Source of the DNA: Methylotenera sp.
GTDB taxonomy: Bacteria; Pseudomonadota; Gammaproteobacteria; Burkholderiales; Methylophilaceae
Reading direction: 5' to 3'
Length of the DNA: 64,000 nt
NCBI GenBank assembly: GCA_002928535.1
Contig: PERG01000001.1
Coordinates: 1-64,000 of the forward strand
Each line of letters begins with the position of its first letter. Positions within the stretch are counted from its first letter, which is position 1. This document shows, piece after piece, positions 1 through 64,000 of the stretch. The translations under genes and the position numbers were made by a program. The notes below the pieces were generated by a model. The model saw nothing but the letters and a program-made list of their open reading frames with translations, did not search any database and was not told where the DNA came from.

Positions 1-139
1 TAAAGCTTTCCTTAATTAACCATGAAATTTGTGTTTAACTTAAAGCAAGCCGCACCTATGAAAATCTTGTCAGTCCAGTATACTGTTCGGCAATACTCCG
101 ACATTTGTCATATCCATTACTACAGATAAAAAGATCGTC
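1..139. other. left window edge, no gene assigned
   Basis: No convincing gene. A 36-codon open frame (22-129, plus strand) has no good ribosome binding site and no recognisable sequence, so I do not call it. A TATACT hexamer at about 79-84 could be a -10 element for the acyl carrier protein gene, but no clear -35 accompanies it. The pigment operon may continue to the left of the window. Confidence 0.3.
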
Positions 140-409
140 ATGATAGAAAATACTCAAAATTTACAACTCGAAGTGGCCGACTTATTAGTGCAAGCCTTGA
201 ATCTTGATACGACTGCCGAGCAGATCGAACTGGATGCCCCTTTATATGGAGATGGCTTGGGTTTGGATTCCATCGATATTCTGGAAGTCGCCTTGGTAGT
301 GTCAAAACGTTATGGCTTACAGTTAAAAGCAGACAGTGAAGAGAATCATCGTATTTTCAGTTCATTACGAAGCTTGACTGAATATATAGCCGCTCACAAA
401 ACCAAGTAA
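140..409 (+). CDS. acyl carrier protein of aryl polyene cluster
   Basis: An 89-residue acyl carrier protein. It carries the 4'-phosphopantetheine attachment motif GLDSIDILE around residue 40, where the serine of DSID would be modified. It would hold the aryl starter or growing polyene as a thioester in the cytoplasm. It is followed by a membrane protein and an AMP-ligase, the order typical of aryl polyene and xanthomonadin clusters, where such ACPs are dedicated to pigment synthesis rather than fatty acids. Start ATG at 140; no strong Shine-Dalgarno sequence is visible. Confidence 0.9.
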   Translation: MIENTQNLQLEVADLLVQALNLDTTAEQIELDAPLYGDGLGLDSIDILEVALVVSKRYGLQLKADSEENHRIFSSLRSLTEYIAAHKTK

Positions 410-441
410 TACAAACACTTCAAAGGCTAACGCTTCCAAGC

Positions 442-1074
442 ATGAAAACTGTACGCGGCTTAGCTATTGCAGTATTACTGATTGTTTATACCTTACTGGT
501 GCATCATGTGAATGCCACCGGTCAGGTGAGCGTACTTGGTGCGGTCTTAGCTTTATTCCCATTCTTTTTGATAGCCATTTCTGTCACATTAAAAACAGGT
601 TCTCATCTAAAAGGCTTAGCCTTGCTATTAATCACTTGCATAGCGGCCAGTTTTTTATGGCCATTCATTATGCGTAATACCCGCTATATATTCTGGTTAC
701 AAGATATCGGATTAATGTCGGTGTTATTATTGACTTTCGCACGCACATTACAATCTGGTCATAAGCCCTTATGTGTTCAATTCGCGGAAATTATTAATAA
801 AGGTGAGCTGCCTTTAGATCACGCAGTGTACGCTCGCAATGTGACCATTGCTTGGGTGATATTTTTTGCGATGATTATTGTAATCTCAACCTTGCTGTTC
901 TTTTATGCACCGTTAACCACCTGGTCTATCTTCGTCAATTTCGTTACTTTGCCATTAGTAGCTTTGATGTTTGTGGTGGAGTATCTGGTACGTCGGCAAA
1001 TGTTGACTGACCTGCCTGAAGGTAATGTGCTAGATGCAGTGCGCACTTACATGAATAAGTCCTCAACGCGTTAA
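442..1074 (+). CDS. polytopic membrane protein of aryl polyene cluster
   Basis: A 210-residue protein with about six hydrophobic segments (near residues 4-24, 31-48, 56-75, 84-101, 134-157 and 165-183), so an inner-membrane protein. I see no catalytic motif. Small conserved membrane proteins of this kind lie between the ACP and AMP-ligase genes in aryl polyene clusters, and this position is the main reason for the assignment. A role in anchoring or lipid coupling is only a guess. Confidence 0.75.
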   Translation: MKTVRGLAIAVLLIVYTLLVHHVNATGQVSVLGAVLALFPFFLIAISVTLKTGSHLKGLALLLITCIAASFLWPFIMRNTRYIFWLQDIGLMSVLLLTFARTLQSGHKPLCVQFAEIINKGELPLDHAVYARNVTIAWVIFFAMIIVISTLLFFYAPLTTWSIFVNFVTLPLVALMFVVEYLVRRQMLTDLPEGNVLDAVRTYMNKSSTR

Positions 1075-1089
1075 TATACTTGCTCTAAA

Positions 1090-2457
1090 ATGCAACACCT
1101 GCCATTAATATCCCATACTCGTCCTGATCAAATTATTGCCTGGCAACATGGTACTGCGGTCACTGCAAGCCAGTTCTTGTCTGATGTTGAGCATTTAGCC
1201 AGTCTGCTACCTGCTGACCAATATATATTGAATGTATGCCGCGATCGCTATCATTTTGCTGTGGGGTTAGCTGCGACGATCCTCAGTAAAAAAGTCAGTT
1301 TATTGCCTCCTAGCCATACGCCGGATATGGTTGAGCAACTGCTCAAATACTCCAAAGGTGTGTTTTGCCTGCATGACCAGTTAAGTTGCGATATTGCCCT
1401 GCCGAAAGTGCTTTATCCGGTAATGCCCAGGGAAAAATTGCTAACACTTGATGAACATGAACAAATGCAAGTGCCCCGGATTGTTGCCTCACAATTAATA
1501 GCTATTGTCTTTACTTCTGGTTCTACAGGCACCCCTGTGCCGCATGAAAAACATTGGGCGTCACTAGTAAAAAATGTTCATGCACAAGCGGCCAGGTTAA
1601 AGTTAACGGGTGAAAATGGTTGCTGCTTGGTAGGCACTATCCCGCCACAACATATGTACGGCTTTGAATCGACCATATTGCTCCCCTTACAAAGCGGCAA
1701 TGCACTACACAGCGATCAACCTTTTTACCCGGCCGATATTGTTAAGGCGCTTTCTGAAGTGCCCTCACCAAAAGTGCTGGTATCAACGCCGATTCATTTG
1801 CGACTATTACTTGATGCGGAAATTGAAGTGCCTCCGCTGGCCTTAGTGCTATCCGCGACTGCGCCTTTGTCTGATTCACTTGCAGGAAGAATCGAAGAAC
1901 GCTTCAATACCCCGTTACTGGAAATTTATGGCAGTACTGAAACCGGGCAGATCGCCACGCGTAACAGCACTAAAACCAATCAATGGTATTTGCTGCCAGA
2001 TATCCAGTTAACAGTTAAGGAAGGTCAAACCTGGGCAGCAGGAGGTCATATTGAAAAAACTGTGTCCTTAAACGATCTTATTGAAATTGTCGACGCAGAG
2101 CATTTTACTTTGCATGGTCGCAGCCAGGACCTGATTAATATTGCCGGCAAGCGTAACTCGCTCGCTAACTTGAATCATATATTGAATAGTATCGACGGCG
2201 TTATCGATGGTGCATTCTATATGCCTGATGAGTTGACGCATGATCATGTAACCCGTTTATGTGCCTGTGTTGTAGCGCCAGGCGTGACGCAAGCGGAATT
2301 ATTGGCTGCCCTGAGGCAATGCCTGGACCCGGTATTTCTACCGCGGCCGCTATTGTTTTTGAAAGCATTGCCACGTAATTCCACAGGGAAACTACCCCGT
2401 GAAGCATTAAAACAATTGTTTAGTACACCCCCCCAAAGTGCCGGGTTCAATGCATAA
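1090..2457 (+). CDS. AMP-ligase (acyl/aryl-ACP synthetase, ApeH-like)
   Basis: A 455-residue member of the ANL adenylating superfamily. The phosphate-binding loop FTSGSTGTP lies near residue 140, the EIYGSTETGQ motif near residue 280, and the C-terminal STGKLPREAL contains the catalytic lysine. The family activates a carboxylate with ATP and transfers it to a thiol. Here the likely job is loading a hydroxybenzoate-type starter onto the cluster ACP. It is shorter than usual acyl-CoA synthetases (500-600 residues), as is normal for ApeH-type ligases. The minus-strand chorismatase at 13227-14285 plausibly supplies its substrate. Confidence 0.9.
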   Translation: MQHLPLISHTRPDQIIAWQHGTAVTASQFLSDVEHLASLLPADQYILNVCRDRYHFAVGLAATILSKKVSLLPPSHTPDMVEQLLKYSKGVFCLHDQLSCDIALPKVLYPVMPREKLLTLDEHEQMQVPRIVASQLIAIVFTSGSTGTPVPHEKHWASLVKNVHAQAARLKLTGENGCCLVGTIPPQHMYGFESTILLPLQSGNALHSDQPFYPADIVKALSEVPSPKVLVSTPIHLRLLLDAEIEVPPLALVLSATAPLSDSLAGRIEERFNTPLLEIYGSTETGQIATRNSTKTNQWYLLPDIQLTVKEGQTWAAGGHIEKTVSLNDLIEIVDAEHFTLHGRSQDLINIAGKRNSLANLNHILNSIDGVIDGAFYMPDELTHDHVTRLCACVVAPGVTQAELLAALRQCLDPVFLPRPLLFLKALPRNSTGKLPREALKQLFSTPPQSAGFNA

Positions 2458-2465
2458 TCGCTGCC

Positions 2466-2774
2466 ATGCTTAATAAACAGATTCCGCTTGATATCCCACT
2501 AGACCACCCTGCATTTGCCGGCCATTTCCCTTCGATCCCTATTGTGCCCGGGGTTGTGTTGCTGGATGAGGTGCTTTACGCCATTCAACAAGACCAGGAG
2601 TTCAATGGCACGAGTTGGCAGATTAGCGCAGTAAAGTTTCTGAGTCCGCTAAAGCCGGGCGAGAAAGCCATCATCCATTATCAAAAAACGGCAAACGGCG
2701 GCATTGCGTTTGAGGTATTGGATGATATACGCCAAATTGTCAGCGGCAATCTCACGTTAGCGCCAGCCCTATGA
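2466..2774 (+). CDS. hotdog-fold 3-hydroxyacyl-ACP dehydratase (ApeI-like)
   Basis: A 102-residue single hotdog domain with a FabA/FabZ-like signature: FAGHFPSIPIVPGVVLLDE near residues 17-35, whose histidine is the expected catalytic residue. It would dehydrate 3-hydroxyacyl-ACP intermediates to build the conjugated double bonds. It overlaps the next gene by four bases (translational coupling). A second, different dehydratase is encoded at 10357, as in other aryl polyene clusters, where the two act as a pair. Confidence 0.85.
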   Translation: MLNKQIPLDIPLDHPAFAGHFPSIPIVPGVVLLDEVLYAIQQDQEFNGTSWQISAVKFLSPLKPGEKAIIHYQKTANGGIAFEVLDDIRQIVSGNLTLAPAL

Positions 2775-3718
2775 CGCAACCCGGCGATTATAAGACTTCA
2801 GCCGTCTGGCTTAAAACCCAAGAGCGCAGTAATACGACAATGCTGCGCGTCATGAGCTGGATTTCCTTGAAATTAGGCCGCCATGCCGGCCGCTTTGTGC
2901 TGCATCTTATCGCGCTATATTTTGTCTTGTTTGCGCCCGATAGTCGCCGTGCATCATTAAATTACTTACCGCGCGCCTTAGGCCGCCCGGCAAAACTAAG
3001 CGATATTTACCAGCATTTTTTCACGTTTGCTGCCACCATTCACGACCGCATCTACCTCATTAATCGTCGCTATGACCTGTTCGACATTGATATACAAGGC
3101 AAAGAAGTAATTATTCCCCTGATAAATGCCGGTACTGGCGTGTTCCTGATGGGGGCACATCTGGGTAGCTTTGAAGTCATGCGGGCTATCGGCCGCCAAG
3201 TGCCTGGCTTACGTGTAGCCATGGTGATGCATGAAGATAACGCGCAAAAAATTAATGGCATGCTAGCCGCCATTAACCCAGAGTCCTCTATGGATATCAT
3301 TCCTTTAGGACGCATTGACTCTATGCTGCAAGTGCAGAAGCGATTAGAGGAGGGCATGTTGGTAGGCATGTTATCGGATCGCACACTGGGGGATGAACCG
3401 ATGGCGCCAGTGAATTTATTGGGTACAGAAACAGGCTTGCCGGTAGGACCGTTCCGAATGGCAGCACTGTTGCGCCGGCCAGTGGTATTTATGGTTGGCT
3501 TATATATGGGCGGTAACCGCTACCAAGTGCATTTTGAAACATTGGCAGATTTCACTGATATACCGCGAGGCCAGCGTGATGCAGCTGTGCAGGCGGCCAT
3601 GCTTAGATATACAGAATTTTTGAACCAGTACACAAGATTAGCGCCTTACAATTGGTTTAATTTTTTTGATTACTGGCAGACAGTTCCCGCTGCGTTAAAA
3701 GATAAGAATAAGGTTTAA
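2771..3718 (+). CDS. HtrB/LpxL-like lysophospholipid acyltransferase
   Basis: A 315-residue acyltransferase of the lipid A late-acyltransferase (HtrB/MsbB) superfamily. HLGSFE near residue 129 gives the HX4D/E-type catalytic motif, and NWFNFFDYW near the C-terminus matches the family's aromatic tail. In aryl polyene clusters this domain, sometimes fused to a glycosyltransferase (ApeJ), is thought to join the polyene to a glycerolipid or sugar at the inner membrane. Here the glycosyltransferase is a separate gene at 11594. Four-base overlap with the preceding dehydratase gene. Confidence 0.85.
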   Translation: MTQPGDYKTSAVWLKTQERSNTTMLRVMSWISLKLGRHAGRFVLHLIALYFVLFAPDSRRASLNYLPRALGRPAKLSDIYQHFFTFAATIHDRIYLINRRYDLFDIDIQGKEVIIPLINAGTGVFLMGAHLGSFEVMRAIGRQVPGLRVAMVMHEDNAQKINGMLAAINPESSMDIIPLGRIDSMLQVQKRLEEGMLVGMLSDRTLGDEPMAPVNLLGTETGLPVGPFRMAALLRRPVVFMVGLYMGGNRYQVHFETLADFTDIPRGQRDAAVQAAMLRYTEFLNQYTRLAPYNWFNFFDYWQTVPAALKDKNKV

Positions 3719-3722
3719 CACG

Positions 3723-4340
3723 ATGATGCGTTACTCAACAGGTTTTAAACAGGTATTACAAAATTTTTTGCTGATTCCCTTGCTGCTGAGTCCGCTGCTT
3801 ACTCACGCAGAAGCGACTTGGGGACTGGATGCGCTCATGAATACTTTGGCCAGTACGAAATCCGGCCATGCCTCTTTTATTGAGAGAAAATCCATAGCCA
3901 TGCTCGATCAGCCCGTTGAGTCATCGGGCGAGTTGTTCTATACGGCCCCCAGCTACTTGGAAAAACGTACTTTAAAGCCCAAAAAAGAAAGCCTAGTACT
4001 TGATAAAGATAAACTTATTGTTGAGCAGCGCGGAAAAAAACGCACATTATCATTGCAAAGCTACCCAGAAGTGGCGGCTTTTATCGATAGTATCCGTGGC
4101 ACATTGGCCGGAGACAAAAAGGCACTGGAGCGCGCCTACAAGCTGACGCTGGAGGGGGATGAAAGTAACTGGCATCTGACTTTATTGCCCCTGGAAAATA
4201 AAATGAAAAAAATTGTTGAAACCATCGATATTATTGGGGCTGCAGATCAGTTACAGTCTATCGTCATTCAGCAAGCAGATGGTGATAGCTCACACATGAC
4301 GATCACGCCTATCGCCGCCTCAAATGTCCTCACTAACTAA
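3723..4340 (+). CDS. LolA-like outer-membrane lipoprotein carrier homologue
   Basis: A 205-residue exported protein with a signal peptide ending near residue 29 (hydrophobic LLIPLLLSPLLTHA). The mature part resembles the LolA/YxeF-type half-barrel fold, including GELFYTAPSYLEKRT near residue 65. LolA-like proteins in aryl polyene clusters (ApeL) are proposed to ferry the lipidated pigment through the periplasm. It lies just upstream of the MMPL exporter, which fits a transport sub-operon. No fold-level check was possible here. Confidence 0.8.
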   Translation: MMRYSTGFKQVLQNFLLIPLLLSPLLTHAEATWGLDALMNTLASTKSGHASFIERKSIAMLDQPVESSGELFYTAPSYLEKRTLKPKKESLVLDKDKLIVEQRGKKRTLSLQSYPEVAAFIDSIRGTLAGDKKALERAYKLTLEGDESNWHLTLLPLENKMKKIVETIDIIGAADQLQSIVIQQADGDSSHMTITPIAASNVLTN

Positions 4341-4372
4341 AGTGCGCTTAAATTTGGAAAGTGGCTTTTAGT

Positions 4373-6799
4373 ATGATCCGGACGATGCTTCAAAGAAGTA
4401 AACCAGCCGTTATGATTTGGTTAGTGATGATTATGATCAGCCTCGTCATCATTGCACGCAGCCATTTCACTGCTGATCTATCAGCTTTTTTACCCAGCAA
4501 ACCGACGGTAGAACAGCAGATGTTGATGGACCAGTTAAAAGACGGTCTGGCCTCACGCCTTATTCTGGTCGGTATTGAAGAAGCTGATCCGATTACGCGT
4601 GCCACCATCTCTAAAACGATTGCTCAAAAACTACGTAATCATCCGGCTTTCGTCACCGTTAACAACGGCGAAGATGTCACCACAGAACGTGACCAGCAAT
4701 ATCTTTTTAATCATCGTTATTTATTAAGCCCAGCAGTCACACCAGACCGTTTTAGTGTCGACGGTTTACGTGATGCTATCAGCGAGAGCATTGACCAAAT
4801 CGCTTCTCCAGCGGGGTTATTGCTTAAATCATTGTTGCCACACGACCCCACCGGGGAAATGCTGCAACTCCTTGACCAGATGAACACCGACAAGCGGCCT
4901 AGCCTTGTCGAAGGGGCATGGGCATCGCGCGATGGCAAGACGGCCTTATTGCTTTTACAAACGCGTGCCTTAGGCTCCGATACCGATGCCCAAAAAATCG
5001 CTATGCAATCTATTCAGCAGGCATTCGATGAGGCTCAGCGTGACCAGGTAAAATACGGTCAAGTACAACAAGCCAAACTGTTGATGACTGGGCCTGGGGT
5101 GTTCTCCGTGGTTTCACGCGATACAATCAAAACCCAAGTGCGTGTTATTTTTATCATTAGCAGTATATTGATTGGCATTTTATTGCTGGCGGTATATCGC
5201 TCAGTCACTGCATTATTGTTAGGTTTTCTGCCAGTGTTGACCGGTGTATTAGCAGGCATTGCATCCGTCAGCCTCGGTTTCGGGGTAGTACATGGCATTA
5301 CGCTCGGTTTCGGCACGGCCTTAATAGGCGAGGCCGTTGATTACTCAATTTACCTTTTCATGCTATCTGAGCGTGAAAATGCAAACAGTCAGAATTTAGA
5401 CCAAAATCAGCAGCGGCAACAGTGGGTTACCAAAGTCTGGCCTACAGTACGGTTGGGCGTACTCACCTCGGTATTCGGCTTTGCGGCATTATTAATGTCC
5501 GGGTTCCCGGGTCTGGCGCAACTCGGCCTTTATTCGGTCACTGGTTTGATTGCCGCCGCTGCCATGACGCGATTTGTATTGCCATATTTACTGCCAGCCA
5601 ATTTCAAAATAGCAGATGTGACACCAGCAGGCACTAAATTAGCGGCCGTTGCCCAGTTAGCTCCGCGTTTTCGCTGGTTGGCTATAGGTTTATTAGTCGC
5701 CTCGAGTGCAATTGTGTACCAGCATCATGACAGGCTATGGAATAACGAACTGGCAGCATTAAGCCCGGTTACCTTAGCTGACCAGCAGCTGGATACCAGG
5801 TTGCGTGCAGGGATGGGTGCGCCAGATGTGCGTTATGTCGTGGTCGTGTCAGGTAACAGCCAGGAAACAGTGCTACAAAATTCCGAGCAAGTGTCACGGG
5901 TTTTGGCAAGCTTAGTGGAAAATGGCACTTTGCAATCATTCGATACAGCCAGTCATTATTTACCTAGTAAGGCACAGCAAAAAGCGCGGTTAGCAGCTTT
6001 GCCTGACGCCGCAACATTAAAGCCTAGGCTTAACGAAGCATTACAGGGCTTACCAGTCAAAGCCAAAGTATTCCAGCCATTTTTAGTAGATGTAGAAGCC
6101 GCACGTCAATTACCGCTTTTAGAGCGTAAAGCCTTAGCAGGTACTTCCATGGCGATGGCGGTGGATGCGATGTTATTGCAGCAAGGCGACCGTTGGGCCG
6201 CACTCATGCCGCTCACAGCCGTGGAGGGCCAAAGTATCGATGCAGAAGTGGTCCGCCAGCATTTACGTAGCGTCCCCAATGCCTTATTCGTGGACATGAA
6301 AATGGAGTCGAATAAGCTATATGCGACTTATATGCATGAGGCCATTATGTTGTCTTTTGCCGGTGTTATCGCCATTATTGTGCTGCTCCTCGTAGTGCTG
6401 CGTTCCCCAGCGCGCGTGATTGCCATCGTGATTCCCCTGGCCGCTGCAGTGTTAACCGTGACCGCAGGCCTGGCACTGTTTGGTCAGCAACTCATCATTC
6501 TGCACCTGATCGGGATGTTATTGATTGTCGCCATCGGCTCCAACTATGCGCTGTTCTTTAATCCGCCTTCTGAACAAGCTGGCACGGCCATCTCTCCGCG
6601 TACCTATGCCTCATTATTGTTTGCCAATGTGGCAACGGTATTGGGGTTTGGCTTATTGGCTTTTTCTACTGTGCCGGTGTTGCAAGCTATGGGGCTGACA
6701 GTGGCCCCCGGGGTGATTTTGGCACTGATTTTTTCTGCAGTGTTTGCCAGTCAGAAACCTGCAAGTCAAAGTGCTAAAAATACTGGGCAAAAAAACTGA
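4373..6799 (+). CDS. MMPL/RND-superfamily exporter (ApeM-like)
   Basis: About 808 residues with the duplicated RND layout: one N-terminal membrane helix, a periplasmic domain, a block of five hydrophobic helices around residues 260-400, then the same pattern again ending in helices at about 650-790. GEAVDYSIYLFML in the first helix block is a typical MMPL sequence. It is expected to export the lipidated polyene from the inner membrane. I chose ATG at 4373 because GGAAAG lies at a suitable distance before it; a GTG at 4361 has no usable spacing. The stop codon overlaps the next start. Confidence 0.85.
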   Translation: MIRTMLQRSKPAVMIWLVMIMISLVIIARSHFTADLSAFLPSKPTVEQQMLMDQLKDGLASRLILVGIEEADPITRATISKTIAQKLRNHPAFVTVNNGEDVTTERDQQYLFNHRYLLSPAVTPDRFSVDGLRDAISESIDQIASPAGLLLKSLLPHDPTGEMLQLLDQMNTDKRPSLVEGAWASRDGKTALLLLQTRALGSDTDAQKIAMQSIQQAFDEAQRDQVKYGQVQQAKLLMTGPGVFSVVSRDTIKTQVRVIFIISSILIGILLLAVYRSVTALLLGFLPVLTGVLAGIASVSLGFGVVHGITLGFGTALIGEAVDYSIYLFMLSERENANSQNLDQNQQRQQWVTKVWPTVRLGVLTSVFGFAALLMSGFPGLAQLGLYSVTGLIAAAAMTRFVLPYLLPANFKIADVTPAGTKLAAVAQLAPRFRWLAIGLLVASSAIVYQHHDRLWNNELAALSPVTLADQQLDTRLRAGMGAPDVRYVVVVSGNSQETVLQNSEQVSRVLASLVENGTLQSFDTASHYLPSKAQQKARLAALPDAATLKPRLNEALQGLPVKAKVFQPFLVDVEAARQLPLLERKALAGTSMAMAVDAMLLQQGDRWAALMPLTAVEGQSIDAEVVRQHLRSVPNALFVDMKMESNKLYATYMHEAIMLSFAGVIAIIVLLLVVLRSPARVIAIVIPLAAAVLTVTAGLALFGQQLIILHLIGMLLIVAIGSNYALFFNPPSEQAGTAISPRTYASLLFANVATVLGFGLLAFSTVPVLQAMGLTVAPGVILALIFSAVFASQKPASQSAKNTGQKN

Positions 6800-7449
6800 T
6801 GCGCTATCTAACGGATAAAGCGCCTCAACCAGCGAATACCTTGATCGTGATGCTGCCAGGCGCGAATCACCAGCCTGAAGGATTTGTTGAGGAGGGCTTT
6901 GTCAGTGCCGTGCGTGACCGGCAACTTCCAGTGGATCTCATTATGCCAGAGCTGCCTTTCAGTCACATTGCCGATACCACGGCAGTAGAGGCCTTGCACG
7001 CGCACATCATGGTGCCAGCGCTTAACGCTGGATATCAGCGTATGTGGATAGCGGGTATTTCCATAGGCGGTTATATGGCTATGGCGTATGCTAATCACTA
7101 TCCCGGTATCTTAACCGGCATGTCCTTGCTAGCGCCTTATCCCGGTAATCGCATGACCACGAACGAAATTGCTTCGGCAGGTGGCGTTCAAAATTGGTCT
7201 CCCGGGGTGATTGCAGAAGACGATACAGAGCGCCATAATTGGCAATGGCTGAAAGAACATCATGCCATTGGCCCAAAAATTTATTTAGGTTATGGGGTGC
7301 AAGACCGCTTTGCCGAAGGCCATGCCATGATGGCGGCATTGTTGCCACCTTCTCATGTGACAGCCATCCCGGGTGACCATGTATGGCCAGCCTGGTTAAG
7401 CTTGTGGAATCGATTTTTAGATACGGAATTTGAGTTAACACACGCATGA
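6799..7449 (+). CDS. alpha/beta-hydrolase
   Basis: A 216-residue alpha/beta-hydrolase fold protein. The nucleophile elbow is GISIGG near residue 90, an acid candidate lies in YGVQDRF near 173, and the catalytic histidine candidate is in PGDHVWP near 194. Its substrate is unknown. Stop/start overlaps with both neighbours place it firmly in the pigment operon. A thioesterase or esterase acting on the polyene or its lipid carrier is possible, in place of the ApeK-type thioesterase, which I do not see in this window. Confidence 0.75.
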   Translation: MRYLTDKAPQPANTLIVMLPGANHQPEGFVEEGFVSAVRDRQLPVDLIMPELPFSHIADTTAVEALHAHIMVPALNAGYQRMWIAGISIGGYMAMAYANHYPGILTGMSLLAPYPGNRMTTNEIASAGGVQNWSPGVIAEDDTERHNWQWLKEHHAIGPKIYLGYGVQDRFAEGHAMMAALLPPSHVTAIPGDHVWPAWLSLWNRFLDTEFELTHA

Positions 7450-8279
7450 TGAAGCCTCAAAAACAAGTGTTTTGGCATTCAAGCTGGTTAATCAGGATAT
7501 CAATACTGGTGCATATCCTGCTGCTCGGTTTCGTGGTCCTATATCCCGAATATTGGCGTTACGCTTTGCTGGTGGTCATTTTGAATCATCTTGTGATCAC
7601 GATCACAGGATTATTGCCGCGCAGCCATTGGCTTGGCAGCAACTGGACGCGCTTACCTGAGTGGTCGGCGAAACGAAACGAAATTGCTTTGACCATTGAC
7701 GATGGGCCCGAACCAGAAGTGACGCCGCAAGTGCTCGAAATACTTGACCGCTATCAAGTTAAAGCAACATTCTTTTGCATAGGCAAACGTGCAAAACTGT
7801 ACCCTGAATTAACTAAAGAAATTGTACAGCGTGGTCATGAGGTGGGTAACCACAGCCAGCGTCATCATCACAATTTTTCTTTATCCGGTACCAAAGCGAT
7901 TACTCGGGAAGTGGCCTCTGCCCAGCAAACCCTCACAGATATTACCGGGGTAGTGCCTAAATTTTTCCGTGCGCCTGCCGGATTAAGAAATATGTTTTTA
8001 GCGCCAGTATTAGCCCGCTTGAATTTGCAGCTTGCGCATTGGTCTATCAGGGCCTATGACACCAAGGTTAAAAACCCAGAGCAGGTAAGCATTAAACTAC
8101 TTAGCGGGCTAAAGCCGGGGGCGATATTATTACTGCACGATGGCAACGCGGCACGTACAAAATCTGATGTACCAGTGATTTTGGCGGTTTTGCCAACGTT
8201 AATTGAAGCAGCAAAGCAACAAAACTTACGATTCGTGACATTAACGCAAGCTGCGGAACAACATCCTGCCTATGCTTAA
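7446..8279 (+). CDS. membrane-anchored polysaccharide deacetylase (NodB domain)
   Basis: A 277-residue carbohydrate esterase family 4 protein. Two hydrophobic segments (about residues 16-36 and 38-57) anchor it. The NodB domain follows, with motif 1 LTIDDGPEPE near 80, motif 2 NHSQRH near 136, motif 3 FFRAPAG near 178 and the late motif ILLLHDG near 229. CE4 enzymes are metal-dependent N- or O-deacetylases. In this operon it could trim an N-acetyl sugar on the pigment glycolipid, which is inference. Its start overlaps the hydrolase stop. Confidence 0.85.
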   Translation: MMKPQKQVFWHSSWLIRISILVHILLLGFVVLYPEYWRYALLVVILNHLVITITGLLPRSHWLGSNWTRLPEWSAKRNEIALTIDDGPEPEVTPQVLEILDRYQVKATFFCIGKRAKLYPELTKEIVQRGHEVGNHSQRHHHNFSLSGTKAITREVASAQQTLTDITGVVPKFFRAPAGLRNMFLAPVLARLNLQLAHWSIRAYDTKVKNPEQVSIKLLSGLKPGAILLLHDGNAARTKSDVPVILAVLPTLIEAAKQQNLRFVTLTQAAEQHPAYA

Positions 8280-8345
8280 ACATCGCTATACTGAATTCAA
8301 ACCTGGCCTACATAGCCCAAATAATATTAAGAAAGTTTAACTTAA

Positions 8346-9554
8346 TTGAAACCCTTATTACTCTCACATTTTACGGCGACTAGCTGTATCGGGCGAGGCT
8401 TGTCAGAAACTCTCAATGCCCTCCAGCAAGGCTTGCATGCCCTCAAGCCCTGTGACTTTGAAACAGTGGATTTACAGACATACATTGGCGAGGTAGAAGG
8501 GCTTGATACGGTAAAAATGCCCCCCCATATGCAGGCCTATGATTGCCGCAATAATCGATTAGCGCAATTAGCCATGATGCAGGATGGCTTTGACCAAGCG
8601 GTGATGGAAGCTGCGCAGCAATATGGCCGTGACCGTATTGGTGTATTCATTGGCACAAGTACTTCTGGCATTTTAGAAACAGAGATCGCTTTCCGTAACC
8701 GCGATATGGAAACCGGAAAGCTGCCAGAAGATTTTATTTACCCCAAAACGCAAAATACTTATTCCGTTGCGGATTTCACACGTCATTATTTTGATCTCAC
8801 CGGACCGGCATTCGCGGTTTCATCCGCCTGTTCGTCCAGTGCCAAAGTGTTTGGTACGGCAAGGCGCATGATAGAGGCTGGTGTGATCGATGCGGCAGTT
8901 ATCGGCGGCGTGGATACTTTATGTTTAACGACGCTGTACGGCTTTAATTCACTGGGCTTATTATCACCCCAGGCTTGTCGTCCTTGCGATGCGGAACGTG
9001 ATGGAATATCCATTGGGGAAGCGGCCGCTTTTATTTTGCTAGAGCGACCTACCGAGCAATTGGACGATGATTCAATCCTGTTACTTGGCTTGGGCGAATC
9101 CAGCGATGCTTATCATATGTCTTCACCGCACCCCGAAGGATTGGGCGCACAAATGGCGATGCAGCAAGCATTGAAAACTGCTGCATTGACTGCGTCAGAT
9201 ATTGATTACATTAACCTGCATGGGACTTCAACCCCTAGTAATGATGCGGCTGAAGCCAAAGCGGTTAATGCAGTTTTTAACACTCAGGTGCCATGTAGTT
9301 CCAGCAAAGGCGCTACCGGCCACACTTTAGGTGCAGCGGGCGCAATTGAGGCGATTATTTGCGCGCTGGCCTTGCGACATGCATTTATTCCCGGTGGTTT
9401 GAATACGCAACATATAGACCCGCAACTGAATATTAATTATCAGCTGGAAAACAAGCCCCAAACATTGAAACGCGTGATGAGTAACTCTTTTGGCTTTGGC
9501 GGTACCAACTGTAGCCTGGTATTGGGTTTGGCTAAGCAGATAGGAAGCAACTAA
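8346..9554 (+). CDS. beta-ketoacyl-ACP synthase (ApeO-like)
   Basis: A 402-residue thiolase-fold ketosynthase with the full catalytic triad: Cys in VSSACSSS near residue 163, His in NLHGTSTPSND near 295 and His in KGATGHTLGAAG near 330. It would perform the decarboxylative condensations that extend the polyene. TTG at 8346 is the only start giving the full N-terminal strand (KPLLLSHFTATSCIG); no ATG occurs before the conserved region. The 66-base gap before it is the largest so far in the operon. It is paired with the partner gene that overlaps its stop. Confidence 0.9.
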   Translation: MKPLLLSHFTATSCIGRGLSETLNALQQGLHALKPCDFETVDLQTYIGEVEGLDTVKMPPHMQAYDCRNNRLAQLAMMQDGFDQAVMEAAQQYGRDRIGVFIGTSTSGILETEIAFRNRDMETGKLPEDFIYPKTQNTYSVADFTRHYFDLTGPAFAVSSACSSSAKVFGTARRMIEAGVIDAAVIGGVDTLCLTTLYGFNSLGLLSPQACRPCDAERDGISIGEAAAFILLERPTEQLDDDSILLLGLGESSDAYHMSSPHPEGLGAQMAMQQALKTAALTASDIDYINLHGTSTPSNDAAEAKAVNAVFNTQVPCSSSKGATGHTLGAAGAIEAIICALALRHAFIPGGLNTQHIDPQLNINYQLENKPQTLKRVMSNSFGFGGTNCSLVLGLAKQIGSN

Positions 9555-10363
9555 TGACAGTCCTTACAGCATATATCAGTGGTATTGGCCTGTTAGGGCC
9601 AGGTTTGTCTAGTTGGGCAGCGAGCAGTGCCATCTTGAAAGGCACGCAACCTTACGAAGCCAATAAAACCATTATTCCGGCGCCAGAGTTACTGCCTGCT
9701 GCAGAGCGCAGACGTGCCAGTAATATCGTTAAACTAAGCTTGGCAACCTCATTAGAAGCCTTAGCCACTGCCGACATGCTCACAACGGATTTACCGAGCG
9801 TATTTTCTTTTTCCAACGGCGACGGGCTAAACTGCCACAGCATTTGTGAATGCCTGGCTTCGGAAGATCGGGAAATTTCGCCTACGCGCTTTCATAATTC
9901 TGTACATAACGCCGTAGCCGGTTACTGGAGCATTGCCACCAAGAATATGGCGACTTCATCCGTGCTGTGTGCATATGACGGGAGCTTTGGCGCGGGTTTG
10001 CTAGATGCCATGACACAAGTAGTGGTAGATGACACAGCTTGTATCCTGATGACCAGCGATACCCCTTACCCGGAACCCATGCATAGTAAGCGGCCAATTC
10101 CGGATAACTTTGGCATGGCCCTGGTAATAACCCCGCAAATCACCGCTCAAAGTATTGCCAAAATCTCCGTGGATGTCACTCAAGAAGCGGCTGATATATT
10201 TTCAGATCCGCTGTTGGAAAGTTTGCGTAGCCATTATCCTAGCGGACGCAGCTTGCCGCTGCTACAGGCTATTGCATTCGCACAATCCCAAGCCCAATCT
10301 AAGCGTGTGATCATTGATTACCTGGAAGATTTGCGCTTATTGGTTGAGGTCACACCATGTTAA
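9554..10363 (+). CDS. ketosynthase-like partner / chain length factor (ApeC-like)
   Basis: A 269-residue protein resembling the N-terminal half of a beta-ketoacyl synthase. The position of the active cysteine is occupied by a sequence like VLCAYDGSFGAG, without the usual ACSS context, and the C-terminal histidine motifs are missing. This is the pattern of the chain-length-factor partner that heterodimerises with the active ketosynthase in aryl polyene systems. Its start overlaps the ketosynthase stop, supporting stoichiometric co-production. Confidence 0.8.
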   Translation: MTVLTAYISGIGLLGPGLSSWAASSAILKGTQPYEANKTIIPAPELLPAAERRRASNIVKLSLATSLEALATADMLTTDLPSVFSFSNGDGLNCHSICECLASEDREISPTRFHNSVHNAVAGYWSIATKNMATSSVLCAYDGSFGAGLLDAMTQVVVDDTACILMTSDTPYPEPMHSKRPIPDNFGMALVITPQITAQSIAKISVDVTQEAADIFSDPLLESLRSHYPSGRSLPLLQAIAFAQSQAQSKRVIIDYLEDLRLLVEVTPC

Positions 10364-10815
10364 AACCAGCTGCGCCTGATCATCGGTGGATTGCCAGCCA
10401 TATTCCACACCAAGGCACGATGTGCCTGCTGGATAGTGTGCAGCAATGGGACGAGCAGGAAATTACATGTGTAGCATACAGTCACAGCGCCCCGGATAAT
10501 CCTTTGCGAGCGCACGGCCGTTTAGGTATTGCCTGCGGCATTGAATATGCCGCACAAGCCATGGCTGTACATGGGGCATTATTGGCACCTGCAGATATCC
10601 AAACCCCTAAAGTGGGCTACCTGGTCAGCGTGCGCGGTGTGAAGATGGCGGTAGATCGCCTGGATGCGTTTGCTGGTGCCTTGGAAGTGAAGGCCAATTG
10701 CTTGATGGCAAGCGAGAGCAACATGCTCTATGCCTTCACATTAAGTGCTGACGGAACTTTATTGTTGGAAGGGCGGGCAGCAGTGATGCTCAACGCAGAG
10801 AGTTTAGCGCTTTAG
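10357..10815 (+). CDS. hotdog-fold dehydratase (ApeP-like)
   Basis: A 152-residue hotdog protein of the 3-hydroxydecanoyl-ACP dehydratase-like type, with the N-terminal HIPHQGTMCLLDSV motif near residue 14 and the helix GIEYAAQAMAVHG near 60. It is the second dehydratase of the cluster, probably the partner of the short hotdog protein at 2466. It overlaps the chain-length-factor gene by seven bases. Confidence 0.85.
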   Translation: MLKPAAPDHRWIASHIPHQGTMCLLDSVQQWDEQEITCVAYSHSAPDNPLRAHGRLGIACGIEYAAQAMAVHGALLAPADIQTPKVGYLVSVRGVKMAVDRLDAFAGALEVKANCLMASESNMLYAFTLSADGTLLLEGRAAVMLNAESLAL

Positions 10816-10870
10816 CCATTGGGAAAATTAAGTGGTATGTTAACTAGAAGAAATAAGTGGAAAAATTAAG

Positions 10871-11590
10871 ATGAAAAAAGCATTAATCACAGGTGGCTGC
10901 GGCGGAATTGGCGCGGCGATAAGTAAACGGCTGGCTGCAGATGGCTTTCATGTTTATATTCACGCAAACCAGAATATCGCCAATGCCATTACGCTCGCTG
11001 AAGAAATCCGAGCACAAGGTGGCACTGCCGATACCTTACAATTTGATGTGACGGATGGCGTAAAAGCTGCAGAAATTCTGTCTGCTTTGGTAGAAGATAC
11101 ACCTATCCAGGTGCTGGTGAATAATGCGGGTATCCATGATGATGCCGTATTACCGGGCATGCGCCCTGATCAATGGAGTCGCGTGATTGATGTTTCAGTA
11201 AATGGATTTTTTAATGTGACCCAGCCGCTGATGATGGCGATGATTCGTAGCCGTTGGGGCCGTATTATTAACGTATCATCCATCTCGGGTATTACAGGTA
11301 ACCGCGGCCAAACCAATTACTCGGCAGCCAAAGGAGCGATCAATGCGGCTACCAAATCCTTGTCTTTGGAAGTCGCTAGCCGCGGTATTACCGTGAATGC
11401 AGTTGCGCCCGGTATTATCACTACTACGATGAGTAACTCAAGTTTCAATGCAGAAGCCATCAGCCAGATGGTGCCTATGAAACGAGCCGGTACTCCTGAA
11501 GAAGTGGCCAATCTCATTAGTTTCCTGGCTTCAGACCAGGCGACCTATATCACCGGTCAGGTTATCTCAATTAATGGCGGGATGATTTAA
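10871..11590 (+). CDS. 3-oxoacyl-ACP reductase, FabG type (ApeQ-like)
   Basis: A 239-residue short-chain dehydrogenase. It has the NADPH-binding GGCGGIGAAI motif at residues 8-17, the NNAG motif near 87, and the catalytic Ser (VSSISG) and YxxxK (YSAAK) near 138-155. It would reduce 3-ketoacyl-ACP in each elongation cycle. It is the last plus-strand gene of the cluster and its stop lies three bases from the convergent stop of the glycosyltransferase gene. I see no terminator between them, so the two operons may read into each other. Confidence 0.9.
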   Translation: MKKALITGGCGGIGAAISKRLAADGFHVYIHANQNIANAITLAEEIRAQGGTADTLQFDVTDGVKAAEILSALVEDTPIQVLVNNAGIHDDAVLPGMRPDQWSRVIDVSVNGFFNVTQPLMMAMIRSRWGRIINVSSISGITGNRGQTNYSAAKGAINAATKSLSLEVASRGITVNAVAPGIITTTMSNSSFNAEAISQMVPMKRAGTPEEVANLISFLASDQATYITGQVISINGGMI

Positions 11591-11593
11591 ACA

Positions 11594-12370
11594 TTAGCTT
11601 TTAAATAAGCGTCTGGCAATTAATATCGGCAGTCGCAACACAAAGCCGATAAACAGCCGCGTGTACATCCATGACAGCAGGATATTGTCTCGCAGATAGC
11701 GGAAGTGCGACACGCCGCCTTCGTTAATCGTGAAATACTGTACGGGTGCAGGGATGTTAACGGCTTTAACGCCACGCCAGCTTAAACGCACTGCCGCTTC
11801 TGGGTCAAAGTCAAAATGACGCATCCAGGGTTGGAAGCGCATCACTTTAATGAGTGGTGTGATGGGGTAAATCCTAAAACCGAATAGTGAATCGCCAATG
11901 CCACCCCACAAGGTTTCCAGGTTAGCCCACCAGTTGGAGATTTTACGGCCTTGCACGCGGATATTGGGTGCGCTGGCATCAAATATCGGCTGGCCTAATA
12001 TCATGGCGCCCGGCTGTTTTAATGATTCTTCCATAAATCGGCCAATCAGGTTAGCTGGATGCTGACCATCTGAATCCATGGTCAATACATGGGTAAAGCC
12101 TTCTGCTTCTGCCATTTTAATGCCATGCAATACCGCCGCACCTTTGCCCTGGTTGCTCGGTAAACACACTACACGCAACCCAGCATCTTCCGCTGCCATT
12201 GCTTTCAACTGTACTTCCGAGCCGTCGGTACTGCCATCCACTATCACCCACACCGGATTCCACTGTTCGCGTGCGCTTCTCACGGTGTCAAATACTTTAC
12301 TCCCGGGGTTATAGCTGGGAATTAATACAAGGTGGGTTTTTGAGGCAGCAAGGGGCATAGTATTAGTCAT
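11594..12370 (-). CDS. glycosyltransferase family 2
   Basis: A 258-residue GT-A type glycosyltransferase. LIPSYNPGS near residue 16 begins the Rossmann-like fold. VIVDGSTDGS near 43 and the DXD-type MDSDGQHP near 99 bind the sugar nucleotide and metal. In aryl polyene clusters a GT2 domain (in ApeJ or as a separate protein) is thought to glycosylate the carrier of the polyene. It is last in the minus-strand operon and overlaps the acyltransferase gene by four bases. Confidence 0.85.
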   Translation of the reverse strand: MTNTMPLAASKTHLVLIPSYNPGSKVFDTVRSAREQWNPVWVIVDGSTDGSEVQLKAMAAEDAGLRVVCLPSNQGKGAAVLHGIKMAEAEGFTHVLTMDSDGQHPANLIGRFMEESLKQPGAMILGQPIFDASAPNIRVQGRKISNWWANLETLWGGIGDSLFGFRIYPITPLIKVMRFQPWMRHFDFDPEAAVRLSWRGVKAVNIPAPVQYFTINEGGVSHFRYLRDNILLSWMYTRLFIGFVLRLPILIARRLFKS

Positions 12371-13227
12371 GGCGAGGGCGTTCTGTGAGCATTTAAACGG
12401 GATTGGTTTTTTCTAAGGCCACAGTGATTAAGTTGTGTCATGTTATCTAACAAAGGCGCTTCCTGGAACTCAGGATGCAAGTTCTGGGTAAAGTATTCTT
12501 CAAGCTGTTGCATCAGTACATGTGAATCAGCGGGTGGCTCAAAGCGTTTGCCCAGGCGGATATGGTATCGGACCGGCATTATGGGTTTGCGGAATAAAGA
12601 CCAGCCTTTACTCAAATAACGCGAGTTGGTTTCAATGAGGATAGTTTGTATCGGCACTTGGGCCTGGGCCGATATCAGCGCGATGCTACCCTTAAGTGGG
12701 TTTACCGGTTGGCGCACAGTACGTGTACCTTCAGGGAATAATAATAACTGGCCCCCGGTTTTGAAATCTTCACTGGCTTGCATCACCATCTGGCGGATGG
12801 ATTCATTGCGGATATAACGCGCAAGTCGGGCGCCTGCACCCAGGAAAACATTGTTCATGAGCTCAGCTTTGAGTACGCAAGCGACATTGGGCAGGCGGGA
12901 AATTACCATGACAGCATCCAGCAGGCTAGGGTGATTAGGGGCGAGGATGAGTGGGCCTTGGTGACGTAATGCATCCAGCGCTTTTAAATCAAAACTGGCA
13001 CGCTGTGAAAGGCTTAAGCTGGCCAAGTAGGCACGGAAGGCTATCATAATCACATAGCGGCCCAGGCGCATGGCAGTGAGCTTGGGCAAAACCAGATAAA
13101 GCGGGGCAGCGATGAGTGTCCAACTGAGGCTTAAAAAGCCTAGCCACAATAAGCCTAAATATAAGACCGCATAATCGTAAAGCATGAGCAACTTCGCCAT
13201 CATATGTCCAGACAGGCGGCTCATCAT
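12367..13227 (-). CDS. 1-acylglycerol-3-phosphate O-acyltransferase-like (PlsC family)
   Basis: A 286-residue LPLAT-family acyltransferase. A hydrophobic N-terminal region (about residues 15-52) is followed by the HX4D motif in NHPSLLDAVM near 100 and FPEGTRT near 169. It could place the polyene or an acyl chain on a glycerol backbone. It is distinct from the HtrB-like acyltransferase at 2771. Its start shares a base with the chorismatase stop (translational coupling). Confidence 0.85.
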   Translation of the reverse strand: MMSRLSGHMMAKLLMLYDYAVLYLGLLWLGFLSLSWTLIAAPLYLVLPKLTAMRLGRYVIMIAFRAYLASLSLSQRASFDLKALDALRHQGPLILAPNHPSLLDAVMVISRLPNVACVLKAELMNNVFLGAGARLARYIRNESIRQMVMQASEDFKTGGQLLLFPEGTRTVRQPVNPLKGSIALISAQAQVPIQTILIETNSRYLSKGWSLFRKPIMPVRYHIRLGKRFEPPADSHVLMQQLEEYFTQNLHPEFQEAPLLDNMTQLNHCGLRKNQSRLNAHRTPSP

Positions 13228-14285
13228 CAGCTTAAGTCAGCTTTCGTCAAGTTCACTTGTGACATATCTGCTTGTGCTATTGCTTCAATCTCTAACAACA
13301 GATCCTGCCGGCAAATTTCCGCCAGTATGTAAATGGCTTTGCAAGTGGCGTTTAGATGGTCATGTATCGCTTGCTTGATCAACGGTAAGTCATGGGCATT
13401 CCGTACATACACCCTTAAAAACAGTTCATTCAACTTAAATAGCGGTCTATCAAGCTGTTGATTAGCCTGGTTTAACACGATTTGCAAATTGACCATGGTT
13501 TCACGGGTTTGTGCAGCAGGGTCATTCAAGTGATAGGTTTCGTGGCCTACGATACTTGCGGTGCCGGAGATGAACAAAGTGGCAATATCAGAAGACTTTA
13601 GTAAAGTAGCGCGCGAAAAGCTCGGTGTGCGTGGGCCGTATTGCTCAGGGTATTCATACGCGCTCACTTGTCGGGGGTTTTCAATCGCGATAGGTATCGT
13701 ATCGCGGCCTAGTAAGAAAGCGATGCTTAGCGGGCCTTTAGATAACCCTAAGGCACATGCGGCTGGGTATTGCTCCCCAATGGTAACGGCATGGCGAGTA
13801 AATGCATCTTTACGCCCGGCATTAAATTGCCAATAGCGTTCCAGATTTTTATTTACCCCATTAATATCGGTAACGTAATTCCAAAAGCGGTAAATATAGG
13901 GGTAATCAAAAGCCGCCATGAGTTCAAAGATCTCGTTATAGGCTTGCTCCGTGCTGAGTTGCAAACCGGAAACATCAACAGTATCAGCAAATTCTGGCAG
14001 CGTGATCACGCCAAACAAATAAGCGGCATTGCTGCGATATTGAATGTGTGCATGGCGACCCGAAACCACAGCGCTGTCTTCAACAATTAACAGCTCGCTC
14101 GCCATTTCATGCCCTTGTAACACCTTGGCCGTCAGATTTAAATTGGGGATATCGTTGTAAGCTAATGCAGAATCAAGCCCAGCTTCTGTGAAGTGAATAG
14201 CGCCTAGGATGGTATTAGCCTGGGATTTGGAAATGTCTGCAAAGGGCAGATTTATAAAGCGTAGTGATGGTGCGAGTGAACTCAT
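13227..14285 (-). CDS. chorismatase (FkbO/Hyg5/XanB2 family)
   Basis: A 352-residue chorismatase-type protein with the family signatures SGTASIVGHETYHLND near residue 244 and LLLEIEAIA near 333; the conserved glutamate of the latter region is catalytic in characterised members. The family hydrolyses chorismate, and XanB2-type members make 3- and 4-hydroxybenzoate, the former being the starter of xanthomonadin. It is first in the minus-strand operon and would feed the AMP-ligase encoded at 1090. Whether it makes the 3- or the 4-isomer cannot be read from the sequence. Confidence 0.88.
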   Translation of the reverse strand: MSSLAPSLRFINLPFADISKSQANTILGAIHFTEAGLDSALAYNDIPNLNLTAKVLQGHEMASELLIVEDSAVVSGRHAHIQYRSNAAYLFGVITLPEFADTVDVSGLQLSTEQAYNEIFELMAAFDYPYIYRFWNYVTDINGVNKNLERYWQFNAGRKDAFTRHAVTIGEQYPAACALGLSKGPLSIAFLLGRDTIPIAIENPRQVSAYEYPEQYGPRTPSFSRATLLKSSDIATLFISGTASIVGHETYHLNDPAAQTRETMVNLQIVLNQANQQLDRPLFKLNELFLRVYVRNAHDLPLIKQAIHDHLNATCKAIYILAEICRQDLLLEIEAIAQADMSQVNLTKADLS

Positions 14286-14429
14286 GCGTTAGAAATCAGA
14301 TAACAAAAGGGCTGTGAGGTAAACAAATTATCGTCTTCTTAAGTGTACGTGACGACTGCTGTTCGAGTGAGGCAAGTATAGCGTATCCCTAAGGTCATGG
14401 TTGCGATAATCAACTTAAACCTATTAGTT

Positions 14430-14951
14430 CTAACTAATTAGCCGATGAAAATCTGTATGATGGCATTGTGCACAGGGCGGGATGCGTGCTGGGCGATGAA
14501 AATGTAATTTCGCGCCACATTTATCGCATTCCAAAGTGCCAATCCCTACTGACTCACCGGTACGATAAGTCTGCATTGATGCTTGCTCTTGAAATTTTAT
14601 AAGCTCTAATGTGGTTTGATCCGCTGCCTCTGAGAAATTGAGCCATAGCTTGCTTTCAATCAATGCAATGTCGAACCCTAACCAATCCTTCAAGGTTTTA
14701 CCGCTTGTATTTAAATAATTCGCTGCATCTGTAATGTCGCGTTTTAAATAATTCTTGAGCAAAGCTGCTTTATCTTTGCCTAATGACTCAAGCGCACTTA
14801 CATTTTCACCTAGCTCATTCATTAAATGGTTCATGAATGAGCCACCTTTACGAGTTTGCTGTACCACCTCGTCTAAAGCAGTGTGATAAAAATCACTAAT
14901 ATCATCAGAGATATGGGATTTTTCAGTGGTATTTTTGCCTTTTTTTTGCAT
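14430..14951 (-). CDS. zinc-ribbon protein, DUF1451 family
   Basis: A 173-residue protein with a mostly helical charged N-terminal part and a C-terminal zinc ribbon: CDKCGA near residue 143 and CAQCHH near 160. This matches the DUF1451 (YbeL-like) family of unknown function. The palindrome ATTAGTT-AACTAAT lies at its 3' end (14420-14440) without a T-run. It is transcribed towards the chorismatase operon; the 144-base gap between them probably holds the pigment operon promoter, but I could not identify one. Confidence 0.75.
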   Translation of the reverse strand: MQKKGKNTTEKSHISDDISDFYHTALDEVVQQTRKGGSFMNHLMNELGENVSALESLGKDKAALLKNYLKRDITDAANYLNTSGKTLKDWLGFDIALIESKLWLNFSEAADQTTLELIKFQEQASMQTYRTGESVGIGTLECDKCGAKLHFHRPARIPPCAQCHHTDFHRLIS

Positions 14952-15136
14952 TTTTCATCTCCTACTCGAAAAGAACCAAACCATCTACCCGAATGCCCTA
15001 ATATAAGGAATATCTTTTTTTAAAATAATAGCTTACAGTACTTGGACAAGGTTTTTATCAAAACGATTCCAAATGTTTTTCAAGATAAAAATAAGCTGTA
15101 ATTTAACTGGTATTTTTAATTTTTTCGGAGCACACC

Positions 15137-15250
15137 ATGACCTTATGCAAAACATTTTTCTTTTCTCTTTCAGATACGCTTTCAAGTATGTGGGTAGCAA
15201 TTTATTCGATTACCGAAGATAAAGACGCCGATGAATTACGCATTATCTGA
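15137..15250 (+). CDS. 37-residue tandem peptide, copy 1
   Basis: A short ORF with ribosome binding site CGGAG seven bases before ATG. The product starts MTLCKTFFFSLSDTLSSMW and ends with an acidic tail containing EDKDADE. It differs from copy 2 (15356-15469) at only three of 37 residues, while seven codons differ synonymously, so selection has kept the protein sequence. One cysteine at position 4, an aromatic/hydrophobic first half and an acidic C-terminal third. There is no signal peptide or known family that I recognise. Function unknown. Confidence 0.75.
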   Translation: MTLCKTFFFSLSDTLSSMWVAIYSITEDKDADELRII

Positions 15251-15355
15251 CGAGTATATAGGCAATAACCATATACAAGTTTTGATTGAGAAGTCCAATA
15301 TTAACTCTCAGCAAGTAAATTAATCATTGTTAATTAAACATTTAGGAGATACACC

Positions 15356-15469
15356 ATGACATTATGCAAAACATTTTTCTTTTCATTTTCAGACACGCTT
15401 TCAAGTATGTGGAAAGCAATTTATTCAATTACCGAAGACAAAGACGCAGACGAATTACGCGTTATCTAA
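15356..15469 (+). CDS. 37-residue tandem peptide, copy 2
   Basis: The paralogue of 15137-15250, with a stronger ribosome binding site (AGGAG, seven bases before ATG). Differences from copy 1 are Leu11 to Phe, Val20 to Lys and Ile36 to Val. It lies 105 bases after copy 1 and 78 bases before a PepSY protein gene on the same strand, so the three genes could form one transcript. The two leaders share CACC immediately before ATG but little else. Function unknown. Confidence 0.78.
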   Translation: MTLCKTFFFSFSDTLSSMWKAIYSITEDKDADELRVI

Positions 15470-15547
15470 TTACCCGTTCACTAGAGCGGGAAAATGAATT
15501 TAGACCGATCTTTAAAGTCTATCAATCACAATACTTAGGAGAGAATG

Positions 15548-15871
15548 ATGACTAAAAGCAAAGCTTCAATCGTCACTTTGTCGATGTTAGGTGTGATGGC
15601 GGCAATGAGTGCACAAGCGGATGACGACGACGCTGCTGAGGTTCAAGCTATTTCCCAGGCAGCAGGATTATTAACAGTGCAAGAAGCCTCTGAAAAAGCA
15701 TTGGCGGCCAAACCAGGCACCATAGTAGATACAGATCTTGATCAACGCAGGTGGCCTTCGGCCGGTTGGGATTACGAGTTTGATATCGTAGATGCCCAGG
15801 GTCAAAAATGGGAAGTGGAAATTGACGCCAAAACTGGCGAACCGCGAAAAGTGATGCGGGATTATTTCTAA
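15548..15871 (+). CDS. periplasmic PepSY-domain protein
   Basis: About 107 residues: a signal peptide (cleavage probably after AMSAQA), a run of four aspartates just after it, then one PepSY domain including the conserved YEFDIVD and WEVEIDAKTGE strands. PepSY proteins are often periplasmic inhibitors or metal-responsive proteins. A lanthanide-binding PepSY protein is known from a methylotroph, but this one is short and no such role can be read here. I prefer the second ATG (15548), six bases after AGGAG; ATG at 15545 is possible. Confidence 0.8.
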   Translation: MTKSKASIVTLSMLGVMAAMSAQADDDDAAEVQAISQAAGLLTVQEASEKALAAKPGTIVDTDLDQRRWPSAGWDYEFDIVDAQGQKWEVEIDAKTGEPRKVMRDYF

Positions 15872-15974
15872 CCTAGCAATTCATTAAATAGTAACTACAT
15901 GTGAATATGTAGGGACCTAGAACTATATTTTCCTAAATGTAGGATGGAATTGTATTAGTCGAATATTTGAATGC

Positions 15975-16535
15975 TTAAGTCACGTTCGTATGTTGTAAAG
16001 CAATTAAATCTTCGATAATTTGTTTGGAATGTTTGGATACATTCACATCTCTATAAATCTTGGCAATTTTGCCATCCGGACTAATCAAGAAAGTATGCCG
16101 TTTAGCCAGCTTAAGAATATAAAAATTATTCAACGCTTGATACCTGGCCGCTACGTGCCCATCGGTGTCTGAGAGTAAATCGAACGGTAACTGGTATTTC
16201 TTGGCAAACTCAGCATGTGATGCGCTTGTATCTACGCTAATCCCTACCACGTTCGCGCCTAGCTTCTCTAACTGCGCCAAATCATCTCTAAACAAGCAGG
16301 CTTCTTTAATGCAGCCCGGTGTTTCATCCTTAGGGTAAAAATACAGTACCGTATATTTACCAGCGTAATCCTCTAAAGTACGGTCCTTACCTTTTATATC
16401 CTCTAGCCTGAAATTTGGGGCATCGTCCCCCATGTGAAGTGCGTTTTTTGAATTGGCATAACTGCGATATCCTAATACGGCAATAATTAGCACAACAATA
16501 TAAAAGAACAGTTTTAAAGACATTTTTTGACTCAA
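15975..16535 (-). CDS. bcp: thiol peroxidase, Bcp/PrxQ-type peroxiredoxin, membrane-anchored
   Basis: A 186-residue AhpC/TSA-family peroxiredoxin. An N-terminal hydrophobic segment (about residues 8-24) suggests a signal anchor, so it probably acts on the periplasmic side. The active site YPKDETPGCIKEAC near residue 70 has peroxidatic and resolving cysteines five positions apart, as in E. coli Bcp. It reduces H2O2 and organic peroxides with thioredoxin-type reductants. The membrane anchor distinguishes it from standard cytoplasmic Bcp. Confidence 0.88.
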   Translation of the reverse strand: MSQKMSLKLFFYIVVLIIAVLGYRSYANSKNALHMGDDAPNFRLEDIKGKDRTLEDYAGKYTVLYFYPKDETPGCIKEACLFRDDLAQLEKLGANVVGISVDTSASHAEFAKKYQLPFDLLSDTDGHVAARYQALNNFYILKLAKRHTFLISPDGKIAKIYRDVNVSKHSKQIIEDLIALQHTNVT

Positions 16536-16712
16536 AAGTAAGTGACTAACGAATAAAGTTGGTAGGTTAAGAATAGTTGAATAGATGTAATTCTACAGCT
16601 ATCCGCCTATAAACGGGCTAGCTTATATTGGGTATTTCTATTGGATATTTGGGTGATTTACTGCTGAGATGCGCGCATGAACTATGCGGCGATTAATAGC
16701 TAAACAATTTTG

Positions 16713-16922
16713 CTACTTACTTAATGCGTCGACTTCATCCTCTTCAAACGCTTTGTAACGCTTACCGGATATTTTGTGCACACAATTTAATATCATAGCT
16801 ACTACCACAGTCAGGCAAATAAGCGTGACGCTGGTATACCCTGGTGTACCGGCAGATACCAAATGGTTAGCTGTATGATCCATTTGCGATTTCAAACTTT
16901 GCCAGTATTTCATGGTAGTCAA
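16713..16922 (-). CDS. small single-pass membrane protein, unknown
   Basis: 69 residues with one hydrophobic helix (about residues 29-48, SVTLICLTVVVAMIL) and a charged C-terminal tail ending in acidic residues. Start could be Met1 or Met4. I recognise no family. It lies between the peroxiredoxin gene and the tRNA, separated by more than 150 bases on both sides. Confidence 0.45.
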   Translation of the reverse strand: MTTMKYWQSLKSQMDHTANHLVSAGTPGYTSVTLICLTVVVAMILNCVHKISGKRYKAFEEDEVDALSK

Positions 16923-17044
16923 TGATTTAATGAGGGAAATGCATTAAACAATTTCCGCTTGAAAAATCACAGTCCTGCCAAGCTGATTAATGAGTAAGAA
17001 TCATCCTACTATGAGTCATATCGCGAAATTTAGCTGGTATCAAG

Positions 17045-17074
17045 TTTATAGTTACTAAAGGGAAGGGTTATAAT
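17045..17074 (+). promoter_or_regulatory. probable tRNA-Arg promoter
   Basis: A perfect TATAAT at 17069-17074 precedes the tRNA by 14 bases, with a GC-rich stretch after it as in stable-RNA promoters. The -35 region (TTTATA near 17045) is weak. Confidence 0.55.
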
Positions 17075-17088
17075 TCGAGGCTTGGAAT

Positions 17089-17164
17089 GCCCTCGTAGCT
17101 CAGTGGATAGAGCATCCCCCTCCTAAGGGGAGGGTCACACGTTCGATTCGTGTCGAGGGCACCA
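17089..17164 (+). tRNA. tRNA-Arg (anticodon CCT)
   Basis: A 76-base cloverleaf. The acceptor stem GCCCTCG/CGAGGGC is perfect (17089-17095 with 17154-17160), followed by encoded ACCA. Anticodon stem TCCCC/GGGGA encloses the loop CTCCTAA with anticodon CCT at 17122-17124. The T-loop is TTCGATT. It reads AGG codons. Its 3' part, from the anticodon stem to CCA, is the prophage attachment core, so the gene stays intact after integration. Confidence 0.96.
17118..17164 (+). repeat. attL core (47-bp direct repeat)
   Basis: Forty-seven bases from CCCTCC in the anticodon stem-loop to the terminal CCA of tRNA-Arg are repeated identically at 55649-55695. Flanking bases differ on both sides. This is the crossover region of the integrated prophage. 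Confidence 0.95.
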
Positions 17165-17212
17165 TATACCTAGGTTATAGAGGTAGTGCTTACTAACATA
17201 AACGCTTAAAAC

Positions 17213-17263
17213 ACGCCACAATCTGTTTGAGTATATGTACATTTGTGTACAAATTACGCCACA
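17213..17263. other. probable integrase arm-type sites, left end
   Basis: ACGCCACA occurs at 17213-17220 and within GTACAAATTACGCCACA at 17247-17263. The longer 17-mer recurs with one mismatch at the other prophage end (55594-55610). The shared position at both ends next to the cores suggests integrase or excisionase binding sites. The second copy overlaps the integrase stop codon. Confidence 0.55.
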
Positions 17264-18240
17264 GCAGAATTTCCAGCATATTTAGCTAAATGATCTGGTG
17301 ACAGGTGGGCATATCGCATCACCATTGAGATGTCATGCCAGCCGCCTAATTCTTTTAAAACTGCTAAAGGCGTTCCATTTTGTACATGCCAGCTTGCCCA
17401 AGTGTGGCGTAAATCATGCCACCTAAATGTAGATTTATATTTATCCCTGCCTTGCTCATCTTTTCCATCTTTAACTACATCTATCTTGGCTCTGATTAAA
17501 GCCTTGTTCCATGAAGTTTTAATGCTTGATATTGGTTCGCCCTTATAAGTGAACACGTAATCATCATTTAAGCCTTCCTGGCTCTTTAAAATACCAATTG
17601 CATATGGTGATAAGGGAACAGGTATAGATTTCTTGCCTTTAGCTTCTGTGGCATCAATCCACGCCACAGCGCGATTCATATCTACACTAGACCATTTAAG
17701 ATTCAATACATTTGATTGTCTCAAGCCTGTAGATATAGCGAACTGTGCCATTGGCTTTAGATGATCTGGTAATTCTGCCTCTAATCGCTTCCATTCAGCT
17801 TTGGATAAGAAGCGCAATTTGGTAGTAGTGACTTTCTTACGGGGAATAGTGATTGCATCGCACCATCCGCGTTTGTGTGCCATATTGAGTGCTGCGCGTA
17901 CATTGTTAGCTACTCTGTTATAGCTTCCTGCGGATTTGCTATCTAGTGCATCGAATATTGCGTGACCATCAACGTGTGATAATGGGCGGTTAGGATACAA
18001 CTCTAGGAATGTTCTTAATGATGATTGTTCTGATGCTGTTCGTTCACTGGCCTTTAGCCATATTTTAAAAGCGTCTGTTAAGGTTTTTCCTGATTCTTTC
18101 TTTTGCCTTAGACTAACTTTAAGTTCGTCGTGGAATGCTTCTGCTTTCTTTTTGTCACTGGTGCGAGTAGATTGTCTAGCTCTCTGTCCATCGACTGTGA
18201 CATAAACCCACCAGATTTCACCTCGCTTGTAGAGTGACAT
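17254..18240 (-). CDS. int: tyrosine-recombinase integrase
   Basis: A 328-residue tyrosine recombinase. The N-terminus is of the MSLYKRGEIWWV type. Catalytic residues are visible: Arg in STGLRQSNVLNLKW near 193, the HDLRHTWASW box near 274, GGWHD near 298 and the tyrosine nucleophile in VMRYAHLS near 310. It catalyses site-specific integration into tRNA-Arg and transcribes towards attL, the usual orientation. The upstream excisionase-like gene overlaps its start by 133 bases in another frame. Confidence 0.95.
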   Translation of the reverse strand: MSLYKRGEIWWVYVTVDGQRARQSTRTSDKKKAEAFHDELKVSLRQKKESGKTLTDAFKIWLKASERTASEQSSLRTFLELYPNRPLSHVDGHAIFDALDSKSAGSYNRVANNVRAALNMAHKRGWCDAITIPRKKVTTTKLRFLSKAEWKRLEAELPDHLKPMAQFAISTGLRQSNVLNLKWSSVDMNRAVAWIDATEAKGKKSIPVPLSPYAIGILKSQEGLNDDYVFTYKGEPISSIKTSWNKALIRAKIDVVKDGKDEQGRDKYKSTFRWHDLRHTWASWHVQNGTPLAVLKELGGWHDISMVMRYAHLSPDHLAKYAGNSAVA

Positions 18241-18422
18241 TTTGAACCTTTAGTTTTAGGTGTGTATTTTGAGCGGATGTATTCGATTAAGTCAATATCA
18301 ACGAAAACCCATTTGCGCCCAATCTTGGCTGCTGGCAATTCGCCATTTCCTACCAATTCAAGCACAGTGCTTTCACTGGCATAGAGAAGTTTAGCAGCTG
18401 CTTCTAAATCAAGAGTTTCCAT
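18108..18422 (-). CDS. excisionase-like helix-turn-helix protein
   Basis: 104 residues beginning METLDLEAAAKLLYAS, a winged helix-turn-helix of the MerR/excisionase (AlpA-like) type, with the typical ending GRKWVFVDIDLIEYI near residue 45. It probably directs excision with the integrase. I start it at 18422 because AAGGAAA lies eight bases upstream; a longer frame upstream lacks a ribosome binding site. Its C-terminal tail (about 50 residues, polar) overlaps the start of the integrase gene. Confidence 0.75.
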   Translation of the reverse strand: METLDLEAAAKLLYASESTVLELVGNGELPAAKIGRKWVFVDIDLIEYIRSKYTPKTKGSKCHSTSEVKSGGFMSQSMDRELDNLLAPVTKRKQKHSTTNLKLV

Positions 18423-18588
18423 TAATAATTTTCCTTTTTTCCAAATCTTCTTTATACCCAACACACTCATGCTCGCCTTCAACTGTAGCCAAATTGTCTT
18501 TATGGATAGATATGCATATAAGCTTCCATTTCTTATCATCTGGATCAAGATAATCGGCACTATGGGTGCATGATTTACAGTTAGCCAT
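18409..18588 (-). CDS. small Cys-containing phage protein, unknown
   Basis: 59 residues starting MANCKSCTHSADYLDPDD, with a CxxC pair at the N-terminus and two later cysteines, so possibly zinc-binding. Its ATG overlaps the stop of the upstream gene and its 3' end overlaps the excisionase start by 14 bases, the tight packing typical of real phage genes. Confidence 0.65.
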   Translation of the reverse strand: MANCKSCTHSADYLDPDDKKWKLICISIHKDNLATVEGEHECVGYKEDLEKRKIINGNS

Positions 18589-18805
18589 TTGGTAGCTCTT
18601 TAGGCTCTTGATAGCGGATGATTAAGCTATTTTCTTCATGTTTATGCCTTGTCCATCCACCTTGGCAATCATAGAAAGTGCCTATCATGATTGTTGCGTC
18701 AATATTTCCTTTGCTGAAACTGCCAAGCGCATTCTTCTCAAAATCATTCTCTGGTGTAATCACCAACTGAACTACACCATCTTCAATGTATATCGCTGTT
18801 TTCAT
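18581..18805 (-). CDS. hypothetical phage protein
   Basis: 74 residues starting MKTAIYIEDGVVQLVITPEN. The start at 18805 has a good GGGAGAG ribosome binding site. No family recognised. Mostly beta-strand-like composition. Part of the closely packed left operon. Confidence 0.6.
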   Translation of the reverse strand: MKTAIYIEDGVVQLVITPENDFEKNALGSFSKGNIDATIMIGTFYDCQGGWTRHKHEENSLIIRYQEPKELPNG

Positions 18806-18815
18806 AATCTCTCCC

Positions 18816-18992
18816 TTAATGCGCCTTTGCCTTCGCTGCTTCGGCTTTATCAGCGCAATCAATCGCATATTGTAAGAACTGCTCCATATCCTCTAAATGC
18901 TTATGCACTTCATCAGATACGTTTTCTTTAATCTCTAGCAAATCCTCAATTAATGAAGTGATGCCTAGTGATATATCGTTGATAGTTTTCAT
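18816..18992 (-). CDS. small helical phage protein, unknown
   Basis: 58 residues, starting MKTINDISLGITSLIEDL, acidic and almost entirely helical by composition, ending in an Ala/Lys-rich tail. ATGA overlap with the upstream stop supports it. No family recognised. Confidence 0.6.
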   Translation of the reverse strand: MKTINDISLGITSLIEDLLEIKENVSDEVHKHLEDMEQFLQYAIDCADKAEAAKAKAH

Positions 18993-19297
18993 GGCTTATC
19001 CTGTGATATGGCTTGGTCTATGGATGACCTAATATTAGGTTGTTGCCGCATTTTCTGTGTGCTGATAGTGAACATTTCAACCCATGCAAGACCGTACCTA
19101 TCAAATTTAATATAACCATTTCGTGTCATCTCATCATCAAGCCATTGCATTCTCTTTTGGTCAGCCAGTAGCTGCTCATACTCTGTTATAGATAGGGTGA
19201 TGGTGTCTTGTTGTTGTAGAGGAATTGGGAACCACTCTCCATCTGGGCTGGTTCGATAATGCAATTTTCCTGCTATAAACTGTTGTTGATAAAACAC
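18989..19297 (-). CDS. hypothetical phage protein
   Basis: 102 residues starting MFYQQQFIAGKLHYRTSPDG, with a Tyr/Gln-rich front half and a helical middle (TEYEQLLADQKRMQWLDDEM). No family recognised. Confidence 0.55.
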   Translation of the reverse strand: MFYQQQFIAGKLHYRTSPDGEWFPIPLQQQDTITLSITEYEQLLADQKRMQWLDDEMTRNGYIKFDRYGLAWVEMFTISTQKMRQQPNIRSSIDQAISQDKP

Positions 19298-19299
19298 GA

Positions 19300-19809
19300 T
19301 TAATCCTCTTTTACGGTAATAGGGTTAGAGTATTTGTTCAATGCAAGCGCGGCTTTTGCTACACATAGTCTTAACTGGCTTTCAATAAAATAATAATTAT
19401 CTGTTCCAGCTGCATTATCCATACCCATGAATGCGATTTCTCGCAAAGCCTCAAGCAATACCTCTACAGAGGGTGGGGCGGTGTAAAGGGGGATTACGTT
19501 AATTTCTCTACCTACGCTATTGAGCTTTATCGCTTCTGCAACATTCTCAATTGAATCCGTAACTGCCGATCTTTTACCATCAGTGCCAATAAGTTTCCAC
19601 GCTACCGGCTCTGCTGATGTTTGCTCTGCAAGCTGTTGGCGTGTGTTCCAAGCATGTGCGGCATCGTGTTCATTGCCCATCTGTGGGCCTACTATGTGGC
19701 ATGTTGAGCCTGTGCATTGAACGCCATGGCTTTGCAACTCTAAGCCGCTAGTAGTTTTAAATCTTCTTCCTTCTGCACCGCAAAACGGGCAAGGTAATAA
19801 GTTATCCAT
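19300..19809 (-). CDS. Lar-like restriction alleviation protein
   Basis: 169 residues. The N-terminus LLPCPFCGAEGRR, a later CTGSTCH and NEHDAAHAWNTR match the Lar family zinc-ribbon domain, which in Rac prophage modulates type I restriction. The C-terminal part (EPVAWKLIGTDGKR, NVIPLYTAPP) is a segment common in phage accessory proteins and also appears in the 20740-21408 product. An anti-restriction role is inferred from the family only. Confidence 0.65.
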   Translation of the reverse strand: MDNLLPCPFCGAEGRRFKTTSGLELQSHGVQCTGSTCHIVGPQMGNEHDAAHAWNTRQQLAEQTSAEPVAWKLIGTDGKRSAVTDSIENVAEAIKLNSVGREINVIPLYTAPPSVEVLLEALREIAFMGMDNAAGTDNYYFIESQLRLCVAKAALALNKYSNPITVKED

Positions 19810-19872
19810 CTCTATATTCCTCTTTAATAAGCCCTAAACGGCTTTATTTTCATTCGGTTGCAGGGCTTGGCG

Positions 19873-20259
19873 TTATACTGATACGGATTCATTGGCGGCT
19901 TTGCGCGGGTCTTTGTATTCGTACCCAAGCTGTTTTTTACTAATACGGATAAACTCAACATCACTGTCTTTAACTGTAGTTTTGCCACCGTGAAAGCTAT
20001 TAGCGTTTGGGTAGCAACCCTCTATTACTGTGCCGTCATATAGCTTCACGTCATGCTGAATTTTTAATCTGTATTGAAAAGCATCTTTCTCGTAATCAAC
20101 CCACTGAAACAAATAAAAAGCGTATGGGCTACCTTTCATAATCAATGCGGCGAATATGTCACGCGGATAATCAATTTCGTCGTCGGTAATATTTGTTCCA
20201 AACATAACGCCCTTTCTTATGGCACGATCTCTAAGTAGACCTCTGCCCGTATAATCCAA
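19873..20259 (-). CDS. hypothetical phage protein
   Basis: 128 residues starting MDYTGRGLLRDRAIRKGVMF. Soluble, mixed charge, rich in aromatic residues. No family recognised. Separated from its neighbours by about 60 bases on the downstream side. Confidence 0.5.
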   Translation of the reverse strand: MDYTGRGLLRDRAIRKGVMFGTNITDDEIDYPRDIFAALIMKGSPYAFYLFQWVDYEKDAFQYRLKIQHDVKLYDGTVIEGCYPNANSFHGGKTTVKDSDVEFIRISKKQLGYEYKDPRKAANESVSV

Positions 20260-20309
20260 AATGTTTTTAGGTTCTATTCCTAATAAGGTTTAGGTATTCA
20301 CACATCCTC

Positions 20310-20399
20310 TTAACAGCATCCGTGTAAAAACACATAAGCACCTAAACCAACAACTACGCTAATGAATGGCGCAGCAATCACAAAGTAGGCAAGCTTCAT
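20310..20399 (-). CDS. 29-residue single-helix membrane peptide
   Basis: A short ORF starting MKLAYFVIAAPFISVVVGLG, essentially one membrane helix ending in two cysteines. ATGA overlap with the stop of the upstream DUF551 gene supports translation. Function unknown. Confidence 0.45.
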   Translation of the reverse strand: MKLAYFVIAAPFISVVVGLGAYVFLHGCC

Positions 20400-20743
20400 C
20401 CCTTTACCCCGCTTTCGATAGGTGCGGCTGGTAATGGCATCCAATGTGTTACTGGTAAAGCACTAAAGAACCAAACGACATCGTCGCCATCTTTTTTCAT
20501 GTATCGAATAGGCAGTGCATCGCTCGGGAATACCAGAACTTGTACTCCAACATCAGGCAGCCTCACATCAACGCTAATCCAATTACTCTGCCCCTGTGTC
20601 TGTGCGTAGGCTTTAGCGAAGGCTTCTAACTCATCGAAGTTGCTGAATACAATTTCGCCAGCGTCTAAAAACATTTCTGTCCAAGTCGGAAGGACTATTG
20701 CACCATGCTCTTTAGCCAACTGCTCTATAGTTTTACTCATCAT
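20396..20743 (-). CDS. DUF551-domain phage protein
   Basis: 115 residues. The C-terminal part has the DUF551 pattern: WISVDVRLPDVGVQVLVF near residue 56 and VTHWMPLPAAP near 99. Such proteins are frequent in lambdoid prophages, with no known function. Start is Met1 or Met2, both overlapping the upstream stop. Confidence 0.7.
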   Translation of the reverse strand: MMSKTIEQLAKEHGAIVLPTWTEMFLDAGEIVFSNFDELEAFAKAYAQTQGQSNWISVDVRLPDVGVQVLVFPSDALPIRYMKKDGDDVVWFFSALPVTHWMPLPAAPIESGVKG

Positions 20744-21408
20744 TTACCATCGCTTTCTGGCTGTGTAGGCTCTGCTGGCTGTGTGATTAGGTTGCGTACA
20801 GCTTCCGCGGCACGGTAAAAAGCTAAGTCGCGGGTGATAGTCCAATCGTCTTTGTTCTCTCCGCTACTTGCCAAATCATCTATAGCCTTAGCCGCCATTT
20901 CCAAAGCGTTACTCTGTTGGGGTGATGTGTAGAGTGGAATAACAATAGCCTCAACGCCGTCGTTCTTATAACCACTTTGAGCTAGAAATAATTTAGCTTC
21001 GGCTTCACTTGTAGAAGTCGCATACGTTTTATTAACTAGGCTTTTGGCAATGTATAAAACCGGTTCAGCGTTACTTTGAGTTGCATTGTTCCAGCCTTCT
21101 ACATAGGCGTTCTGATACACAATATCCATCAATTTATTGGCACTAATCTCCGCACAATTAATCTTGGAATGAAGGTCACAACCTAATTCACTGAACTTAA
21201 ATTCATTGGCTTTCTGTTTAATGCTAGCTACTGGCACGTTATTACTTTGGTTACGTGCGGCTTGCCATGCTTCCCATGAGTATTGAGATAACAGGCTTGC
21301 ATACTTACCGTCAGCTCTGCGCTCTAGTAATATTTCAGGCTTTAATTGCGTAACGCGTTTTTGTAAATCAGCTTCAAACTCTTTACGTTCTTCATCTATT
21401 GTTTTCAT
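20740..21408 (-). CDS. hypothetical phage protein
   Basis: 222 residues with a charged helical N-terminus (KTIDEERKEFEADLQ), WEAWQAARNQ near residue 45, and AIVIPLYTSPQQ near 160. The last element is similar to a motif in the Lar-like protein, so the two may share a C-terminal domain. Function unknown. Confidence 0.6.
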   Translation of the reverse strand: MKTIDEERKEFEADLQKRVTQLKPEILLERRADGKYASLLSQYSWEAWQAARNQSNNVPVASIKQKANEFKFSELGCDLHSKINCAEISANKLMDIVYQNAYVEGWNNATQSNAEPVLYIAKSLVNKTYATSTSEAEAKLFLAQSGYKNDGVEAIVIPLYTSPQQSNALEMAAKAIDDLASSGENKDDWTITRDLAFYRAAEAVRNLITQPAEPTQPESDGK

Positions 21409-21459
21409 AAAACCCTCAAAATCTATTTATGGTCATTAGGTCGTGTGGCTTGGCAAGCA

Positions 21460-21735
21460 CTATGCCGTAATCGAGATTGTTAATCCGAAGTTAATATCGC
21501 CCAACTTTTCGTTAGGTTTCCGCACGAATTTAACGTCTATTAATCGGTAATATCTAACCATGCCGCCGCCTTCAAATATGGTTTTGTCACTGTTGCTGAA
21601 CGTAGAAGAATGCAGCAATTTAACCATTCTGCATTTCTTATCTTTGTAGCCGTTTGGTAACAGTTGCTGCACGATGAATGTGCCGTAGTCGCAATTCTTA
21701 ACGCTTACAATGTCACCAACTTCAATGTTTTTCAT
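21460..21735 (-). CDS. hypothetical phage protein
   Basis: 91 residues starting MKNIEVGDIVSVKNCDYGTF, a beta-rich sequence like small SH3-type phage proteins. The start was set at the internal methionine with AAGGTTATCT before it. No family recognised. Confidence 0.55.
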   Translation of the reverse strand: MKNIEVGDIVSVKNCDYGTFIVQQLLPNGYKDKKCRMVKLLHSSTFSNSDKTIFEGGGMVRYYRLIDVKFVRKPNEKLGDINFGLTISITA

Positions 21736-21826
21736 AGATAACCTTTTGTTATGGCATATTGCCAATTCGCTTCACTTGCCTAATTAACCAAATACTGTTT
21801 TATTACTCTCATGGAGAGAATGTACT

Positions 21827-22279
21827 TCAGAACGGTATGTCATCCTCAAAATCATCAAAGTTATTGCCGCCTGACGCTGGTTTAGCTGGTGCATCTGCTG
21901 GTGGCGTTTGATCGTAGTCGTTGCCTTGTTCTTGCTGGCTTGCATTCGGTTTGCCGCCAAGCATCTGCATACTGTCTGCAATAATCTCTGTGGTGTATCT
22001 GTCAGCACCTTCTTTGGTTTGCCATTTGCGTGTTTGCAGACGGCCTTCTACATATACTGGCGCACCTTTTTTAAGGTACTCTCCGGCGATTTCCGCAAGC
22101 TTGCGATACATGACTATCGAATGCCATTCAGTTCGCTCCTGCTTTGCTCCGGCTTTATCTTTCCAGCTATCGGTGGTAGCAATACTGAAATTGCATACTG
22201 CCTCACCATTAGGCATATAACGAACCTCAGGATCACGTCCTAAATTACCTACCAAAATCACTTTGTTTACGCTCGCCAT
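21827..22279 (-). CDS. ssb: single-stranded DNA-binding protein
   Basis: A 150-residue SSB: an OB-fold N-terminal domain ([18 protein letters not shown], then [20 protein letters not shown]), a glycine/proline-rich linker and the acidic C-terminal tip DFEDDIPF that binds partner proteins. It supports phage replication and, with RecT and the YqaJ nuclease upstream, single-strand annealing recombination. Its start directly abuts the stop of an inserted HNH gene. Confidence 0.95.
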
Positions 22280-22729
22280 TTACGCCACCTTTTTTAATAG
22301 TTGATTTAACATTGGATTTATATAATGAGCCTCGTAGCTTTTGCGTATGCAGCAAGCCTCAAAAAAATCATCTATGGTTTTATTGATTACAATCTTTCCA
22401 TGCTGCCTTACTCTTACTCTAAACTTTTCACCTCTAGGCTCAATTCCTGCAATGCCAAAAGCATTGATTTTAAATATTCTGCGATTTAGGCACTGGACCT
22501 CTCTGCTTGCCCATCTACAATTTTCTGGCGAATAATCTTTGTCATTGTCTATCCTGTCTAAAGTGTAGCCATCAGGTCTTGGCCCCATGTCAACAAGGAA
22601 ATTCTTTGATTCACGCCATTCATCACATACACCGATACCTCTTCCGCCATAGTTTGCAAATTGCTTATGACTAGGATTGGTGCATCGTCCGATCATATCG
22701 CCCCATATCCAATATATTTTCTTATCCAT
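22280..22729 (-). CDS. HNH-type homing endonuclease-like protein
   Basis: 149 residues. [20 protein letters not shown] near residue 54 is the signature of a phage HNH/HNH-like nuclease family, with a C-terminal AP2-like region ([18 protein letters not shown]). It is inserted in the same direction between the YqaJ nuclease and ssb genes with no intergenic DNA: its start overlaps the nuclease stop and its stop touches the ssb ATG. Its last residues (LLKKVA) echo those of the upstream gene (LMKKVA). Confidence 0.78.
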
Positions 22730-23352
22730 TAGGCAACCTTTTTCATAAGTTCAACTATTAAAGCCTGTACTTCTAATTCAGCTTTTAATATTTCATCCTC
22801 TAAATTATTAATAAATGCCTCATCACGATAGACGCGGATTACTAGCAATTTAAAGCGATCATCTGTGTCGCCATCGTATGAAATAAAATCAATCCATTTG
22901 CGACCTGTTACCCACAATCCTCCTTGCAATTGCGCCACATACTCGTCTGGCACTCCATCAATCCAGCGTTGCAAATGCACTTTTGGCGAGCTTGGCGACT
23001 TAATTTCAATCATCCCTTCACTACCTATCAAGCCATCAGGACTAACGCCTACAAAGTCATATTTAGGGTGCTTGATGAAAGCAATTTCTTCAACAAACTC
23101 TCCAGTTTTAATTTCATAACTTTGTCTCGCTAATGGTTCGTTATCATTGCCCCATTTGAGAGAATATGAAGTCATGCCACTAGGTTGATAGCCTTGAATT
23201 CTTTCAGTCGCAATATCCCAAATTAAATCTTCACGTTTTTGCGTTGGCTTGCCATCTTTCTTTTTTGCCAAAACATCATGGAATTTTGAACCAGTCCATT
23301 TACCGCAACGAAGCTGATGCCAATCTTCACTTTTCTGCAATATCTCATCCAT
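22729..23352 (-). CDS. YqaJ-type viral recombinase/exonuclease
   Basis: A 207-residue PD-(D/E)XK exonuclease of the YqaJ family: [16 protein letters not shown] near residue 7, [20 protein letters not shown] near 100 containing the catalytic Asp and ExK, and [19 protein letters not shown] near 133. It degrades one strand of double-stranded ends to load the RecT annealase, whose gene overlaps it. Confidence 0.92.
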
Positions 23353-24295
23353 TTACAGCCTCGCTTTCTTTTGTATATTCGCCTTCAATAACTGCCGCTG
23401 GCTTATTGTGCGTATCTGCAATAGCCTTAATGCGGTCACGTTCTGGAATGCCAACCAAAGCCTTGTCGTTCTCTGCTAACGCCTTCCAGGTGGTTTTAAA
23501 TGATTCTGTGCCGCCTTTTGCCGCTGCCTCCAAAGTAGCAACCAAGCCTTCAATTTTTTCAATGTCTCGCACTTGTTCTTGCTTGCCGTTAGGGTTACGT
23601 GTTGGCTGATTTGTGAGTTGTGGCAATCCTTCGCCACCGTCAGTATTTAGGTATTGAATTGCACTTTGTAAACGCTCATTAACTTTAGGCCAGTATTTGT
23701 AGGCTTGCTTAATGCAAGTCTTTTTAATCATTTCACCTTCGTCTGATTTCCAAGGTGAAGCTTTGCCGGACTTGTAAGATTGTGAACGGTCACGGATTGC
23801 ATAAACTTCGCTGATAGGCATTGAGTGCGTTAGATATTCACCATCTGCGGTCTTAACAACGCAGTACACACCGATGATTTCGCCTCTGTTCTTATCGAAC
23901 GGGCTAAACGTATGCAAGGGCGCTTCATCAAAGCCGCGTAGCTGGAAATTGTCGCTTGTATATACTATGGCGGCTTGTGCCCATTTAATCGCGCCTGTAG
24001 CGACTGCTAGATCAATCAAACCCATGTAGCTAATGTCTAGGCATATCTTGCCATCACGAGGCACTAGGTAAGCTTGTTTCTTAGCTGGATTTAGACTGAT
24101 GCCAATGGCTGCAATATTGGTGACCGCATCAATTACAGATTGCTTGTTACCAAGCGCAGTTTTCATTGCATAATCAGTAGCCAATGCTTGCATGGCGAAG
24201 CCAGATTCAGCTTCAAAGCTAATGCTTTTATCTGATAAACGTGATGCGAATGTATCTCGCGTTGATAAAACTATTTCTTGCAGTGCGTTACTCAT
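23345..24295 (-). CDS. recT: RecT single-strand annealing protein
   Basis: 316 residues. The RecT family core is visible: KKQAYLVPRDGKICLDISYM near residue 76 and KKTCIKQAYKYWPK near 190. It anneals complementary strands for phage recombination and overlaps the YqaJ-type nuclease gene by eight bases, the common two-gene recombination pair. Confidence 0.93.
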   Translation of the reverse strand: MSNALQEIVLSTRDTFASRLSDKSISFEAESGFAMQALATDYAMKTALGNKQSVIDAVTNIAAIGISLNPAKKQAYLVPRDGKICLDISYMGLIDLAVATGAIKWAQAAIVYTSDNFQLRGFDEAPLHTFSPFDKNRGEIIGVYCVVKTADGEYLTHSMPISEVYAIRDRSQSYKSGKASPWKSDEGEMIKKTCIKQAYKYWPKVNERLQSAIQYLNTDGGEGLPQLTNQPTRNPNGKQEQVRDIEKIEGLVATLEAAAKGGTESFKTTWKALAENDKALVGIPERDRIKAIADTHNKPAAVIEGEYTKESEAVNG

Positions 24296-24334
24296 CTGAA
24301 ACCTTTCTGGCGAGACTATGCCGCCATAGTTAAA

Positions 24335-24514
24335 TTAACCTTCGTATTCGCAATACTTGCCATCATCTGTTTTAGGGCTTGATGTAAACAAAGTTTGCAG
24401 AATCACTATCAGACAAACCATGAAAACTCCCACCATCTGCCAGCCTGATAAATCCATCATTGCAAGTAATATTGTGTTTACTATTACCCCTGCTATTGAA
24501 AGCAGAATTCTCAT
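24335..24514 (-). CDS. small membrane protein, unknown
   Basis: 59 residues starting MRILLSIAGVIVNTILLAM, with two membrane helices and a polar acidic tail. Start chosen at the ATG overlapping the upstream stop. First of three adjacent tiny membrane-protein genes. Confidence 0.5.
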   Translation of the reverse strand: MRILLSIAGVIVNTILLAMMDLSGWQMVGVFMVCLIVILQTLFTSSPKTDDGKYCEYEG

Positions 24515-24636
24515 GATGCTGCTACCAAAATAATTAGAGCTACTACTGTTAAGCCGCCAGCTAATCCTAAAGACTGGCAAATCTTGTTTGCTAAGTCTGG
24601 TTTCTCGCTGGTATCAATTCGCGCATAATCTCTCAT
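24511..24636 (-). CDS. 41-residue membrane peptide
   Basis: Starts MRDYARIDTSEKPDLANKIC and ends in one membrane helix (GLTVVALIILVAAS). ATGA overlaps with both neighbours support translation. Function unknown. Confidence 0.5.
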   Translation of the reverse strand: MRDYARIDTSEKPDLANKICQSLGLAGGLTVVALIILVAAS

Positions 24637-24749
24637 TTCGCCTTCTCCCTAATCACCGCATCCTGCGCTATATCGTCATTAATAAAATATGTTTGGGCTA
24701 TGCTCATGCAAAGGATGATTGCTATTGCCCACTTGTAAGGGTTAGTCAT
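24633..24749 (-). CDS. 38-residue membrane peptide
   Basis: Starts MTNPYKWAIAIILCMSIAQT, one membrane helix and a charged tail. ATGA overlap with the next gene. Function unknown. Confidence 0.45.
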   Translation of the reverse strand: MTNPYKWAIAIILCMSIAQTYFINDDIAQDAVIREKAK

Positions 24750-24751
24750 GT

Positions 24752-25021
24752 TCACTTTGTGGCCTCTTTATTGTCATTAGAGTTAAGGTCTTGACCAGCA
24801 TCATGCGGACTCTCAAAGTCAGGATCTCTACCATCAAGCAGGGCATTTATATCTTCGGCATCGAATATCCTTCTGCCATCGTTCAGGGTGTAGCATCTAA
24901 GCTTGAGTCCATTAATTTCCAATACTCCCGAATGTGTTGCGTGAGGCAAATCAGTTTCTGCGCCGTTATTGTCAAGAGGCTCCCATGCAACTGATTCAAG
25001 CAACTTTTCTACAGGTGTCAT
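24752..25021 (-). CDS. hypothetical phage protein
   Basis: 89 residues starting MTPVEKLLESVAWEPLDNNG, soluble and acidic, with a polar C-terminal tail. AGGAATG lies before the chosen ATG. No family recognised. Confidence 0.5.
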   Translation of the reverse strand: MTPVEKLLESVAWEPLDNNGAETDLPHATHSGVLEINGLKLRCYTLNDGRRIFDAEDINALLDGRDPDFESPHDAGQDLNSNDNKEATK

Positions 25022-25058
25022 CACGCATTCCTCACAACATAGTCAGTAGTGTCATTAA

Positions 25059-25343
25059 TCATTCTGGATAGCCTTCTTTAATCGCATAAACCTTAAACAC
25101 GGCTTCCAGATATTCTTTAACTCGTGCGCCTACTTCAATGTGCGCAGAATCAGCCACTTCTGCTACTAGCTCACGGAAACATTGCGCTTGCTTGTCATCA
25201 TCGAAAGATGCCCAATCACTAAAGTCATATGCAGTTCGCACGTTGTTAACAATGTCGTTAGCCACTTCGCTTGCGTAAGGCTTGCGAATAGGTGCTGAGA
25301 CTTGTGTCTTACGTTCTATGAAATCTGGTGTGGCTATGTTCAT
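25059..25343 (-). CDS. hypothetical phage protein
   Basis: 94 residues starting MNIATPDFIERKTQVSAPIR, helical and acidic after residue 25. No family recognised. Preceded by TAGGATAAG as a ribosome binding site. Confidence 0.5.
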   Translation of the reverse strand: MNIATPDFIERKTQVSAPIRKPYASEVANDIVNNVRTAYDFSDWASFDDDKQAQCFRELVAEVADSAHIEVGARVKEYLEAVFKVYAIKEGYPE

Positions 25344-25426
25344 TTTCTTATCCTAAAAAATGCAGGGTTACTTACTTTTGCTTTCGCCCTGCTAAGGCTC
25401 TGGAGGAGTTAGTGCACCTTCTACTT

Positions 25427-25645
25427 CTATTCAATAATTTCTAAATCTACGTTATGAGAAACATCTCCAACACAAGATTGAAAACACTCTCTATCGTTCT
25501 TAAATCTAAAAGCGCCCTTGTAAAACACAACATTTGCTTCGTAGGTATGTGGCTTTGAATGCTGGATATTTATAGTTACCTTTAACTTATCTCCGGCGCA
25601 TATTTCAGCGCCGTTAATATCAAACAATCCACTTTTACCGCACAT
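25427..25645 (-). CDS. YopX-like small phage protein
   Basis: About 72 residues. The N-terminal LFDINGAEICAGDKLKV resembles the beta-barrel opening of YopX-type phage proteins, but the protein is short. An upstream methionine (25678) is possible and would overlap the preceding gene more. Function unknown. Confidence 0.45.
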   Translation of the reverse strand: MCGKSGLFDINGAEICAGDKLKVTINIQHSKPHTYEANVVFYKGAFRFKNDRECFQSCVGDVSHNVDLEIIE

Positions 25646-25823
25646 AAGCTTTATCCATACGTGAGCGGATTTGTTCATTAGTCATGCCAGCATTAACAAC
25701 TAAACAGTTGCTGCATGAGCAAGTGATAGGCTCACGTTTCATGTACTGCATTGCGCGATAGCAAGACTCACGTTTAATAACTGGAATTACGAAACCGCCG
25801 ATGTTGTATTGTTGTGTTTGCAT
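25635..25823 (-). CDS. small cysteine-containing phage protein, first gene of left operon
   Basis: About 62 residues starting MQTQQYNIGGFVIPVI with a CSCSNC motif near residue 35 that could bind zinc. The second ATG (25823) is spaced better from GGAG than the first. It is the first gene downstream of the left promoter at 25935-25963, separated by a leader of about 100 bases. An antiterminator role would fit the position but no arginine-rich motif is visible. Confidence 0.5.
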   Translation of the reverse strand: MQTQQYNIGGFVIPVIKRESCYRAMQYMKREPITCSCSNCLVVNAGMTNEQIRSRMDKAYVR

Positions 25824-25934
25824 TTTCATTTCTCCGTATGTTTGCTTGCTCTATCTGCCCGTACTAAGCCAGCGCTTTGCTGAACCGTTCCAACTAGAAT
25901 CATTGGCATCGTTTAATTGCTTAACCGATGACGT

Positions 25935-25977
25935 ATTAAACCATATACGGTTTACTATGTCAACCATAAAAGGTTTG
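25935..25977 (-). promoter_or_regulatory. left promoter PL with two operators (OL)
   Basis: Read on the minus strand: -35 TTGACA (25958-25963), 17-base spacer, -10 TTTAAT (25935-25940). Two dyads AAACC-N6-GGTTT-like overlap it: one at 25937-25954 between the promoter elements and one at 25960-25977 over the -35. Their centres are 23 bp apart. The arrangement is the same as at 27340-27381. It should drive the leftward early operon and be shut by the prophage repressor. Confidence 0.82.
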
Positions 25978-26024
25978 AAATAAACAAATTTGTGTTAAAG
26001 TAAACCGTAGATGTTCGTACAGAC

Positions 26025-26048
26025 AAAAAAAAGCCCTCGGATGAGGGC
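26025..26048 (-). terminator. Rho-independent terminator of the repressor operon
   Basis: Minus-strand hairpin GCCCTC-atcc-GAGGGC (26033-26048) followed by eight T residues (26025-26032). It closes the leftward repressor/conversion transcript and isolates it from the left promoter just beyond. Confidence 0.9.
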
Positions 26049-26135
26049 GTTAAGGACAGTTAATCATGATTGAACTTTTGAGGTTGTTTATATTTAATCT
26101 TGCATGTGCATTTAATAAATATGATGTTGCTATAG

Positions 26136-26447
26136 CTATGCTATTTTGGTTCGAGGAGTCCGCAAAGCCAACCATTCAAGAACGTGGCTATCTAAAAATC
26201 CGACTTGTATTTGATTTATTGAAAACAGCAAATAGCGCACTTCGCCATAAGCCAACCCTTTCATCCTTTTCTTAATGTCTGAATCCGGAATTTCAGAAGT
26301 AAATAAAAGCATCATAGATTCCGCCGTTCTAAGGGCTATTTTAAAATCACCTTTGGACAGCAAATTTACTTCTTGGCTAATTTCACGAATCGGCTTTTCA
26401 GCTAGTTTTAACGACTGATAGGTAATGCTCATTCCATAAACTAACAT
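26136..26447 (-). CDS. hypothetical gene co-oriented with repressor
   Basis: 103 residues, starting MLVYGMSITYQSLKLAEKPI, soluble and mainly helical. No family recognised; start uncertain (Met1 or Met6). It is the last gene before the terminator of the repressor transcript, a slot where lambdoid phages keep genes expressed in the lysogen. Confidence 0.5.
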   Translation of the reverse strand: MLVYGMSITYQSLKLAEKPIREISQEVNLLSKGDFKIALRTAESMMLLFTSEIPDSDIKKRMKGLAYGEVRYLLFSINQIQVGFLDSHVLEWLALRTPRTKIA

Positions 26448-26497
26448 GCCTTACGCTCCCATCTATCCTTGGCCTTTGCATCTTCCACGGTCTGCCA

Positions 26498-26983
26498 CTA
26501 ATAAGTGGTGCAGCTGGTTTGGTTGCTGTAAGTGCTGCAATTTGTTTGCCTGGGGGCTTTGAAAGTCTCAAGGGCAGGACGAGTATCGCGGATATAAGGG
26601 CGGTATGCATAAGGCTCAGGAGTAGGGCGACTTGCCTGAATTTCAACAAGCTTAGTTTGGTAGTCAGCATCAATTTGCGTCAGCTCTGCATTTGCTGACC
26701 TTCTTTTAGACATGAAAGCATCTTTATCTATTTTCCCTGTCTCGTACTCTAGGGCGCTGTCTATCATTCCATTCACTACGAGCATCTGACTTCCAGAGGT
26801 TGGCGATGGCTGTGATTTAATATTTTCATATATGCCTAAGTAATAATCAGACCACTTCATTTGACCAGACTCTACTTTTGCAAAATTGGCATGATGGAAA
26901 TCATTTACTAATGAGCGTGGCGCACTATGCGTTGCGCAACTAGAAATTGTGATTACAGCTAGCAAAGCAAATATTATTTTCAT
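26498..26983 (-). CDS. putative lipoprotein expressed with the repressor
   Basis: 161 residues. A short signal sequence with lipobox (ITISSC, cysteine near residue 16) is followed by a helical, charged body and a Cys/Thr/Ser-rich end (NCSTYSNQTSCTTY). It lies directly after the repressor gene on the same strand, so it is probably made in the lysogen. A cell-surface lipoprotein in this position suggests superinfection exclusion or lysogenic conversion, which is inference. Confidence 0.7.
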   Translation of the reverse strand: MKIIFALLAVITISSCATHSAPRSLVNDFHHANFAKVESGQMKWSDYYLGIYENIKSQPSPTSGSQMLVVNGMIDSALEYETGKIDKDAFMSKRRSANAELTQIDADYQTKLVEIQASRPTPEPYAYRPYIRDTRPALETFKAPRQTNCSTYSNQTSCTTY

Positions 26984-27000
26984 TTAATACTCCCGTGTTG

Positions 27001-27315
27001 TTATTGCAATTCCTTCATAACTTGTTTCATCTTGTCGTAAAACTCTTGTTCTTTTTTCGTTAAAGCTTTTAATACTGGTGGATTGCTTATATCCAGATCA
27101 GCAATAAGCATTTGCCATGGCTGCAATCCATAAACCTTAGCCAATGCATCCAAAGTATCCACGGTTGTAGCTGTTTCTGCTTTTCTCGTTCTACCGATCG
27201 TGCTTTGTGATAACCCGGTCTTACGATGCAAATCCCCCTCGCTGTGCTTATTTCTACCCATAAGCGCACTTAAGTTTGCCGCTATTACTTCCCTGCTTGT
27301 TATGTTCTTAACCAT
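27001..27315 (-). CDS. small CI-like repressor (helix-turn-helix)
   Basis: 104 residues of the Cro/CI helix-turn-helix type: GDLHRKTGLSQSTIGRTRKA near residues 27-46 is the DNA-binding unit, and GLQPWQMLIADL is a typical end of the fold. No S24 peptidase (LexA-like) domain is present, so RecA-stimulated self-cleavage is not expected. It diverges from the cro-like gene across the right operators, which it presumably binds. Confidence 0.85.
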   Translation of the reverse strand: MVKNITSREVIAANLSALMGRNKHSEGDLHRKTGLSQSTIGRTRKAETATTVDTLDALAKVYGLQPWQMLIADLDISNPPVLKALTKKEQEFYDKMKQVMKELQ

Positions 27316-27339
27316 ACTTATTATTTTCTTATTATTGGC

Positions 27340-27381
27340 AAACCATTTGTGGTTGACGTATCAAACCTTTTATGGTTTAAT
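27340..27381 (+). promoter_or_regulatory. right promoter PR with two operators (OR)
   Basis: Plus strand -35 TTGACG (27353-27358), 17-base spacer, -10 TTTAAT (27376-27381). Operator dyads lie at 27340-27355 (AAACC-atttgt-GGTTG) and 27363-27378 (AAACC-ttttat-GGTTT), centres 23 bp apart. Predicted transcription start 27387-27388 coincides with the ATG of the cro-like gene. Confidence 0.85.
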
Positions 27382-27386
27382 GAGCC

Positions 27387-27650
27387 ATGGAAAACATTAA
27401 AGAATTTGTCGTAACCAACCTTAAAGAGCAGAGCGGCAATATGCGCTTGATTGCTGAAGAAACCGGAGTGCCATATCCAACACTATTAAAAATTGGAAGT
27501 GGCGCAATCAAAAACCCCGGCATCGACCATATCCAAGTGCTGCTTTTGTATTTCAGGAAACCAACCTGTTTAGACGCGAAAGGCAACCCTACAAATGACA
27601 AAAGAACTGGGGTTGATCGTAGGCATGACCGCAGAAATAAATTTAAGTAG
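27387..27650 (+). CDS. Cro-like DNA-binding protein
   Basis: 87 residues with a helix-turn-helix-like segment NMRLIAEETGVPYPTLLKIG near residue 18 and a basic C-terminus (RRHDRRNKFK). It is the first gene after the right promoter and diverges from the repressor, the Cro position. There is no ribosome binding site before the ATG. The promoter -10 ends five bases before it, so the mRNA is probably leaderless. Confidence 0.8.
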   Translation: MENIKEFVVTNLKEQSGNMRLIAEETGVPYPTLLKIGSGAIKNPGIDHIQVLLLYFRKPTCLDAKGNPTNDKRTGVDRRHDRRNKFK

Positions 27651-27659
27651 CACATAAAG

Positions 27660-27684
27660 CGAATCCTACAAGATTCGTTTTTTT
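27660..27684 (+). terminator. terminator after cro (tR1-like)
   Basis: Hairpin CGAATC-ctacaa-GATTCG followed by seven T residues. GCACA upstream and TGTGC downstream could extend the stem. Its place just after cro is like lambda tR1, which implies readthrough or antitermination for the right operon. Confidence 0.85.
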
Positions 27685-27738
27685 GTGCAAGTTTTGGACA
27701 GTCAACGATTGTCAACTAAAAGCAACACGGAGGTATGT

Positions 27739-28098
27739 ATGCAAAGAGAAATGAGTTTCTTATCTAACGTGAAAGAGCCTGTAATGGTAGATGTAGCCTT
27801 ATTAAACCATTGCAAGAACAGACTAGATGCAATCCGTCTGTGTGTACAACTTTCAAACTATTCAAACGAGGTTGTTTGCGAGAACTTGGGAATTGATAAA
27901 GGCCATTTCTCACGAATCATGCAAGGGAAAGCACATTTTCCAGATTCAAAAAGCGTTGACCTAATGATGTTATGCGGCAACTACGCGCCAATGCAATACG
28001 AGGTGATGCGTACTGGCTTCATTCTACAAAAAGATACGCTAGAGCTTCGCAAAGCAGCGTTAAGGGCAGAGCTAGAACAACTTGAAGCAGCCGCTTAA
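27739..28098 (+). CDS. CII-position DNA-binding protein
   Basis: 119 residues starting MQREMSFLSNVKEPVMVDVA. A helix-turn-helix candidate lies around ENLGIDKGHFSRIMQGKAHF (residues 56-75), and the C-terminus is a helical Ala/Glu/Leu-rich tail suited to oligomerisation. Start chosen for GGAGG five bases upstream. By position it could be a CII-like activator or a second regulator; sequence alone does not decide. Confidence 0.65.
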   Translation: MQREMSFLSNVKEPVMVDVALLNHCKNRLDAIRLCVQLSNYSNEVVCENLGIDKGHFSRIMQGKAHFPDSKSVDLMMLCGNYAPMQYEVMRTGFILQKDTLELRKAALRAELEQLEAAA

Positions 28099-28207
28099 TT
28101 TTTAACGATGCAATTGCTAAACAAAAATATTGCCAGTTTTGCAAATTTAACAGCTTTAGTAATTAGTCCTATCAGCCTAATGCTGAAAACCCTGTAGGAG
28201 AAATCGT

Positions 28208-28354
28208 ATGTTTGAAATGATTGAAACAATACTTAACTGGGCTTTGATTGGCTTAGAAATAATCATCGTTTTCCTCCTGCTAATGGTTTGGTTAACCCCT
28301 ACAGAGCAGTTAAACGAAGTGCTGAATGTGAAAGGTGATAGCGATGCTAACTAA
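28208..28354 (+). CDS. 48-residue membrane peptide
   Basis: Starts MFEMIETILNWALIGLEIII, one long membrane helix then a polar tail. Good GGAG site upstream. It overlaps the next gene by 11 bases. Function unknown. Confidence 0.55.
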   Translation: MFEMIETILNWALIGLEIIIVFLLLMVWLTPTEQLNEVLNVKGDSDAN

Positions 28355-28613
28355 CGTCACTGAAACATCATTAGAAGCTTTTGCAGAGCTTAAGCATTCA
28401 TCAACCCTGCAAGACCAGCAACGCAAGATCATCGCTGTAATGAAACCAGAACAAACCTACACACGCAGAGCATTAGCGGCATTAGCAAAGCTTGAAACAA
28501 GCACAGCCAGCGCACGTATTAACAGTCTTCTAGACACGCACATTGTTGTAGTAGGGAAAACCAAAGACCCATTAACCCGCAAGACTGTAGAAGCCTTGCA
28601 ATTGAAAGCTTAA
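28344..28613 (+). CDS. hypothetical phage protein (winged-helix-like)
   Basis: 89 residues starting MLTNVTETSLEAFAELKHSS. The middle (TYTRRALAALAKLETSTASA, residues ~43-62) reads like a winged helix recognition region, with a beta-wing in VVVGKTKDPLTRK. It may bind DNA near the replication genes. AAAGGTGA precedes the ATG. Confidence 0.55.
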   Translation: MLTNVTETSLEAFAELKHSSTLQDQQRKIIAVMKPEQTYTRRALAALAKLETSTASARINSLLDTHIVVVGKTKDPLTRKTVEALQLKA

Positions 28614-28616
28614 TTT

Positions 28617-29396
28617 ATGGCTACCGCAAAACGAAAAGCATTCAGCTCAAAAATTAGATTTGAAGTATTCAAGCGCGATAGCTTCAAGTGCCAGTATTGC
28701 GGCAGCAGTGCGCCTGATGTGATTCTTCATGTAGATCATATCCATCCAGTTAGCAAGGGTGGCGATAACGATATTACAAACCTAATTACATCTTGCTTTG
28801 ATTGCAATATGGGCAAGAAGCATCGCCTGTTAACTGACAACGCTGTTATCGCTAAGCAGAAGGTTCAACTAGACGAGCTCAACGAAAAGCGTTTACAGCT
28901 TGAGCTCATGCTTAAGTGGCGTAAAGAGTTGCAAGCCATTAGTAAGAAATCCTTAAGTGTAGCGGTCAGTCAGTGGAATTCCATGATTGAAGGATATTCG
29001 CTAAACGAGTTCGGAGAAGGGCAGTTAAACAAGTTGGTTGTTAAGTTCGGTTTAAACGCTGTTCTTGATGCTATGCAAATAGCAGAAAAATACCTCAAGA
29101 AAGAAGATGGAGTTCTGACTAAAGAAAGCTGCTCATTAGCTTTCGATAAATTAGGCGGTATATGCAATTTGAAGGCTCAGCCGGAATGGAAGCAACAACT
29201 TTCATATATCCGCGGGATTGCTAGAAACCGCCACTCATATCACAACCCTCACGTTCTAATGAAGAAACTAGAAGCGGCTTACAACGCTGGCGTTGAGCTG
29301 GATACATTGAAAGAAATTGCCCTTGAATCTCGCCATTGGACAATGATGAATCAGATGATTGATGAAGCTGTTGAAGCTTTACAGGGAGATTTCTGA
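28617..29396 (+). CDS. HNH endonuclease-domain protein
   Basis: 259 residues. An N-terminal HNH domain, FKCQYCGSSAPDVILHVDHI (residues ~20-39), is followed by NLITSCFDCNMGKKHRL; the two CxxC pairs bind zinc and HVDHI is the catalytic core. The C-terminal 180 residues are helical, without a recognised family. Its start right before the replication genes and overlap with the next gene suggest a working phage function rather than a recent insertion. Confidence 0.8.
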   Translation: MATAKRKAFSSKIRFEVFKRDSFKCQYCGSSAPDVILHVDHIHPVSKGGDNDITNLITSCFDCNMGKKHRLLTDNAVIAKQKVQLDELNEKRLQLELMLKWRKELQAISKKSLSVAVSQWNSMIEGYSLNEFGEGQLNKLVVKFGLNAVLDAMQIAEKYLKKEDGVLTKESCSLAFDKLGGICNLKAQPEWKQQLSYIRGIARNRHSYHNPHVLMKKLEAAYNAGVELDTLKEIALESRHWTMMNQMIDEAVEALQGDF

Positions 29397-30214
29397 TGGC
29401 TAGAGCTCGCAACATCAAACCAGCATTCTTTCTCAACACTGACCTTTCAGAAATTCCAGCTTTAGGCCGTTTGGCATTTATTGGCCTATGGACATTAGCT
29501 GATTACAAGGGCTGTATTGAATGTAACTTCAAGAAGATTAAGGCACAAGTTCTGCCTTATGACGAATGCAATATAGAGGAGTTACTTAACGCTCTAGAGC
29601 AGTTCCGATTTATTCGGTACTACTTCGTACAAGGTAAACGCTACATCAAAATTGAGAATTTTGAGCGCCATCAGAACCCACATAAGAACGAACGTGAAGC
29701 AGGCAGTGATATTCCAGATATTACACAAAAAGATAATGAAAACAATGATTTGTCTCAAGACGGAACAAAGCCCGATTTTATCGGAACTACTCGTGCTGAT
29801 TCCCTTAACCTGATTCCTGATTCCCCATTACTGAATCCTGTAGATAGCGCAGAAAAATCATCTGCGCCCACAACTCAAAACCAAGCGAAAGGGAAAGCGC
29901 TTCCTAAAGACTGGGCTTTACCTAAAGCATGGGGTGAATGGGCTTTGTCTGAAAGACCGGAATTTACCGCACTAGATGTGCGAAAGATTGCGGAAACATT
30001 TAAAGACCATTGGGTTGCTAACGCTAATCAAGCTAACGCTAAAAAATCCGACTGGGAAGCGGCATGGCGTAACTGGGTAAGAAAGCAGCAAGCGTCTGCC
30101 AAAGGCTTCCAAACCAAAGGTGAGCGCATAGCCGCTAACAACGATAAAGCTTTTCAGGAATTCCTTAACGAAACAAACGAAACCATTATTGAAGGCGAGG
30201 TGGTAAATGATTGA
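29396..30214 (+). CDS. phage replication initiation-type protein
   Basis: 272 residues. The N-terminal 110 residues (ARNIKPAFFLNTDLSEIPAL, RLAFIGLWTLADYKG, YIKIENFERHQNPHKNE) match the winged-helix N-domain of phage replisome organiser/replication proteins. The C-terminal part has a WEAAWRNWVRK box near 225, a DnaT-like feature. It overlaps both neighbours, forming a replication operon. Confidence 0.7.
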   Translation: MARARNIKPAFFLNTDLSEIPALGRLAFIGLWTLADYKGCIECNFKKIKAQVLPYDECNIEELLNALEQFRFIRYYFVQGKRYIKIENFERHQNPHKNEREAGSDIPDITQKDNENNDLSQDGTKPDFIGTTRADSLNLIPDSPLLNPVDSAEKSSAPTTQNQAKGKALPKDWALPKAWGEWALSERPEFTALDVRKIAETFKDHWVANANQANAKKSDWEAAWRNWVRKQQASAKGFQTKGERIAANNDKAFQEFLNETNETIIEGEVVND

Positions 30215-30884
30215 AGAAGATAAAAAAGAGTTCGCGGCCTTGTTGAAATCATCAATGGCTATTTACCAGCAAGAAGCAAGCACTGACGTTTTGCGTATCT
30301 GGTGGGCTGCTTTAGAACGCTTTGACATTAGCCAAGTGCGTGATGCTTTTGGTCGCCACATTCAGGACACAAAGACAGGCAAGTTCGCTCCTCGCCCTGC
30401 TGACATTCTGGCGATCCTTGAAATGATGAATCCTGATGGTCGATTGGGAGTTGAAGAAGCTTGGGCAATGTTTCCCCATGACGAAGCATCTAGCGCGGTT
30501 ATCACCGATGAGATGGCTGAGGCTATGCAATCAGCCAGACCATTGATGCTAGAGGGCGACACTATCGCGGCTCGTATGGCTTTCAAAGAGGCTTACACAC
30601 GCATTACCAATAAAAACAAATTTAACGGCGTAGCGCCTCGCTGGTTTCCGTCATTAGGCCATAGCAAAGAAGGCCGCGAGATTGCCATTAAACATGCGGT
30701 AGAGCTAGGCAGATTGAGTAGCGACTTCGCGCAATCACTTCTGCCAGCGCCAGAAAATCAAGTTCTAGATAAAAACCTACTGAAACTGCAAAACCTGATG
30801 AAAGAAACGCCAATCACTCCTGAACAAAAACAGCAACACAAAGAAAGAATGGCAAACATTAAATCAATGCTAACGAGCAAATGA
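30207..30884 (+). CDS. helicase-loader-like replication protein
   Basis: 225 residues. The N-terminal part (LRIWWAALERFDISQVRDAF, then GKFAPRPADILAIL, residues ~25-75) has the pattern of the G39P-type helicase loader/inhibitor domain found in many phages. It probably loads a host replicative helicase, since I see no phage helicase gene. Confidence 0.65.
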   Translation: MIEEDKKEFAALLKSSMAIYQQEASTDVLRIWWAALERFDISQVRDAFGRHIQDTKTGKFAPRPADILAILEMMNPDGRLGVEEAWAMFPHDEASSAVITDEMAEAMQSARPLMLEGDTIAARMAFKEAYTRITNKNKFNGVAPRWFPSLGHSKEGREIAIKHAVELGRLSSDFAQSLLPAPENQVLDKNLLKLQNLMKETPITPEQKQQHKERMANIKSMLTSK

Positions 30885-31039
30885 AACCCATGGAATACAA
30901 AACATTAGGCGATTACACCATTTGCAACGTAATTGTTGCTGGTAAAGAAGGCCATGAATTGTTTAACAAGCAAAAGTTTATCGGCAGATATGAGACATAC
31001 GAATTGGCTGAGGCTAAGTGGAAGGAATTAACAGGATGA
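30881..31039 (+). CDS. 52-residue hypothetical phage protein
   Basis: Starts MKPMEYKTLGDYTICNVIVA at an ATGA overlap with the previous stop (or at the second Met, 30890). Soluble alpha/beta composition, no family recognised. Confidence 0.55.
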   Translation: MKPMEYKTLGDYTICNVIVAGKEGHELFNKQKFIGRYETYELAEAKWKELTG

Positions 31040-31191
31040 AATGCCCAAGAGAAGTCAAATTATGGATTAACAAGATAAGGAAAAACCATTCGAGAAAAAA
31101 TGGAATATTCAGCGGCTTCTTCTGGGATCACAAGGAAGTTCTATTAGCAAAAAATAAGAATAAATACGATAGAAACCGGAAGGTTGACTAG
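31036..31191 (+). CDS. 51-residue basic phage protein
   Basis: Starts MKCPREVKLWINKIRKNHSR, rich in Lys, Arg and Asn. ATGA overlap with the previous gene and immediate abutment to the methyltransferase ATG support it. No family recognised. Confidence 0.5.
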   Translation: MKCPREVKLWINKIRKNHSRKNGIFSGFFWDHKEVLLAKNKNKYDRNRKVD

Positions 31192-31845
31192 ATGAACGAG
31201 CCAGTGATTATCAAGAATGCAACGCTATACAACATGGATTGCATGACCCTCTTAAAAGCCACGCCTGATAAGTTCTATGACTTAGCGATTGTTGACCCGC
31301 CGTATGGGATTGGAGCTGGTTCAGTGAATTTCAAAAACGGCTCTAGCAAGTCAGAGAAGGCATATTTCAAAGCCACTGATTGGGATATTAAGCCTCCTTC
31401 AAAAGAGTATTTTGATGAGCTTAAACGTGTAAGCAAGAATCAAGTTATCTGGGGCGGTAATTACTTCTTAGACAACCTAAATTCAACTCGATGCATGGTG
31501 TTTTGGGATAAGACCATTCACGGCAATAGCTACGCAGATGGAGAAATTGCATGGACCAGCTTTGATAAGAATGTCTGCTACTTCCGCGAAAATATTGCAC
31601 AGACTAATTCAGAAGGCCGCATTCATCCAACGCAAAAGTCAATCAGGCTCTATGAGTTCATATTAGATAACTTTGCAGAGCAGGGGCAAAAGATTCTCGA
31701 CACCCATCTAGGCAGCGGAAGCCACGCCATCGCCTGTAACAACCTAGGATTTGAGCTAACAGCTTGTGAGTTAGACAAGGATTACTTTGAGGCCAGTGTA
31801 AAGCGTATCAAATCTGCGGCGGCACAGGAAAGACTTTTCGCATGA
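31192..31845 (+). CDS. DNA adenine N6-methyltransferase (beta-class)
   Basis: 217 residues. Motif IV DPPYGIG lies near residue 36 and the AdoMet-binding region THLGSGSHAIA near 181; this order (IV before I) marks the beta class. HPTQKSIRLYEFI near 155 is also typical. No restriction enzyme is adjacent, so it is an orphan methylase, possibly protecting phage DNA or affecting regulation. Target sequence cannot be read from the protein. Confidence 0.9.
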   Translation: MNEPVIIKNATLYNMDCMTLLKATPDKFYDLAIVDPPYGIGAGSVNFKNGSSKSEKAYFKATDWDIKPPSKEYFDELKRVSKNQVIWGGNYFLDNLNSTRCMVFWDKTIHGNSYADGEIAWTSFDKNVCYFRENIAQTNSEGRIHPTQKSIRLYEFILDNFAEQGQKILDTHLGSGSHAIACNNLGFELTACELDKDYFEASVKRIKSAAAQERLFA

Positions 31846-32132
31846 AATGCCCAACTTGCCACCGTGAGCGCCCAAAAAGCCATGACCAGCGCAAGAAGTT
31901 TCACGCCATGTGTCATGAGATCGGAAAGCACGTAGGCGAAACGCCAGGAAAGATAAAAGAAGCGATTAAACAGGATTATTTCGGCATGGATGAATACAAG
32001 GTAGGCAACAAATGGTATCGCGCTGTAAGGCCATCAGAAAGCGCACAGATGGCAGAGTATGCAGACTTAATTACTTATACCTACCAATGGGCGGCAGATA
32101 ACTTGGAATATGTGTTTGCGGAGGATGCATGA
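31842..32132 (+). CDS. NinB-like short protein
   Basis: 96 residues. An N-terminal CPTCHRERPKS zinc-ribbon-like start is followed by SHDQRKKFHAMCHEIGKHVG and a C-terminal YADLITYTYQWAADN, resembling the second half of lambda NinB/YbcN recombination proteins. It is next to ninG, as in the lambda nin region. Overlaps both neighbours by four bases. Confidence 0.55.
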   Translation: MKCPTCHRERPKSHDQRKKFHAMCHEIGKHVGETPGKIKEAIKQDYFGMDEYKVGNKWYRAVRPSESAQMAEYADLITYTYQWAADNLEYVFAEDA

Positions 32133-32707
32133 AACTCAACGACATAAAGATCAAGCCCAAGACATGCCGTATATGCCGCGATAAATACGTTCCATATCGT
32201 GCGTTATCACCCGTATGCGAGAAGTACGAATGCAAGGTTGCCTATGCCATTAAGTCAGCAGAAAAAGCCGCCATAGCACGTGAGAAGAAAGCCAAGCGTG
32301 AGCATAAAGAGAAGTTAGCCAAGATTAAAACCAGACAGGAGCATTTACGTGAAGCCCAACGCCACTTTAACTTATACGTTCGCATACGTGATGCAGATTT
32401 GCCCTGCATATCTTGTCAGAGGTTTCATTCAGGACAATACCACGCTGGGCATTACAGAAGTGTTGGCAGCGCTCCCCATCTCAGATTCAACGAGCTTAAT
32501 TGTCACCGACAGTGTTCAGTCTGCAATAACCATCTTAGCGGAAACCAGCTTAAGTACAGACAAGGTCTTATCGCAAAACTTGGGATCGAGGCGGTTGAAC
32601 AGTTAGAGGCTGACAACGCCCCCAAGCACTACACCATAGAAGAAATACAAGCCATCAAAGTTAAATACAAACAACTTACTAAGCAACTGAAAGAGAGCCA
32701 ATCATGA
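32129..32707 (+). CDS. ninG: NinG (Rap-like) recombination protein
   Basis: 192 residues. CRICRDKYVPYRALSPVCEK opens the protein, a long Lys-rich helix follows, then PCISCQRFHSGQYHAGHYRS and NCHRQCSVCNNHLSGN carry the zinc and HNH-like residues of the NinG family. Lambda NinG (Rap) is a recombination endonuclease acting on branched DNA. Confidence 0.9.
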   Translation: MKLNDIKIKPKTCRICRDKYVPYRALSPVCEKYECKVAYAIKSAEKAAIAREKKAKREHKEKLAKIKTRQEHLREAQRHFNLYVRIRDADLPCISCQRFHSGQYHAGHYRSVGSAPHLRFNELNCHRQCSVCNNHLSGNQLKYRQGLIAKLGIEAVEQLEADNAPKHYTIEEIQAIKVKYKQLTKQLKESQS

Positions 32708-33111
32708 ACTTAAGCCTATACGACACAAAACGCATTGAACGCTGGAACAAGATTCTGGCAGTAGCTAATGACGCTGCTATCCCAGGCACATTAGCAGCCC
32801 TTGCAGATTTAGCACCCGATACCACACGCCTAGACTGTATAAAAATGTGTAAGCAAGGATTCATGGGCTTGATTGAGAATAAATCAATCACAGGCATGAC
32901 AAAGACCTACTTCGCAAAGATGCCAACGGTGAATATGGAAATGTATGTGCCAATGGAAAAGCGCACACCTGATAGCTACATCAAGAAATCAGTTTTACTT
33001 GCAAGTGGCGCAAGACTACACCAGCTAACAGACACAGTACACCACACACGCACCACACCTAAACGCCGTGATGCATGGATAGGTTCAACGTTTTCAACGA
33101 TGGCATTTTAA
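32704..33111 (+). CDS. hypothetical phage protein
   Basis: 135 residues starting MNLSLYDTKRIERWNKILAV, helical N-terminal half, His/Thr-rich near residues 105-125. No family recognised. Its place after ninG is where late regulators occur, but nothing in the sequence proves that. Confidence 0.5.
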   Translation: MNLSLYDTKRIERWNKILAVANDAAIPGTLAALADLAPDTTRLDCIKMCKQGFMGLIENKSITGMTKTYFAKMPTVNMEMYVPMEKRTPDSYIKKSVLLASGARLHQLTDTVHHTRTTPKRRDAWIGSTFSTMAF

Positions 33112-33114
33112 GGG

Positions 33115-33297
33115 GTGGATATGAAATGGCTTTGCAAAATTGGCATACATAAATTAATTCCTCAATTGATTCATGTTAAGCGAGACGGGTGGGAAAAGAT
33201 ATTCCCAGAATATGAACACGTAAACGACAAATGCAAAAGGTGTGGCAAAGTTTTTGAGGTTCAGCAGGGCAATCCACCTTGGGATGAGTACGACTAA
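33115..33297 (+). CDS. DUF1660-like small zinc-ribbon phage protein
   Basis: 60 residues starting MDMKWLCKIGIHKLI (GTG or ATG start two codons apart) and with CKRCGKVFE near residue 40. This CKxGxH plus CxxCG arrangement is typical of the DUF1660 prophage family, of unknown function. Confidence 0.6.
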   Translation: MDMKWLCKIGIHKLIPQLIHVKRDGWEKIFPEYEHVNDKCKRCGKVFEVQQGNPPWDEYD

Positions 33298-33299
33298 CG

Positions 33300-33509
33300 A
33301 TGAAAGCCAGAAGCCTTGAATGCAGACAAGCAACGCCTATGAGCGATAAAGAACAAGAATCCATTGTGCATGAAAGGGCAGCCGAGCTATGGAACCTAAC
33401 TAAGCGCAAAGCACTGGTAGATATATTCGACATACGCGATAACGAGTTCAAACAGAAGGTTATCAGTTACGCAAACAACAAATATAGGAAAACAAATGGA
33501 AAAAACTAA
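33300..33509 (+). CDS. hypothetical phage protein
   Basis: 69 residues starting MKARSLECRQATPMSDKEQE, helical and basic at the C-terminus. It overlaps the next gene by 14 bases. No family recognised with confidence. Confidence 0.5.
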   Translation: MKARSLECRQATPMSDKEQESIVHERAAELWNLTKRKALVDIFDIRDNEFKQKVISYANNKYRKTNGKN

Positions 33510-33915
33510 TCAACACATCAAAGACTTTTGCGAAGTGGATATGACCAATTGGCTAGCATCTCGCAGACACTATCTGACAGGTAAGCAGATGAACATACTA
33601 GCGCAGTTCATGCCTAGCAAAGCATCGGTAGAGCGTGACTATCTGAATTGCCCATTATGTGCTGCATTCTATCTTGCGCTACTGTTAGAGATTGACCGAG
33701 ATATTGAGAAGGCCACTTGCTTTCTGTATGTGTATTTCCCTAAGTACAAACCACAGACATTGAAGGCTCATTTACACATTGATATGGAAGATAAGGTAAC
33801 TGTCCAGACCGCTATACGATGGGCACATGATACGGCAGAGCGCATCTATCATCTGGCACAAGTGAACGTGAGATTAACCGAGATGATGAAGTCTAAAGAC
33901 TTTGCATTCAATTAA
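33496..33915 (+). CDS. hypothetical protein at end of middle operon
   Basis: 139 residues starting MEKTNQHIKDFCEVDMTNWL. Predominantly helical, with CPLCAAFYLALLLEIDRDIE in the middle. It is the last gene before the terminator and the structured region, where lambdoid phages place the late antiterminator Q. I cannot show that it is Q. Confidence 0.5.
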   Translation: MEKTNQHIKDFCEVDMTNWLASRRHYLTGKQMNILAQFMPSKASVERDYLNCPLCAAFYLALLLEIDRDIEKATCFLYVYFPKYKPQTLKAHLHIDMEDKVTVQTAIRWAHDTAERIYHLAQVNVRLTEMMKSKDFAFN

Positions 33916-33944
33916 CATATTTGTGTTAACGAATAGATGTTAAC
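33912..33944. repeat. three regularly spaced TTAAC elements
   Basis: TTAAC (33912-33916), then two GTTAAC palindromes (33925-33930 and 33939-33944), about 14 bases apart. They overlap the end of the preceding gene and lie before the structured RNA region. They could be regulator-binding sites; no factor is known. Confidence 0.4.
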
Positions 33945-33991
33945 AAATTCAAATTTTAGGGTATCATTTTTCTATGCTCAAGCAGAGCGTT

Positions 33992-34015
33992 AGCCACCTT
34001 AGACGTGGCTTTTTC
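33992..34015 (+). terminator. terminator of the middle operon
   Basis: Hairpin AGCCAC-cttagac-GTGGCT followed by TTTTTC. It separates the replication/nin transcript from the structured RNA region. Confidence 0.85.
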
Positions 34016-34061
34016 TTTGCCCGTTATACTAGCAAACAGTAAGTCTTAGTATAGTTGCATT

Positions 34062-34201
34062 AAGAAGGATAAGCATAAGCAATCGTGTGTGAACGGTCTT
34101 TTGATGCCGTCTAGTCTAGGCTCCGAATGTAAGCGATTCGGCAGGGTGTATCAATCGTATACAGCTAGCACGTTAGAATCGTGTCTGTGTTTATCCTTCT
34201 T
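34062..34201 (+). ncRNA. candidate structured RNA, domain 1
   Basis: An 11-bp perfect closing stem, AAGAAGGATAA (34062-34072) with TTATCCTTCTT (34191-34201), encloses 118 bases. Inside are at least four hairpins: ACGG/CCGT (34093-34096, 34107-34110), CCGAAT/ATTCGG (34123-34141, 7-base loop), TGTAT/ATACA (34147-34163, 7-base loop) and CACG/CGTG (34169-34183, 7-base loop TTAGAAT). No ORF crosses it. A TATAGT at 34050-34055 would start a transcript near 34062, at the stem base. I recognise no known RNA family. Confidence 0.65.
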
Positions 34202-34297
34202 AGTGTCGCAATATGCCCAATACGGCTAGAGAGAAATCTACATATGTTCGCGCACACTAAGTTCATATAAGGGAAGTTGGCACCTTTTAAAAGCCAA
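34201..34297 (+). ncRNA. candidate structured RNA, domain 2
   Basis: TAGTGT-CGC pairs with GCG-c-ACACTA (34201-34209 with 34250-34259, one bulge), continued by ATATG/CATAT (34211-34215 with 34241-34245) and an apical TAGA/TCTA hairpin (34227-34240). A further TTGGC/GCCAA hairpin lies at 34277-34297, just before the ribosome binding site of the 47-residue ORF. It follows domain 1 with no gap and may be the same molecule or the leader of that ORF. Confidence 0.5.
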
Positions 34298-34318
34298 TAA
34301 ATTAGGAGATAAAACCCT

Positions 34319-34462
34319 ATGGAAAAGTTAGATACAGCAATTGAAACAATATTATCTTTGATTACTAAAGATACAAAAGCGGACGAAGCGCTTAAATACA
34401 CGCAAGCCGCATTAAATTTATCGCATGTTAAAAACATTAATTTTGCGATTAACAAAGCATAA
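34319..34462 (+). CDS. 47-residue helical phage protein
   Basis: Starts MEKLDTAIETILSLITKDTK with TAGGAG ten bases upstream. Helical, slightly acidic front and basic end. It sits between two hairpin-rich noncoding stretches. No family recognised. Confidence 0.55.
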   Translation: MEKLDTAIETILSLITKDTKADEALKYTQAALNLSHVKNINFAINKA

Positions 34463-34472
34463 AATTAAAGAT

Positions 34473-34566
34473 TCTGCTGCTGGTACGCTGGCGTAAAGGC
34501 AGATAGCAAGCATGAGAGACTAATTAACTCTTAGTAGTCAGAGCCGCTACTCTTGCATAAGGCTCT
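34473..34566 (+). ncRNA. cluster of three hairpins
   Basis: TCTGC/GCAGA (34473-34477 with 34499-34503) enclosing TACG-CTGG-CGTA (34484-34495); GACTA/TAGTC (34518-34539); AGAGCC/GGCTCT (34540-34545 with 34561-34566). None is followed by a T-run, so these are not simple terminators. They may be an RNA element or a DNA recognition region such as pac, which often lies near the small terminase gene. Confidence 0.4.
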
Positions 34567-34568
34567 TG

Positions 34569-34574
34569 TATAAT
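34569..34574 (+). promoter_or_regulatory. possible -10 element before 34601 gene
   Basis: TATAAT, 26 bases before the start codon of the next gene. No matching -35 is visible at the usual distance, so an activator or a chance match remain possible. Confidence 0.3.
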
Positions 34575-34600
34575 ATTGCTACTAACGAAAGGTGGCGATT

Positions 34601-34807
34601 ATGTTTCAACTAGGTATTGCAAGTTTAATGTTTAATATCCAGAAGTCGATTCTTGATAATGATCGAGAGCAAAGATTGCAAGTGGCATTGTCTCCTGAAG
34701 AATTCGCAAAATGGAAAGCTGAACAAGCCGTAGAGCGTAGGCATCAAGAGATTGTATCTGCGATACGCTCTGTTAAAGTAGACTCTACATTTAACAATTA
34801 TTACTAA
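34601..34807 (+). CDS. small phage protein, unknown
   Basis: 68 residues starting MFQLGIASLMFNIQKSILDN, then a charged helix (EEFAKWKAEQAVERRHQEIV) and an Asn/Tyr end. ATG at 34601 has AAAGGTGG five bases upstream, preferred over the in-frame GTG at 34592. No family recognised. Confidence 0.55.
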   Translation: MFQLGIASLMFNIQKSILDNDREQRLQVALSPEEFAKWKAEQAVERRHQEIVSAIRSVKVDSTFNNYY

Positions 34808-34829
34808 ATAGACTAAGTAACAAACACAC

Positions 34830-34859
34830 AGCCTCATTGATTATCAGTGGGGCTTTTTT
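34830..34859 (+). terminator. Rho-independent terminator
   Basis: An 11-pair stem with several G-U pairs, from AGCCTCATTGA to TCAGTGGGGCT with a three-base loop, followed by TTTTTT and then ATTGGGC. Confidence 0.82.
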
Positions 34860-34873
34860 ATTGGGCTAAACAA

Positions 34874-35050
34874 ATGGCATCTACTAATGAACATACCGGA
34901 GCTTCACTAGTAAGCAAAGCTAATACCAAAGAGTTTGATGCTGGCTATGATCTGATATTCAAGAAGCCAATTAACCTAAATACATATCCTAAACATGAAT
35001 TCCAGCTTTGCCCGCTATGTGGTGAGGTAGTGTGCGATTGCGAGAAATGA
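34874..35050 (+). CDS. small zinc-ribbon-ended phage protein
   Basis: 58 residues starting MASTNEHTGASLVSKANTKE and ending with LCPLCGEVVCDCEK, a probable zinc site. An upstream GTG (34847) would start within the terminator and is not preferred. The stop overlaps the next start. Confidence 0.5.
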   Translation: MASTNEHTGASLVSKANTKEFDAGYDLIFKKPINLNTYPKHEFQLCPLCGEVVCDCEK

Positions 35051-35388
35051 CAGATTACGCACTAGGCAAAGCATCCTGCACATTAGAGCTGTTTAAGTTA
35101 GATGGCTTAGACAATGTGTGCATGCTAACCAACCTTTACACCAGCAAGACACATCGCAAGCAAGGGTACGCTAAACAACTATTAACCCACATATGCGCTA
35201 AAGCAGACACAGAACAATTTGCTGTATTGCTAGAGCCTAAGAGCGATGAAGATATAGAGCAATCAGCATTAATCAAGATGTACCAGGCACACGGCTTTGA
35301 AGAACTGCAATCAGCACCTTTATTGCTAGCTAGATTCCCAAAGCCATTAGCATCATCAGTCACTATCAAACCAATCAAGTTAGTTTAA
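35047..35388 (+). CDS. GNAT-type N-acetyltransferase
   Basis: 113 residues. THRKQGYAKQLLTHI near residue 40 is the acetyl-CoA pyrophosphate-binding motif (Q/RxxGxG/A), and IKMYQAHGFEEL near 78 is the typical motif B. Small GNAT enzymes occur next to phage terminases in several phages, with unknown targets. Start at ATGA overlap (35047); GTG at 35032 is possible. Confidence 0.7.
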   Translation: MTDYALGKASCTLELFKLDGLDNVCMLTNLYTSKTHRKQGYAKQLLTHICAKADTEQFAVLLEPKSDEDIEQSALIKMYQAHGFEELQSAPLLLARFPKPLASSVTIKPIKLV

Positions 35389-35428
35389 AAGTATAAGTGC
35401 TTATCACTTAGTTCCGAAAGGAAGCAAT

Positions 35429-35620
35429 ATGCAGCAGGATCAATTAAAAGTAATTTTAGATAGAGTAAAAGGTGGCGAAGGATTAAACGCCATCATTCTG
35501 TCGCTTGGTATGAATTTGCAATCTACATTGTTAGATATGCAAGCTAATCACAAGCAAGAGTACAAAGACGCTAAAGAACAACAAAAAAATCAAAGCGTTA
35601 CCGAGCCGTTACGGAAATAA
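35429..35620 (+). CDS. hypothetical phage protein
   Basis: 63 residues starting MQQDQLKVILDRVKGGEGLN, helical with a Gln/Lys-rich tail. Preceded by GAAAGGAAGC. It lies immediately before the small terminase gene and could form part of the DNA-recognition unit, which is a guess from position. An inverted repeat AAGTG-cttat-CACTT lies in the gap upstream. Confidence 0.5.
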   Translation: MQQDQLKVILDRVKGGEGLNAIILSLGMNLQSTLLDMQANHKQEYKDAKEQQKNQSVTEPLRK

Positions 35621-35622
35621 CC

Positions 35623-35907
35623 ATGGCTAAGTTTGAAGAAGGTAACCAAGCGGCCGCAAAAGGCCGCACCGTAGAGAAGTTATTAGAGCGTATTTTGTTA
35701 CAAGAAGATCATAAACGCTTGCGTAAAGGTTTAGAGGCTTTGATGGACAAAGTAGCAGATGGCGATCAACGCGCATTAGAGTTTGTGACCGATCGTTTAG
35801 ATGGTAAGGCACGCCAAGCTATTGACTTGGGCGGACAAGAAGATAACCCATTAGCATTTACTAGGATTGAGCGCGTAATTGTCAAGCCTACAGATAAAGA
35901 CTCCTGA
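35623..35907 (+). CDS. terminase small subunit-like protein
   Basis: 94 residues starting MAKFEEGNQAAAKGRTVEKL. The basic start, helical body (RLRKGLEALMDKVADGDQRA) and the DRLDGKARQ motif are typical of short phage small-terminase/DNA-packaging proteins. It overlaps the large terminase gene by 29 bases. Confidence 0.65.
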   Translation: MAKFEEGNQAAAKGRTVEKLLERILLQEDHKRLRKGLEALMDKVADGDQRALEFVTDRLDGKARQAIDLGGQEDNPLAFTRIERVIVKPTDKDS

Positions 35908-37120
35908 GGTCTTTCTCCCATTACTTGAGCCAGCACGTTACAAAGGCGCACATGGGGGGCGAGGATCAGGAAAGTCACATAACTTTGGTGACTTATGGCT
36001 AGAAGAGAACGTAACGGACAAGTATGACTTTGTATGTTTGCGTGAGACGCTTAAGTCATTAGAGTTTTCAGTAAAGAAGTTGCTAGAAGAGAAGATTGCC
36101 GCTTTTAACGCTGGCGCTTACTTTGATGTGCAGGATAGACGCATATTATCCAAGCATGGGGGGGTGACCATCTTTGAGGGTATGCAGAACCATACAGCCG
36201 ACTCCATTAAGTCTCTTGAGGGATTTGATAGAGCATGGTTCACAGAAGCACAAAGAGCCAGTGATAAGAGCCTAACGCTACTTAGGCCGACAATTCGCAA
36301 GGATGGTTCGCAGTTATGGTTTGACTGGAACCCTGAGAATGAGACAGACCCAATCGATCAGTTGCTAAGAGGTGAGAATCCACCTAAGGACGCAATTGTT
36401 GTTCAGGCTAACTATTTAGACAATCCTTTCCTCCCTGACGTATTGCGTGAGGAAATGGAGTTCGATAGAGCAAGAGACCCAGACAAATACGCATGGGTAT
36501 GGCTAGGCCAATATAAACAGAACAGTGAAGCGCGAGTATTCAAAAACTGGAAGGTTGAAGAGTTTGAAGTAGACCCTACAGCTCTTATTAGGCAAGGCGC
36601 TGATTGGGGCTTTGCAGTTGACCCGACAGTGTTGGTCCAGTGTTACATCGTAGGCCGCAAGCTATACGTGCCTTACGAGGCTTACCGTGTTGGATGTGAG
36701 ATTACAGATACACCAGCGTTGTTCATGACAGTGCCAGATAGCGAAAGCTGGCCTATTACTGCTGATAGTGCGAGACCTGAAACCATCAGCCACATGCAAA
36801 AGAATGGCTTCCCTAAGATCATGCCAGCAGTTAAAGGGCCGAAGTCATTAGAGGAAGGTGTCGAGTTCCTTAAGAGCTTTGACATCATTGTACACCCACG
36901 CTGCAAGCATACGATTGATGAACTCACGCTATACAGCTACAAGATTGACCCGCTTACTAACCTAATCATGCCAGTGCTGAATGACAAGGACAATCATGTG
37001 ATTGATGCCCTTAGATACGCATGCGAAGGCGCTAGACGAGCACAGAAGAAACCAAAGACCGACACAGTTGCAAGAACCCTTACTTATGACCTTAACAGCG
37101 GCAATAGCTGGATGGGGTAG
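35879..37120 (+). CDS. terminase large subunit
   Basis: 413 residues. The Walker A-type motif GGRGSGKSH lies near residue 27 and a Walker B-like region, FDRAWFTEAQRA, near 118 carries the ATPase acidic residues. The C-terminal nuclease domain includes QGADWGFAVDPTV near 240 and NDKDNHVIDALRYACEG near 375. It powers packaging of phage DNA. Starts with TTG inside the small terminase gene. Confidence 0.93.
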   Translation: MSSLQIKTPEVFLPLLEPARYKGAHGGRGSGKSHNFGDLWLEENVTDKYDFVCLRETLKSLEFSVKKLLEEKIAAFNAGAYFDVQDRRILSKHGGVTIFEGMQNHTADSIKSLEGFDRAWFTEAQRASDKSLTLLRPTIRKDGSQLWFDWNPENETDPIDQLLRGENPPKDAIVVQANYLDNPFLPDVLREEMEFDRARDPDKYAWVWLGQYKQNSEARVFKNWKVEEFEVDPTALIRQGADWGFAVDPTVLVQCYIVGRKLYVPYEAYRVGCEITDTPALFMTVPDSESWPITADSARPETISHMQKNGFPKIMPAVKGPKSLEEGVEFLKSFDIIVHPRCKHTIDELTLYSYKIDPLTNLIMPVLNDKDNHVIDALRYACEGARRAQKKPKTDTVARTLTYDLNSGNSWMG

Positions 37121-37128
37121 GAAACCAA

Positions 37129-39252
37129 ATGGCAGATAAACTAAAACGCACAGAGGATGAAAAGCTCATTGAGCAAGCTCACAAAGAGTTTGAACAAGAC
37201 TATGAGTATGAGTCCGATTCCCGTGAAGCGTGGAAGATGGATTTGCGTTTTGCCAATGGCGATCCTGACAACAAGTTTCAGTGGGATGCTTCGTATGTTA
37301 AAGACCGTGAGCTTAACAAGCGCCCATGCTTAACGATTAACAAGGTCAAGATACACAACCGTCAGATTACTAACGAGGCGCGTCAGAACAAGCCTTCAGT
37401 GCGTGTTTATCCAGTAGACAATGGCGCAGACAAAGAAACTGCCAAGTTCTTCAATGGCGTGATTCGTCATATTGAATCTAACTCTGACGCAGAGACAGCC
37501 TATGATATGGCGAATGACTTTGCCGTTGATGCGGGTATCGGCTATTGGCGTGTTATTACAGACTACGCTTCTGACGATAGCTTTGACCAAGAAATCTACA
37601 TTGAGCCTATCAAGAACCCGTTGAATGTGTTGCTTGATTCACGCATACAGAAACCAGACGGTTCAGACGCTAAACGTGGCTTTATCTTTAAGGATATGCC
37701 CAAAGAAGAATTTGAGCGCGATTACCCTGATTGCGACCCGATTGACTGGTCTATCAACACTGGTACAAACTGGATTAAAGCAGACTCTATCCGTGTGGCT
37801 GAATATTTCCGCATGGAAGATAAGAAAGACACGCTATACGCGCTGGAAGATGGGCAGACGTTCAAGAAATCAGAGCTAGAGAAAGACGTTATTGATCGTT
37901 TAGAAGCTGGCGTAATGACTAAAGAAGTCAAGAAGCGTGAACTACGCACCAATGCTGTTAAATGGTACTTAATCGCTGGTAACAAGGTATTAGACCGCAA
38001 GGATTGGCTAGGTAAATACATCCCTATCGTCCGTGTGATTGGCGAAGAGAAAGAGATCGACGGAAAGCTAGACCGCAAAGGCCACACAAGGCCAATGAAA
38101 GATGCACAACGGATGTATAACTATAATTCCAGTGCATCAGTTGAGTACGGTGCTTTGCAGACTAAGACACCAATCATTGCAGCTAATGATGCGATTGAAG
38201 GATTTGAGAAATATTGGGATAGGGCAAACACAGAAAACTTGCCGTATATTCCATACAATCATGTGGATGAAGCGGGCAATCCTTTGCCAATGCCGCAACG
38301 CATGGCCCCGCCTGCACCTTCTCAGTTATTTCTGCAAGGTATGCAAGTCGCCAGCAATGAATTGAACATGAGTTCAGGTCAGTATGACGCACAGTTTGGG
38401 AATAACCCATCTGCTCAGTCTGGCAAGGCTTTAAACGCATTACAACGCAAGGGTGACACTGCCACTTTCCACTTCACAGATAACGTGGCTAGAGCGATTA
38501 AATACACTGGCAAAATACTCGTTGACCTGATCCCGAAGATTTACGATACAGAACGTATTGTGCGTATTCTCGGTGAAGATAACAGCGAGAATATGGTCAA
38601 GATTGACCCTAATATGGACAAGTCTTACGAGAAGCGCAAAACGCCAGAAGGGCTACAAGAAATATTCAATCCTAACGTGGGACGTTATGACGTAGCGGTA
38701 TCTGTTGGCCCATCTTACACAACACGCAGACAAGAAGCATTCGATGCACTCAATGAGCTTGCCTCTCGCAATCCTAAAGTTATGGATATTGCAGGTGACA
38801 TCGTATTCAAGTCTGCTGACTTCCCAATGGCAGAAGAGCTTGCAGAGCGTTGGGCTAAAACTTTACCGCCTGAGTTGAAAGAACAAGAAGGCGAGAATGC
38901 AGAAGTCACCGCTATTAAGAAGCAAGCGGATGAAGTGATTAAACAGCTACAGATGCAGCTAGATAAAGCTGAACAAGCGATGCTTGAGGCTAGCCAAGAA
39001 GCCAACGAAAAAGACGGCGAGATTGCACTGAAAGCCCGTGAGCTGGAGATCAAACAATTTGAGGCTGACACTAAACGCTTGCAGGTTGAGTTAAGCGCAT
39101 TGCAACAGCAGGAAGTGATTGACCCTGGTGAAGTTGAAACATTGAAGGCAGCAGTAGCGCAGTTGATTCAAATGATTGCACCAGAACCGCCAGAACAGAT
39201 AGTAGAAGAAACACCAGAACCCGCTCCGGCGGGTTTTTTAATGCCAGAATAA
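37129..39252 (+). CDS. portal protein, P22 type
   Basis: 707 residues, close to P22 portal length. Typical features are WKMDLRFANGDPDNKFQWDA near residue 31, KRPCLTINKVKIHNRQITNE near 64, and a coiled-coil C-terminal region (about 590-680) matching the P22 barrel. It forms the dodecameric DNA entry ring. The last codons encode a terminator hairpin (39218-39239). Confidence 0.92.
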   Translation: MADKLKRTEDEKLIEQAHKEFEQDYEYESDSREAWKMDLRFANGDPDNKFQWDASYVKDRELNKRPCLTINKVKIHNRQITNEARQNKPSVRVYPVDNGADKETAKFFNGVIRHIESNSDAETAYDMANDFAVDAGIGYWRVITDYASDDSFDQEIYIEPIKNPLNVLLDSRIQKPDGSDAKRGFIFKDMPKEEFERDYPDCDPIDWSINTGTNWIKADSIRVAEYFRMEDKKDTLYALEDGQTFKKSELEKDVIDRLEAGVMTKEVKKRELRTNAVKWYLIAGNKVLDRKDWLGKYIPIVRVIGEEKEIDGKLDRKGHTRPMKDAQRMYNYNSSASVEYGALQTKTPIIAANDAIEGFEKYWDRANTENLPYIPYNHVDEAGNPLPMPQRMAPPAPSQLFLQGMQVASNELNMSSGQYDAQFGNNPSAQSGKALNALQRKGDTATFHFTDNVARAIKYTGKILVDLIPKIYDTERIVRILGEDNSENMVKIDPNMDKSYEKRKTPEGLQEIFNPNVGRYDVAVSVGPSYTTRRQEAFDALNELASRNPKVMDIAGDIVFKSADFPMAEELAERWAKTLPPELKEQEGENAEVTAIKKQADEVIKQLQMQLDKAEQAMLEASQEANEKDGEIALKARELEIKQFEADTKRLQVELSALQQQEVIDPGEVETLKAAVAQLIQMIAPEPPEQIVEETPEPAPAGFLMPE
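39218..39239 (+). terminator. terminator inside the portal 3' end
   Basis: AACCCGC-tccg-GCGGGTT followed by TTTT, inside codons for the last residues of the portal protein. Forty bases later comes a second terminator. Confidence 0.75.
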
Positions 39253-39270
39253 TTTAACAGAATTAAAACT

Positions 39271-39294
39271 AAGGTCACTTCGGTGGCCTTTTTT
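39271..39294 (+). terminator. terminator after portal gene
   Basis: AAGGTCAC-ttcg-GTGGCCTT with a UUCG tetraloop, followed by TTTT and ATTGCC. With the preceding hairpin it makes a double terminator between portal and scaffold genes. Confidence 0.88.
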
Positions 39295-39339
39295 ATTGCC
39301 TATCGGTGGGCTTTCATCGAGTCCCTAAGGGAGTATTAA

Positions 39340-40215
39340 ATGAGTAAGTTATTACAAGCAATGCTATTTCCATTTATGCATACGTTTCATTTTGGGGATG
39401 GTGATGCACCCGCAGTAGAAGCTCCAGCTACAGAGCCAAGTGTAGCGCCTGAGTCCACAGATACGCCTACTGATGAACCAGCGAAAGAAGAGGCAGCAGC
39501 GCCCAAGACATTCACTGAGGAAGAAGTACAAGCCCAGATCAATGCCAAAGCCGCTGAGATTAGAAATCGCTATGAACGTAAGATCGAAAAGGCACGGATT
39601 GAAGCAGAAACCCGCGCCAAGGTAATGCAAGAAGTAGCAGCTAAACAAGAAGTACAGGATGCACCGCGAGAAGAGGATTTTGCTGATTACAGCGACTACC
39701 TGAAAGCCGTTGCCCGTTACGAAGTCAAGCAGGAATTGGCAGAAGAGCGTAAGCAACAACGTGAACAGGAAAATCAACGCACACAGCAAACAGAGCAAGC
39801 CCGTAAAGCCGAATTAGAAGAGGCTTTGATGGAAAAGGGAGTAAACAAATATCCAGATTTTGAGGAAGTCGCTGAAAGTACAGGCGAGCTACTCAGAACC
39901 AAAGGGTTGAAGTTTTCCCAAGCCATGTTAGGTGCTTTGCTTGAAGCCGACAACTCACAGGACATTGTGTATCACTTGGGCAAAACGCCAGAAGAAGCTG
40001 AACGGATTGCACGATTACCCGCTTACGCGCAAGCAAAAGAGATTGGCAAGCTTGAGGAGAAACTCAACGCACAGCCTAAAAAACAAATAAGCAAAGCCCC
40101 GGAGCCTATAACCCCTGTTTCGACAGGTAAGGCTAGCAATGACTCTGCAATTACCGATGATCTGCCCATTGAAGAATGGATGGCACGTCGTAATAAGCAA
40201 GCCAGGGGGCGTTAG
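39340..40215 (+). CDS. scaffolding protein
   Basis: 291 residues, acidic and Pro/Ala-rich at the N-terminus, then a long Glu/Arg/Gln-rich helix (about residues 65-165), ending in a basic tail (RRNKQARGR). Composition, size and position between portal and coat fit a P22-like scaffold that binds coat through a basic C-terminus. The stop codon directly touches that of the antisense HNH gene. Confidence 0.85.
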   Translation: MSKLLQAMLFPFMHTFHFGDGDAPAVEAPATEPSVAPESTDTPTDEPAKEEAAAPKTFTEEEVQAQINAKAAEIRNRYERKIEKARIEAETRAKVMQEVAAKQEVQDAPREEDFADYSDYLKAVARYEVKQELAEERKQQREQENQRTQQTEQARKAELEEALMEKGVNKYPDFEEVAESTGELLRTKGLKFSQAMLGALLEADNSQDIVYHLGKTPEEAERIARLPAYAQAKEIGKLEEKLNAQPKKQISKAPEPITPVSTGKASNDSAITDDLPIEEWMARRNKQARGR

Positions 40216-40845
40216 TTACGCCAGTATTTTGTAATCATTAAAGTTCTTAGATAGGCACCGTTTTCTTATGGTGTGAGGAAGAACGCCAGTTGCCCTAGAG
40301 GCTTCTGAGTACGAATTGTAAACGACCCCATCCACAGAGCATTTAGATGCATTTGGACTATTGAGCCGCATTTTGTCAATAGCATCCTCAGTGCATTTAG
40401 ATCCTTTAGCCCTGGGCGGTGGTTTTATACCTAAACGCAAGTTAGCTTCACGCTGCTTTTGTTTTGTCGCATCGGATAGTTTTATCCCAGTGCGAAATTC
40501 TCTCAATCTTTGTTTACCAGCATCGGACATTTTATGTCCTTTGCTAATGCCGTGATGACGGTCTGCAACGTGTTCCTTGGGTGATACCCACTCAAGATTA
40601 ATAGCGCGATTGTCGGCTTTGTTATGGTTGATATGGTGAACCAAAGTGGCGTTGTCAGGTTTGTTGAGCCATACGCTAGCCACAACCCTGTGGGCAAGTA
40701 ATTGCCTGCCTACCGTTGCATAGCCATCTTTTCTGATGGTGGGTGCAAGAGGTATCAATTTCCTAAGAAACTTTCCACAAGAGGACGCGGCAAGTAAGTG
40801 ATTGTAGAAGCGGTATTCAATACCGTCATGCATAACTGAAAGCAT
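40216..40845 (-). CDS. HNH homing endonuclease, antisense between scaffold and coat genes
   Basis: 209 residues. The HNH core is AHRVVASVW, then TLVHHINHNKADNRAINLEW (residues ~50-86). NUMOD3-like repeats (GHKMSDAGKQ, GIKLSDATKQ) follow, and a NUMOD1-like helix-turn-helix at the C-terminus (YSEASRATGVLPHTIRKRC) binds DNA. It is a freestanding selfish nuclease. It is oriented against the virion genes, so it needs its own promoter, which I could not identify. Confidence 0.88.
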   Translation of the reverse strand: MLSVMHDGIEYRFYNHLLAASSCGKFLRKLIPLAPTIRKDGYATVGRQLLAHRVVASVWLNKPDNATLVHHINHNKADNRAINLEWVSPKEHVADRHHGISKGHKMSDAGKQRLREFRTGIKLSDATKQKQREANLRLGIKPPPRAKGSKCTEDAIDKMRLNSPNASKCSVDGVVYNSYSEASRATGVLPHTIRKRCLSKNFNDYKILA

Positions 40846-40925
40846 ATGTTCATCCCTTTGTGTGAGTGATTAATGGTAACAGATGTTGGTGTTAAAACAA
40901 ACCAATTAATTAAAGGAAATGAATA

Positions 40926-42125
40926 ATGTCCAACAGTATACTCACTCCAACCGCAGTCACACGCGAAGCCTTGCGTATCCTGCACCAAAAACTTAACTTC
41001 ATCGGCTCTATTAACCGTCAATACGATAGCTCTTTTGCTAAAGACGGTGCAAAAATCGGTACAGACTTGAAAATTCGTTTACCTAACGAATATACAGTGC
41101 GTACAGGTGCAACGCTTTCAACACAGACAACAAGCGAAATCTCAACAACACTTTCAGTTGCTACGCAAAAAGGTGTTGATACGACTTTCACTACATCTGA
41201 GTTAACTCTGAGCTTGCAAGACTTCTCAGAGCGTATCTTAGAGCCAGCAATGTCTGTTTTAGCTGCAAACATCGAAGCTGACGCATTATCAATGGCTTTG
41301 GATGTGTACCAAGCAGTTAACAACGTAGGTTCAGCCATCACACTTAACAAAGTGTTGGGCGCACGTAAATTGCTGACTGATGCTTTAGCTCCTAGCTCTA
41401 ACCGTACTCTGTTATTGAATACGCAAGACAACCTAGACTTGGTTGACGGATTAAAAGGCTTATTTCAAGACTCAGGCGAGATTGCTAAACAATACCGTGA
41501 AGGTATGGTAGGCCGCACTGCTGGCTTCGGTGACATCTACGAAAACACATTGTTAGCCTCACAAACCACAGGTACAGCCGCTTCCGCTACGACTTACACA
41601 GTCAATGGCGCAGTGACAACCAACGGCTCAACAGCCGTGACAGTTGCAGTAGGTGCTACAACCTTCAAAAAAGGTGATGTGTTTACTGTAGTAGGTTGTA
41701 ACCGTGTGCATCCAGAGTCAAAAGTAGACACAGGCAACTTGCAACAATTCGTTGTAACTGCTGATTACGCTGGCGGTGCTGGTAGCTTGAGTTTTGCGCC
41801 TGCTATCTACACTACTGGTGGCCGTCAAAACGTGACTGCTGGCGGTATGCCTAACGGTGCTGCATTAACCAAAGTAGGCGGCGCTTCTGCTGTGTATAAA
41901 CCTTCTATGGCTTATCACAAAGATGCATTCACATTCGTATCTGCTGACTTGGAAGATGTAAGCAAATACGGTGCTTGGGGCGCTCGTGAAGTGATGGACG
42001 GTGTATCTATGCGTATTGCTCGTCAATATGCGATTGGCACTGACACCATCCCATGCCGTATCGACGTTCTGTATGGCTACAAAACTATCCGCGCTCAATT
42101 AGCAGCACGTATCTTATCTAACTAA
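40926..42125 (+). CDS. major capsid (coat) protein, P22 gp5 type
   Basis: 399 residues starting MSNSILTPTAVTREALRILH, with KIGTDLKIRLPNEYTVRTGA near residue 40, the usual start of P22-like coat proteins (HK97 fold). A Thr/Ala-rich inserted domain around 215-300 corresponds to the I-domain region. Slightly shorter than P22 coat. RBS AAAGGAAATG lies seven bases before ATG. Confidence 0.92.
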   Translation: MSNSILTPTAVTREALRILHQKLNFIGSINRQYDSSFAKDGAKIGTDLKIRLPNEYTVRTGATLSTQTTSEISTTLSVATQKGVDTTFTTSELTLSLQDFSERILEPAMSVLAANIEADALSMALDVYQAVNNVGSAITLNKVLGARKLLTDALAPSSNRTLLLNTQDNLDLVDGLKGLFQDSGEIAKQYREGMVGRTAGFGDIYENTLLASQTTGTAASATTYTVNGAVTTNGSTAVTVAVGATTFKKGDVFTVVGCNRVHPESKVDTGNLQQFVVTADYAGGAGSLSFAPAIYTTGGRQNVTAGGMPNGAALTKVGGASAVYKPSMAYHKDAFTFVSADLEDVSKYGAWGAREVMDGVSMRIARQYAIGTDTIPCRIDVLYGYKTIRAQLAARILSN

Positions 42126-42136
42126 GGAGTCTGCAC

Positions 42137-42457
42137 ATGGCTGGAGTTATCACTGGCAATGTGCAGAGTATAGGCGTGGTTTCGGTCGCGCTTACTCCTG
42201 CACTAGTAGCCGCAAACACAACCGCCGAACAGACTTTCACTGTTCCAGGCGTTTTATCAACAGACCTATTGGGCGAAGTAAACAAACCATCTTCACAAGC
42301 TGGTTTGGGTATCGCTGGTATTCGCGTAACAGCAGCAAATACTATCGGTATCACTTTCAGCAATAACACTGCCGCAGGCATCACGCCTACAGCCGCAGAA
42401 ACCTACAAGTTCCTGTTGGTCAGGCCAGACTCAACCCAAGCAGGCTTTAACGTTTAA
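42137..42457 (+). CDS. small virion protein after coat
   Basis: 106 residues starting MAGVITGNVQSIGVVSVALT, Ala/Thr/Val-rich and beta-type. Position directly after the coat gene suggests a head decoration or completion protein; no family recognised. Confidence 0.6.
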   Translation: MAGVITGNVQSIGVVSVALTPALVAANTTAEQTFTVPGVLSTDLLGEVNKPSSQAGLGIAGIRVTAANTIGITFSNNTAAGITPTAAETYKFLLVRPDSTQAGFNV

Positions 42458-42462
42458 ACAAG

Positions 42463-42481
42463 CCCCCGAAAGGGGGTTTTT
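42463..42481 (+). terminator. terminator after 42137 gene
   Basis: CCCCC-gaaa-GGGGG followed by TTTTT, a GNRA-loop hairpin. Strong. Confidence 0.88.
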
Positions 42482-42496
42482 CTATTGAGGTTCACC

Positions 42497-42652
42497 ATGT
42501 TCAATGAATACCCAAAAGTCTTATACAAAGGCGGTTTAGATGGTAAATCTGATGTTGTATTCAATGCTGATGAAGAAGCTGAACTGCGCAAAGATGGCTA
42601 CAAATCATTAGCCGAGCCTCAAGAGAAAAACCCATCTAAAGGCAAAAAATAA
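42497..42652 (+). CDS. 51-residue phage protein
   Basis: Starts MFNEYPKVLYKGGLDGKSDV, acidic middle and a Lys-rich end. GAGG lies five bases before the ATG, and the stop overlaps the next start (TAATG). Short proteins of this type occur between coat and tail accessory genes in many phages; function unknown. Confidence 0.65.
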   Translation: MFNEYPKVLYKGGLDGKSDVVFNADEEAELRKDGYKSLAEPQEKNPSKGKK

Positions 42653-43341
42653 TGGCTGTCCTCTACGACATTATCAAACAGTCGCTTAAAGACATTGGCG
42701 CAATCGGTGGGCGAGAAACACCTACTGACGATGAAGCACAAGATGCTTTGTCCACGCTCAACCAGATGCTGGCGATGTGGCGCACTCAATCGCTTACCGT
42801 CTATTGCCAAAAGCAAGAAACGATTACCGCTACAGGTGCGCTTTCCTACACAGTTGGGCCATCTGGCAACCTGAACATCGAACGGCCTTACACGATTGAT
42901 GCAGCTTACTGGCTAGATAACGGTGTTTCTACGCCTTTAATCCCTCTGCATTCGTTTGAGGATTATCAAGACATCGGCGTGAAAGTATTGCAAGGCGCAC
43001 CAAGTGCTTTCTACTACCGCCCAGATTCACCACAAGGCCAGTTATTCATTTGGCCTAGCCCTAATACTGGCTCAATCGTGTTGACCATGCGCGTACCGAT
43101 GCCGATATATACAACGATATATGACACGGTTTCATTACCGCCTGAGTATGAAGGTGCTATCCGTTGGAATCTTGCATTAATGCTATGCGCAACATTTGGC
43201 TTGCAACCTAACGCCAATGTCGTGCTATTCGCCAGACAAACTAAACGCGCACTTAAAGTCATCAATACGCAGATCAAGACCATGCGTATGCCTGACGGAG
43301 TAGCTTCTACAACGCGCTATAACATTATTTCAGGTGTATAG
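42652..43341 (+). CDS. tail accessory factor, P22 gp4-like
   Basis: 229 residues. The N-terminal helices (LYDIIKQSLKDIGAIGGRET, DALSTLNQMLAMWRTQSLTV) match the gp4-type head completion protein that extends the portal ring. The C-terminal half adds about 60 residues over P22 gp4. It immediately precedes the gp10-like gene, as in P22. Confidence 0.82.
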   Translation: MAVLYDIIKQSLKDIGAIGGRETPTDDEAQDALSTLNQMLAMWRTQSLTVYCQKQETITATGALSYTVGPSGNLNIERPYTIDAAYWLDNGVSTPLIPLHSFEDYQDIGVKVLQGAPSAFYYRPDSPQGQLFIWPSPNTGSIVLTMRVPMPIYTTIYDTVSLPPEYEGAIRWNLALMLCATFGLQPNANVVLFARQTKRALKVINTQIKTMRMPDGVASTTRYNIISGV

Positions 43342-44751
43342 ATGCCTGAACTGAATCTATTCGGTGTTAGCCAGTACGGCAAAAGCCTCAACGTCACAGC
43401 ACAAGATCGGCTTAACTGCTATTTAGAGGTGCAACCAGGTGATGACAGGGCGCGTGTCGCTATCTACGGAACGCCAGGGCTTGATTTATTCACCTCGTTC
43501 GGTGACACGCCTATCCGTGGCATTTATCAGCGTACAGACTTCTTGTATGTGGTGCATCGCGGCACGTTCTACCAAGTCAATAACGCTGGTGTAAAGACCG
43601 CTAAAGGCACGATAGGAACGACCACAGGCAAAGTCTATATGTGGGATAACGGTACGCAGTTAATGCTGACCGATGGCGTATTAGGCTACATCTACACATT
43701 CGCGACAGATGCCTTCGTACAGATCACAGACGTGGATTATCCAGGCGCAGAGACTATCACTTGGCAAGATGGTTATTTCATTATCAACAAGCCTAATACA
43801 TCGCTTTTCTACGTTTCAGACATTAACAATGGCTTGGCTTGGGATGCACTCGACTTTGCCAGTGCTGAATCTAACCCTGACAATCTAATTTCGGTATGGG
43901 TGGATAACTCCACGTTATACCTGTTCGGCTCTGTATCAACCGAATTTTGGACTAATTCTGGTGGCGTTGACTTCCCTTTCTCTCGCATATCTGGCGGCTC
44001 TACAGAGTGGGGATGCGCTGCTAAGAATTCGATTTGCAAGTACGACAACACATTAGCTTTCCTCGCTAAAAACAGGATGGGTGAAGTCATCGTTGCGCGG
44101 ATGAATGGCAATTTGCCACAACGCATTTCAAATCCAGAGCTTGAATACATCATTAACGGCTATTCATCTGTAGCTGATTGCTCAACCATCGCTTACATGC
44201 TTGGCGGTCATCCAATGCTACAGGTCAATTTCCCGACCGCTGATGCCTCTTGGTTATATGACGGCTTATCAAATTGCTGGTCACGGGTACAGAGTAAAGA
44301 CATAGGCCGCCATCGTGCAGAAATGGGTGTTAACTACCTAGACAAAATCATGGTAACCGACTTCGAGAACGGCAACTTATACCGCCTTAATCCTGATTCA
44401 GTGACCGACAACGGCGATGAGATCGCCTTTGAGATTACCTCACGTCACATCTCACAAGATGACCGCCGCATTACCGTAGATAAAGTCCAATTAGACATGG
44501 AAACAGGTGTGGGCGTGGCAAGTGGTCAGGGTGATAACCCGCAAGTCATGCTAAGTATCTCTAAAGACGGTGGGCATACCTACGGCACAGAGCAATGGTC
44601 AGATATGGGCGCTCAAGGAGAATTCAAACAACGGGCTATCTGGCGCAGGCTAGGCCAATCAAGAGATTGGGTCTTTCGTTTCAGGATTACCGATCCAGTA
44701 AAAAGGGTAATCCTGGGAGCCAGTGTTAATTACAGAACTGGTGGCACTTAA
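43342..44751 (+). CDS. packaged DNA stabilisation protein, P22 gp10-like
   Basis: 469 residues, practically the same length as P22 gp10. MPELNLFGVSQYGKSLNV and QDRLNCYLEVQPG at the N-terminus, with beta-propeller-like repeats through the middle and VNYRTGG at the end. It forms the tail hub below the gp4-like ring. Its stop codon abuts that of an antisense HNH gene. Confidence 0.88.
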   Translation: MPELNLFGVSQYGKSLNVTAQDRLNCYLEVQPGDDRARVAIYGTPGLDLFTSFGDTPIRGIYQRTDFLYVVHRGTFYQVNNAGVKTAKGTIGTTTGKVYMWDNGTQLMLTDGVLGYIYTFATDAFVQITDVDYPGAETITWQDGYFIINKPNTSLFYVSDINNGLAWDALDFASAESNPDNLISVWVDNSTLYLFGSVSTEFWTNSGGVDFPFSRISGGSTEWGCAAKNSICKYDNTLAFLAKNRMGEVIVARMNGNLPQRISNPELEYIINGYSSVADCSTIAYMLGGHPMLQVNFPTADASWLYDGLSNCWSRVQSKDIGRHRAEMGVNYLDKIMVTDFENGNLYRLNPDSVTDNGDEIAFEITSRHISQDDRRITVDKVQLDMETGVGVASGQGDNPQVMLSISKDGGHTYGTEQWSDMGAQGEFKQRAIWRRLGQSRDWVFRFRITDPVKRVILGASVNYRTGGT

Positions 44752-45237
44752 CTACAAAGTATTGAATTCGTGAAGATTTCTCTTTGCAGCCAAATATGCT
44801 TGATGGGCTTCTTCAGGTGTTCGATGGTACCCAAGGTGCAGCACCTTTTTGTTATGGCAGATTTGGGCTCTATATAAAGAGTTTGGTTTATGAAAAGAAA
44901 CTCCTAGAAAGCCAGTTGAGTTAGTTGTCCTCGGTTTCTTTTGATTCTGCATATTCTGCTTGAAAGATGCTTCACGAAGGTTTTCAAAGCGGTTGTCATC
45001 TCTGATGCCATTTATGTGATCGATTTGTTTGGCTGGAAGATTGCCATGCACAAATAACCAAGCCAGACGGTGAGCTAGATACAACCGCGAGTCTATCTTT
45101 ATTTGCAAATGGCCAGAGGTGTCATGAGCACCCGCTGAACTTCCTATTAGTTTGCCGCCAACGGTTGATTTTCGTGTGAATAAGCCTGTATCTGGGCTGT
45201 AGTGAAGCAATTCTTTTAAGCGTGCTTGTGTAAGCAT
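44752..45237 (-). CDS. HNH-AP2 homing endonuclease, antisense after gp10-like gene
   Basis: 161 residues. LAHRLAWLFVHGNLPAKQID followed by HINGIRDDNRFENLREAS is the HNH core, and the C-terminal GFLGVSFHKPNSLYRAQI with AHQAYLAAKRNLH is an AP2 DNA-binding domain. Start chosen at 45237 with AAGGATG upstream. It is inserted stop-to-stop with the sense gene and interrupts no ORF. Confidence 0.88.
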   Translation of the reverse strand: MLTQARLKELLHYSPDTGLFTRKSTVGGKLIGSSAGAHDTSGHLQIKIDSRLYLAHRLAWLFVHGNLPAKQIDHINGIRDDNRFENLREASFKQNMQNQKKPRTTNSTGFLGVSFHKPNSLYRAQICHNKKVLHLGYHRTPEEAHQAYLAAKRNLHEFNTL

Positions 45238-45353
45238 TTTTAGCATCCTTATACGATATTTGAGTGAGTGGTGTCGGCTAGTCACTGGTATAAGCAGCGA
45301 CTACTTGCCCGCTCTCCAGCGACCGACAAAGTAATTATAACACAAGAGGTTAC

Positions 45354-45605
45354 ATGATTAGACCACCACCTACACGCTCACCATTAACGCGTGAACAGCT
45401 CAACCAAATGATGGCAAGCCCTGAATGGCTTGAGTTCTTTTCTGATGCTTACTTTGCCATTGCTGGACTGCAACAAAGCGGCACAACGGCTAATAGGCCG
45501 ACTAAGCGCCTTTATACGGGAATGCCGTACTTCGATAGAACGCTAGGTTATCAAATCAACTACAACGGCACAGCTTGGGTGAATAGTGCGGGAGTAGTGG
45601 TATGA
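45354..45605 (+). CDS. hypothetical virion-region protein
   Basis: 83 residues starting MIRPPPTRSPLTREQLNQMM, with a C-terminal part (KRLYTGMPYFDRTLGYQINY) resembling short tail-linked domains that end in glycine/valine-rich strands. Preceded by AAGAGG. It overlaps the cupin-like gene by four bases. No family assigned. Confidence 0.55.
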   Translation: MIRPPPTRSPLTREQLNQMMASPEWLEFFSDAYFAIAGLQQSGTTANRPTKRLYTGMPYFDRTLGYQINYNGTAWVNSAGVVV

Positions 45606-46075
45606 ACGCACTAACAAAGCAGTTCCGGGAAAGCATCCAGAAGGTTGAAGCAGGCATGAAAGAGATGATTGCCAAGGGTGAAATTGAGGATACGTTACCC
45701 GACTGCACCGTGAAGCACTATTTCACGCCCATAGACGAGAAGTACGGCTGCTGCACATACGCCCGTGAAATGACCATTCCTAAAGGGACGTTAATCATCG
45801 GCAAGATTCATCGCCATGAGCATTTGAACATCATCTCAAAAGGCAAGGTTTCAGTCTCAACCGAGTTCGGCACTAAGTATCTGGAAGCGCCTTGCACTTT
45901 CATTAGCGAAGTAGGTTTAAAGCGCGCTGTGATAGCCGTTGAGGACACCATTTGGACAACGATACACCTCACAAAAGGCAACTGCGAGGCTGATTTAGCA
46001 GACATCGAAGAAGAGGTCATCGCCCCTAGTTACGAGGCATTAACAAACAATCTGATTGAAGGAGAATTATTGTGA
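45602..46075 (+). CDS. cupin-like protein in virion module
   Basis: 157 residues. A helical N-terminal 45 residues is followed by a cupin-like barrel: GKIHRHEHLNIISKGKVSVS near residue 72 carries the HxH metal-ligand pattern, and KRAVIAVEDTIWTTIH near 110 the second motif. No enzyme activity can be named. Four-base overlaps with both neighbours tie it to the injection gene block. Confidence 0.65.
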   Translation: MNALTKQFRESIQKVEAGMKEMIAKGEIEDTLPDCTVKHYFTPIDEKYGCCTYAREMTIPKGTLIIGKIHRHEHLNIISKGKVSVSTEFGTKYLEAPCTFISEVGLKRAVIAVEDTIWTTIHLTKGNCEADLADIEEEVIAPSYEALTNNLIEGELL

Positions 46076-47031
46076 CATGGGGCGCTGTAGGGATTACCGC
46101 ACTTAGTGTAGTGGGCGGTTCATTGTTTGGTGGGGGCTCTAAGAAAGCTGAACGTTCGGCAAAAGATGCCGCGGCTAAAGCGCAATTCTCGCAAGAGCAA
46201 GCGCGTAGGCAAGCAATGGAGCTGGTTGACCCCTATACAGATTTAGGGAGAGGCGCTTCACGTAAACTGGCAGAATTGCTAGGCGTTGCGGAGCCAGAAG
46301 GCTATGCTAAACGCCCTGAATTGCAAGACTTTGAAGATCAACTGCGTGATGAACATTTTCGCAAGTATGGCAAAGATTACGGGCGCAATTCAAACGTAGC
46401 AGGGCAGACCGTTCGTGCCAAGAAGATGTATAACGATGCGTTGCAGCAATGGGAGTCCGGCAGAGAAGACTATCTTGCCAAGAACCCAGGCTCTCGCGGG
46501 GATGGCGGCTTATTAAAATCATTCACCAATGAAGATTTTGTTAAAGATCCTGGCTATGAGTTCAGGCAAGCAGAGGGCGAAAAAGGCATCAATCGTGCAT
46601 TAGCAGCTAGAGGCGGTTTTAATTCAGGCGCAGCGCTCAAAGCATTAGACCGTTATAACCAGGACTATGCATCCAACGAGTTCAGCAACGCATTCAACCG
46701 TGATGCAGCCACTAAAGCGCGTACATTCAGCTTCCTATCTGGTGCGTCTGGACAAGGCTTGCAAGCGGCTGGCGCTGGCATTAATGCAGGACAAAATGCG
46801 GCAAACAATAACAGCCAGATTCAAAGCAATCTAGGAAACAATCTAGCTGGCATGTATCAACAAAACGCTGACAATCAATCCAATATGTTCCAGAGCGCAA
46901 TAGCTAATGGCATCTATGCTTATGAGCGTAATAAGCCTGTTACAGGATCTTCAACTGTGCCATCTGGCGGCTATTCAAGCACAGCGCCTACTTATGCTGG
47001 CGGCTCATCTAAACCCTGGTATTTAAGCTAA
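46072..47031 (+). CDS. DNA transfer (ejection) protein, P22 gp7-like
   Basis: 319 residues, GTG start overlapping the previous stop. A hydrophobic Gly-rich N-terminus (VGITALSVVGGSLFGG), long Ala/Gln-rich helices, and the motif DPGYEFRQAEGEKGINRALA near residue 160 common to podovirus injection proteins. The C-terminus is Asn/Gln/Ser-rich. Likely ejected with DNA across the envelope. Confidence 0.72.
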   Translation: MTWGAVGITALSVVGGSLFGGGSKKAERSAKDAAAKAQFSQEQARRQAMELVDPYTDLGRGASRKLAELLGVAEPEGYAKRPELQDFEDQLRDEHFRKYGKDYGRNSNVAGQTVRAKKMYNDALQQWESGREDYLAKNPGSRGDGGLLKSFTNEDFVKDPGYEFRQAEGEKGINRALAARGGFNSGAALKALDRYNQDYASNEFSNAFNRDAATKARTFSFLSGASGQGLQAAGAGINAGQNAANNNSQIQSNLGNNLAGMYQQNADNQSNMFQSAIANGIYAYERNKPVTGSSTVPSGGYSSTAPTYAGGSSKPWYLS

Positions 47032-47040
47032 GGAATCAAT

Positions 47041-48342
47041 ATGGCAAGACAATACTTAAACTTAGCAGAAGTCTACGGGGCTGTAGATCGTTCACGCGCC
47101 TATGAACTGGACATGCAGAATTCTCGCTTACAGCAAGAAAAATACAAATCCGATATTGCTAGACAGCAACGGACAGATCAAGAGGCTGATGCTATCAAGA
47201 ATGTATATCGCGGGGCAATTGAAACTGATGAGACAGGTGCGCCTAGACTCAACGAGAAGCGCCTTTTGACTGAGTTATATGGTGTAGCACCAGAGCAAGC
47301 GTTAAAAACGCAGGAAGGCTTTACTAAACGCGATTCAGAAGCATCTAAGATGAAGCGTGAAGAGCAAAAGGCAAACATTGAGAATAAGACCGCGACTATC
47401 ACGTATCTTAAAAACCGCTTAGCGACTATTCAGGACGAAGGTGGTTATCAAGCATTCAAGCAAGAAGCCGAACAATTAGGCGCTGCTGATTTAGTTAAGT
47501 CTGCACCACCTCAATTCGACCCTAACTGGCAAAAAAGCCAAATGGTAAACGCTGATAAGTTCCTAGAGCAAAATACACCTAAATATGAGCGTGTTGATTT
47601 AGGCGGCAAGATTCAGATTGTTGACGTTAATCCGGTGACTAATCCTAATTATGGAAAATTTAACCTCAATAAGACACTGACTCCTGACGCATTATTAACA
47701 GATCAACGAACACGCTCAGAAGGCGCATTGAATCGTGAGAATAGTCGTGGGAATGCCGTTATATCAGCGAGTGGGCAAGCTCAAAAACCGCCAGCAGGTT
47801 ATCGCTGGAATCCAGATGGTTCATTACAGGCTATCCCTGGTGGTCCTGGCGACAAGTTGCCAGAAACCAATCAAAAGCAAATTACAGGCACACGTAACCT
47901 GCAAGGCGCAATTGCTGAGTATCAGGCTGACCTAGCCAACTGGAAAAAGCTAGACGGATTAAACCCTGATAAACGTGCGGCAATGGGCACAAAATACAAC
48001 AATATGATGTTGCAAGCAAAAGAGGCTTATAACCTAGGTGTATTGAATGGCCCCGACTTGGAGATATTAACTAGCGTTATTACAGACCCACGTTCAATGA
48101 AAGGCGCTATCACAAGCAATGATGCCTTGGATAAGCAAGCCAGCGAATTAAGCCGCATTATGTCTGGTATAGCTGCTACATCTGGTGAAAGAGTAACTCC
48201 AAATAGCGCTGGTCAACAATCCAATCAAATCCTTCCAAAAAATGCAGCCATGCCTAAAGCCCCTAAAAAAGGCACAGTAGACGGTGACTACATATTTATT
48301 GGCGGCAATCCATCAGACCCTAAATCATGGAAGAAAAAATAG
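47041..48342 (+). CDS. putative ejection protein (gp20 position)
   Basis: 433 residues starting MARQYLNLAEVYGAVDRSRA, mainly charged and helical, with a Pro/Gly-rich middle (KPPAGYRWNPDGSLQAIPGG near residue 252). Size and order (second of three) match the P22 gp7-gp20-gp16 ejection set. Sequence itself is not diagnostic. Confidence 0.6.
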   Translation: MARQYLNLAEVYGAVDRSRAYELDMQNSRLQQEKYKSDIARQQRTDQEADAIKNVYRGAIETDETGAPRLNEKRLLTELYGVAPEQALKTQEGFTKRDSEASKMKREEQKANIENKTATITYLKNRLATIQDEGGYQAFKQEAEQLGAADLVKSAPPQFDPNWQKSQMVNADKFLEQNTPKYERVDLGGKIQIVDVNPVTNPNYGKFNLNKTLTPDALLTDQRTRSEGALNRENSRGNAVISASGQAQKPPAGYRWNPDGSLQAIPGGPGDKLPETNQKQITGTRNLQGAIAEYQADLANWKKLDGLNPDKRAAMGTKYNNMMLQAKEAYNLGVLNGPDLEILTSVITDPRSMKGAITSNDALDKQASELSRIMSGIAATSGERVTPNSAGQQSNQILPKNAAMPKAPKKGTVDGDYIFIGGNPSDPKSWKKK

Positions 48343-50403
48343 ATGAAACCTTGGGAAAAGTACGCAAGTGAAACGCCTGCAATGCCTGCCCAAGAAGCTA
48401 AACCTTGGGAGAAATACCAAGCGCCAGTAGAGACAGAACAGCCAAGCATGTTAGAGCGTATCCCACGCGCTGTAGGCTTAACTGCTCGTGTTGGTATGGA
48501 AGCTATCCCAGAAACTGTTGGAGGTATTGCTGGCTTAGCTAAAACTGCAAGTAACTTCACGCCTGCTGGTTTAGGTGGAATGCTTGCCGATAAGATCACA
48601 GGCAACGATGACCAGACTATTAATCAAGGCATAGAAGCCATCAGTGGTGCAGGTCGTAATGCCGCTGACTTTGTCGGACTTCCAAAACCTGAAACATCAA
48701 TGGAACGTATCATATCTGCTGGCGGTAAAGCTGCGGCTGGTGCTGGCGGTGTATTAGGTGCGGCTGGTAAATTAAACAAGGTAGCAAGCCCTGCAATGCA
48801 GACTATCACACGCTTCCTATCTGCTGCACCTAAACAGCAAATCGCTGGCGCTGTAGGCTCTGGCGTAGCTGGTCAAACAGCTAAAGAATCCGGTGCGGGA
48901 GTAGGCGGTCAAATCGCTGCATCTGTATTAGGTGGTTTAGGTGCTGCTGGTTTAGCTAACACTGGCGCTAATGTGGTTAGGTCATTGACTAAGCCTAATA
49001 GCCAAATCAATCCATTAGATGCATTAGAGAAAGCTGGAATAAACACTGCCAATCTTAGCGATGATGTCAAAAACGCCTTAACGCTAGAAGTCCAGAAAGC
49101 TTTGAAAGTTAGCCCTAATCTAGACGATGCAGCAGTAGGCCGTTTAGCTGATTACCAGAAAACAGGCTTAACGCCTATGAGTGGCAATTTAACGCTTAAT
49201 CCTGCAACCATTACGCAAGAACGTAACTTAGCCAAGATTGGTGCAAACAGCACAGATCCTGCCGCACAAAAACTATCAACTATCCAACGTGAGAACGATT
49301 TAAAACTCATGGATGGATTAGGTAAGTTCGGCTCTGATGATGACGCGGTAACCGCTTCTAATAAAATCATTGAAACTCTCAATGTTAAAGACGCTGCGAC
49401 TAAAAAAGTAATTGGCAAGTTCTACGAGCAAGCCCGCAACACAGAAGGCCGGAGTGCCTTACTGAATCCACGCGATTTCACACAGAAAGCCAACGATGCG
49501 TTAGATGAAGCGTTGCTAGGTGGAAAATTGCCTAGCGATGTGCGGAATAAACTTAATTCTATCGCGCAAGGTGAAACGCCTCTAACGGTTGATGTCGCTG
49601 AACAGCTAAAAACCAACATTGGCGCATTGCAACGCAGTTCTAACGACCCAGCAGAAAGATTGGCACTCAGCAAGGTGCGTGAGGCTTTAGATAATACAGC
49701 TTTGGTAAATGGACAAGGCAAAGAAGCGATAGAGGCTTTTAACAGGGCTAGAGCAGCTAATAGAGCCTATATGCAAATGGTTGAGCGTAATCCTGCACTG
49801 CAAGCGGTGCGTGATGGTGTTGAACCTGATAAATTCGTGCAAAAGTTCATTTTAGGTAGTGGCGAGAAAGCCAATATTTCCCAAGTTAAAGCCTTGCGCG
49901 ATTCATTGAAAGACAATCCAGAAGCAACCACTGCAATTCGTGGGCAGATTGCCAATTACCTTAAATCACGTGCAGTTAATGGAAAAGCTGATGAAGTGGC
50001 TAATTTCTCACCAGATGCTTACAACAAAGCCTTAAAAGCGATTGGTGATGACAAGCTCAAGCTGTTCTTTACCGAACAGGATTTGGACATGCTCAAAACA
50101 TTAGGCCGTGTGTCGAGCTATGAGAAGTTTCAGCCTACAGGTGCTGCGGTGAATAACTCTAACACTACGGGCGCATTAACAGCGGTACTGGATAGATTGG
50201 CGAATAGCCCATTGATTCGCAAGATTCCGTTTGGTGCGAAGTTGGTTGCTGAGCCAGCACAAGATATTAGTGTGGCAGTAGGTTCACGCAAAGCATTGAA
50301 TCAATCTAAGGCCATAGCACTTCCCAAGCCTAAAGTTAAAGGCGAGAAAGCCCCATTAGCTAGCTTTTACGGATTAGCGGCGGTTGAGGAAGGCGATGAT
50401 TAA
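48343..50403 (+). CDS. large ejection protein (gp16 position)
   Basis: 686 residues. The N-terminus contains two MKPWEKY-type repeats (WEKYASETP, WEKYQAPVE), then Gly/Ala-rich hydrophobic stretches around 60-210 able to enter membranes, then a long helical body. Third and largest of the ejection set, corresponding to P22 gp16. No lysozyme motif seen. Confidence 0.68.
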   Translation: MKPWEKYASETPAMPAQEAKPWEKYQAPVETEQPSMLERIPRAVGLTARVGMEAIPETVGGIAGLAKTASNFTPAGLGGMLADKITGNDDQTINQGIEAISGAGRNAADFVGLPKPETSMERIISAGGKAAAGAGGVLGAAGKLNKVASPAMQTITRFLSAAPKQQIAGAVGSGVAGQTAKESGAGVGGQIAASVLGGLGAAGLANTGANVVRSLTKPNSQINPLDALEKAGINTANLSDDVKNALTLEVQKALKVSPNLDDAAVGRLADYQKTGLTPMSGNLTLNPATITQERNLAKIGANSTDPAAQKLSTIQRENDLKLMDGLGKFGSDDDAVTASNKIIETLNVKDAATKKVIGKFYEQARNTEGRSALLNPRDFTQKANDALDEALLGGKLPSDVRNKLNSIAQGETPLTVDVAEQLKTNIGALQRSSNDPAERLALSKVREALDNTALVNGQGKEAIEAFNRARAANRAYMQMVERNPALQAVRDGVEPDKFVQKFILGSGEKANISQVKALRDSLKDNPEATTAIRGQIANYLKSRAVNGKADEVANFSPDAYNKALKAIGDDKLKLFFTEQDLDMLKTLGRVSSYEKFQPTGAAVNNSNTTGALTAVLDRLANSPLIRKIPFGAKLVAEPAQDISVAVGSRKALNQSKAIALPKPKVKGEKAPLASFYGLAAVEEGDD

Positions 50404-50477
50404 GAAAACGATTACACCGCCCAAGGCAATTGGGTTAATTTCCATTTCATAAATATACCACAAATAAAACACACACA

Positions 50478-50503
50478 AGCCACCTAAACGGGTGGCTTTT
50501 TTA
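50478..50503 (+). terminator. terminator before the tail fibre gene
   Basis: AAGCCACC-taaac-GGGTGGCTT-like hairpin followed by TTTTT and ATTGCCC. Confidence 0.88.
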
Positions 50504-50521
50504 TTGCCCAAAGGAAACGTA

Positions 50522-52327
50522 ATGGCAAAGTTAAGTCCAATTGGAAACAATGCGCAATTCATCAATGGTATTCCAGCTAATGGCGCAAAGTTGTTCTTCT
50601 ACGCAGCAGGTTCTAGCACCAAACAAACTACTTATGCAGATGAAGCCGGGTTGATTCCGCAGACCAATCCAATCATCTTAGACAGTCGTGGTGAGCCTTC
50701 ACAGCCTATTTGGTTAACGGAAGGATTGAGCTACAAAGTTGTATTCACTGCATCTACAGATTCAGACCCGCCTGCAAGCCCTATATGGGATATTGACGAT
50801 GTAACAGGGGTGAATGATGCATCCATTTCTGTAGATCAATGGATTGATTCTGGCGTTGTGCCTACTTACGTTTCAGCAACGCAATTCACTTTGCCTGGTG
50901 ACCAAACATCAGCTTTTCAAAACAAGCGCAGAATTAAAGTTCTGATAACTGCTGGTGTAGCATATGGCACTATCTTCTCGGCTGTATTTGGAGCATTAAC
51001 CACTGTCACGGTAGTTATGGATTCAACTCCACTTGACTCTGGCCTATCTAGTGTTCAGCTTGGGCTGTTAACTCCTGCTAACCCATCAATACCCTCTATT
51101 GTTGAATCTTCACGCGCAACAGTTGCAGCCACCGCCACCACTACACCATTGTGGGCTTCTACCGCACAGATTCAGGATTGGACAGGCACACCTACCATTA
51201 CTAATTTCCCAGCAGCAACAATGCCAGGGCAATGGCGCAGAGTCTACCCAGCAGCAGGCACGATTGTTACTGACAACGCTAATATTGATGTTCAAGGGGA
51301 TCAAACATACACGACAGAGGCCGGAGACAAGCTTTACATTGAGGCGGTTACTACCACTACATTTAAAGTTTTTATAGACCCCAAAGACGGTAACGCTGTT
51401 ACAACCTCAACGGCATCTGGGAAAATCCAACCAATCACAGCATCAGTAAACGGCACAGGTGGCGCACCAGCTAACGGTCTTTTAATAACACTTAACCCAA
51501 CGACATTAGACTTCCGCGCTAACACATTAGGCAGCGGCACAGTGACAACAGTCAGCAACGCCGCAGCAATTAGCCTTGTAATCTCTAGTGGATCAACATT
51601 AGGTTCAACTAGTGCTGTTCCAACTCGGTTAGCTGTCTTAGCGATTAACAATGCTGGCACTATGGAATTAGCCGCAGTCAATATGTCAGGTGGCAACAAT
51701 CTTGATGAAAGCACTCTGATTTCCACAACAGCAGAGGGTGGGGCTGGTGGGGCCGACTCTATCTCTACTATCTACTCAACTACTGCGAGAGCAAGCGTAG
51801 CTTATCGCGTAGTCGGTTACATTGATTACACGCAAGCTACAGCAGGCACCTATGCAACTGCACCTAGCCGCATTCAAGGCGCTGGTGGTGAAGCTACTAA
51901 TGTCATATCACAAAACTCAACCGTGCGTGTAGATACAACGGCAAACTACGGTTCAACAAACACAGCCATCCGTAGATTCTTAAATGTCAGGGTCAATCAA
52001 GGCACAGATATTACTTATGCCGACTCAGTAACATTAGGCGGGTCATTTACGATCAATACGCCAGGCATTTACGCCATGAGTTTCTTTGACAACTTCACTG
52101 GCGGTGGTGATTTAGGAATATCCCTAAATTCAACCCAATTGACAACAGCTATTGGCTCAATTACCGCAACTGACCGTATAGCAGAAGGAACGACATCGGC
52201 AGCGGGATTTCGGGCTAGCTGTTCTGTTACAACTTATCTAAAAGCTGGTGATGTTATACGCGCACATACCAGCGGTGTCGCATCTTCTACTGCGGACATG
52301 GGCTTCACAATATCGAGGGTTTCATAA
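50522..52327 (+). CDS. tail fibre/appendage with C-terminal jelly-roll
   Basis: 601 residues starting MAKLSPIGNNAQFINGIPAN; the segment GAKLFFYAAGSSTKQTTYAD is a widespread fibre N-terminus that docks to the tail. The middle is Thr/Ser/Ala-rich beta structure. The last 130 residues (FLNVRVNQGTDITYADSV to MGFTISRVS) read like a C1q/TNF-type jelly-roll receptor-binding tip. Start chosen at 50522 with AAAGGAAACG upstream. Followed by a tail fibre assembly gene. Confidence 0.8.
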   Translation: MAKLSPIGNNAQFINGIPANGAKLFFYAAGSSTKQTTYADEAGLIPQTNPIILDSRGEPSQPIWLTEGLSYKVVFTASTDSDPPASPIWDIDDVTGVNDASISVDQWIDSGVVPTYVSATQFTLPGDQTSAFQNKRRIKVLITAGVAYGTIFSAVFGALTTVTVVMDSTPLDSGLSSVQLGLLTPANPSIPSIVESSRATVAATATTTPLWASTAQIQDWTGTPTITNFPAATMPGQWRRVYPAAGTIVTDNANIDVQGDQTYTTEAGDKLYIEAVTTTTFKVFIDPKDGNAVTTSTASGKIQPITASVNGTGGAPANGLLITLNPTTLDFRANTLGSGTVTTVSNAAAISLVISSGSTLGSTSAVPTRLAVLAINNAGTMELAAVNMSGGNNLDESTLISTTAEGGAGGADSISTIYSTTARASVAYRVVGYIDYTQATAGTYATAPSRIQGAGGEATNVISQNSTVRVDTTANYGSTNTAIRRFLNVRVNQGTDITYADSVTLGGSFTINTPGIYAMSFFDNFTGGGDLGISLNSTQLTTAIGSITATDRIAEGTTSAAGFRASCSVTTYLKAGDVIRAHTSGVASSTADMGFTISRVS

Positions 52328-52614
52328 TGAAATATTACAAAGACAGTAAAGAAGGTTTTTATCAATTGAATGATGATGCTGAGCCAAATAAATCATGGCT
52401 GCCAATCAGCAAATCAGAGTATGACGCATTGAACATACAGCCTTTGCCAACGAAAGAGCAAGAAAACGCACCCATCATTACCAAGCTTGCGGAAATAGAC
52501 ATTAAATCTATCCGTGCTATCCGTGAATATATCGCCAGCAAAGCCGATGCACCACAGTTCACTAAAGACTTGGATGCGCAAGCTGCAGCGGAGCGAGCAA
52601 AGCTTAAAAAGTAA
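52327..52614 (+). CDS. tail fibre assembly-like protein
   Basis: 95 residues starting MKYYKDSKEGFYQLNDDAEP. KSEYDALNIQPL and a helical C-terminus (SIRAIREYIASKADAPQ) match short tail fibre assembly chaperones. Start overlaps the fibre stop. Confidence 0.72.
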   Translation: MKYYKDSKEGFYQLNDDAEPNKSWLPISKSEYDALNIQPLPTKEQENAPIITKLAEIDIKSIRAIREYIASKADAPQFTKDLDAQAAAERAKLKK

Positions 52615-52620
52615 TATCCC

Positions 52621-52643
52621 AAGCCGCCTAGTGCGGCTTTTTT
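52621..52643 (+). terminator. terminator after fibre assembly gene
   Basis: AAGCCGC-ctagt-GCGGCTT followed by TTTT. Strong. Confidence 0.9.
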
Positions 52644-52665
52644 AACGCCTATTGAAAGTAAAAAG

Positions 52666-52989
52666 ATGGACATTCAACCGCCCAAAACGCCATTTAATTA
52701 TGAGTTTATCACTTACTTATGGGTGGTGGGCTTATCGGCTTGGGGCGGTGTTGTTAGCTTCATGGCTAAGAGAAAACAAGGTGTGGCTAGACCATTCAAC
52801 TTCATGGAATTGATTGGTGAAATAGTCACATCAGCCTTTGCAGGGATGATGACATTTTGGCTTGCAGAATTAGCCAATTTTCCGCCATTACTAACAGCGG
52901 CATTAGTAGGGATTAGTGGTCACATGGGTAGTCGTTCAATTGGCTTGCTAGAGAATTACTTCACTAAGAAATTCAATCCGGAAAATTAA
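52666..52989 (+). CDS. LydA-type holin
   Basis: 107 residues with three hydrophobic segments (about 12-30, 50-65, 68-82). FITYLWVVGLSAWGGVVSFM and TSAFAGMMTFWLAELANFPP are typical of LydA/holin III proteins, as is GISGHMGSRSI. It would form inner-membrane lesions that release the endolysin. Confidence 0.87.
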   Translation: MDIQPPKTPFNYEFITYLWVVGLSAWGGVVSFMAKRKQGVARPFNFMELIGEIVTSAFAGMMTFWLAELANFPPLLTAALVGISGHMGSRSIGLLENYFTKKFNPEN

Positions 52990-52992
52990 TCA

Positions 52993-53736
52993 ATGAAAAT
53001 CCTATTGTTGGATATTGAAACCGCACCAAATCTAGTACACGTATGGGGGTTATGGCAACAAAACGTAGGATTACCACAAATTATAGATAGCGGTTATGTG
53101 CTTTGCTGGGCGGCTAAGTGGTACGGAGAGGAGGACGTTATTTTCTCCGGTATTAACAAAGTTAAGCCAAGATCAATGATTCAGCGTATTCATAAGATGC
53201 TAGATGAAGCGGACGCCATTGTTCATTACAACGGCACTAAGTTCGACATGCCAACGCTGAACAAAGAATTTCTAATGCATGGCTTAACGCCGCCAGCACC
53301 TTACAAGCAAATTGACCTATTAAGAACGGCCCGTTCACAGTTCAGATTCCCCTCTAACAAGCTTGATTATGTTTCCCAACAATTGGGGCTTGGTAAAAAG
53401 ACTAAGCACATTGGGCATGAGTTATGGATTCAATGTATGGCAAAGAATGCAGAGGCTTGGGAAATGATGGAGGAGTACAACAAAAACGATGTTGTATTAC
53501 TAGAGAAGGTATATGACAAGCTAAAGCCGTGGATTAAAGGACATGCCAATCATGGCGTGTATGAAGATGGCTTATGTTGCCCTAATTGCGCAAGTATCAA
53601 ATACCAGCGTCGAGGCTATGCCATGACAGCTACAAACAAATATCAAAGATTCCAATGTAAAGATTGCGGCTCATGGTTCAGGGGCGTAAGGACAAATACA
53701 GCAGGTGAGCCAACTAAATTCGTAGGTATCTCATAA
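52993..53736 (+). CDS. DEDD-type 3'-5' exonuclease with zinc ribbon
   Basis: 247 residues. An RNase H-fold exonuclease: LLLDIETAPN at residues 4-13 (first D, E), VHYNGTKFDMPTL near 77 (second D) and YNKNDVVLLEKVY near 162 (last D). The C-terminal 60 residues form a zinc ribbon (CPNCAS, CKDCGSWFRG) like those in transposase or RNA-polymerase-type ribbons. Its location inside the lysis block, between holin and endolysin, is unusual. Confidence 0.8.
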   Translation: MKILLLDIETAPNLVHVWGLWQQNVGLPQIIDSGYVLCWAAKWYGEEDVIFSGINKVKPRSMIQRIHKMLDEADAIVHYNGTKFDMPTLNKEFLMHGLTPPAPYKQIDLLRTARSQFRFPSNKLDYVSQQLGLGKKTKHIGHELWIQCMAKNAEAWEMMEEYNKNDVVLLEKVYDKLKPWIKGHANHGVYEDGLCCPNCASIKYQRRGYAMTATNKYQRFQCKDCGSWFRGVRTNTAGEPTKFVGIS

Positions 53737-53745
53737 AGGGCGATC

Positions 53746-53961
53746 ATGTACAAAATCAAAGTTTATGTAGCACATGGGTATTACCAATACGAAGTGAAAA
53801 CGATGGATGCTGCCATAGCTCACGGACAGGCAATTATGAACTCAGGAGTCTATAGGCGTAGCAACGAAAATGGAGATGTTGAATTTCATAAAGCCTACAA
53901 AGTAAAGGTATGCGGAGATGGTTTAGCCTCTGAATACCCTGATACTTTTAAACGTACATAA
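53746..53961 (+). CDS. hypothetical phage protein
   Basis: 71 residues starting MYKIKVYVAHGYYQYEVKTM, alpha/beta composition, with AAGGGCGATC before the start. No family recognised. Confidence 0.5.
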   Translation: MYKIKVYVAHGYYQYEVKTMDAAIAHGQAIMNSGVYRRSNENGDVEFHKAYKVKVCGDGLASEYPDTFKRT

Positions 53962-54021
53962 AAAGCATTACTAGCTGTTCAATATTTACCTATGTTCACG
54001 ATACGTGAACGGAAAGGCATC

Positions 54022-54339
54022 ATGAACAAAATCACCATAGCCGCATTAGCGGCTTTTTTATTGCCCACTGCTCACGCCGAAACCGTTGACCAGCTTATTT
54101 ACGAAAATCATGATTACAGCATCATCCTCACAGTTAAGCCATGCAAGATAGATAAGAAGCATCATCCGTTCGGCAAAGACTTCGCTTACGAGGCCACAGC
54201 ATTTGACAAGTTATCACTAGGTCATGCTTGTTGGTACAAGGATGGCGATATAGTCAGCGTGTGGTTTTGGGAGGAGCGCGAAATATACATTGGCTCATAC
54301 CGTGAGCATTTATTCAAACCAGTGAAGCCGACATTATGA
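54022..54339 (+). CDS. small exported phage protein
   Basis: 105 residues with a signal peptide (MNKITIAALAAFLLPTAHA). The mature part has two cysteines that could form a disulphide. GGAAAGG precedes the ATG. A terminator hairpin is embedded in the signal-peptide codons (54039-54059). Function unknown. Confidence 0.6.
   Translation: MNKITIAALAAFLLPTAHAETVDQLIYENHDYSIILTVKPCKIDKKHHPFGKDFAYEATAFDKLSLGHACWYKDGDIVSVWFWEEREIYIGSYREHLFKPVKPTL
54039..54059 (+). terminator. terminator inside a signal-peptide coding region
   Basis: AGCCGC-atta-GCGGCT followed by TTTTT and ATTGCCC, within codons 6-13 of the preceding CDS. Sequence is that of a normal intrinsic terminator, so transcription into this gene may be reduced unless antiterminated. 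Confidence 0.7.
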
Positions 54340-54509
54340 AGATTACTGATCCAGTAAAAGCATGCGAGGCCATGCTAGGCCAAACAATAGAAGGCATCAC
54401 TATCAGTGAAGAAGATATGACCATGACCATTGTTTGCAGTCGTGGAACTATTGTTTTTGATTATGAAGAAAGCGAAGTTGGCATAGATGTGGAGGCCAAT
54501 GATGACTAA
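54336..54509 (+). CDS. 57-residue phage protein
   Basis: Starts MKITDPVKACEAMLGQTIEG, acidic, alpha/beta. ATGA overlap with the previous stop and overlap with the endolysin start support it. No family recognised. Confidence 0.6.
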   Translation: MKITDPVKACEAMLGQTIEGITISEEDMTMTIVCSRGTIVFDYEESEVGIDVEANDD

Positions 54510-54978
54510 ATGGATAGATGAAGCCCGTAAGCATATTGGGCTAAAAGAGATTGTCGGAAAAGACACAAACCTGACTATTAAATCATGGCTATCAAATTTG
54601 AAGTCATGGTGGTCTGAAGATGAGACTCCATGGTGTGGAACATTCGCTGCGCATTGCCTAAAGACGGCTGGCTATCCCATTCCTAAACACTGGTACAGGG
54701 CTTTAGATTGGCTCAATTGGGGCGTAGAGATTACTTCGCCTTGCTATGGTTGCATCGTGGTCTTTTCACGCAAAGGCGGCGGTCATGTTGGCTTCGTAGT
54801 CGGCAGGGATGAAAACTATCGACTCATGGTATTAGGTGGCAATCAAGGCAATGCTGTATCAATTGCGCCGTTTGAAACTAGCCGTGTTGCTGGCTACCGT
54901 ATGCCAGTAGGCACATTAGGCAGGGGCGTTTTACCTACACTTCATAGCAAATCTGCAAGTTCAACTAACGAGGCTTGA
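54502..54978 (+). CDS. endolysin-type amidase/peptidase (TIGR02594-like)
   Basis: 158 residues. The start MTKWIDEARKHIGLKE, the cysteine motif ETPWCGTFAAHCLKTAGYPI near residue 35, and the histidine motif GGGHVGFVVGR near 94 form the CHAP/NlpC-like catalytic pair of the TIGR02594 family, common as phage lysins. It would cleave peptidoglycan peptide bonds after holin action. No signal peptide. Start at the second of two adjacent ATGs (54499 or 54502). Confidence 0.8.
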   Translation: MTKWIDEARKHIGLKEIVGKDTNLTIKSWLSNLKSWWSEDETPWCGTFAAHCLKTAGYPIPKHWYRALDWLNWGVEITSPCYGCIVVFSRKGGGHVGFVVGRDENYRLMVLGGNQGNAVSIAPFETSRVAGYRMPVGTLGRGVLPTLHSKSASSTNEA

Positions 54979-54980
54979 CC

Positions 54981-55124
54981 ATGAAAATGATCTGTCTAAT
55001 GCTAGCTTCATTGCTGGCAGGGTGCTCTATTGTCCAATGGATGCCATCTAGCGCATGTGAGCAAGTTCAATATACAAGAATAGGCCATGAAGTAGAGGTG
55101 CATGCGGAAGGCTGCAAGGTATGA
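54981..55124 (+). CDS. small phage lipoprotein (Rz1 position)
   Basis: 47 residues starting MKMICLMLASLLAGCSIVQW, with lipobox LLAGC (cysteine 15). Position right after the endolysin suggests an Rz1-like outer-membrane spanin subunit. It lacks the proline-rich tail of classical Rz1 and I see no Rz partner, so the role is uncertain. Confidence 0.6.
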   Translation: MKMICLMLASLLAGCSIVQWMPSSACEQVQYTRIGHEVEVHAEGCKV

Positions 55125-55585
55125 TAAGCAAATATGCCTTCTACACTGATGTAGGCGATAGCAAGCAATTACAGTCTGACTTCTGGTTTGAAATAACGCC
55201 ACCTGGCTACCACGGTGAATATGGCTTTATTTATTTTTATCCGAATGGGCAAGTAAAAGTTAAGGCTGGATTCTGCTGGGATGGCGCTTCCGGACCAACG
55301 ATAGACACGTTAGACAGCGTATGCGCCTCTCTTGGTCACGATGTACTGTATAAGCTCATGGGCCAGAGGATATTGCCATCAACCTATAAGGACGAAGCCG
55401 ATCAATGGTTCTATCTGCGCCTAGTCAATGATGGCATGGTAGGGTTTCGCGCCTTTGCATGGTTCAAGGCTGTAAGATTGTTTGGCATACCCACGCATTC
55501 AATGGATAATTTCAAACGTGCGCCAGTACCATTTTATGAAGAAGCAGAGCGATTTAACAACCCGTTAATTGGTAGGCCAGCGTAG
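55121..55585 (+). CDS. DUF1353-family phage protein
   Basis: 154 residues starting MISKYAFYTDVGDSKQLQSD, with KAGFCWDGASGPTIDTLDSV near residue 48 and SLGHDVLYKLM near 70. This is the DUF1353 pattern, common near lysis or tail genes, with unknown function. ATGA overlap with the lipoprotein gene. Confidence 0.8.
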   Translation: MISKYAFYTDVGDSKQLQSDFWFEITPPGYHGEYGFIYFYPNGQVKVKAGFCWDGASGPTIDTLDSVCASLGHDVLYKLMGQRILPSTYKDEADQWFYLRLVNDGMVGFRAFAWFKAVRLFGIPTHSMDNFKRAPVPFYEEAERFNNPLIGRPA

Positions 55586-55593
55586 AGTAAATT

Positions 55594-55610
55594 GTACAAG
55601 TTACGCCACA
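55594..55610. other. probable integrase arm-type site, right end
   Basis: GTACAAGTTACGCCACA matches 17247-17263 in 16 of 17 positions, in the same orientation, 38 bases before the right att core. Confidence 0.55.
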
Positions 55611-55648
55611 ATTGACTTGTATGCTATATTCCATGCGGTAGGTATTAG

Positions 55649-55695
55649 CCCTCCTAAGGGGAGGGTCACACGTTCGATTCGTGTCGAGGGCACCA
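55649..55695 (+). repeat. attR core (47-bp direct repeat)
   Basis: Identical to 17118-17164. It is the 3' part of tRNA-Arg without the 5' half, marking the right prophage boundary. Confidence 0.95.
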
Positions 55696-55837
55696 AGTTT
55701 TTATTGATCATCAAACTTATTAATTTCATTTAAAAGTCTAAGGCTATAGCGTTGTGGAGATAATTTATTTCAAATACAATCCGGGACTTGTCATAGTTGA
55801 TTAGCGATAACGTTAAGCTTGATTTAAAGATAACCCT

Positions 55838-56167
55838 ATGAAGTCAGAACATAATTCCGCTATTTTACAAATAAAAATGGCTTTCATAACGGCCCTGGTG
55901 GCTGTTATTGGGTTTGCATTTATTTCGCCATTTTTTGATAGCACGCCAATTTCTGACAGCACGCCTCAAGTGCTTGTTTTCGAAGTCCAAGAGTCATGGG
56001 GTGATTCTGAGCCTGTTTTACCGGATACTTATTTAGGCACTTTTCTCACTGATTTAATGCTTGTGTTCACAGGCATTTTTATTATCTCACTGCATTACCG
56101 TAAAGAAGTTGTACCTCGTCTCACCTTCCTGTATCACATCCGACCCCGTTCGCCTCCAGCACACTAG
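55838..56167 (+). CDS. small host membrane protein, unknown
   Basis: 109 residues with two membrane helices (about residues 13-31 and 66-85) and a polar loop between them. Basic C-terminus. No family recognised. It is the first host gene after the prophage; the 142-base gap from attR holds nothing I can identify. Confidence 0.5.
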   Translation: MKSEHNSAILQIKMAFITALVAVIGFAFISPFFDSTPISDSTPQVLVFEVQESWGDSEPVLPDTYLGTFLTDLMLVFTGIFIISLHYRKEVVPRLTFLYHIRPRSPPAH

Positions 56168-56425
56168 TTCAATCAATACCAGCTTTCGCCAAGCCATGTT
56201 TTGGCTGGCTTGATCACGGTATTTATCTTGTTGTAGCTAAGAACTGCATGTTGCAGATACCACAACATGCGATTCAAACATAATCTTGTAATAAGCCCTT
56301 CATTGCCCACATCACTAATAGCTAGCACGGGTATTCATGCGCTTATCACACGCTATGTCGCACAACATCACACTAAAAAGACCGTCGGATTTTCCGGCAC
56401 TCTCTATCTTTTTGAATGATTGACT
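56168..56425. other. intergenic region before efflux operon
   Basis: A hairpin CAAGCCA/TGGCTTG spans 56190-56212 without a T-run on either strand, so it is not a clear terminator. The promoter of the efflux operon should be here, but I find no convincing -35/-10 pair and no adjacent regulator gene. Confidence 0.35.
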
Positions 56426-57514
56426 ATGAATCCAAACCTTAAATTATTTGCAACAATAAGCTTACTAGCACTCCTTTTGAATGGCTGTGGGCCATCGAAA
56501 GAGCCGCAGGAAGCGTTATCCAAACTCGAGGTCTCCAGACCGCTGATCAAAGACACTACCATTGTTAAGGAATATGTCAGCCAAATTCATGCGTTCAAAC
56601 ATATTGAAATGCGAGCGCTGGAACGAGGATACCTTCAAGACATTTTTGTTGATGAAGGTCAGATGGTCAGCAAAGGCCAACGCATGTTCAAGATCATGCC
56701 CAATCTTTATGAAGTCGATTTACTAAAGTCCAAAGCCGAAGCCGAAATGGTACGCATTGAGTACCAGAACACTAAAGCCCTGGCGGATAAAAACATTGTC
56801 TCCCTCAACGAGTTGGCATTAGCTCGTGCAAAACTAGATAAAGCCGAAGCGGAAGTAAGACTCGCACAAACCCATTTAAATTTCACTAATATCAATGCGC
56901 CCTTTGGCGGCATGATGGACCACCTGAATGTCCGCAACGGTAGCTTGGTAGCGGAAGGGGACTTGTTAACTACATTATCCGACATCAGCAAAATGTGGGT
57001 GTACTTCAACGTGCCAGAATCCGAATATCTGGATTACAAGCTCAATAAAGCCGCGCAATCGCCTGTGAATGTTAAGCTAAAAATGGCAAATGGCTCAGTA
57101 TTTGACCAAGCAGGTGTGATCGAAACCATAGAAGCTGATTTTGATAACAAAACCGGCAATATCGAATTTCGAGCGGTTTTTCCAAATCCAAAACAATTAC
57201 TCAGGCATGGGGAAACAGGCAATATCCTCATCGATATTCCCTATAAAAATGCATTGCTGATCCCGCAAAAAGCGACTTATGAGATTCTAGATAAAACCTA
57301 TGTGTATGTAGTAGCTAAAGATAATCGTCTGGAACAACGCCTGATCAATGTCGCCGCAGAACTACCCCATGTGTTTATCGTTAAGAGCGGGCTCAAAGCC
57401 GAGGATCGGATCCTCATCGAAGGTTTGCGTAAAGTTCATCCGGGACAGAAGATCGACTTAGATTATCATCCGCCAGAAAAGGTGCTTTCACAACTCGATC
57501 TGCACGCAGAATAG
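56426..57514 (+). CDS. RND efflux periplasmic adaptor (membrane fusion lipoprotein)
   Basis: 362 residues. The signal peptide ends in a lipobox (LLALLLNGC, cysteine near 21), so it is lipid-anchored. Lipoyl half-motifs ERGYLQDIFVDEGQMVSKGQ near residue 73 and FTNINAPFGGMMDHLNVRNG near 155 flank a helical hairpin, as in AcrA/MexA-type adaptors. It links the inner-membrane pump encoded 12 bases downstream to the outer-membrane channel. Start at ATG 56426. Confidence 0.92.
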   Translation: MNPNLKLFATISLLALLLNGCGPSKEPQEALSKLEVSRPLIKDTTIVKEYVSQIHAFKHIEMRALERGYLQDIFVDEGQMVSKGQRMFKIMPNLYEVDLLKSKAEAEMVRIEYQNTKALADKNIVSLNELALARAKLDKAEAEVRLAQTHLNFTNINAPFGGMMDHLNVRNGSLVAEGDLLTTLSDISKMWVYFNVPESEYLDYKLNKAAQSPVNVKLKMANGSVFDQAGVIETIEADFDNKTGNIEFRAVFPNPKQLLRHGETGNILIDIPYKNALLIPQKATYEILDKTYVYVVAKDNRLEQRLINVAAELPHVFIVKSGLKAEDRILIEGLRKVHPGQKIDLDYHPPEKVLSQLDLHAE

Positions 57515-57526
57515 TGAAAGGCTCCT

Positions 57527-60500
57527 ATGTTTAATATTTTCATCAAAAGGCCGGTGATGGCCATTGTGCTATCCCTAATTATCGTGTTTCTGGGGTTCTT
57601 ATCAATACGTTCGTTGCCCACTTCACAATTCCCCGATATTGCACCCCCTCGCGTAATCGTCTCATTGGCTTATCCAGGCGCCAGTGCCGATGTGCTGGTG
57701 CAGTCGTCCTTAATCACTATCGAACGGGCTATTAACGGCGTGCCTGGCATGAAATACATCGTGTCTGATGCGACCAGTGCCGGCGAAGCCACCATTCAGG
57801 TGATTTTCGGATTAGGTACCGATCCTAATCAAGCCATGGTCAACGTGAAATCGCGGATAGACCAAGTAATGAGCCGACTCCCGGAACTCGTGCAACTGGA
57901 AGGCGTTGTGGTTGAGCGTGTGCAACCTAGCATGCTCATGTACATCAATTTGTACAGCAAGGATAAAAATGCCGACGAGAAATTTTTGTTCAACTATGCC
58001 AACGTTAATGTCATCCCTGAAATCCAACGGGTAAATGGCATCGCCAGTGCAAAAATCCTCGGTAGCCGTCAATATGCAATGCGTATCTGGCTGAACCCTG
58101 ACCGCATGCGTGCTTATAAAATTTCCATCGATGAAGTCATGAAAGCAATCGGTGAGCAGAGCATTATCGGACGGCCAGGCCGGTTAGGCCAAAGCTCTGG
58201 CATCGCCGCGCAATCCAAGGAATATGTCCTGGTCTATCAAGGCCGTTACAACAAACCTGAACAATATGGCGACATTATCATCAGGGCAGATTCTTCAGGT
58301 GAAATTCTAAAACTGAAAGACCTGGCTAAAATTGAATTAGGTAGCGAGTTCTTCGATATCTATTCCAATAAAGACGGCTATCCCTCTTCCGCCATCATCC
58401 TGAAGCAAAACTATGGCAGCAATGCCAGTGAAGTGATTGATGAAGTAAAAGCAAAAATGAAAGAACTGGAGGCTTCATTTCCAGCAGGTATGGCTTATGA
58501 GGTTGACTATGATGTCTCTAAGTTCCTCGATGCGTCGATTGATAAAGTGCTGCATACCTTGGTGGAAGCATTCTTGCTCGTAGCGCTTGTTGTATATGTG
58601 TTCCTGGGGGATTGGCGCTCAACGCTCATCCCGATCCTGGCTGTGCCGGTATCATTGATTGGCACATTCTTTTGTATGCAGATGTTCGGTATTACTATCA
58701 ATCTCATTACGTTGTTTGCGTTGGTGCTTGCCATCGGTATCGTAGTGGACAATGCGATTGTGGTGGTAGAAGCCGTGCATGCCAAAATGGAAGAGGATGC
58801 GCAAATCAACCCTTACAAAGCCACGCAATTGGTTTTGGGTGAAATCGGCGGAGCCATTGTGGCCATTACTTTGGTGATGACGGCAGTGTTTGTTCCAGTG
58901 GCGTTTATGACCGGACCGGTGGGTGTATTCTACCGGCAGTTCTCCATCACTATGGCATCCTCTATCGTGATTTCCGGCATTGTGGCCCTTTCACTCACAC
59001 CGGTGTTATGTGCCATGTTGCTCAAAAACAACCATGGCCAAACGAAAAAAACAACGCCCATCAGTTTCTTCATCAATTGCTTCAACCGCTGGTTTGAGCG
59101 CCTGACCGGTCGTTATACCAATCTACTGAACAAAATTGTCACGTTAAGACTGGTCACGACTATTGTGTTAGTTGCCTTTGCAATCGGTACACTCCTGCTC
59201 AACGAAACATTGCCCGCCGGCTTTATTCCGGGTGAGGACCAGGGCCAGATCTACGCCATTATCCAGACGCCGCCTGGCAGTACACTGGAAGCCACGAACA
59301 AGGTGGCCCGTGCCCTGCAGCAAGCTGCGGAAAAAATCGACGGCATCGCATCTGTGTCTTCATTGGCCGGTTACGAGATCCTCACGGAAGGCCGCGGTTC
59401 AAACGCCGGTACTTGTTTGATCAACCTCAAGGACTGGTCGAAACGCGATAAATCCGTGCATGAAATCATTGAAGAACTTGAAGCGGAAACCAAGAACTTC
59501 GGTGCGATTGTCGAATTTTTCGAGCCACCCGCAGTGCCGGGCTATGGTGCCGCGTCAGGCTTGGCGTTGCGCCTGCTAGACAAAACGAATGGCACTGACT
59601 ACCACGAGTTCGACAAGATCAACCAGGATTTCATGGAGGCTTTAGGCAAGCGCAAAGAGCTGACTGGTTTGTTCACGTTCTATGCTGCCAACTATCCGCA
59701 GTATGAATTGGAAATCGACAACAAAGCCGCTATGCAAAAAGGCGTTTCCATCGGTAAAGCCATGGATAACCTTAATATCCTCATCGGCAGTACCTATGAG
59801 CAAGGCTTTATCCGCTTCAACAATTTCTTCAAGGTGTACGTTCAGGCAAGTCCGGAATTCCGTCGCTATCCGACCGATATCCTCAATTACTACGTGAAAA
59901 ATGAAGAGGGTGAAATGGTGCCTTATTCATCTTTCATGAAGATGAAGAAAAAGCAGGGTCCAAACGAGATCACGCGTTACAACCTGTACAACTCCGCCAC
60001 TATTCGTGCTACGCCAGCAAAAGGTTACACCACAGATGACGCAATCAAAGCGGTACAGCAAGTGGCCACTGCAACATTACCGCATGGTTACGACATTGGC
60101 TGGGAAGGCTTGTCTTTCGATGAAGCTAAACGCGGTAACGAAGCCATCATTATCTTTGCCGTGGTGCTTGTGTTCGTTTACATGGTATTAGCGGCGCAAT
60201 ATGAAAGCTTCCTGCTGCCTTTAGCCGTCATCCTGTCCTTGCCAGCCGGTGTATTCGGCACGTTTTTACTGCTAAAGGGCTTAGGATTAGCAAATGATAT
60301 TTACGCTCAGCTGGGACTCGTGATGCTAGTCGGTCTGCTTGGTAAAAACGCAGTATTGATTGTGGAATTCGCTGTACAGAAACATGAGCAAGGCATGACG
60401 ATTGCTGAAGCAGCGATTGAAGGTGCCAAAGCGCGGTTCAGACCTATTTTAATGACTTCCTTTGCCTTTATTGCGGGCTTGATTCCTTTAGTGGTTGCAA

Positions 60501-60709
60501 CAGGTGCGGGCGCAGTAGGTAACCGCACCATCGGAACGTCTGCGTTGGGCGGCATGCTGTTTGGTACCGTGTTCGGCGTGATCCTGATTCCAGGGTTGTA
60601 CTACATCTTTGCCCGTATGGAACAAGGCAGAGCATTGATTAAAAATGAAGAATTCAAACCATTAACTGAGATATACCATTACAACAGGAACGATAATCAT
60701 GATGAATAA
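57527..60709 (+). CDS. RND efflux transporter, HAE1 family
   Basis: 1060 residues, full length for the AcrB/MexF family. MFNIFIKRPVMAIVLSLIIV forms the first membrane helix. ALVLAIGIVVDNAIVVVEAV near residue 400 carries the paired aspartates of the proton relay. TAVFVPVAFMTGPVGVFYRQ is the helix-6-type signature, and LGLVMLVGLLGKNAVLIVEF near 930 the helix-10 lysine region. A proton-driven pump exporting drugs or other amphiphiles; substrate cannot be inferred. The next gene overlaps it by 11 bases. Confidence 0.95.
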   Translation: MFNIFIKRPVMAIVLSLIIVFLGFLSIRSLPTSQFPDIAPPRVIVSLAYPGASADVLVQSSLITIERAINGVPGMKYIVSDATSAGEATIQVIFGLGTDPNQAMVNVKSRIDQVMSRLPELVQLEGVVVERVQPSMLMYINLYSKDKNADEKFLFNYANVNVIPEIQRVNGIASAKILGSRQYAMRIWLNPDRMRAYKISIDEVMKAIGEQSIIGRPGRLGQSSGIAAQSKEYVLVYQGRYNKPEQYGDIIIRADSSGEILKLKDLAKIELGSEFFDIYSNKDGYPSSAIILKQNYGSNASEVIDEVKAKMKELEASFPAGMAYEVDYDVSKFLDASIDKVLHTLVEAFLLVALVVYVFLGDWRSTLIPILAVPVSLIGTFFCMQMFGITINLITLFALVLAIGIVVDNAIVVVEAVHAKMEEDAQINPYKATQLVLGEIGGAIVAITLVMTAVFVPVAFMTGPVGVFYRQFSITMASSIVISGIVALSLTPVLCAMLLKNNHGQTKKTTPISFFINCFNRWFERLTGRYTNLLNKIVTLRLVTTIVLVAFAIGTLLLNETLPAGFIPGEDQGQIYAIIQTPPGSTLEATNKVARALQQAAEKIDGIASVSSLAGYEILTEGRGSNAGTCLINLKDWSKRDKSVHEIIEELEAETKNFGAIVEFFEPPAVPGYGAASGLALRLLDKTNGTDYHEFDKINQDFMEALGKRKELTGLFTFYAANYPQYELEIDNKAAMQKGVSIGKAMDNLNILIGSTYEQGFIRFNNFFKVYVQASPEFRRYPTDILNYYVKNEEGEMVPYSSFMKMKKKQGPNEITRYNLYNSATIRATPAKGYTTDDAIKAVQQVATATLPHGYDIGWEGLSFDEAKRGNEAIIIFAVVLVFVYMVLAAQYESFLLPLAVILSLPAGVFGTFLLLKGLGLANDIYAQLGLVMLVGLLGKNAVLIVEFAVQKHEQGMTIAEAAIEGAKARFRPILMTSFAFIAGLIPLVVATGAGAVGNRTIGTSALGGMLFGTVFGVILIPGLYYIFARMEQGRALIKNEEFKPLTEIYHYNRNDNHDE

Positions 60710-62129
60710 AATGCACTATGGATTGATCCTCATCATGGCGCTCATGATGCAAGCGTGTTCAATTCCATTATTGAATACCAAGAAAGCAGAAACCAAGCTA
60801 CCCGAGCACTTCAATCAACAGGTTCGGGAGGATGAGAATTCTGCCGACATTAACTGGAAAGACTTTTTTGATGACCCTCAGTTGCTGGTACTGGTCGATC
60901 AGGCCATTGCCAATAACAAAGAGGTGAATATCCTCATGCAGCGTATCAGCATGGCGGCTAACGAAGTAGAAGCTCGCAAAGGGGAGTACAAGCCATTTGT
61001 AAGTTTTGGTGCTGGTGCAGAGTTAGGTAAGGTCGGGCTATATACCCGCAACGGCGCAGTGGAAGAAAACCTGGATATCAAGGAAGGGAAGTCTTTCCCA
61101 GACCCGCTGGCAAATTATCAATTCGGGCTATTTTCGTCCTGGGAGTTAGATGTTTGGAAAAAACTCAGGAATGCTACCAAAGTGGCCAACATGGAATACC
61201 TGGCTTCGATTGAAGGTAAAAACTTCCTTGTGACTAACTTGGTAGCAGAAGTCGCCAATAGTTATTACGAGTTGATTGCCGTCGATAATCAGTTGGATAA
61301 CCTTAAGCAAAATATCAAAATCCAGCAAAATGCCTTGGGGGTCACGCGGGAACTGCAGCAATATGCACGTGCAACTTCCTTGGCAGTGAAACGCTTTGAA
61401 GCTGAGGTTAAAAAGAATGAAAGCAAGGAATACCTACTCCGGCAACAGCAAATAGAGCTTGAAAACCGTATCAACTTTTTGTTAGGCCGTACACCCCAGC
61501 CTATTCAAAGATCTTCTACAGGTTTTATGGATGCGCAAGCTAAGTTAATCCAAACCGGTTTGCCGTCACAATTGCTGCAACATCGACCTGATATCCGCAA
61601 AGCGGAGCTAGAGCTAGCTGCGGCTGACCTGAATATCCAGGTAGCAAAGGCCAACTTTTATCCTTCTTTCTCGATTAAGGCCGGCTTGGGCTTCCAGGCA
61701 TTTAACCCAAAATATTTGTTTAGTACACCGGAATCTTTAATGTACTCGTTGGCGGGCGATGTAGTAGCGCCATTGGTGAATCGGAATGCCATTACGGCTG
61801 TATACAAGAATGCTAACGCCAAGCAGGTGCAAGCAGCGTTTGAGTATGAGCAGACTATTATCAATGCCTATGGCGAAGTAGCTAACCAGTTATCCAATAT
61901 CGATAATTTGGAAAAAAACTACCAGCTCAAAACTAAGCAAGTAGGGGTGTTAACGGAATCGGTGGAGGTAGCTAACCAGCTATTTAAATCAGCAAGGGCT
62001 GAATACCTGGAGATTCTGTTAACCCAGCGGGAAGCGCTGGAGGCGAAAAGTGAGCTCATCGAAACCAAGCAGAAGCAGATGAGTGCCATGGTGAATCTCT
62101 ATCGTGCATTAGGTGGCGGCTGGCATTGA
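60699..62129 (+). CDS. outer-membrane efflux lipoprotein (NodT/OprM family)
   Basis: 476 residues. The signal peptide has a lipobox (ALMMQAC, cysteine near 20). Two repeated helical-barrel halves carry DINWKDFFDDPQLLVLVDQA near 50, LLQHRPDIRKAELELAAADL near 290 and SARAEYLEILLTQREALEAK near 430. It forms the TolC-like channel of the tripartite pump. Confidence 0.93.
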   Translation: MMNKMHYGLILIMALMMQACSIPLLNTKKAETKLPEHFNQQVREDENSADINWKDFFDDPQLLVLVDQAIANNKEVNILMQRISMAANEVEARKGEYKPFVSFGAGAELGKVGLYTRNGAVEENLDIKEGKSFPDPLANYQFGLFSSWELDVWKKLRNATKVANMEYLASIEGKNFLVTNLVAEVANSYYELIAVDNQLDNLKQNIKIQQNALGVTRELQQYARATSLAVKRFEAEVKKNESKEYLLRQQQIELENRINFLLGRTPQPIQRSSTGFMDAQAKLIQTGLPSQLLQHRPDIRKAELELAAADLNIQVAKANFYPSFSIKAGLGFQAFNPKYLFSTPESLMYSLAGDVVAPLVNRNAITAVYKNANAKQVQAAFEYEQTIINAYGEVANQLSNIDNLEKNYQLKTKQVGVLTESVEVANQLFKSARAEYLEILLTQREALEAKSELIETKQKQMSAMVNLYRALGGGWH

Positions 62130-62308
62130 TGCTTACGTCAAAATGATTCTGTAATTACATGGTGCGTAACCTAAGGAGATGAAGATATAGGGTGGATTCA
62201 ATCATTGCTTAATAACTCGTTAAGTGTGGCGATCTATCCCTATTTTTAATCTTGCCTTGTAACGCCTAACTCTTGTGCTCTTTTGTTTTATTTAAAAGAA
62301 ATATAACG

Positions 62309-63967
62309 ATGAAACCTATCACTTTAAGCCAACAATTTATTGATAACCCCTTCAGCAAATGGTCGCAGACACAGATCATATGGTTGGTCGCGGTATTTAT
62401 TATGTTGACCGGAAATGCTTCCCTTTGGCATGGCATTTTGAGCGTCTATCCGCTTAACTTTTGTAACATACCTTTCCTAATTTCTTTAGCCTTATTCTTT
62501 ACGGCTTTAACAGCGATGTTTCTGCTATTGCTGTCTTTCGGAAATGCAACACGCTGGGTATTAGCATTCTTTCTAATTCTATCCTCCCAATCCGCTTATT
62601 ACATGGATCACCTAGGGATTCTCATCGATACGGTCATGATAGATAACGTCATGCAAACGAATCTGAGCGAATCTGAAAGCCTGATCACCATAAACCTGAT
62701 CATCAGAACGATTTTTTTCGGGGTGATTCCAGCGTGGCTGGTCCTTAGATATTGCCCTGCATCGACAAGCTTTAAAAAAGAGTTAGTATCAAGATTAAGG
62801 GCATTTGGTTTGTGTGTGATTGCGATCGTGCTATTGGTCCTGCCATTTACGGCTGATTACAGTTCCTTCATACGTGAGCACAGAATCGTCCGCTTTTACG
62901 CAAATCCCACCTATCCGGTTTACTCCATGATCAAGTATGTACACCAGCAGATGGGCATTTCCGCCAGCGGCCCCTTACATCACATTGATGACCAGGCAAA
63001 TTTATTAGATCCGCCAACGAGTAAAAAAGAATTGGTCATCATGGTGGTCGGTGAAACTGCGAGAGCAGATCGTTTTTCCCTGAACGGTTATAAAAAACTC
63101 ACCAATCCCTTACTGGCTAAAGAAAATTTAGTCAGCTTTAGCGATGTGGCTTCTTGTGGAACCTCTACCGGCGTATCGGTGCCCTGTATGTTTTCATCAT
63201 TGGGCCGCAAAAATTACGATAAAGAAAAAGCGCTGGAACAAGAGAATGTCTTAGACATATTGAAAAGAAATGATATTGAAGTGTTATGGCGGGATAACAA
63301 TTCCGATTCCAAAGGAGTAGCGACCCGAATTCAATACGAAGACTTCAAAACCCCAACACTCAATCCGGTTTGCGACAGTGAATGCAGGGATGTTGGCATG
63401 TTGAGTGGGCTGGATCAATTTATCCAAAGCCATTCAGAGAAAGACATCCTTATCGTATTGCATCAAATGGGCAATCATGGCCCTGAATATTACCGGCGCT
63501 ATCCGAAAGCCTTCGAGCGATTCACGCCTGCCTGCCAAACCGGGGAGTTAAGGGATTGTTCTCAGGAAGAAATCGACAATGCTTACGATAATGCCATCCT
63601 GTATACGGATTATTTTTTATCTGAAGTGATCCGTTTCCTGAAAAAGTACGATGCAAACCACGAAACGGCCATGCTATATGTGGCTGATCATGGGGAATCG
63701 CTGGGCGAGCATGGCATTTACTTGCATGCCGCGCCATACCTGATTGCCCCTGCAGAACAAACCCATATTCCGGTCATTACTTGGTTTGGCAAAAACTTTG
63801 ATTATCAGCTGACTGATATCAAGCCTTATGCGCATGCACCGCTCAGCCACGATGATTTATTTTGTACCTTGCTTGCGACCTATGAAATCGATTCCCATCT
63901 TTGCAAGAACGAGCATCAGTTATTGGCCAAAAATAAAAACCTTAAATTGTCCCTTTTAAACAATTGA
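62309..63967 (+). CDS. eptA: phosphoethanolamine-lipid A transferase
   Basis: 552 residues. Five N-terminal membrane helices (about 25-200) precede a periplasmic sulfatase-fold domain. VVGETARADRFSLNGY near 248 binds metal, and the catalytic threonine is in CGTSTGVSVPCMFSS near 285; LYVADHGESLGEHGIYLHAA near 455 supplies further metal ligands. It adds phosphoethanolamine to lipid A phosphates, which in other bacteria lowers polymyxin binding. Start at ATG 62309; the longer frame begins in the upstream gap without a binding site. It ends 33 bases before the window edge. Separate promoter likely (179-base gap). Confidence 0.9.
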   Translation: MKPITLSQQFIDNPFSKWSQTQIIWLVAVFIMLTGNASLWHGILSVYPLNFCNIPFLISLALFFTALTAMFLLLLSFGNATRWVLAFFLILSSQSAYYMDHLGILIDTVMIDNVMQTNLSESESLITINLIIRTIFFGVIPAWLVLRYCPASTSFKKELVSRLRAFGLCVIAIVLLVLPFTADYSSFIREHRIVRFYANPTYPVYSMIKYVHQQMGISASGPLHHIDDQANLLDPPTSKKELVIMVVGETARADRFSLNGYKKLTNPLLAKENLVSFSDVASCGTSTGVSVPCMFSSLGRKNYDKEKALEQENVLDILKRNDIEVLWRDNNSDSKGVATRIQYEDFKTPTLNPVCDSECRDVGMLSGLDQFIQSHSEKDILIVLHQMGNHGPEYYRRYPKAFERFTPACQTGELRDCSQEEIDNAYDNAILYTDYFLSEVIRFLKKYDANHETAMLYVADHGESLGEHGIYLHAAPYLIAPAEQTHIPVITWFGKNFDYQLTDIKPYAHAPLSHDDLFCTLLATYEIDSHLCKNEHQLLAKNKNLKLSLLNN

Positions 63968-64000
63968 TTTTCTACTTAACACTACATTTTCTGGAAAACC

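What the first reader, a model, noticed from the sequence alone, without database searches (positions are those of the whole stretch)
34062..34201. Compact multi-hairpin RNA candidate in the prophage late-control region
Seen directly: an 11-bp perfect closing stem (34062-34072 with 34191-34201) enclosing four hairpins, three with 7-base loops, in a stretch with no ORF. A terminator lies upstream (33992-34015) and a -10-like TATAGT would start transcription at the stem base. It lies between the nin-like region and the terminase. One loop (TTAGAAT) resembles a tRNA T-loop, yet the whole does not fold as a tRNA. It may be an undescribed phage RNA class or packaging RNA.
Basis: partly seen in the sequence, partly recalled or inferred. 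Interest (0 to 1): 0.75.

Follow-up and report, generated by a model that had tools for sequence, protein, structure and literature searches.

The report
Stem-closed RNA in phage late leader
A prophage carries, just after the switch that turns on its late genes, a stretch whose two ends pair into an unusually long RNA stem; it is probably a structured piece of the late-gene message that the cell cuts out, but no relative was found, so its inner shape and job stay unproven.

Summary
It is rare, not unique: 3 of 600 simulated 64-kb sequences and 1 of 86 sister loci, 731 kb, reach it. The + strand folds far better than the - strand, which favours RNA. The interior (34078-34185) folds no better than its shuffles, so the four hairpins are not established; the proposed -10 has no -35.

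The context is clearer. A Q-type antiterminator gene (33496-33915; pairwise E 2e-09 to the annotated Q of phage PBR31), a promoter-like site (33940-33967) and a terminator (33992-34010) look like a lambda-type late switch; the element lies in the leader behind it. In 4 of 4 records with this Q the slot is empty; some phages with related terminases hold a tRNA there (5 of 86 loci) or a covarying 45-nt hairpin.

No homologue was found, so covariation is untestable. Best reading: a leader RNA domain closed by an RNase III-type helix. A packaging RNA or new RNA class is unsupported.

The parts
33496..33915 (+). 139-aa Q-type antiterminator gene (candidate)
   Evidence: 29% identity over 96 aa, pairwise E 2e-09 (38.9 bits), to the protein annotated antiterminator Q in Xanthomonas phage PBR31; 29-35% identity to four relatives in an alignment. 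The E-value is for one comparison; the database search with the window protein did not list PBR31 at E 0.01. No Pfam, NCBIfam or PHROG match below E 0.03, nor any at E 1 in Pfam or PHROGs for the PBR31 protein, so the name rests on the depositor's annotation and on position.
33912..33944 (.). candidate Q-binding half-sites: TTAACA / TGTTAAC inverted, then TGTTAAC repeated 14 bp on
   Evidence: read; same layout with another sequence upstream of the late promoter in L173, L176, L177, L178 (read by eye). Inference.
33940..33967 (+). late promoter candidate, TTAACA-16-TATCAT (10 of 12)
   Evidence: best of 7 promoter-like sites in 3 kb, where shuffles give 8.0 on average, so the case rests on its score and place
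33992..34015 (+). terminator (tR'-like), about 20-40 nt into the inferred transcript
   Evidence: stem 33992-34010 plus T tail; 5 terminator-like sites in 3 kb against 1.9 in shuffles
34057..34077 (+). 5' arm of the 21-bp closing stem
   Evidence: mean pair probability 0.985
34078..34185 (+). enclosed 108 nt; possible hairpins 34123-34141, 34147-34163, 34168-34184 (7-nt loops)
   Evidence: pair probabilities 0.68-0.72, but stability within that of shuffles
34186..34206 (+). 3' arm of the closing stem
34319..34462 (+). 47-aa ORF, first gene-like ORF behind the element
   Evidence: no PHROG match at 0.001 and no Pfam match at 0.1; in 187 family genomes only two weak matches inside longer frames
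34604..34807 (+). 67-aa ORF with a short local match to L103 3054-3302
   Evidence: 11 aa, pairwise E 0.001
34830..34858 (+). second terminator before the terminase genes
   Evidence: stem 34830-34854 plus T tail
35879..37120 (+). terminase large subunit
   Evidence: phrog_3717 E 8.6e-53

Best explanation
It is a structured domain of the 5' leader of the phage's late transcript. Transcription starts at the promoter 33940-33967 and stops at the terminator 33992-34010 unless the Q-type protein made from the gene just upstream loads onto the polymerase; with Q, the polymerase reads on through the element and into the terminase and capsid genes. Once transcribed, the two arms pair into a 21-bp helix. 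The likeliest consequence is cleavage of that helix by a double-strand RNase (RNase III), which frees the enclosed ~110-150 nt as a small RNA and gives the late mRNA a new 5' end, in the way that RNase III releases pre-rRNAs from leader-trailer helices. Shown here: the layout, a rare helix, the strand preference, and that some other phages keep tRNAs or a covarying hairpin in the same slot. Inferred: transcription, Q control, cleavage, and any function of the freed RNA.
For: Helix length against null. Stability z -4.4 to -5.2 on the + strand against z -2.1 on the - strand; the ten pairs outside the perfect 11-bp core include four G-U pairs, so the helix is long only as + strand RNA. Promoter-like site and terminator in the order of a Q-dependent late switch, Q-type gene by pairwise homology; known Q mechanism from passages of PMC6606751. 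The slot holds tRNA genes, which are themselves excised RNAs, in 5 of 86 terminase loci (4 of the 54 clusters with at least 1500 nt upstream), among them the closest terminase relative L031 (86%). Precedent for RNase III cutting helices that close a structured RNA: passages of PMC10250234.
Against: No homologue, hence no covariation test. The interior looks like shuffled sequence. In real sister sequence a 21-bp stem also occurs within ORFs (L090). The 4 records with the most similar Q (two pairs of close relatives) have no room for such an element, so it is not part of the switch itself. Promoter-like sites are no more frequent than in shuffles. No transcript data.
Confidence: 0.43

Rival explanations
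1. A structured leader segment that acts in place (mRNA stability, pausing, shielding of the first ribosome binding site) and is not excised.
For: Same layout and helix evidence. Covarying 45-nt hairpins in the same slot of sister phages have no obvious processing helix.
Against: A 21-bp closed helix is about the size that RNase III cuts (recalled), so survival uncut would need explaining.
Confidence: 0.19
2. A decayed or rebuilt tRNA gene: arms in the order D, anticodon, variable, T, kept in the slot where some sister phages have tRNAs.
For: tRNAs in the slot; 7-nt loops, one T-loop-like.
Against: ARAGORN none; no Rfam match at E up to 10 even on the 150 nt alone, while two slot tRNAs score 51-53 bits (a third, in L113, stays below the Rfam gathering score); no CCA end, stem of 21 instead of 7 bp.
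Confidence: 0.07
3. A mobile-element remnant (MITE-like) with terminal inverted repeats next to TA.
For: 11-bp perfect inverted repeat, TA on both outer sides if the repeat is read as AGAAGGATAA; slot empty in Q relatives.
Against: Single copy in its genome; only short matches (16-37 nt) in the other 149 genomes searched; none in plasmids; in phages one 27-nt match outside the element at E 0.4; the one exact-arm pattern hit in viral contigs is unrelated; pairing continues by G-U on both sides, which a DNA repeat does not explain.
Confidence: 0.12
4. An independent small RNA started by its own promoter at the stem base.
For: TATAGT at 34050-34055.
Against: No -35 and no scan hit; the one site of the region scoring 10 of 12 lies upstream.
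Confidence: 0.06
5. Chance inverted repeat in non-coding DNA.
For: Raised from 0.10 to 0.13 on re-check because.
Against: Falls in the 300-nt leader rather than anywhere in 64 kb; 0 of 4000 random 403-nt sequences exceed 17 bp.
Confidence: 0.13

Closest known systems
Q-dependent late switch of lambdoid phages (pR'-tR'; lambda, 21)
   Same: Q-type gene, promoter-like site, terminator within about 40 nt of the inferred start, late genes beyond
   Different: Those leaders need no structured RNA behind the terminator (recalled); here a 150-nt element follows it
Leader-trailer helices of pre-rRNA cut by RNase III (PMC10250234, passages)
   Same: Long helix closing a segment inside a longer transcript
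   Different: 21 bp here against 25-40 bp for pre-16S; interior shows no detectable fold; cleavage untested
tRNA genes in the late leader of phages with related terminases (L031, L039/L040, L096, L113)
   Same: Same slot between late promoter-terminator and terminase genes
   Different: The window element is no tRNA by ARAGORN or Rfam
45-nt covarying hairpin in late leaders (L057-L062, L069, L076, L080 and others; this work)
   Same: Same slot, stem-closed
   Different: Different size and sequence; model R2 does not match the window at E up to 0.5
GOLLD and ROOL RNAs (PMC12286853, passages)
   Same: Phage RNAs of unknown function, often near tRNAs
   Different: Far larger (GOLLD often over 800 nt) with conserved folds, profiles of which are in Rfam; no match here

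Membership tests
tRNA (RF00005) | covariance-model score / ARAGORN call | tested here: not met
tRNA (RF00005) | 7-bp acceptor with CCA end | tested here: not met
   21-bp stem, no CCA; CCA need not be encoded in all tRNA genes (recalled)
Any Rfam 15 family | match at gathering score or E up to 10 | tested here: not met
   the one E 4.8 hit lies outside the element
Q-dependent late leader | Q-type protein gene next to the late promoter | tested here: met
   pairwise homology to annotated Q of PBR31; the annotation itself has no profile support
Q-dependent late leader | promoter followed closely by a terminator | tested here: met
   consensus matches only
Q-dependent late leader | readthrough only with Q | not testable with these tools
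   needs transcription assay
RNase III-processed closing helix | long uninterrupted RNA helix closing a loop | tested here: met
   21 bp; control
RNase III-processed closing helix | cleavage by RNase III | not testable with these tools
   needs RNA ends in wild type and mutant
Conserved structured RNA | compensatory base changes among homologues | tested here: inconclusive
   no homologue found to count on
Conserved structured RNA | enclosed fold more stable than shuffles | tested here: not met
   z +0.53, 281 of 400
MITE | multiple copies in genome or relatives | tested here: not met
Packaging RNA (phi29 pRNA kind) | phi29-type packaging motor and genome-end position | tested here: not met
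   terminase large subunit, portal and head genes instead; what defines pRNA is recalled

The most novel reading that the evidence does not exclude
The late leader of this broad phage group is a reserved slot for excised, non-coding RNAs (tRNAs, a covarying 45-nt hairpin, and here a stem-closed 150-nt RNA), made only after Q acts; the window RNA is the first seen member of an undescribed small-RNA class that acts late in infection.
Probability: 0.12. Interest if true: 0.6.

Novelty: new member of a known kind. Interest (0 to 1): 0.32.

Why it matters
If the element is excised, it would show that phages put diverse processed RNAs into the one leader that their antiterminator opens, a simple way to time an RNA to the late phase. 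The covarying 45-nt hairpin found in sister phages makes that idea testable even though the window element itself is an orphan. If not, the case is a caution: a striking closing stem can make a random interior look like an ornate RNA.

Tried and rejected
Homology of the element: blastn in phages (one 27-nt match at E 0.4 outside the element), plasmids (66: none), own genome (8: itself only), 150 genomes including its own (7: 71 with a match at E up to 1; apart from itself only stretches of 16-37 nt, E 0.02 and above); single-sequence model R1 on 87 sources, the window among them (22: itself and one hit at E 9.3), 187 family genomes (23: itself only), 340 order genomes (68: itself and two weak hits, one a bare hairpin, one antisense to a coding gene), 17 loci found by two loop patterns (36, 37; no R1 match, 39; folds unlike, 40), L172 (81; unrelated, 83-85) and 16 further loci (123: one hit at E 2). 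Viral contigs were searched for the element only by three exact patterns and by R1 on fetched loci, not by similarity. The genome sets overlap, are sampled, hold one genome per species, and sets over 40 genomes use stricter filters. R1 comes from one sequence, so distant relatives can be missed. The terminase loci are the best 80 of 342 viral-contig matches plus 6 of genome contigs.

Long stems in sister loci (best 60 of 91 printed): L061 1797-1905 closes a non-coding segment in the slot; its flanks abut or nearly abut in L062, L066, L069 and L080, and it resembles the window element only in plan. L039/L040 have 15-bp stems with 4-5 G-U pairs at 4799-5096 and L036 a 14-bp one at 4618-4815 near the slot; not followed up. 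Known ribozymes: no Rfam hit. Prophage genes NinG and TerL are not shared by close relatives: 0 and 1 of the other 186 family genomes. Q assignment of the slot-neighbour ORFs of L031, L061 and L077 by profile failed (L031 has E 0.24 to a Q-like PHROG); those of L031 and L061 do not align with the PBR31 Q nor with the window protein.

Literature: searches gave no description of this element or slot in their listings; only passages were read of PMC7946995, PMC6606751, PMC12286853, PMC10250234 and PMC6266700. tRNA genes in late leaders of other lambdoid phages are recalled; one search found no mention of tRNA in PMC6266700.

Full report
What is in the sequence. It is the longest stem of 90-230 nt span with at most four G-U pairs in the window (next 15 bp). 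3 of 600 Markov sequences of 64 kb reach 21 bp, and none of 4000 of 403 nt, the length of the local non-coding stretch. Real sequence is a harder control: 1 of 86 sister loci (730,821 bases) has such a stem, in L090 within ORFs. The whole element folds at -52.8 kcal/mol, z -5.15, 0 of 400 shuffles as stable; with flanks -55.4, z -4.37. The opposite strand gives -34.6, z -2.08. The reason is that four of the ten pairs outside the perfect core are G-U, which only the + strand RNA can form. That is the best single argument for an RNA-level element.

What is not established. So the 'compact multi-hairpin RNA' rests on the closing stem alone. ARAGORN finds no tRNA there, Rfam nothing on the element, at gathering score or at E up to 10. 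The suggested -10 has no -35.

Surroundings. Upstream lies a 139-aa gene. It has no family match, and searches with it in viral contigs, phages, plasmids and 52 genomes of the genus gave no relative. A direct comparison with the gene annotated 'antiterminator Q' in Xanthomonas phage PBR31, whose terminase is 68.5% identical to the window's, gives E 2e-09; this E is for one pair, and the database search had not listed PBR31 at E 0.01. Three viral contigs carry further relatives of the PBR31 protein, and all five align. In PBR31 and in those contigs the Q gene is followed by an arrangement read by eye: an inverted half-site pair plus a third copy, a -10, and a terminator. In the window the half-sites are TTAACA/TGTTAAC/TGTTAAC at 33912-33944, the promoter candidate is TTAACA-16-TATCAT (33940-33967) and the terminator 33992-34010 (promoter-like sites as such are no more frequent than in shuffles, terminators are, 5 against 1.9). 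This is the layout of a lambda-like late switch; in the known case Q loads at the late promoter and makes RNA polymerase resist terminators (PMC6606751, passages). A second terminator stands at 34830-34854, before the terminase, portal and major head genes; portals beside related terminases in two GenBank records are annotated P22-like. Transcription and Q control are inferred here.

The slot in other phages. In 4 of 4 records with the window-type Q (two pairs of close relatives) the next gene starts right behind the terminator, so the element is an addition in the window phage (ORFs 127-129). Among 86 loci with related terminases (66 with at least 1500 nt upstream, 54 clusters), 5 (4 clusters) carry a tRNA gene 417-1209 nt upstream of the terminase on the same strand, behind a promoter-like site and a terminator-like hairpin (L096 by script; L031, L039/L040 and L113 read by eye); one is the closest terminase relative, L031. 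Nine of 87 sources carry a 45-nt stem-closed hairpin at E below 1e-15, four more have weak matches at E 0.015-0.41. In six distinct copies all 78 pair cells are standard and four pairs, all of the inner stem, change on both sides; six of the seven closing pairs never vary; slid controls pair at most 47%; 0 or 1 of 500 shuffles reach four of the five measures, 64 of 500 the fifth. A pattern scan of viral contigs finds 19 records with 11 distinct copies, about half of them contigs already in hand, 14 with the terminase 751-1176 nt downstream. It has no Rfam match in the loci scanned and does not match the window.

Homologues of the element itself. None found: see Tried and rejected for the calls and their limits.

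Most likely working. The helix is transcribed only when Q lets polymerase pass the first terminator. A helix of this kind that closes a segment of a longer transcript is what RNase III cuts in pre-rRNA (PMC10250234, passages). The slot's use for tRNAs, which are excised too, fits. I favour an excised late-leader RNA at 0.43, an uncut leader structure at 0.19, chance at 0.13 and a mobile-element remnant at 0.12; on re-check chance rose from 0.10, the first two fell from 0.45 and 0.20, because. Nothing found supports a packaging RNA.

Verdict. A real, probably RNA-level closing helix in a well-defined place; an orphan with an unproven interior. Interest is moderate to low; the slot as such, with a covarying hairpin in sister phages, is the more promising lead.

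Noticed in passing
L057:2082-2126, L061:1752-1796, L062:2855-2899, L069:2633-2677, L076:5206-5250, L080:919-963: A 45-nt hairpin RNA with a 7-bp closing stem and a covarying 6-bp inner stem, behind the late terminator of phages with related terminases; 19 viral-contig records, 11 distinct copies, no Rfam match in the loci scanned.
   Followed up: partly
L053:2395-2515 and L077:4816-4936: Two loci share another two-hairpin element behind the late terminator, with hairpins that differ in sequence but seem to keep pairing (by eye); two sequences only.
   Followed up: no
L031:1953-2026; L039:4965-5039; L096:5474-5549; L113:4721-4792: tRNA genes (Gly, Met, Trp, Trp) placed between the late promoter-terminator and the terminase genes.
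   Followed up: partly
L061:1797-1905: A 109-nt segment closed by a perfect 16-bp stem in the same slot, missing from otherwise similar loci.
   Followed up: partly
window 33912-33944; L173, L176, L177, L178 upstream of the late promoter: Three half-sites (inverted pair plus direct copy) with different sequences but the same layout: candidate binding sites of this Q family.
   Followed up: partly
window 40216-40845 (-): HNH homing-type endonuclease gene lying head-on between the gene at 39340-40215 and the major head gene.
   Followed up: no
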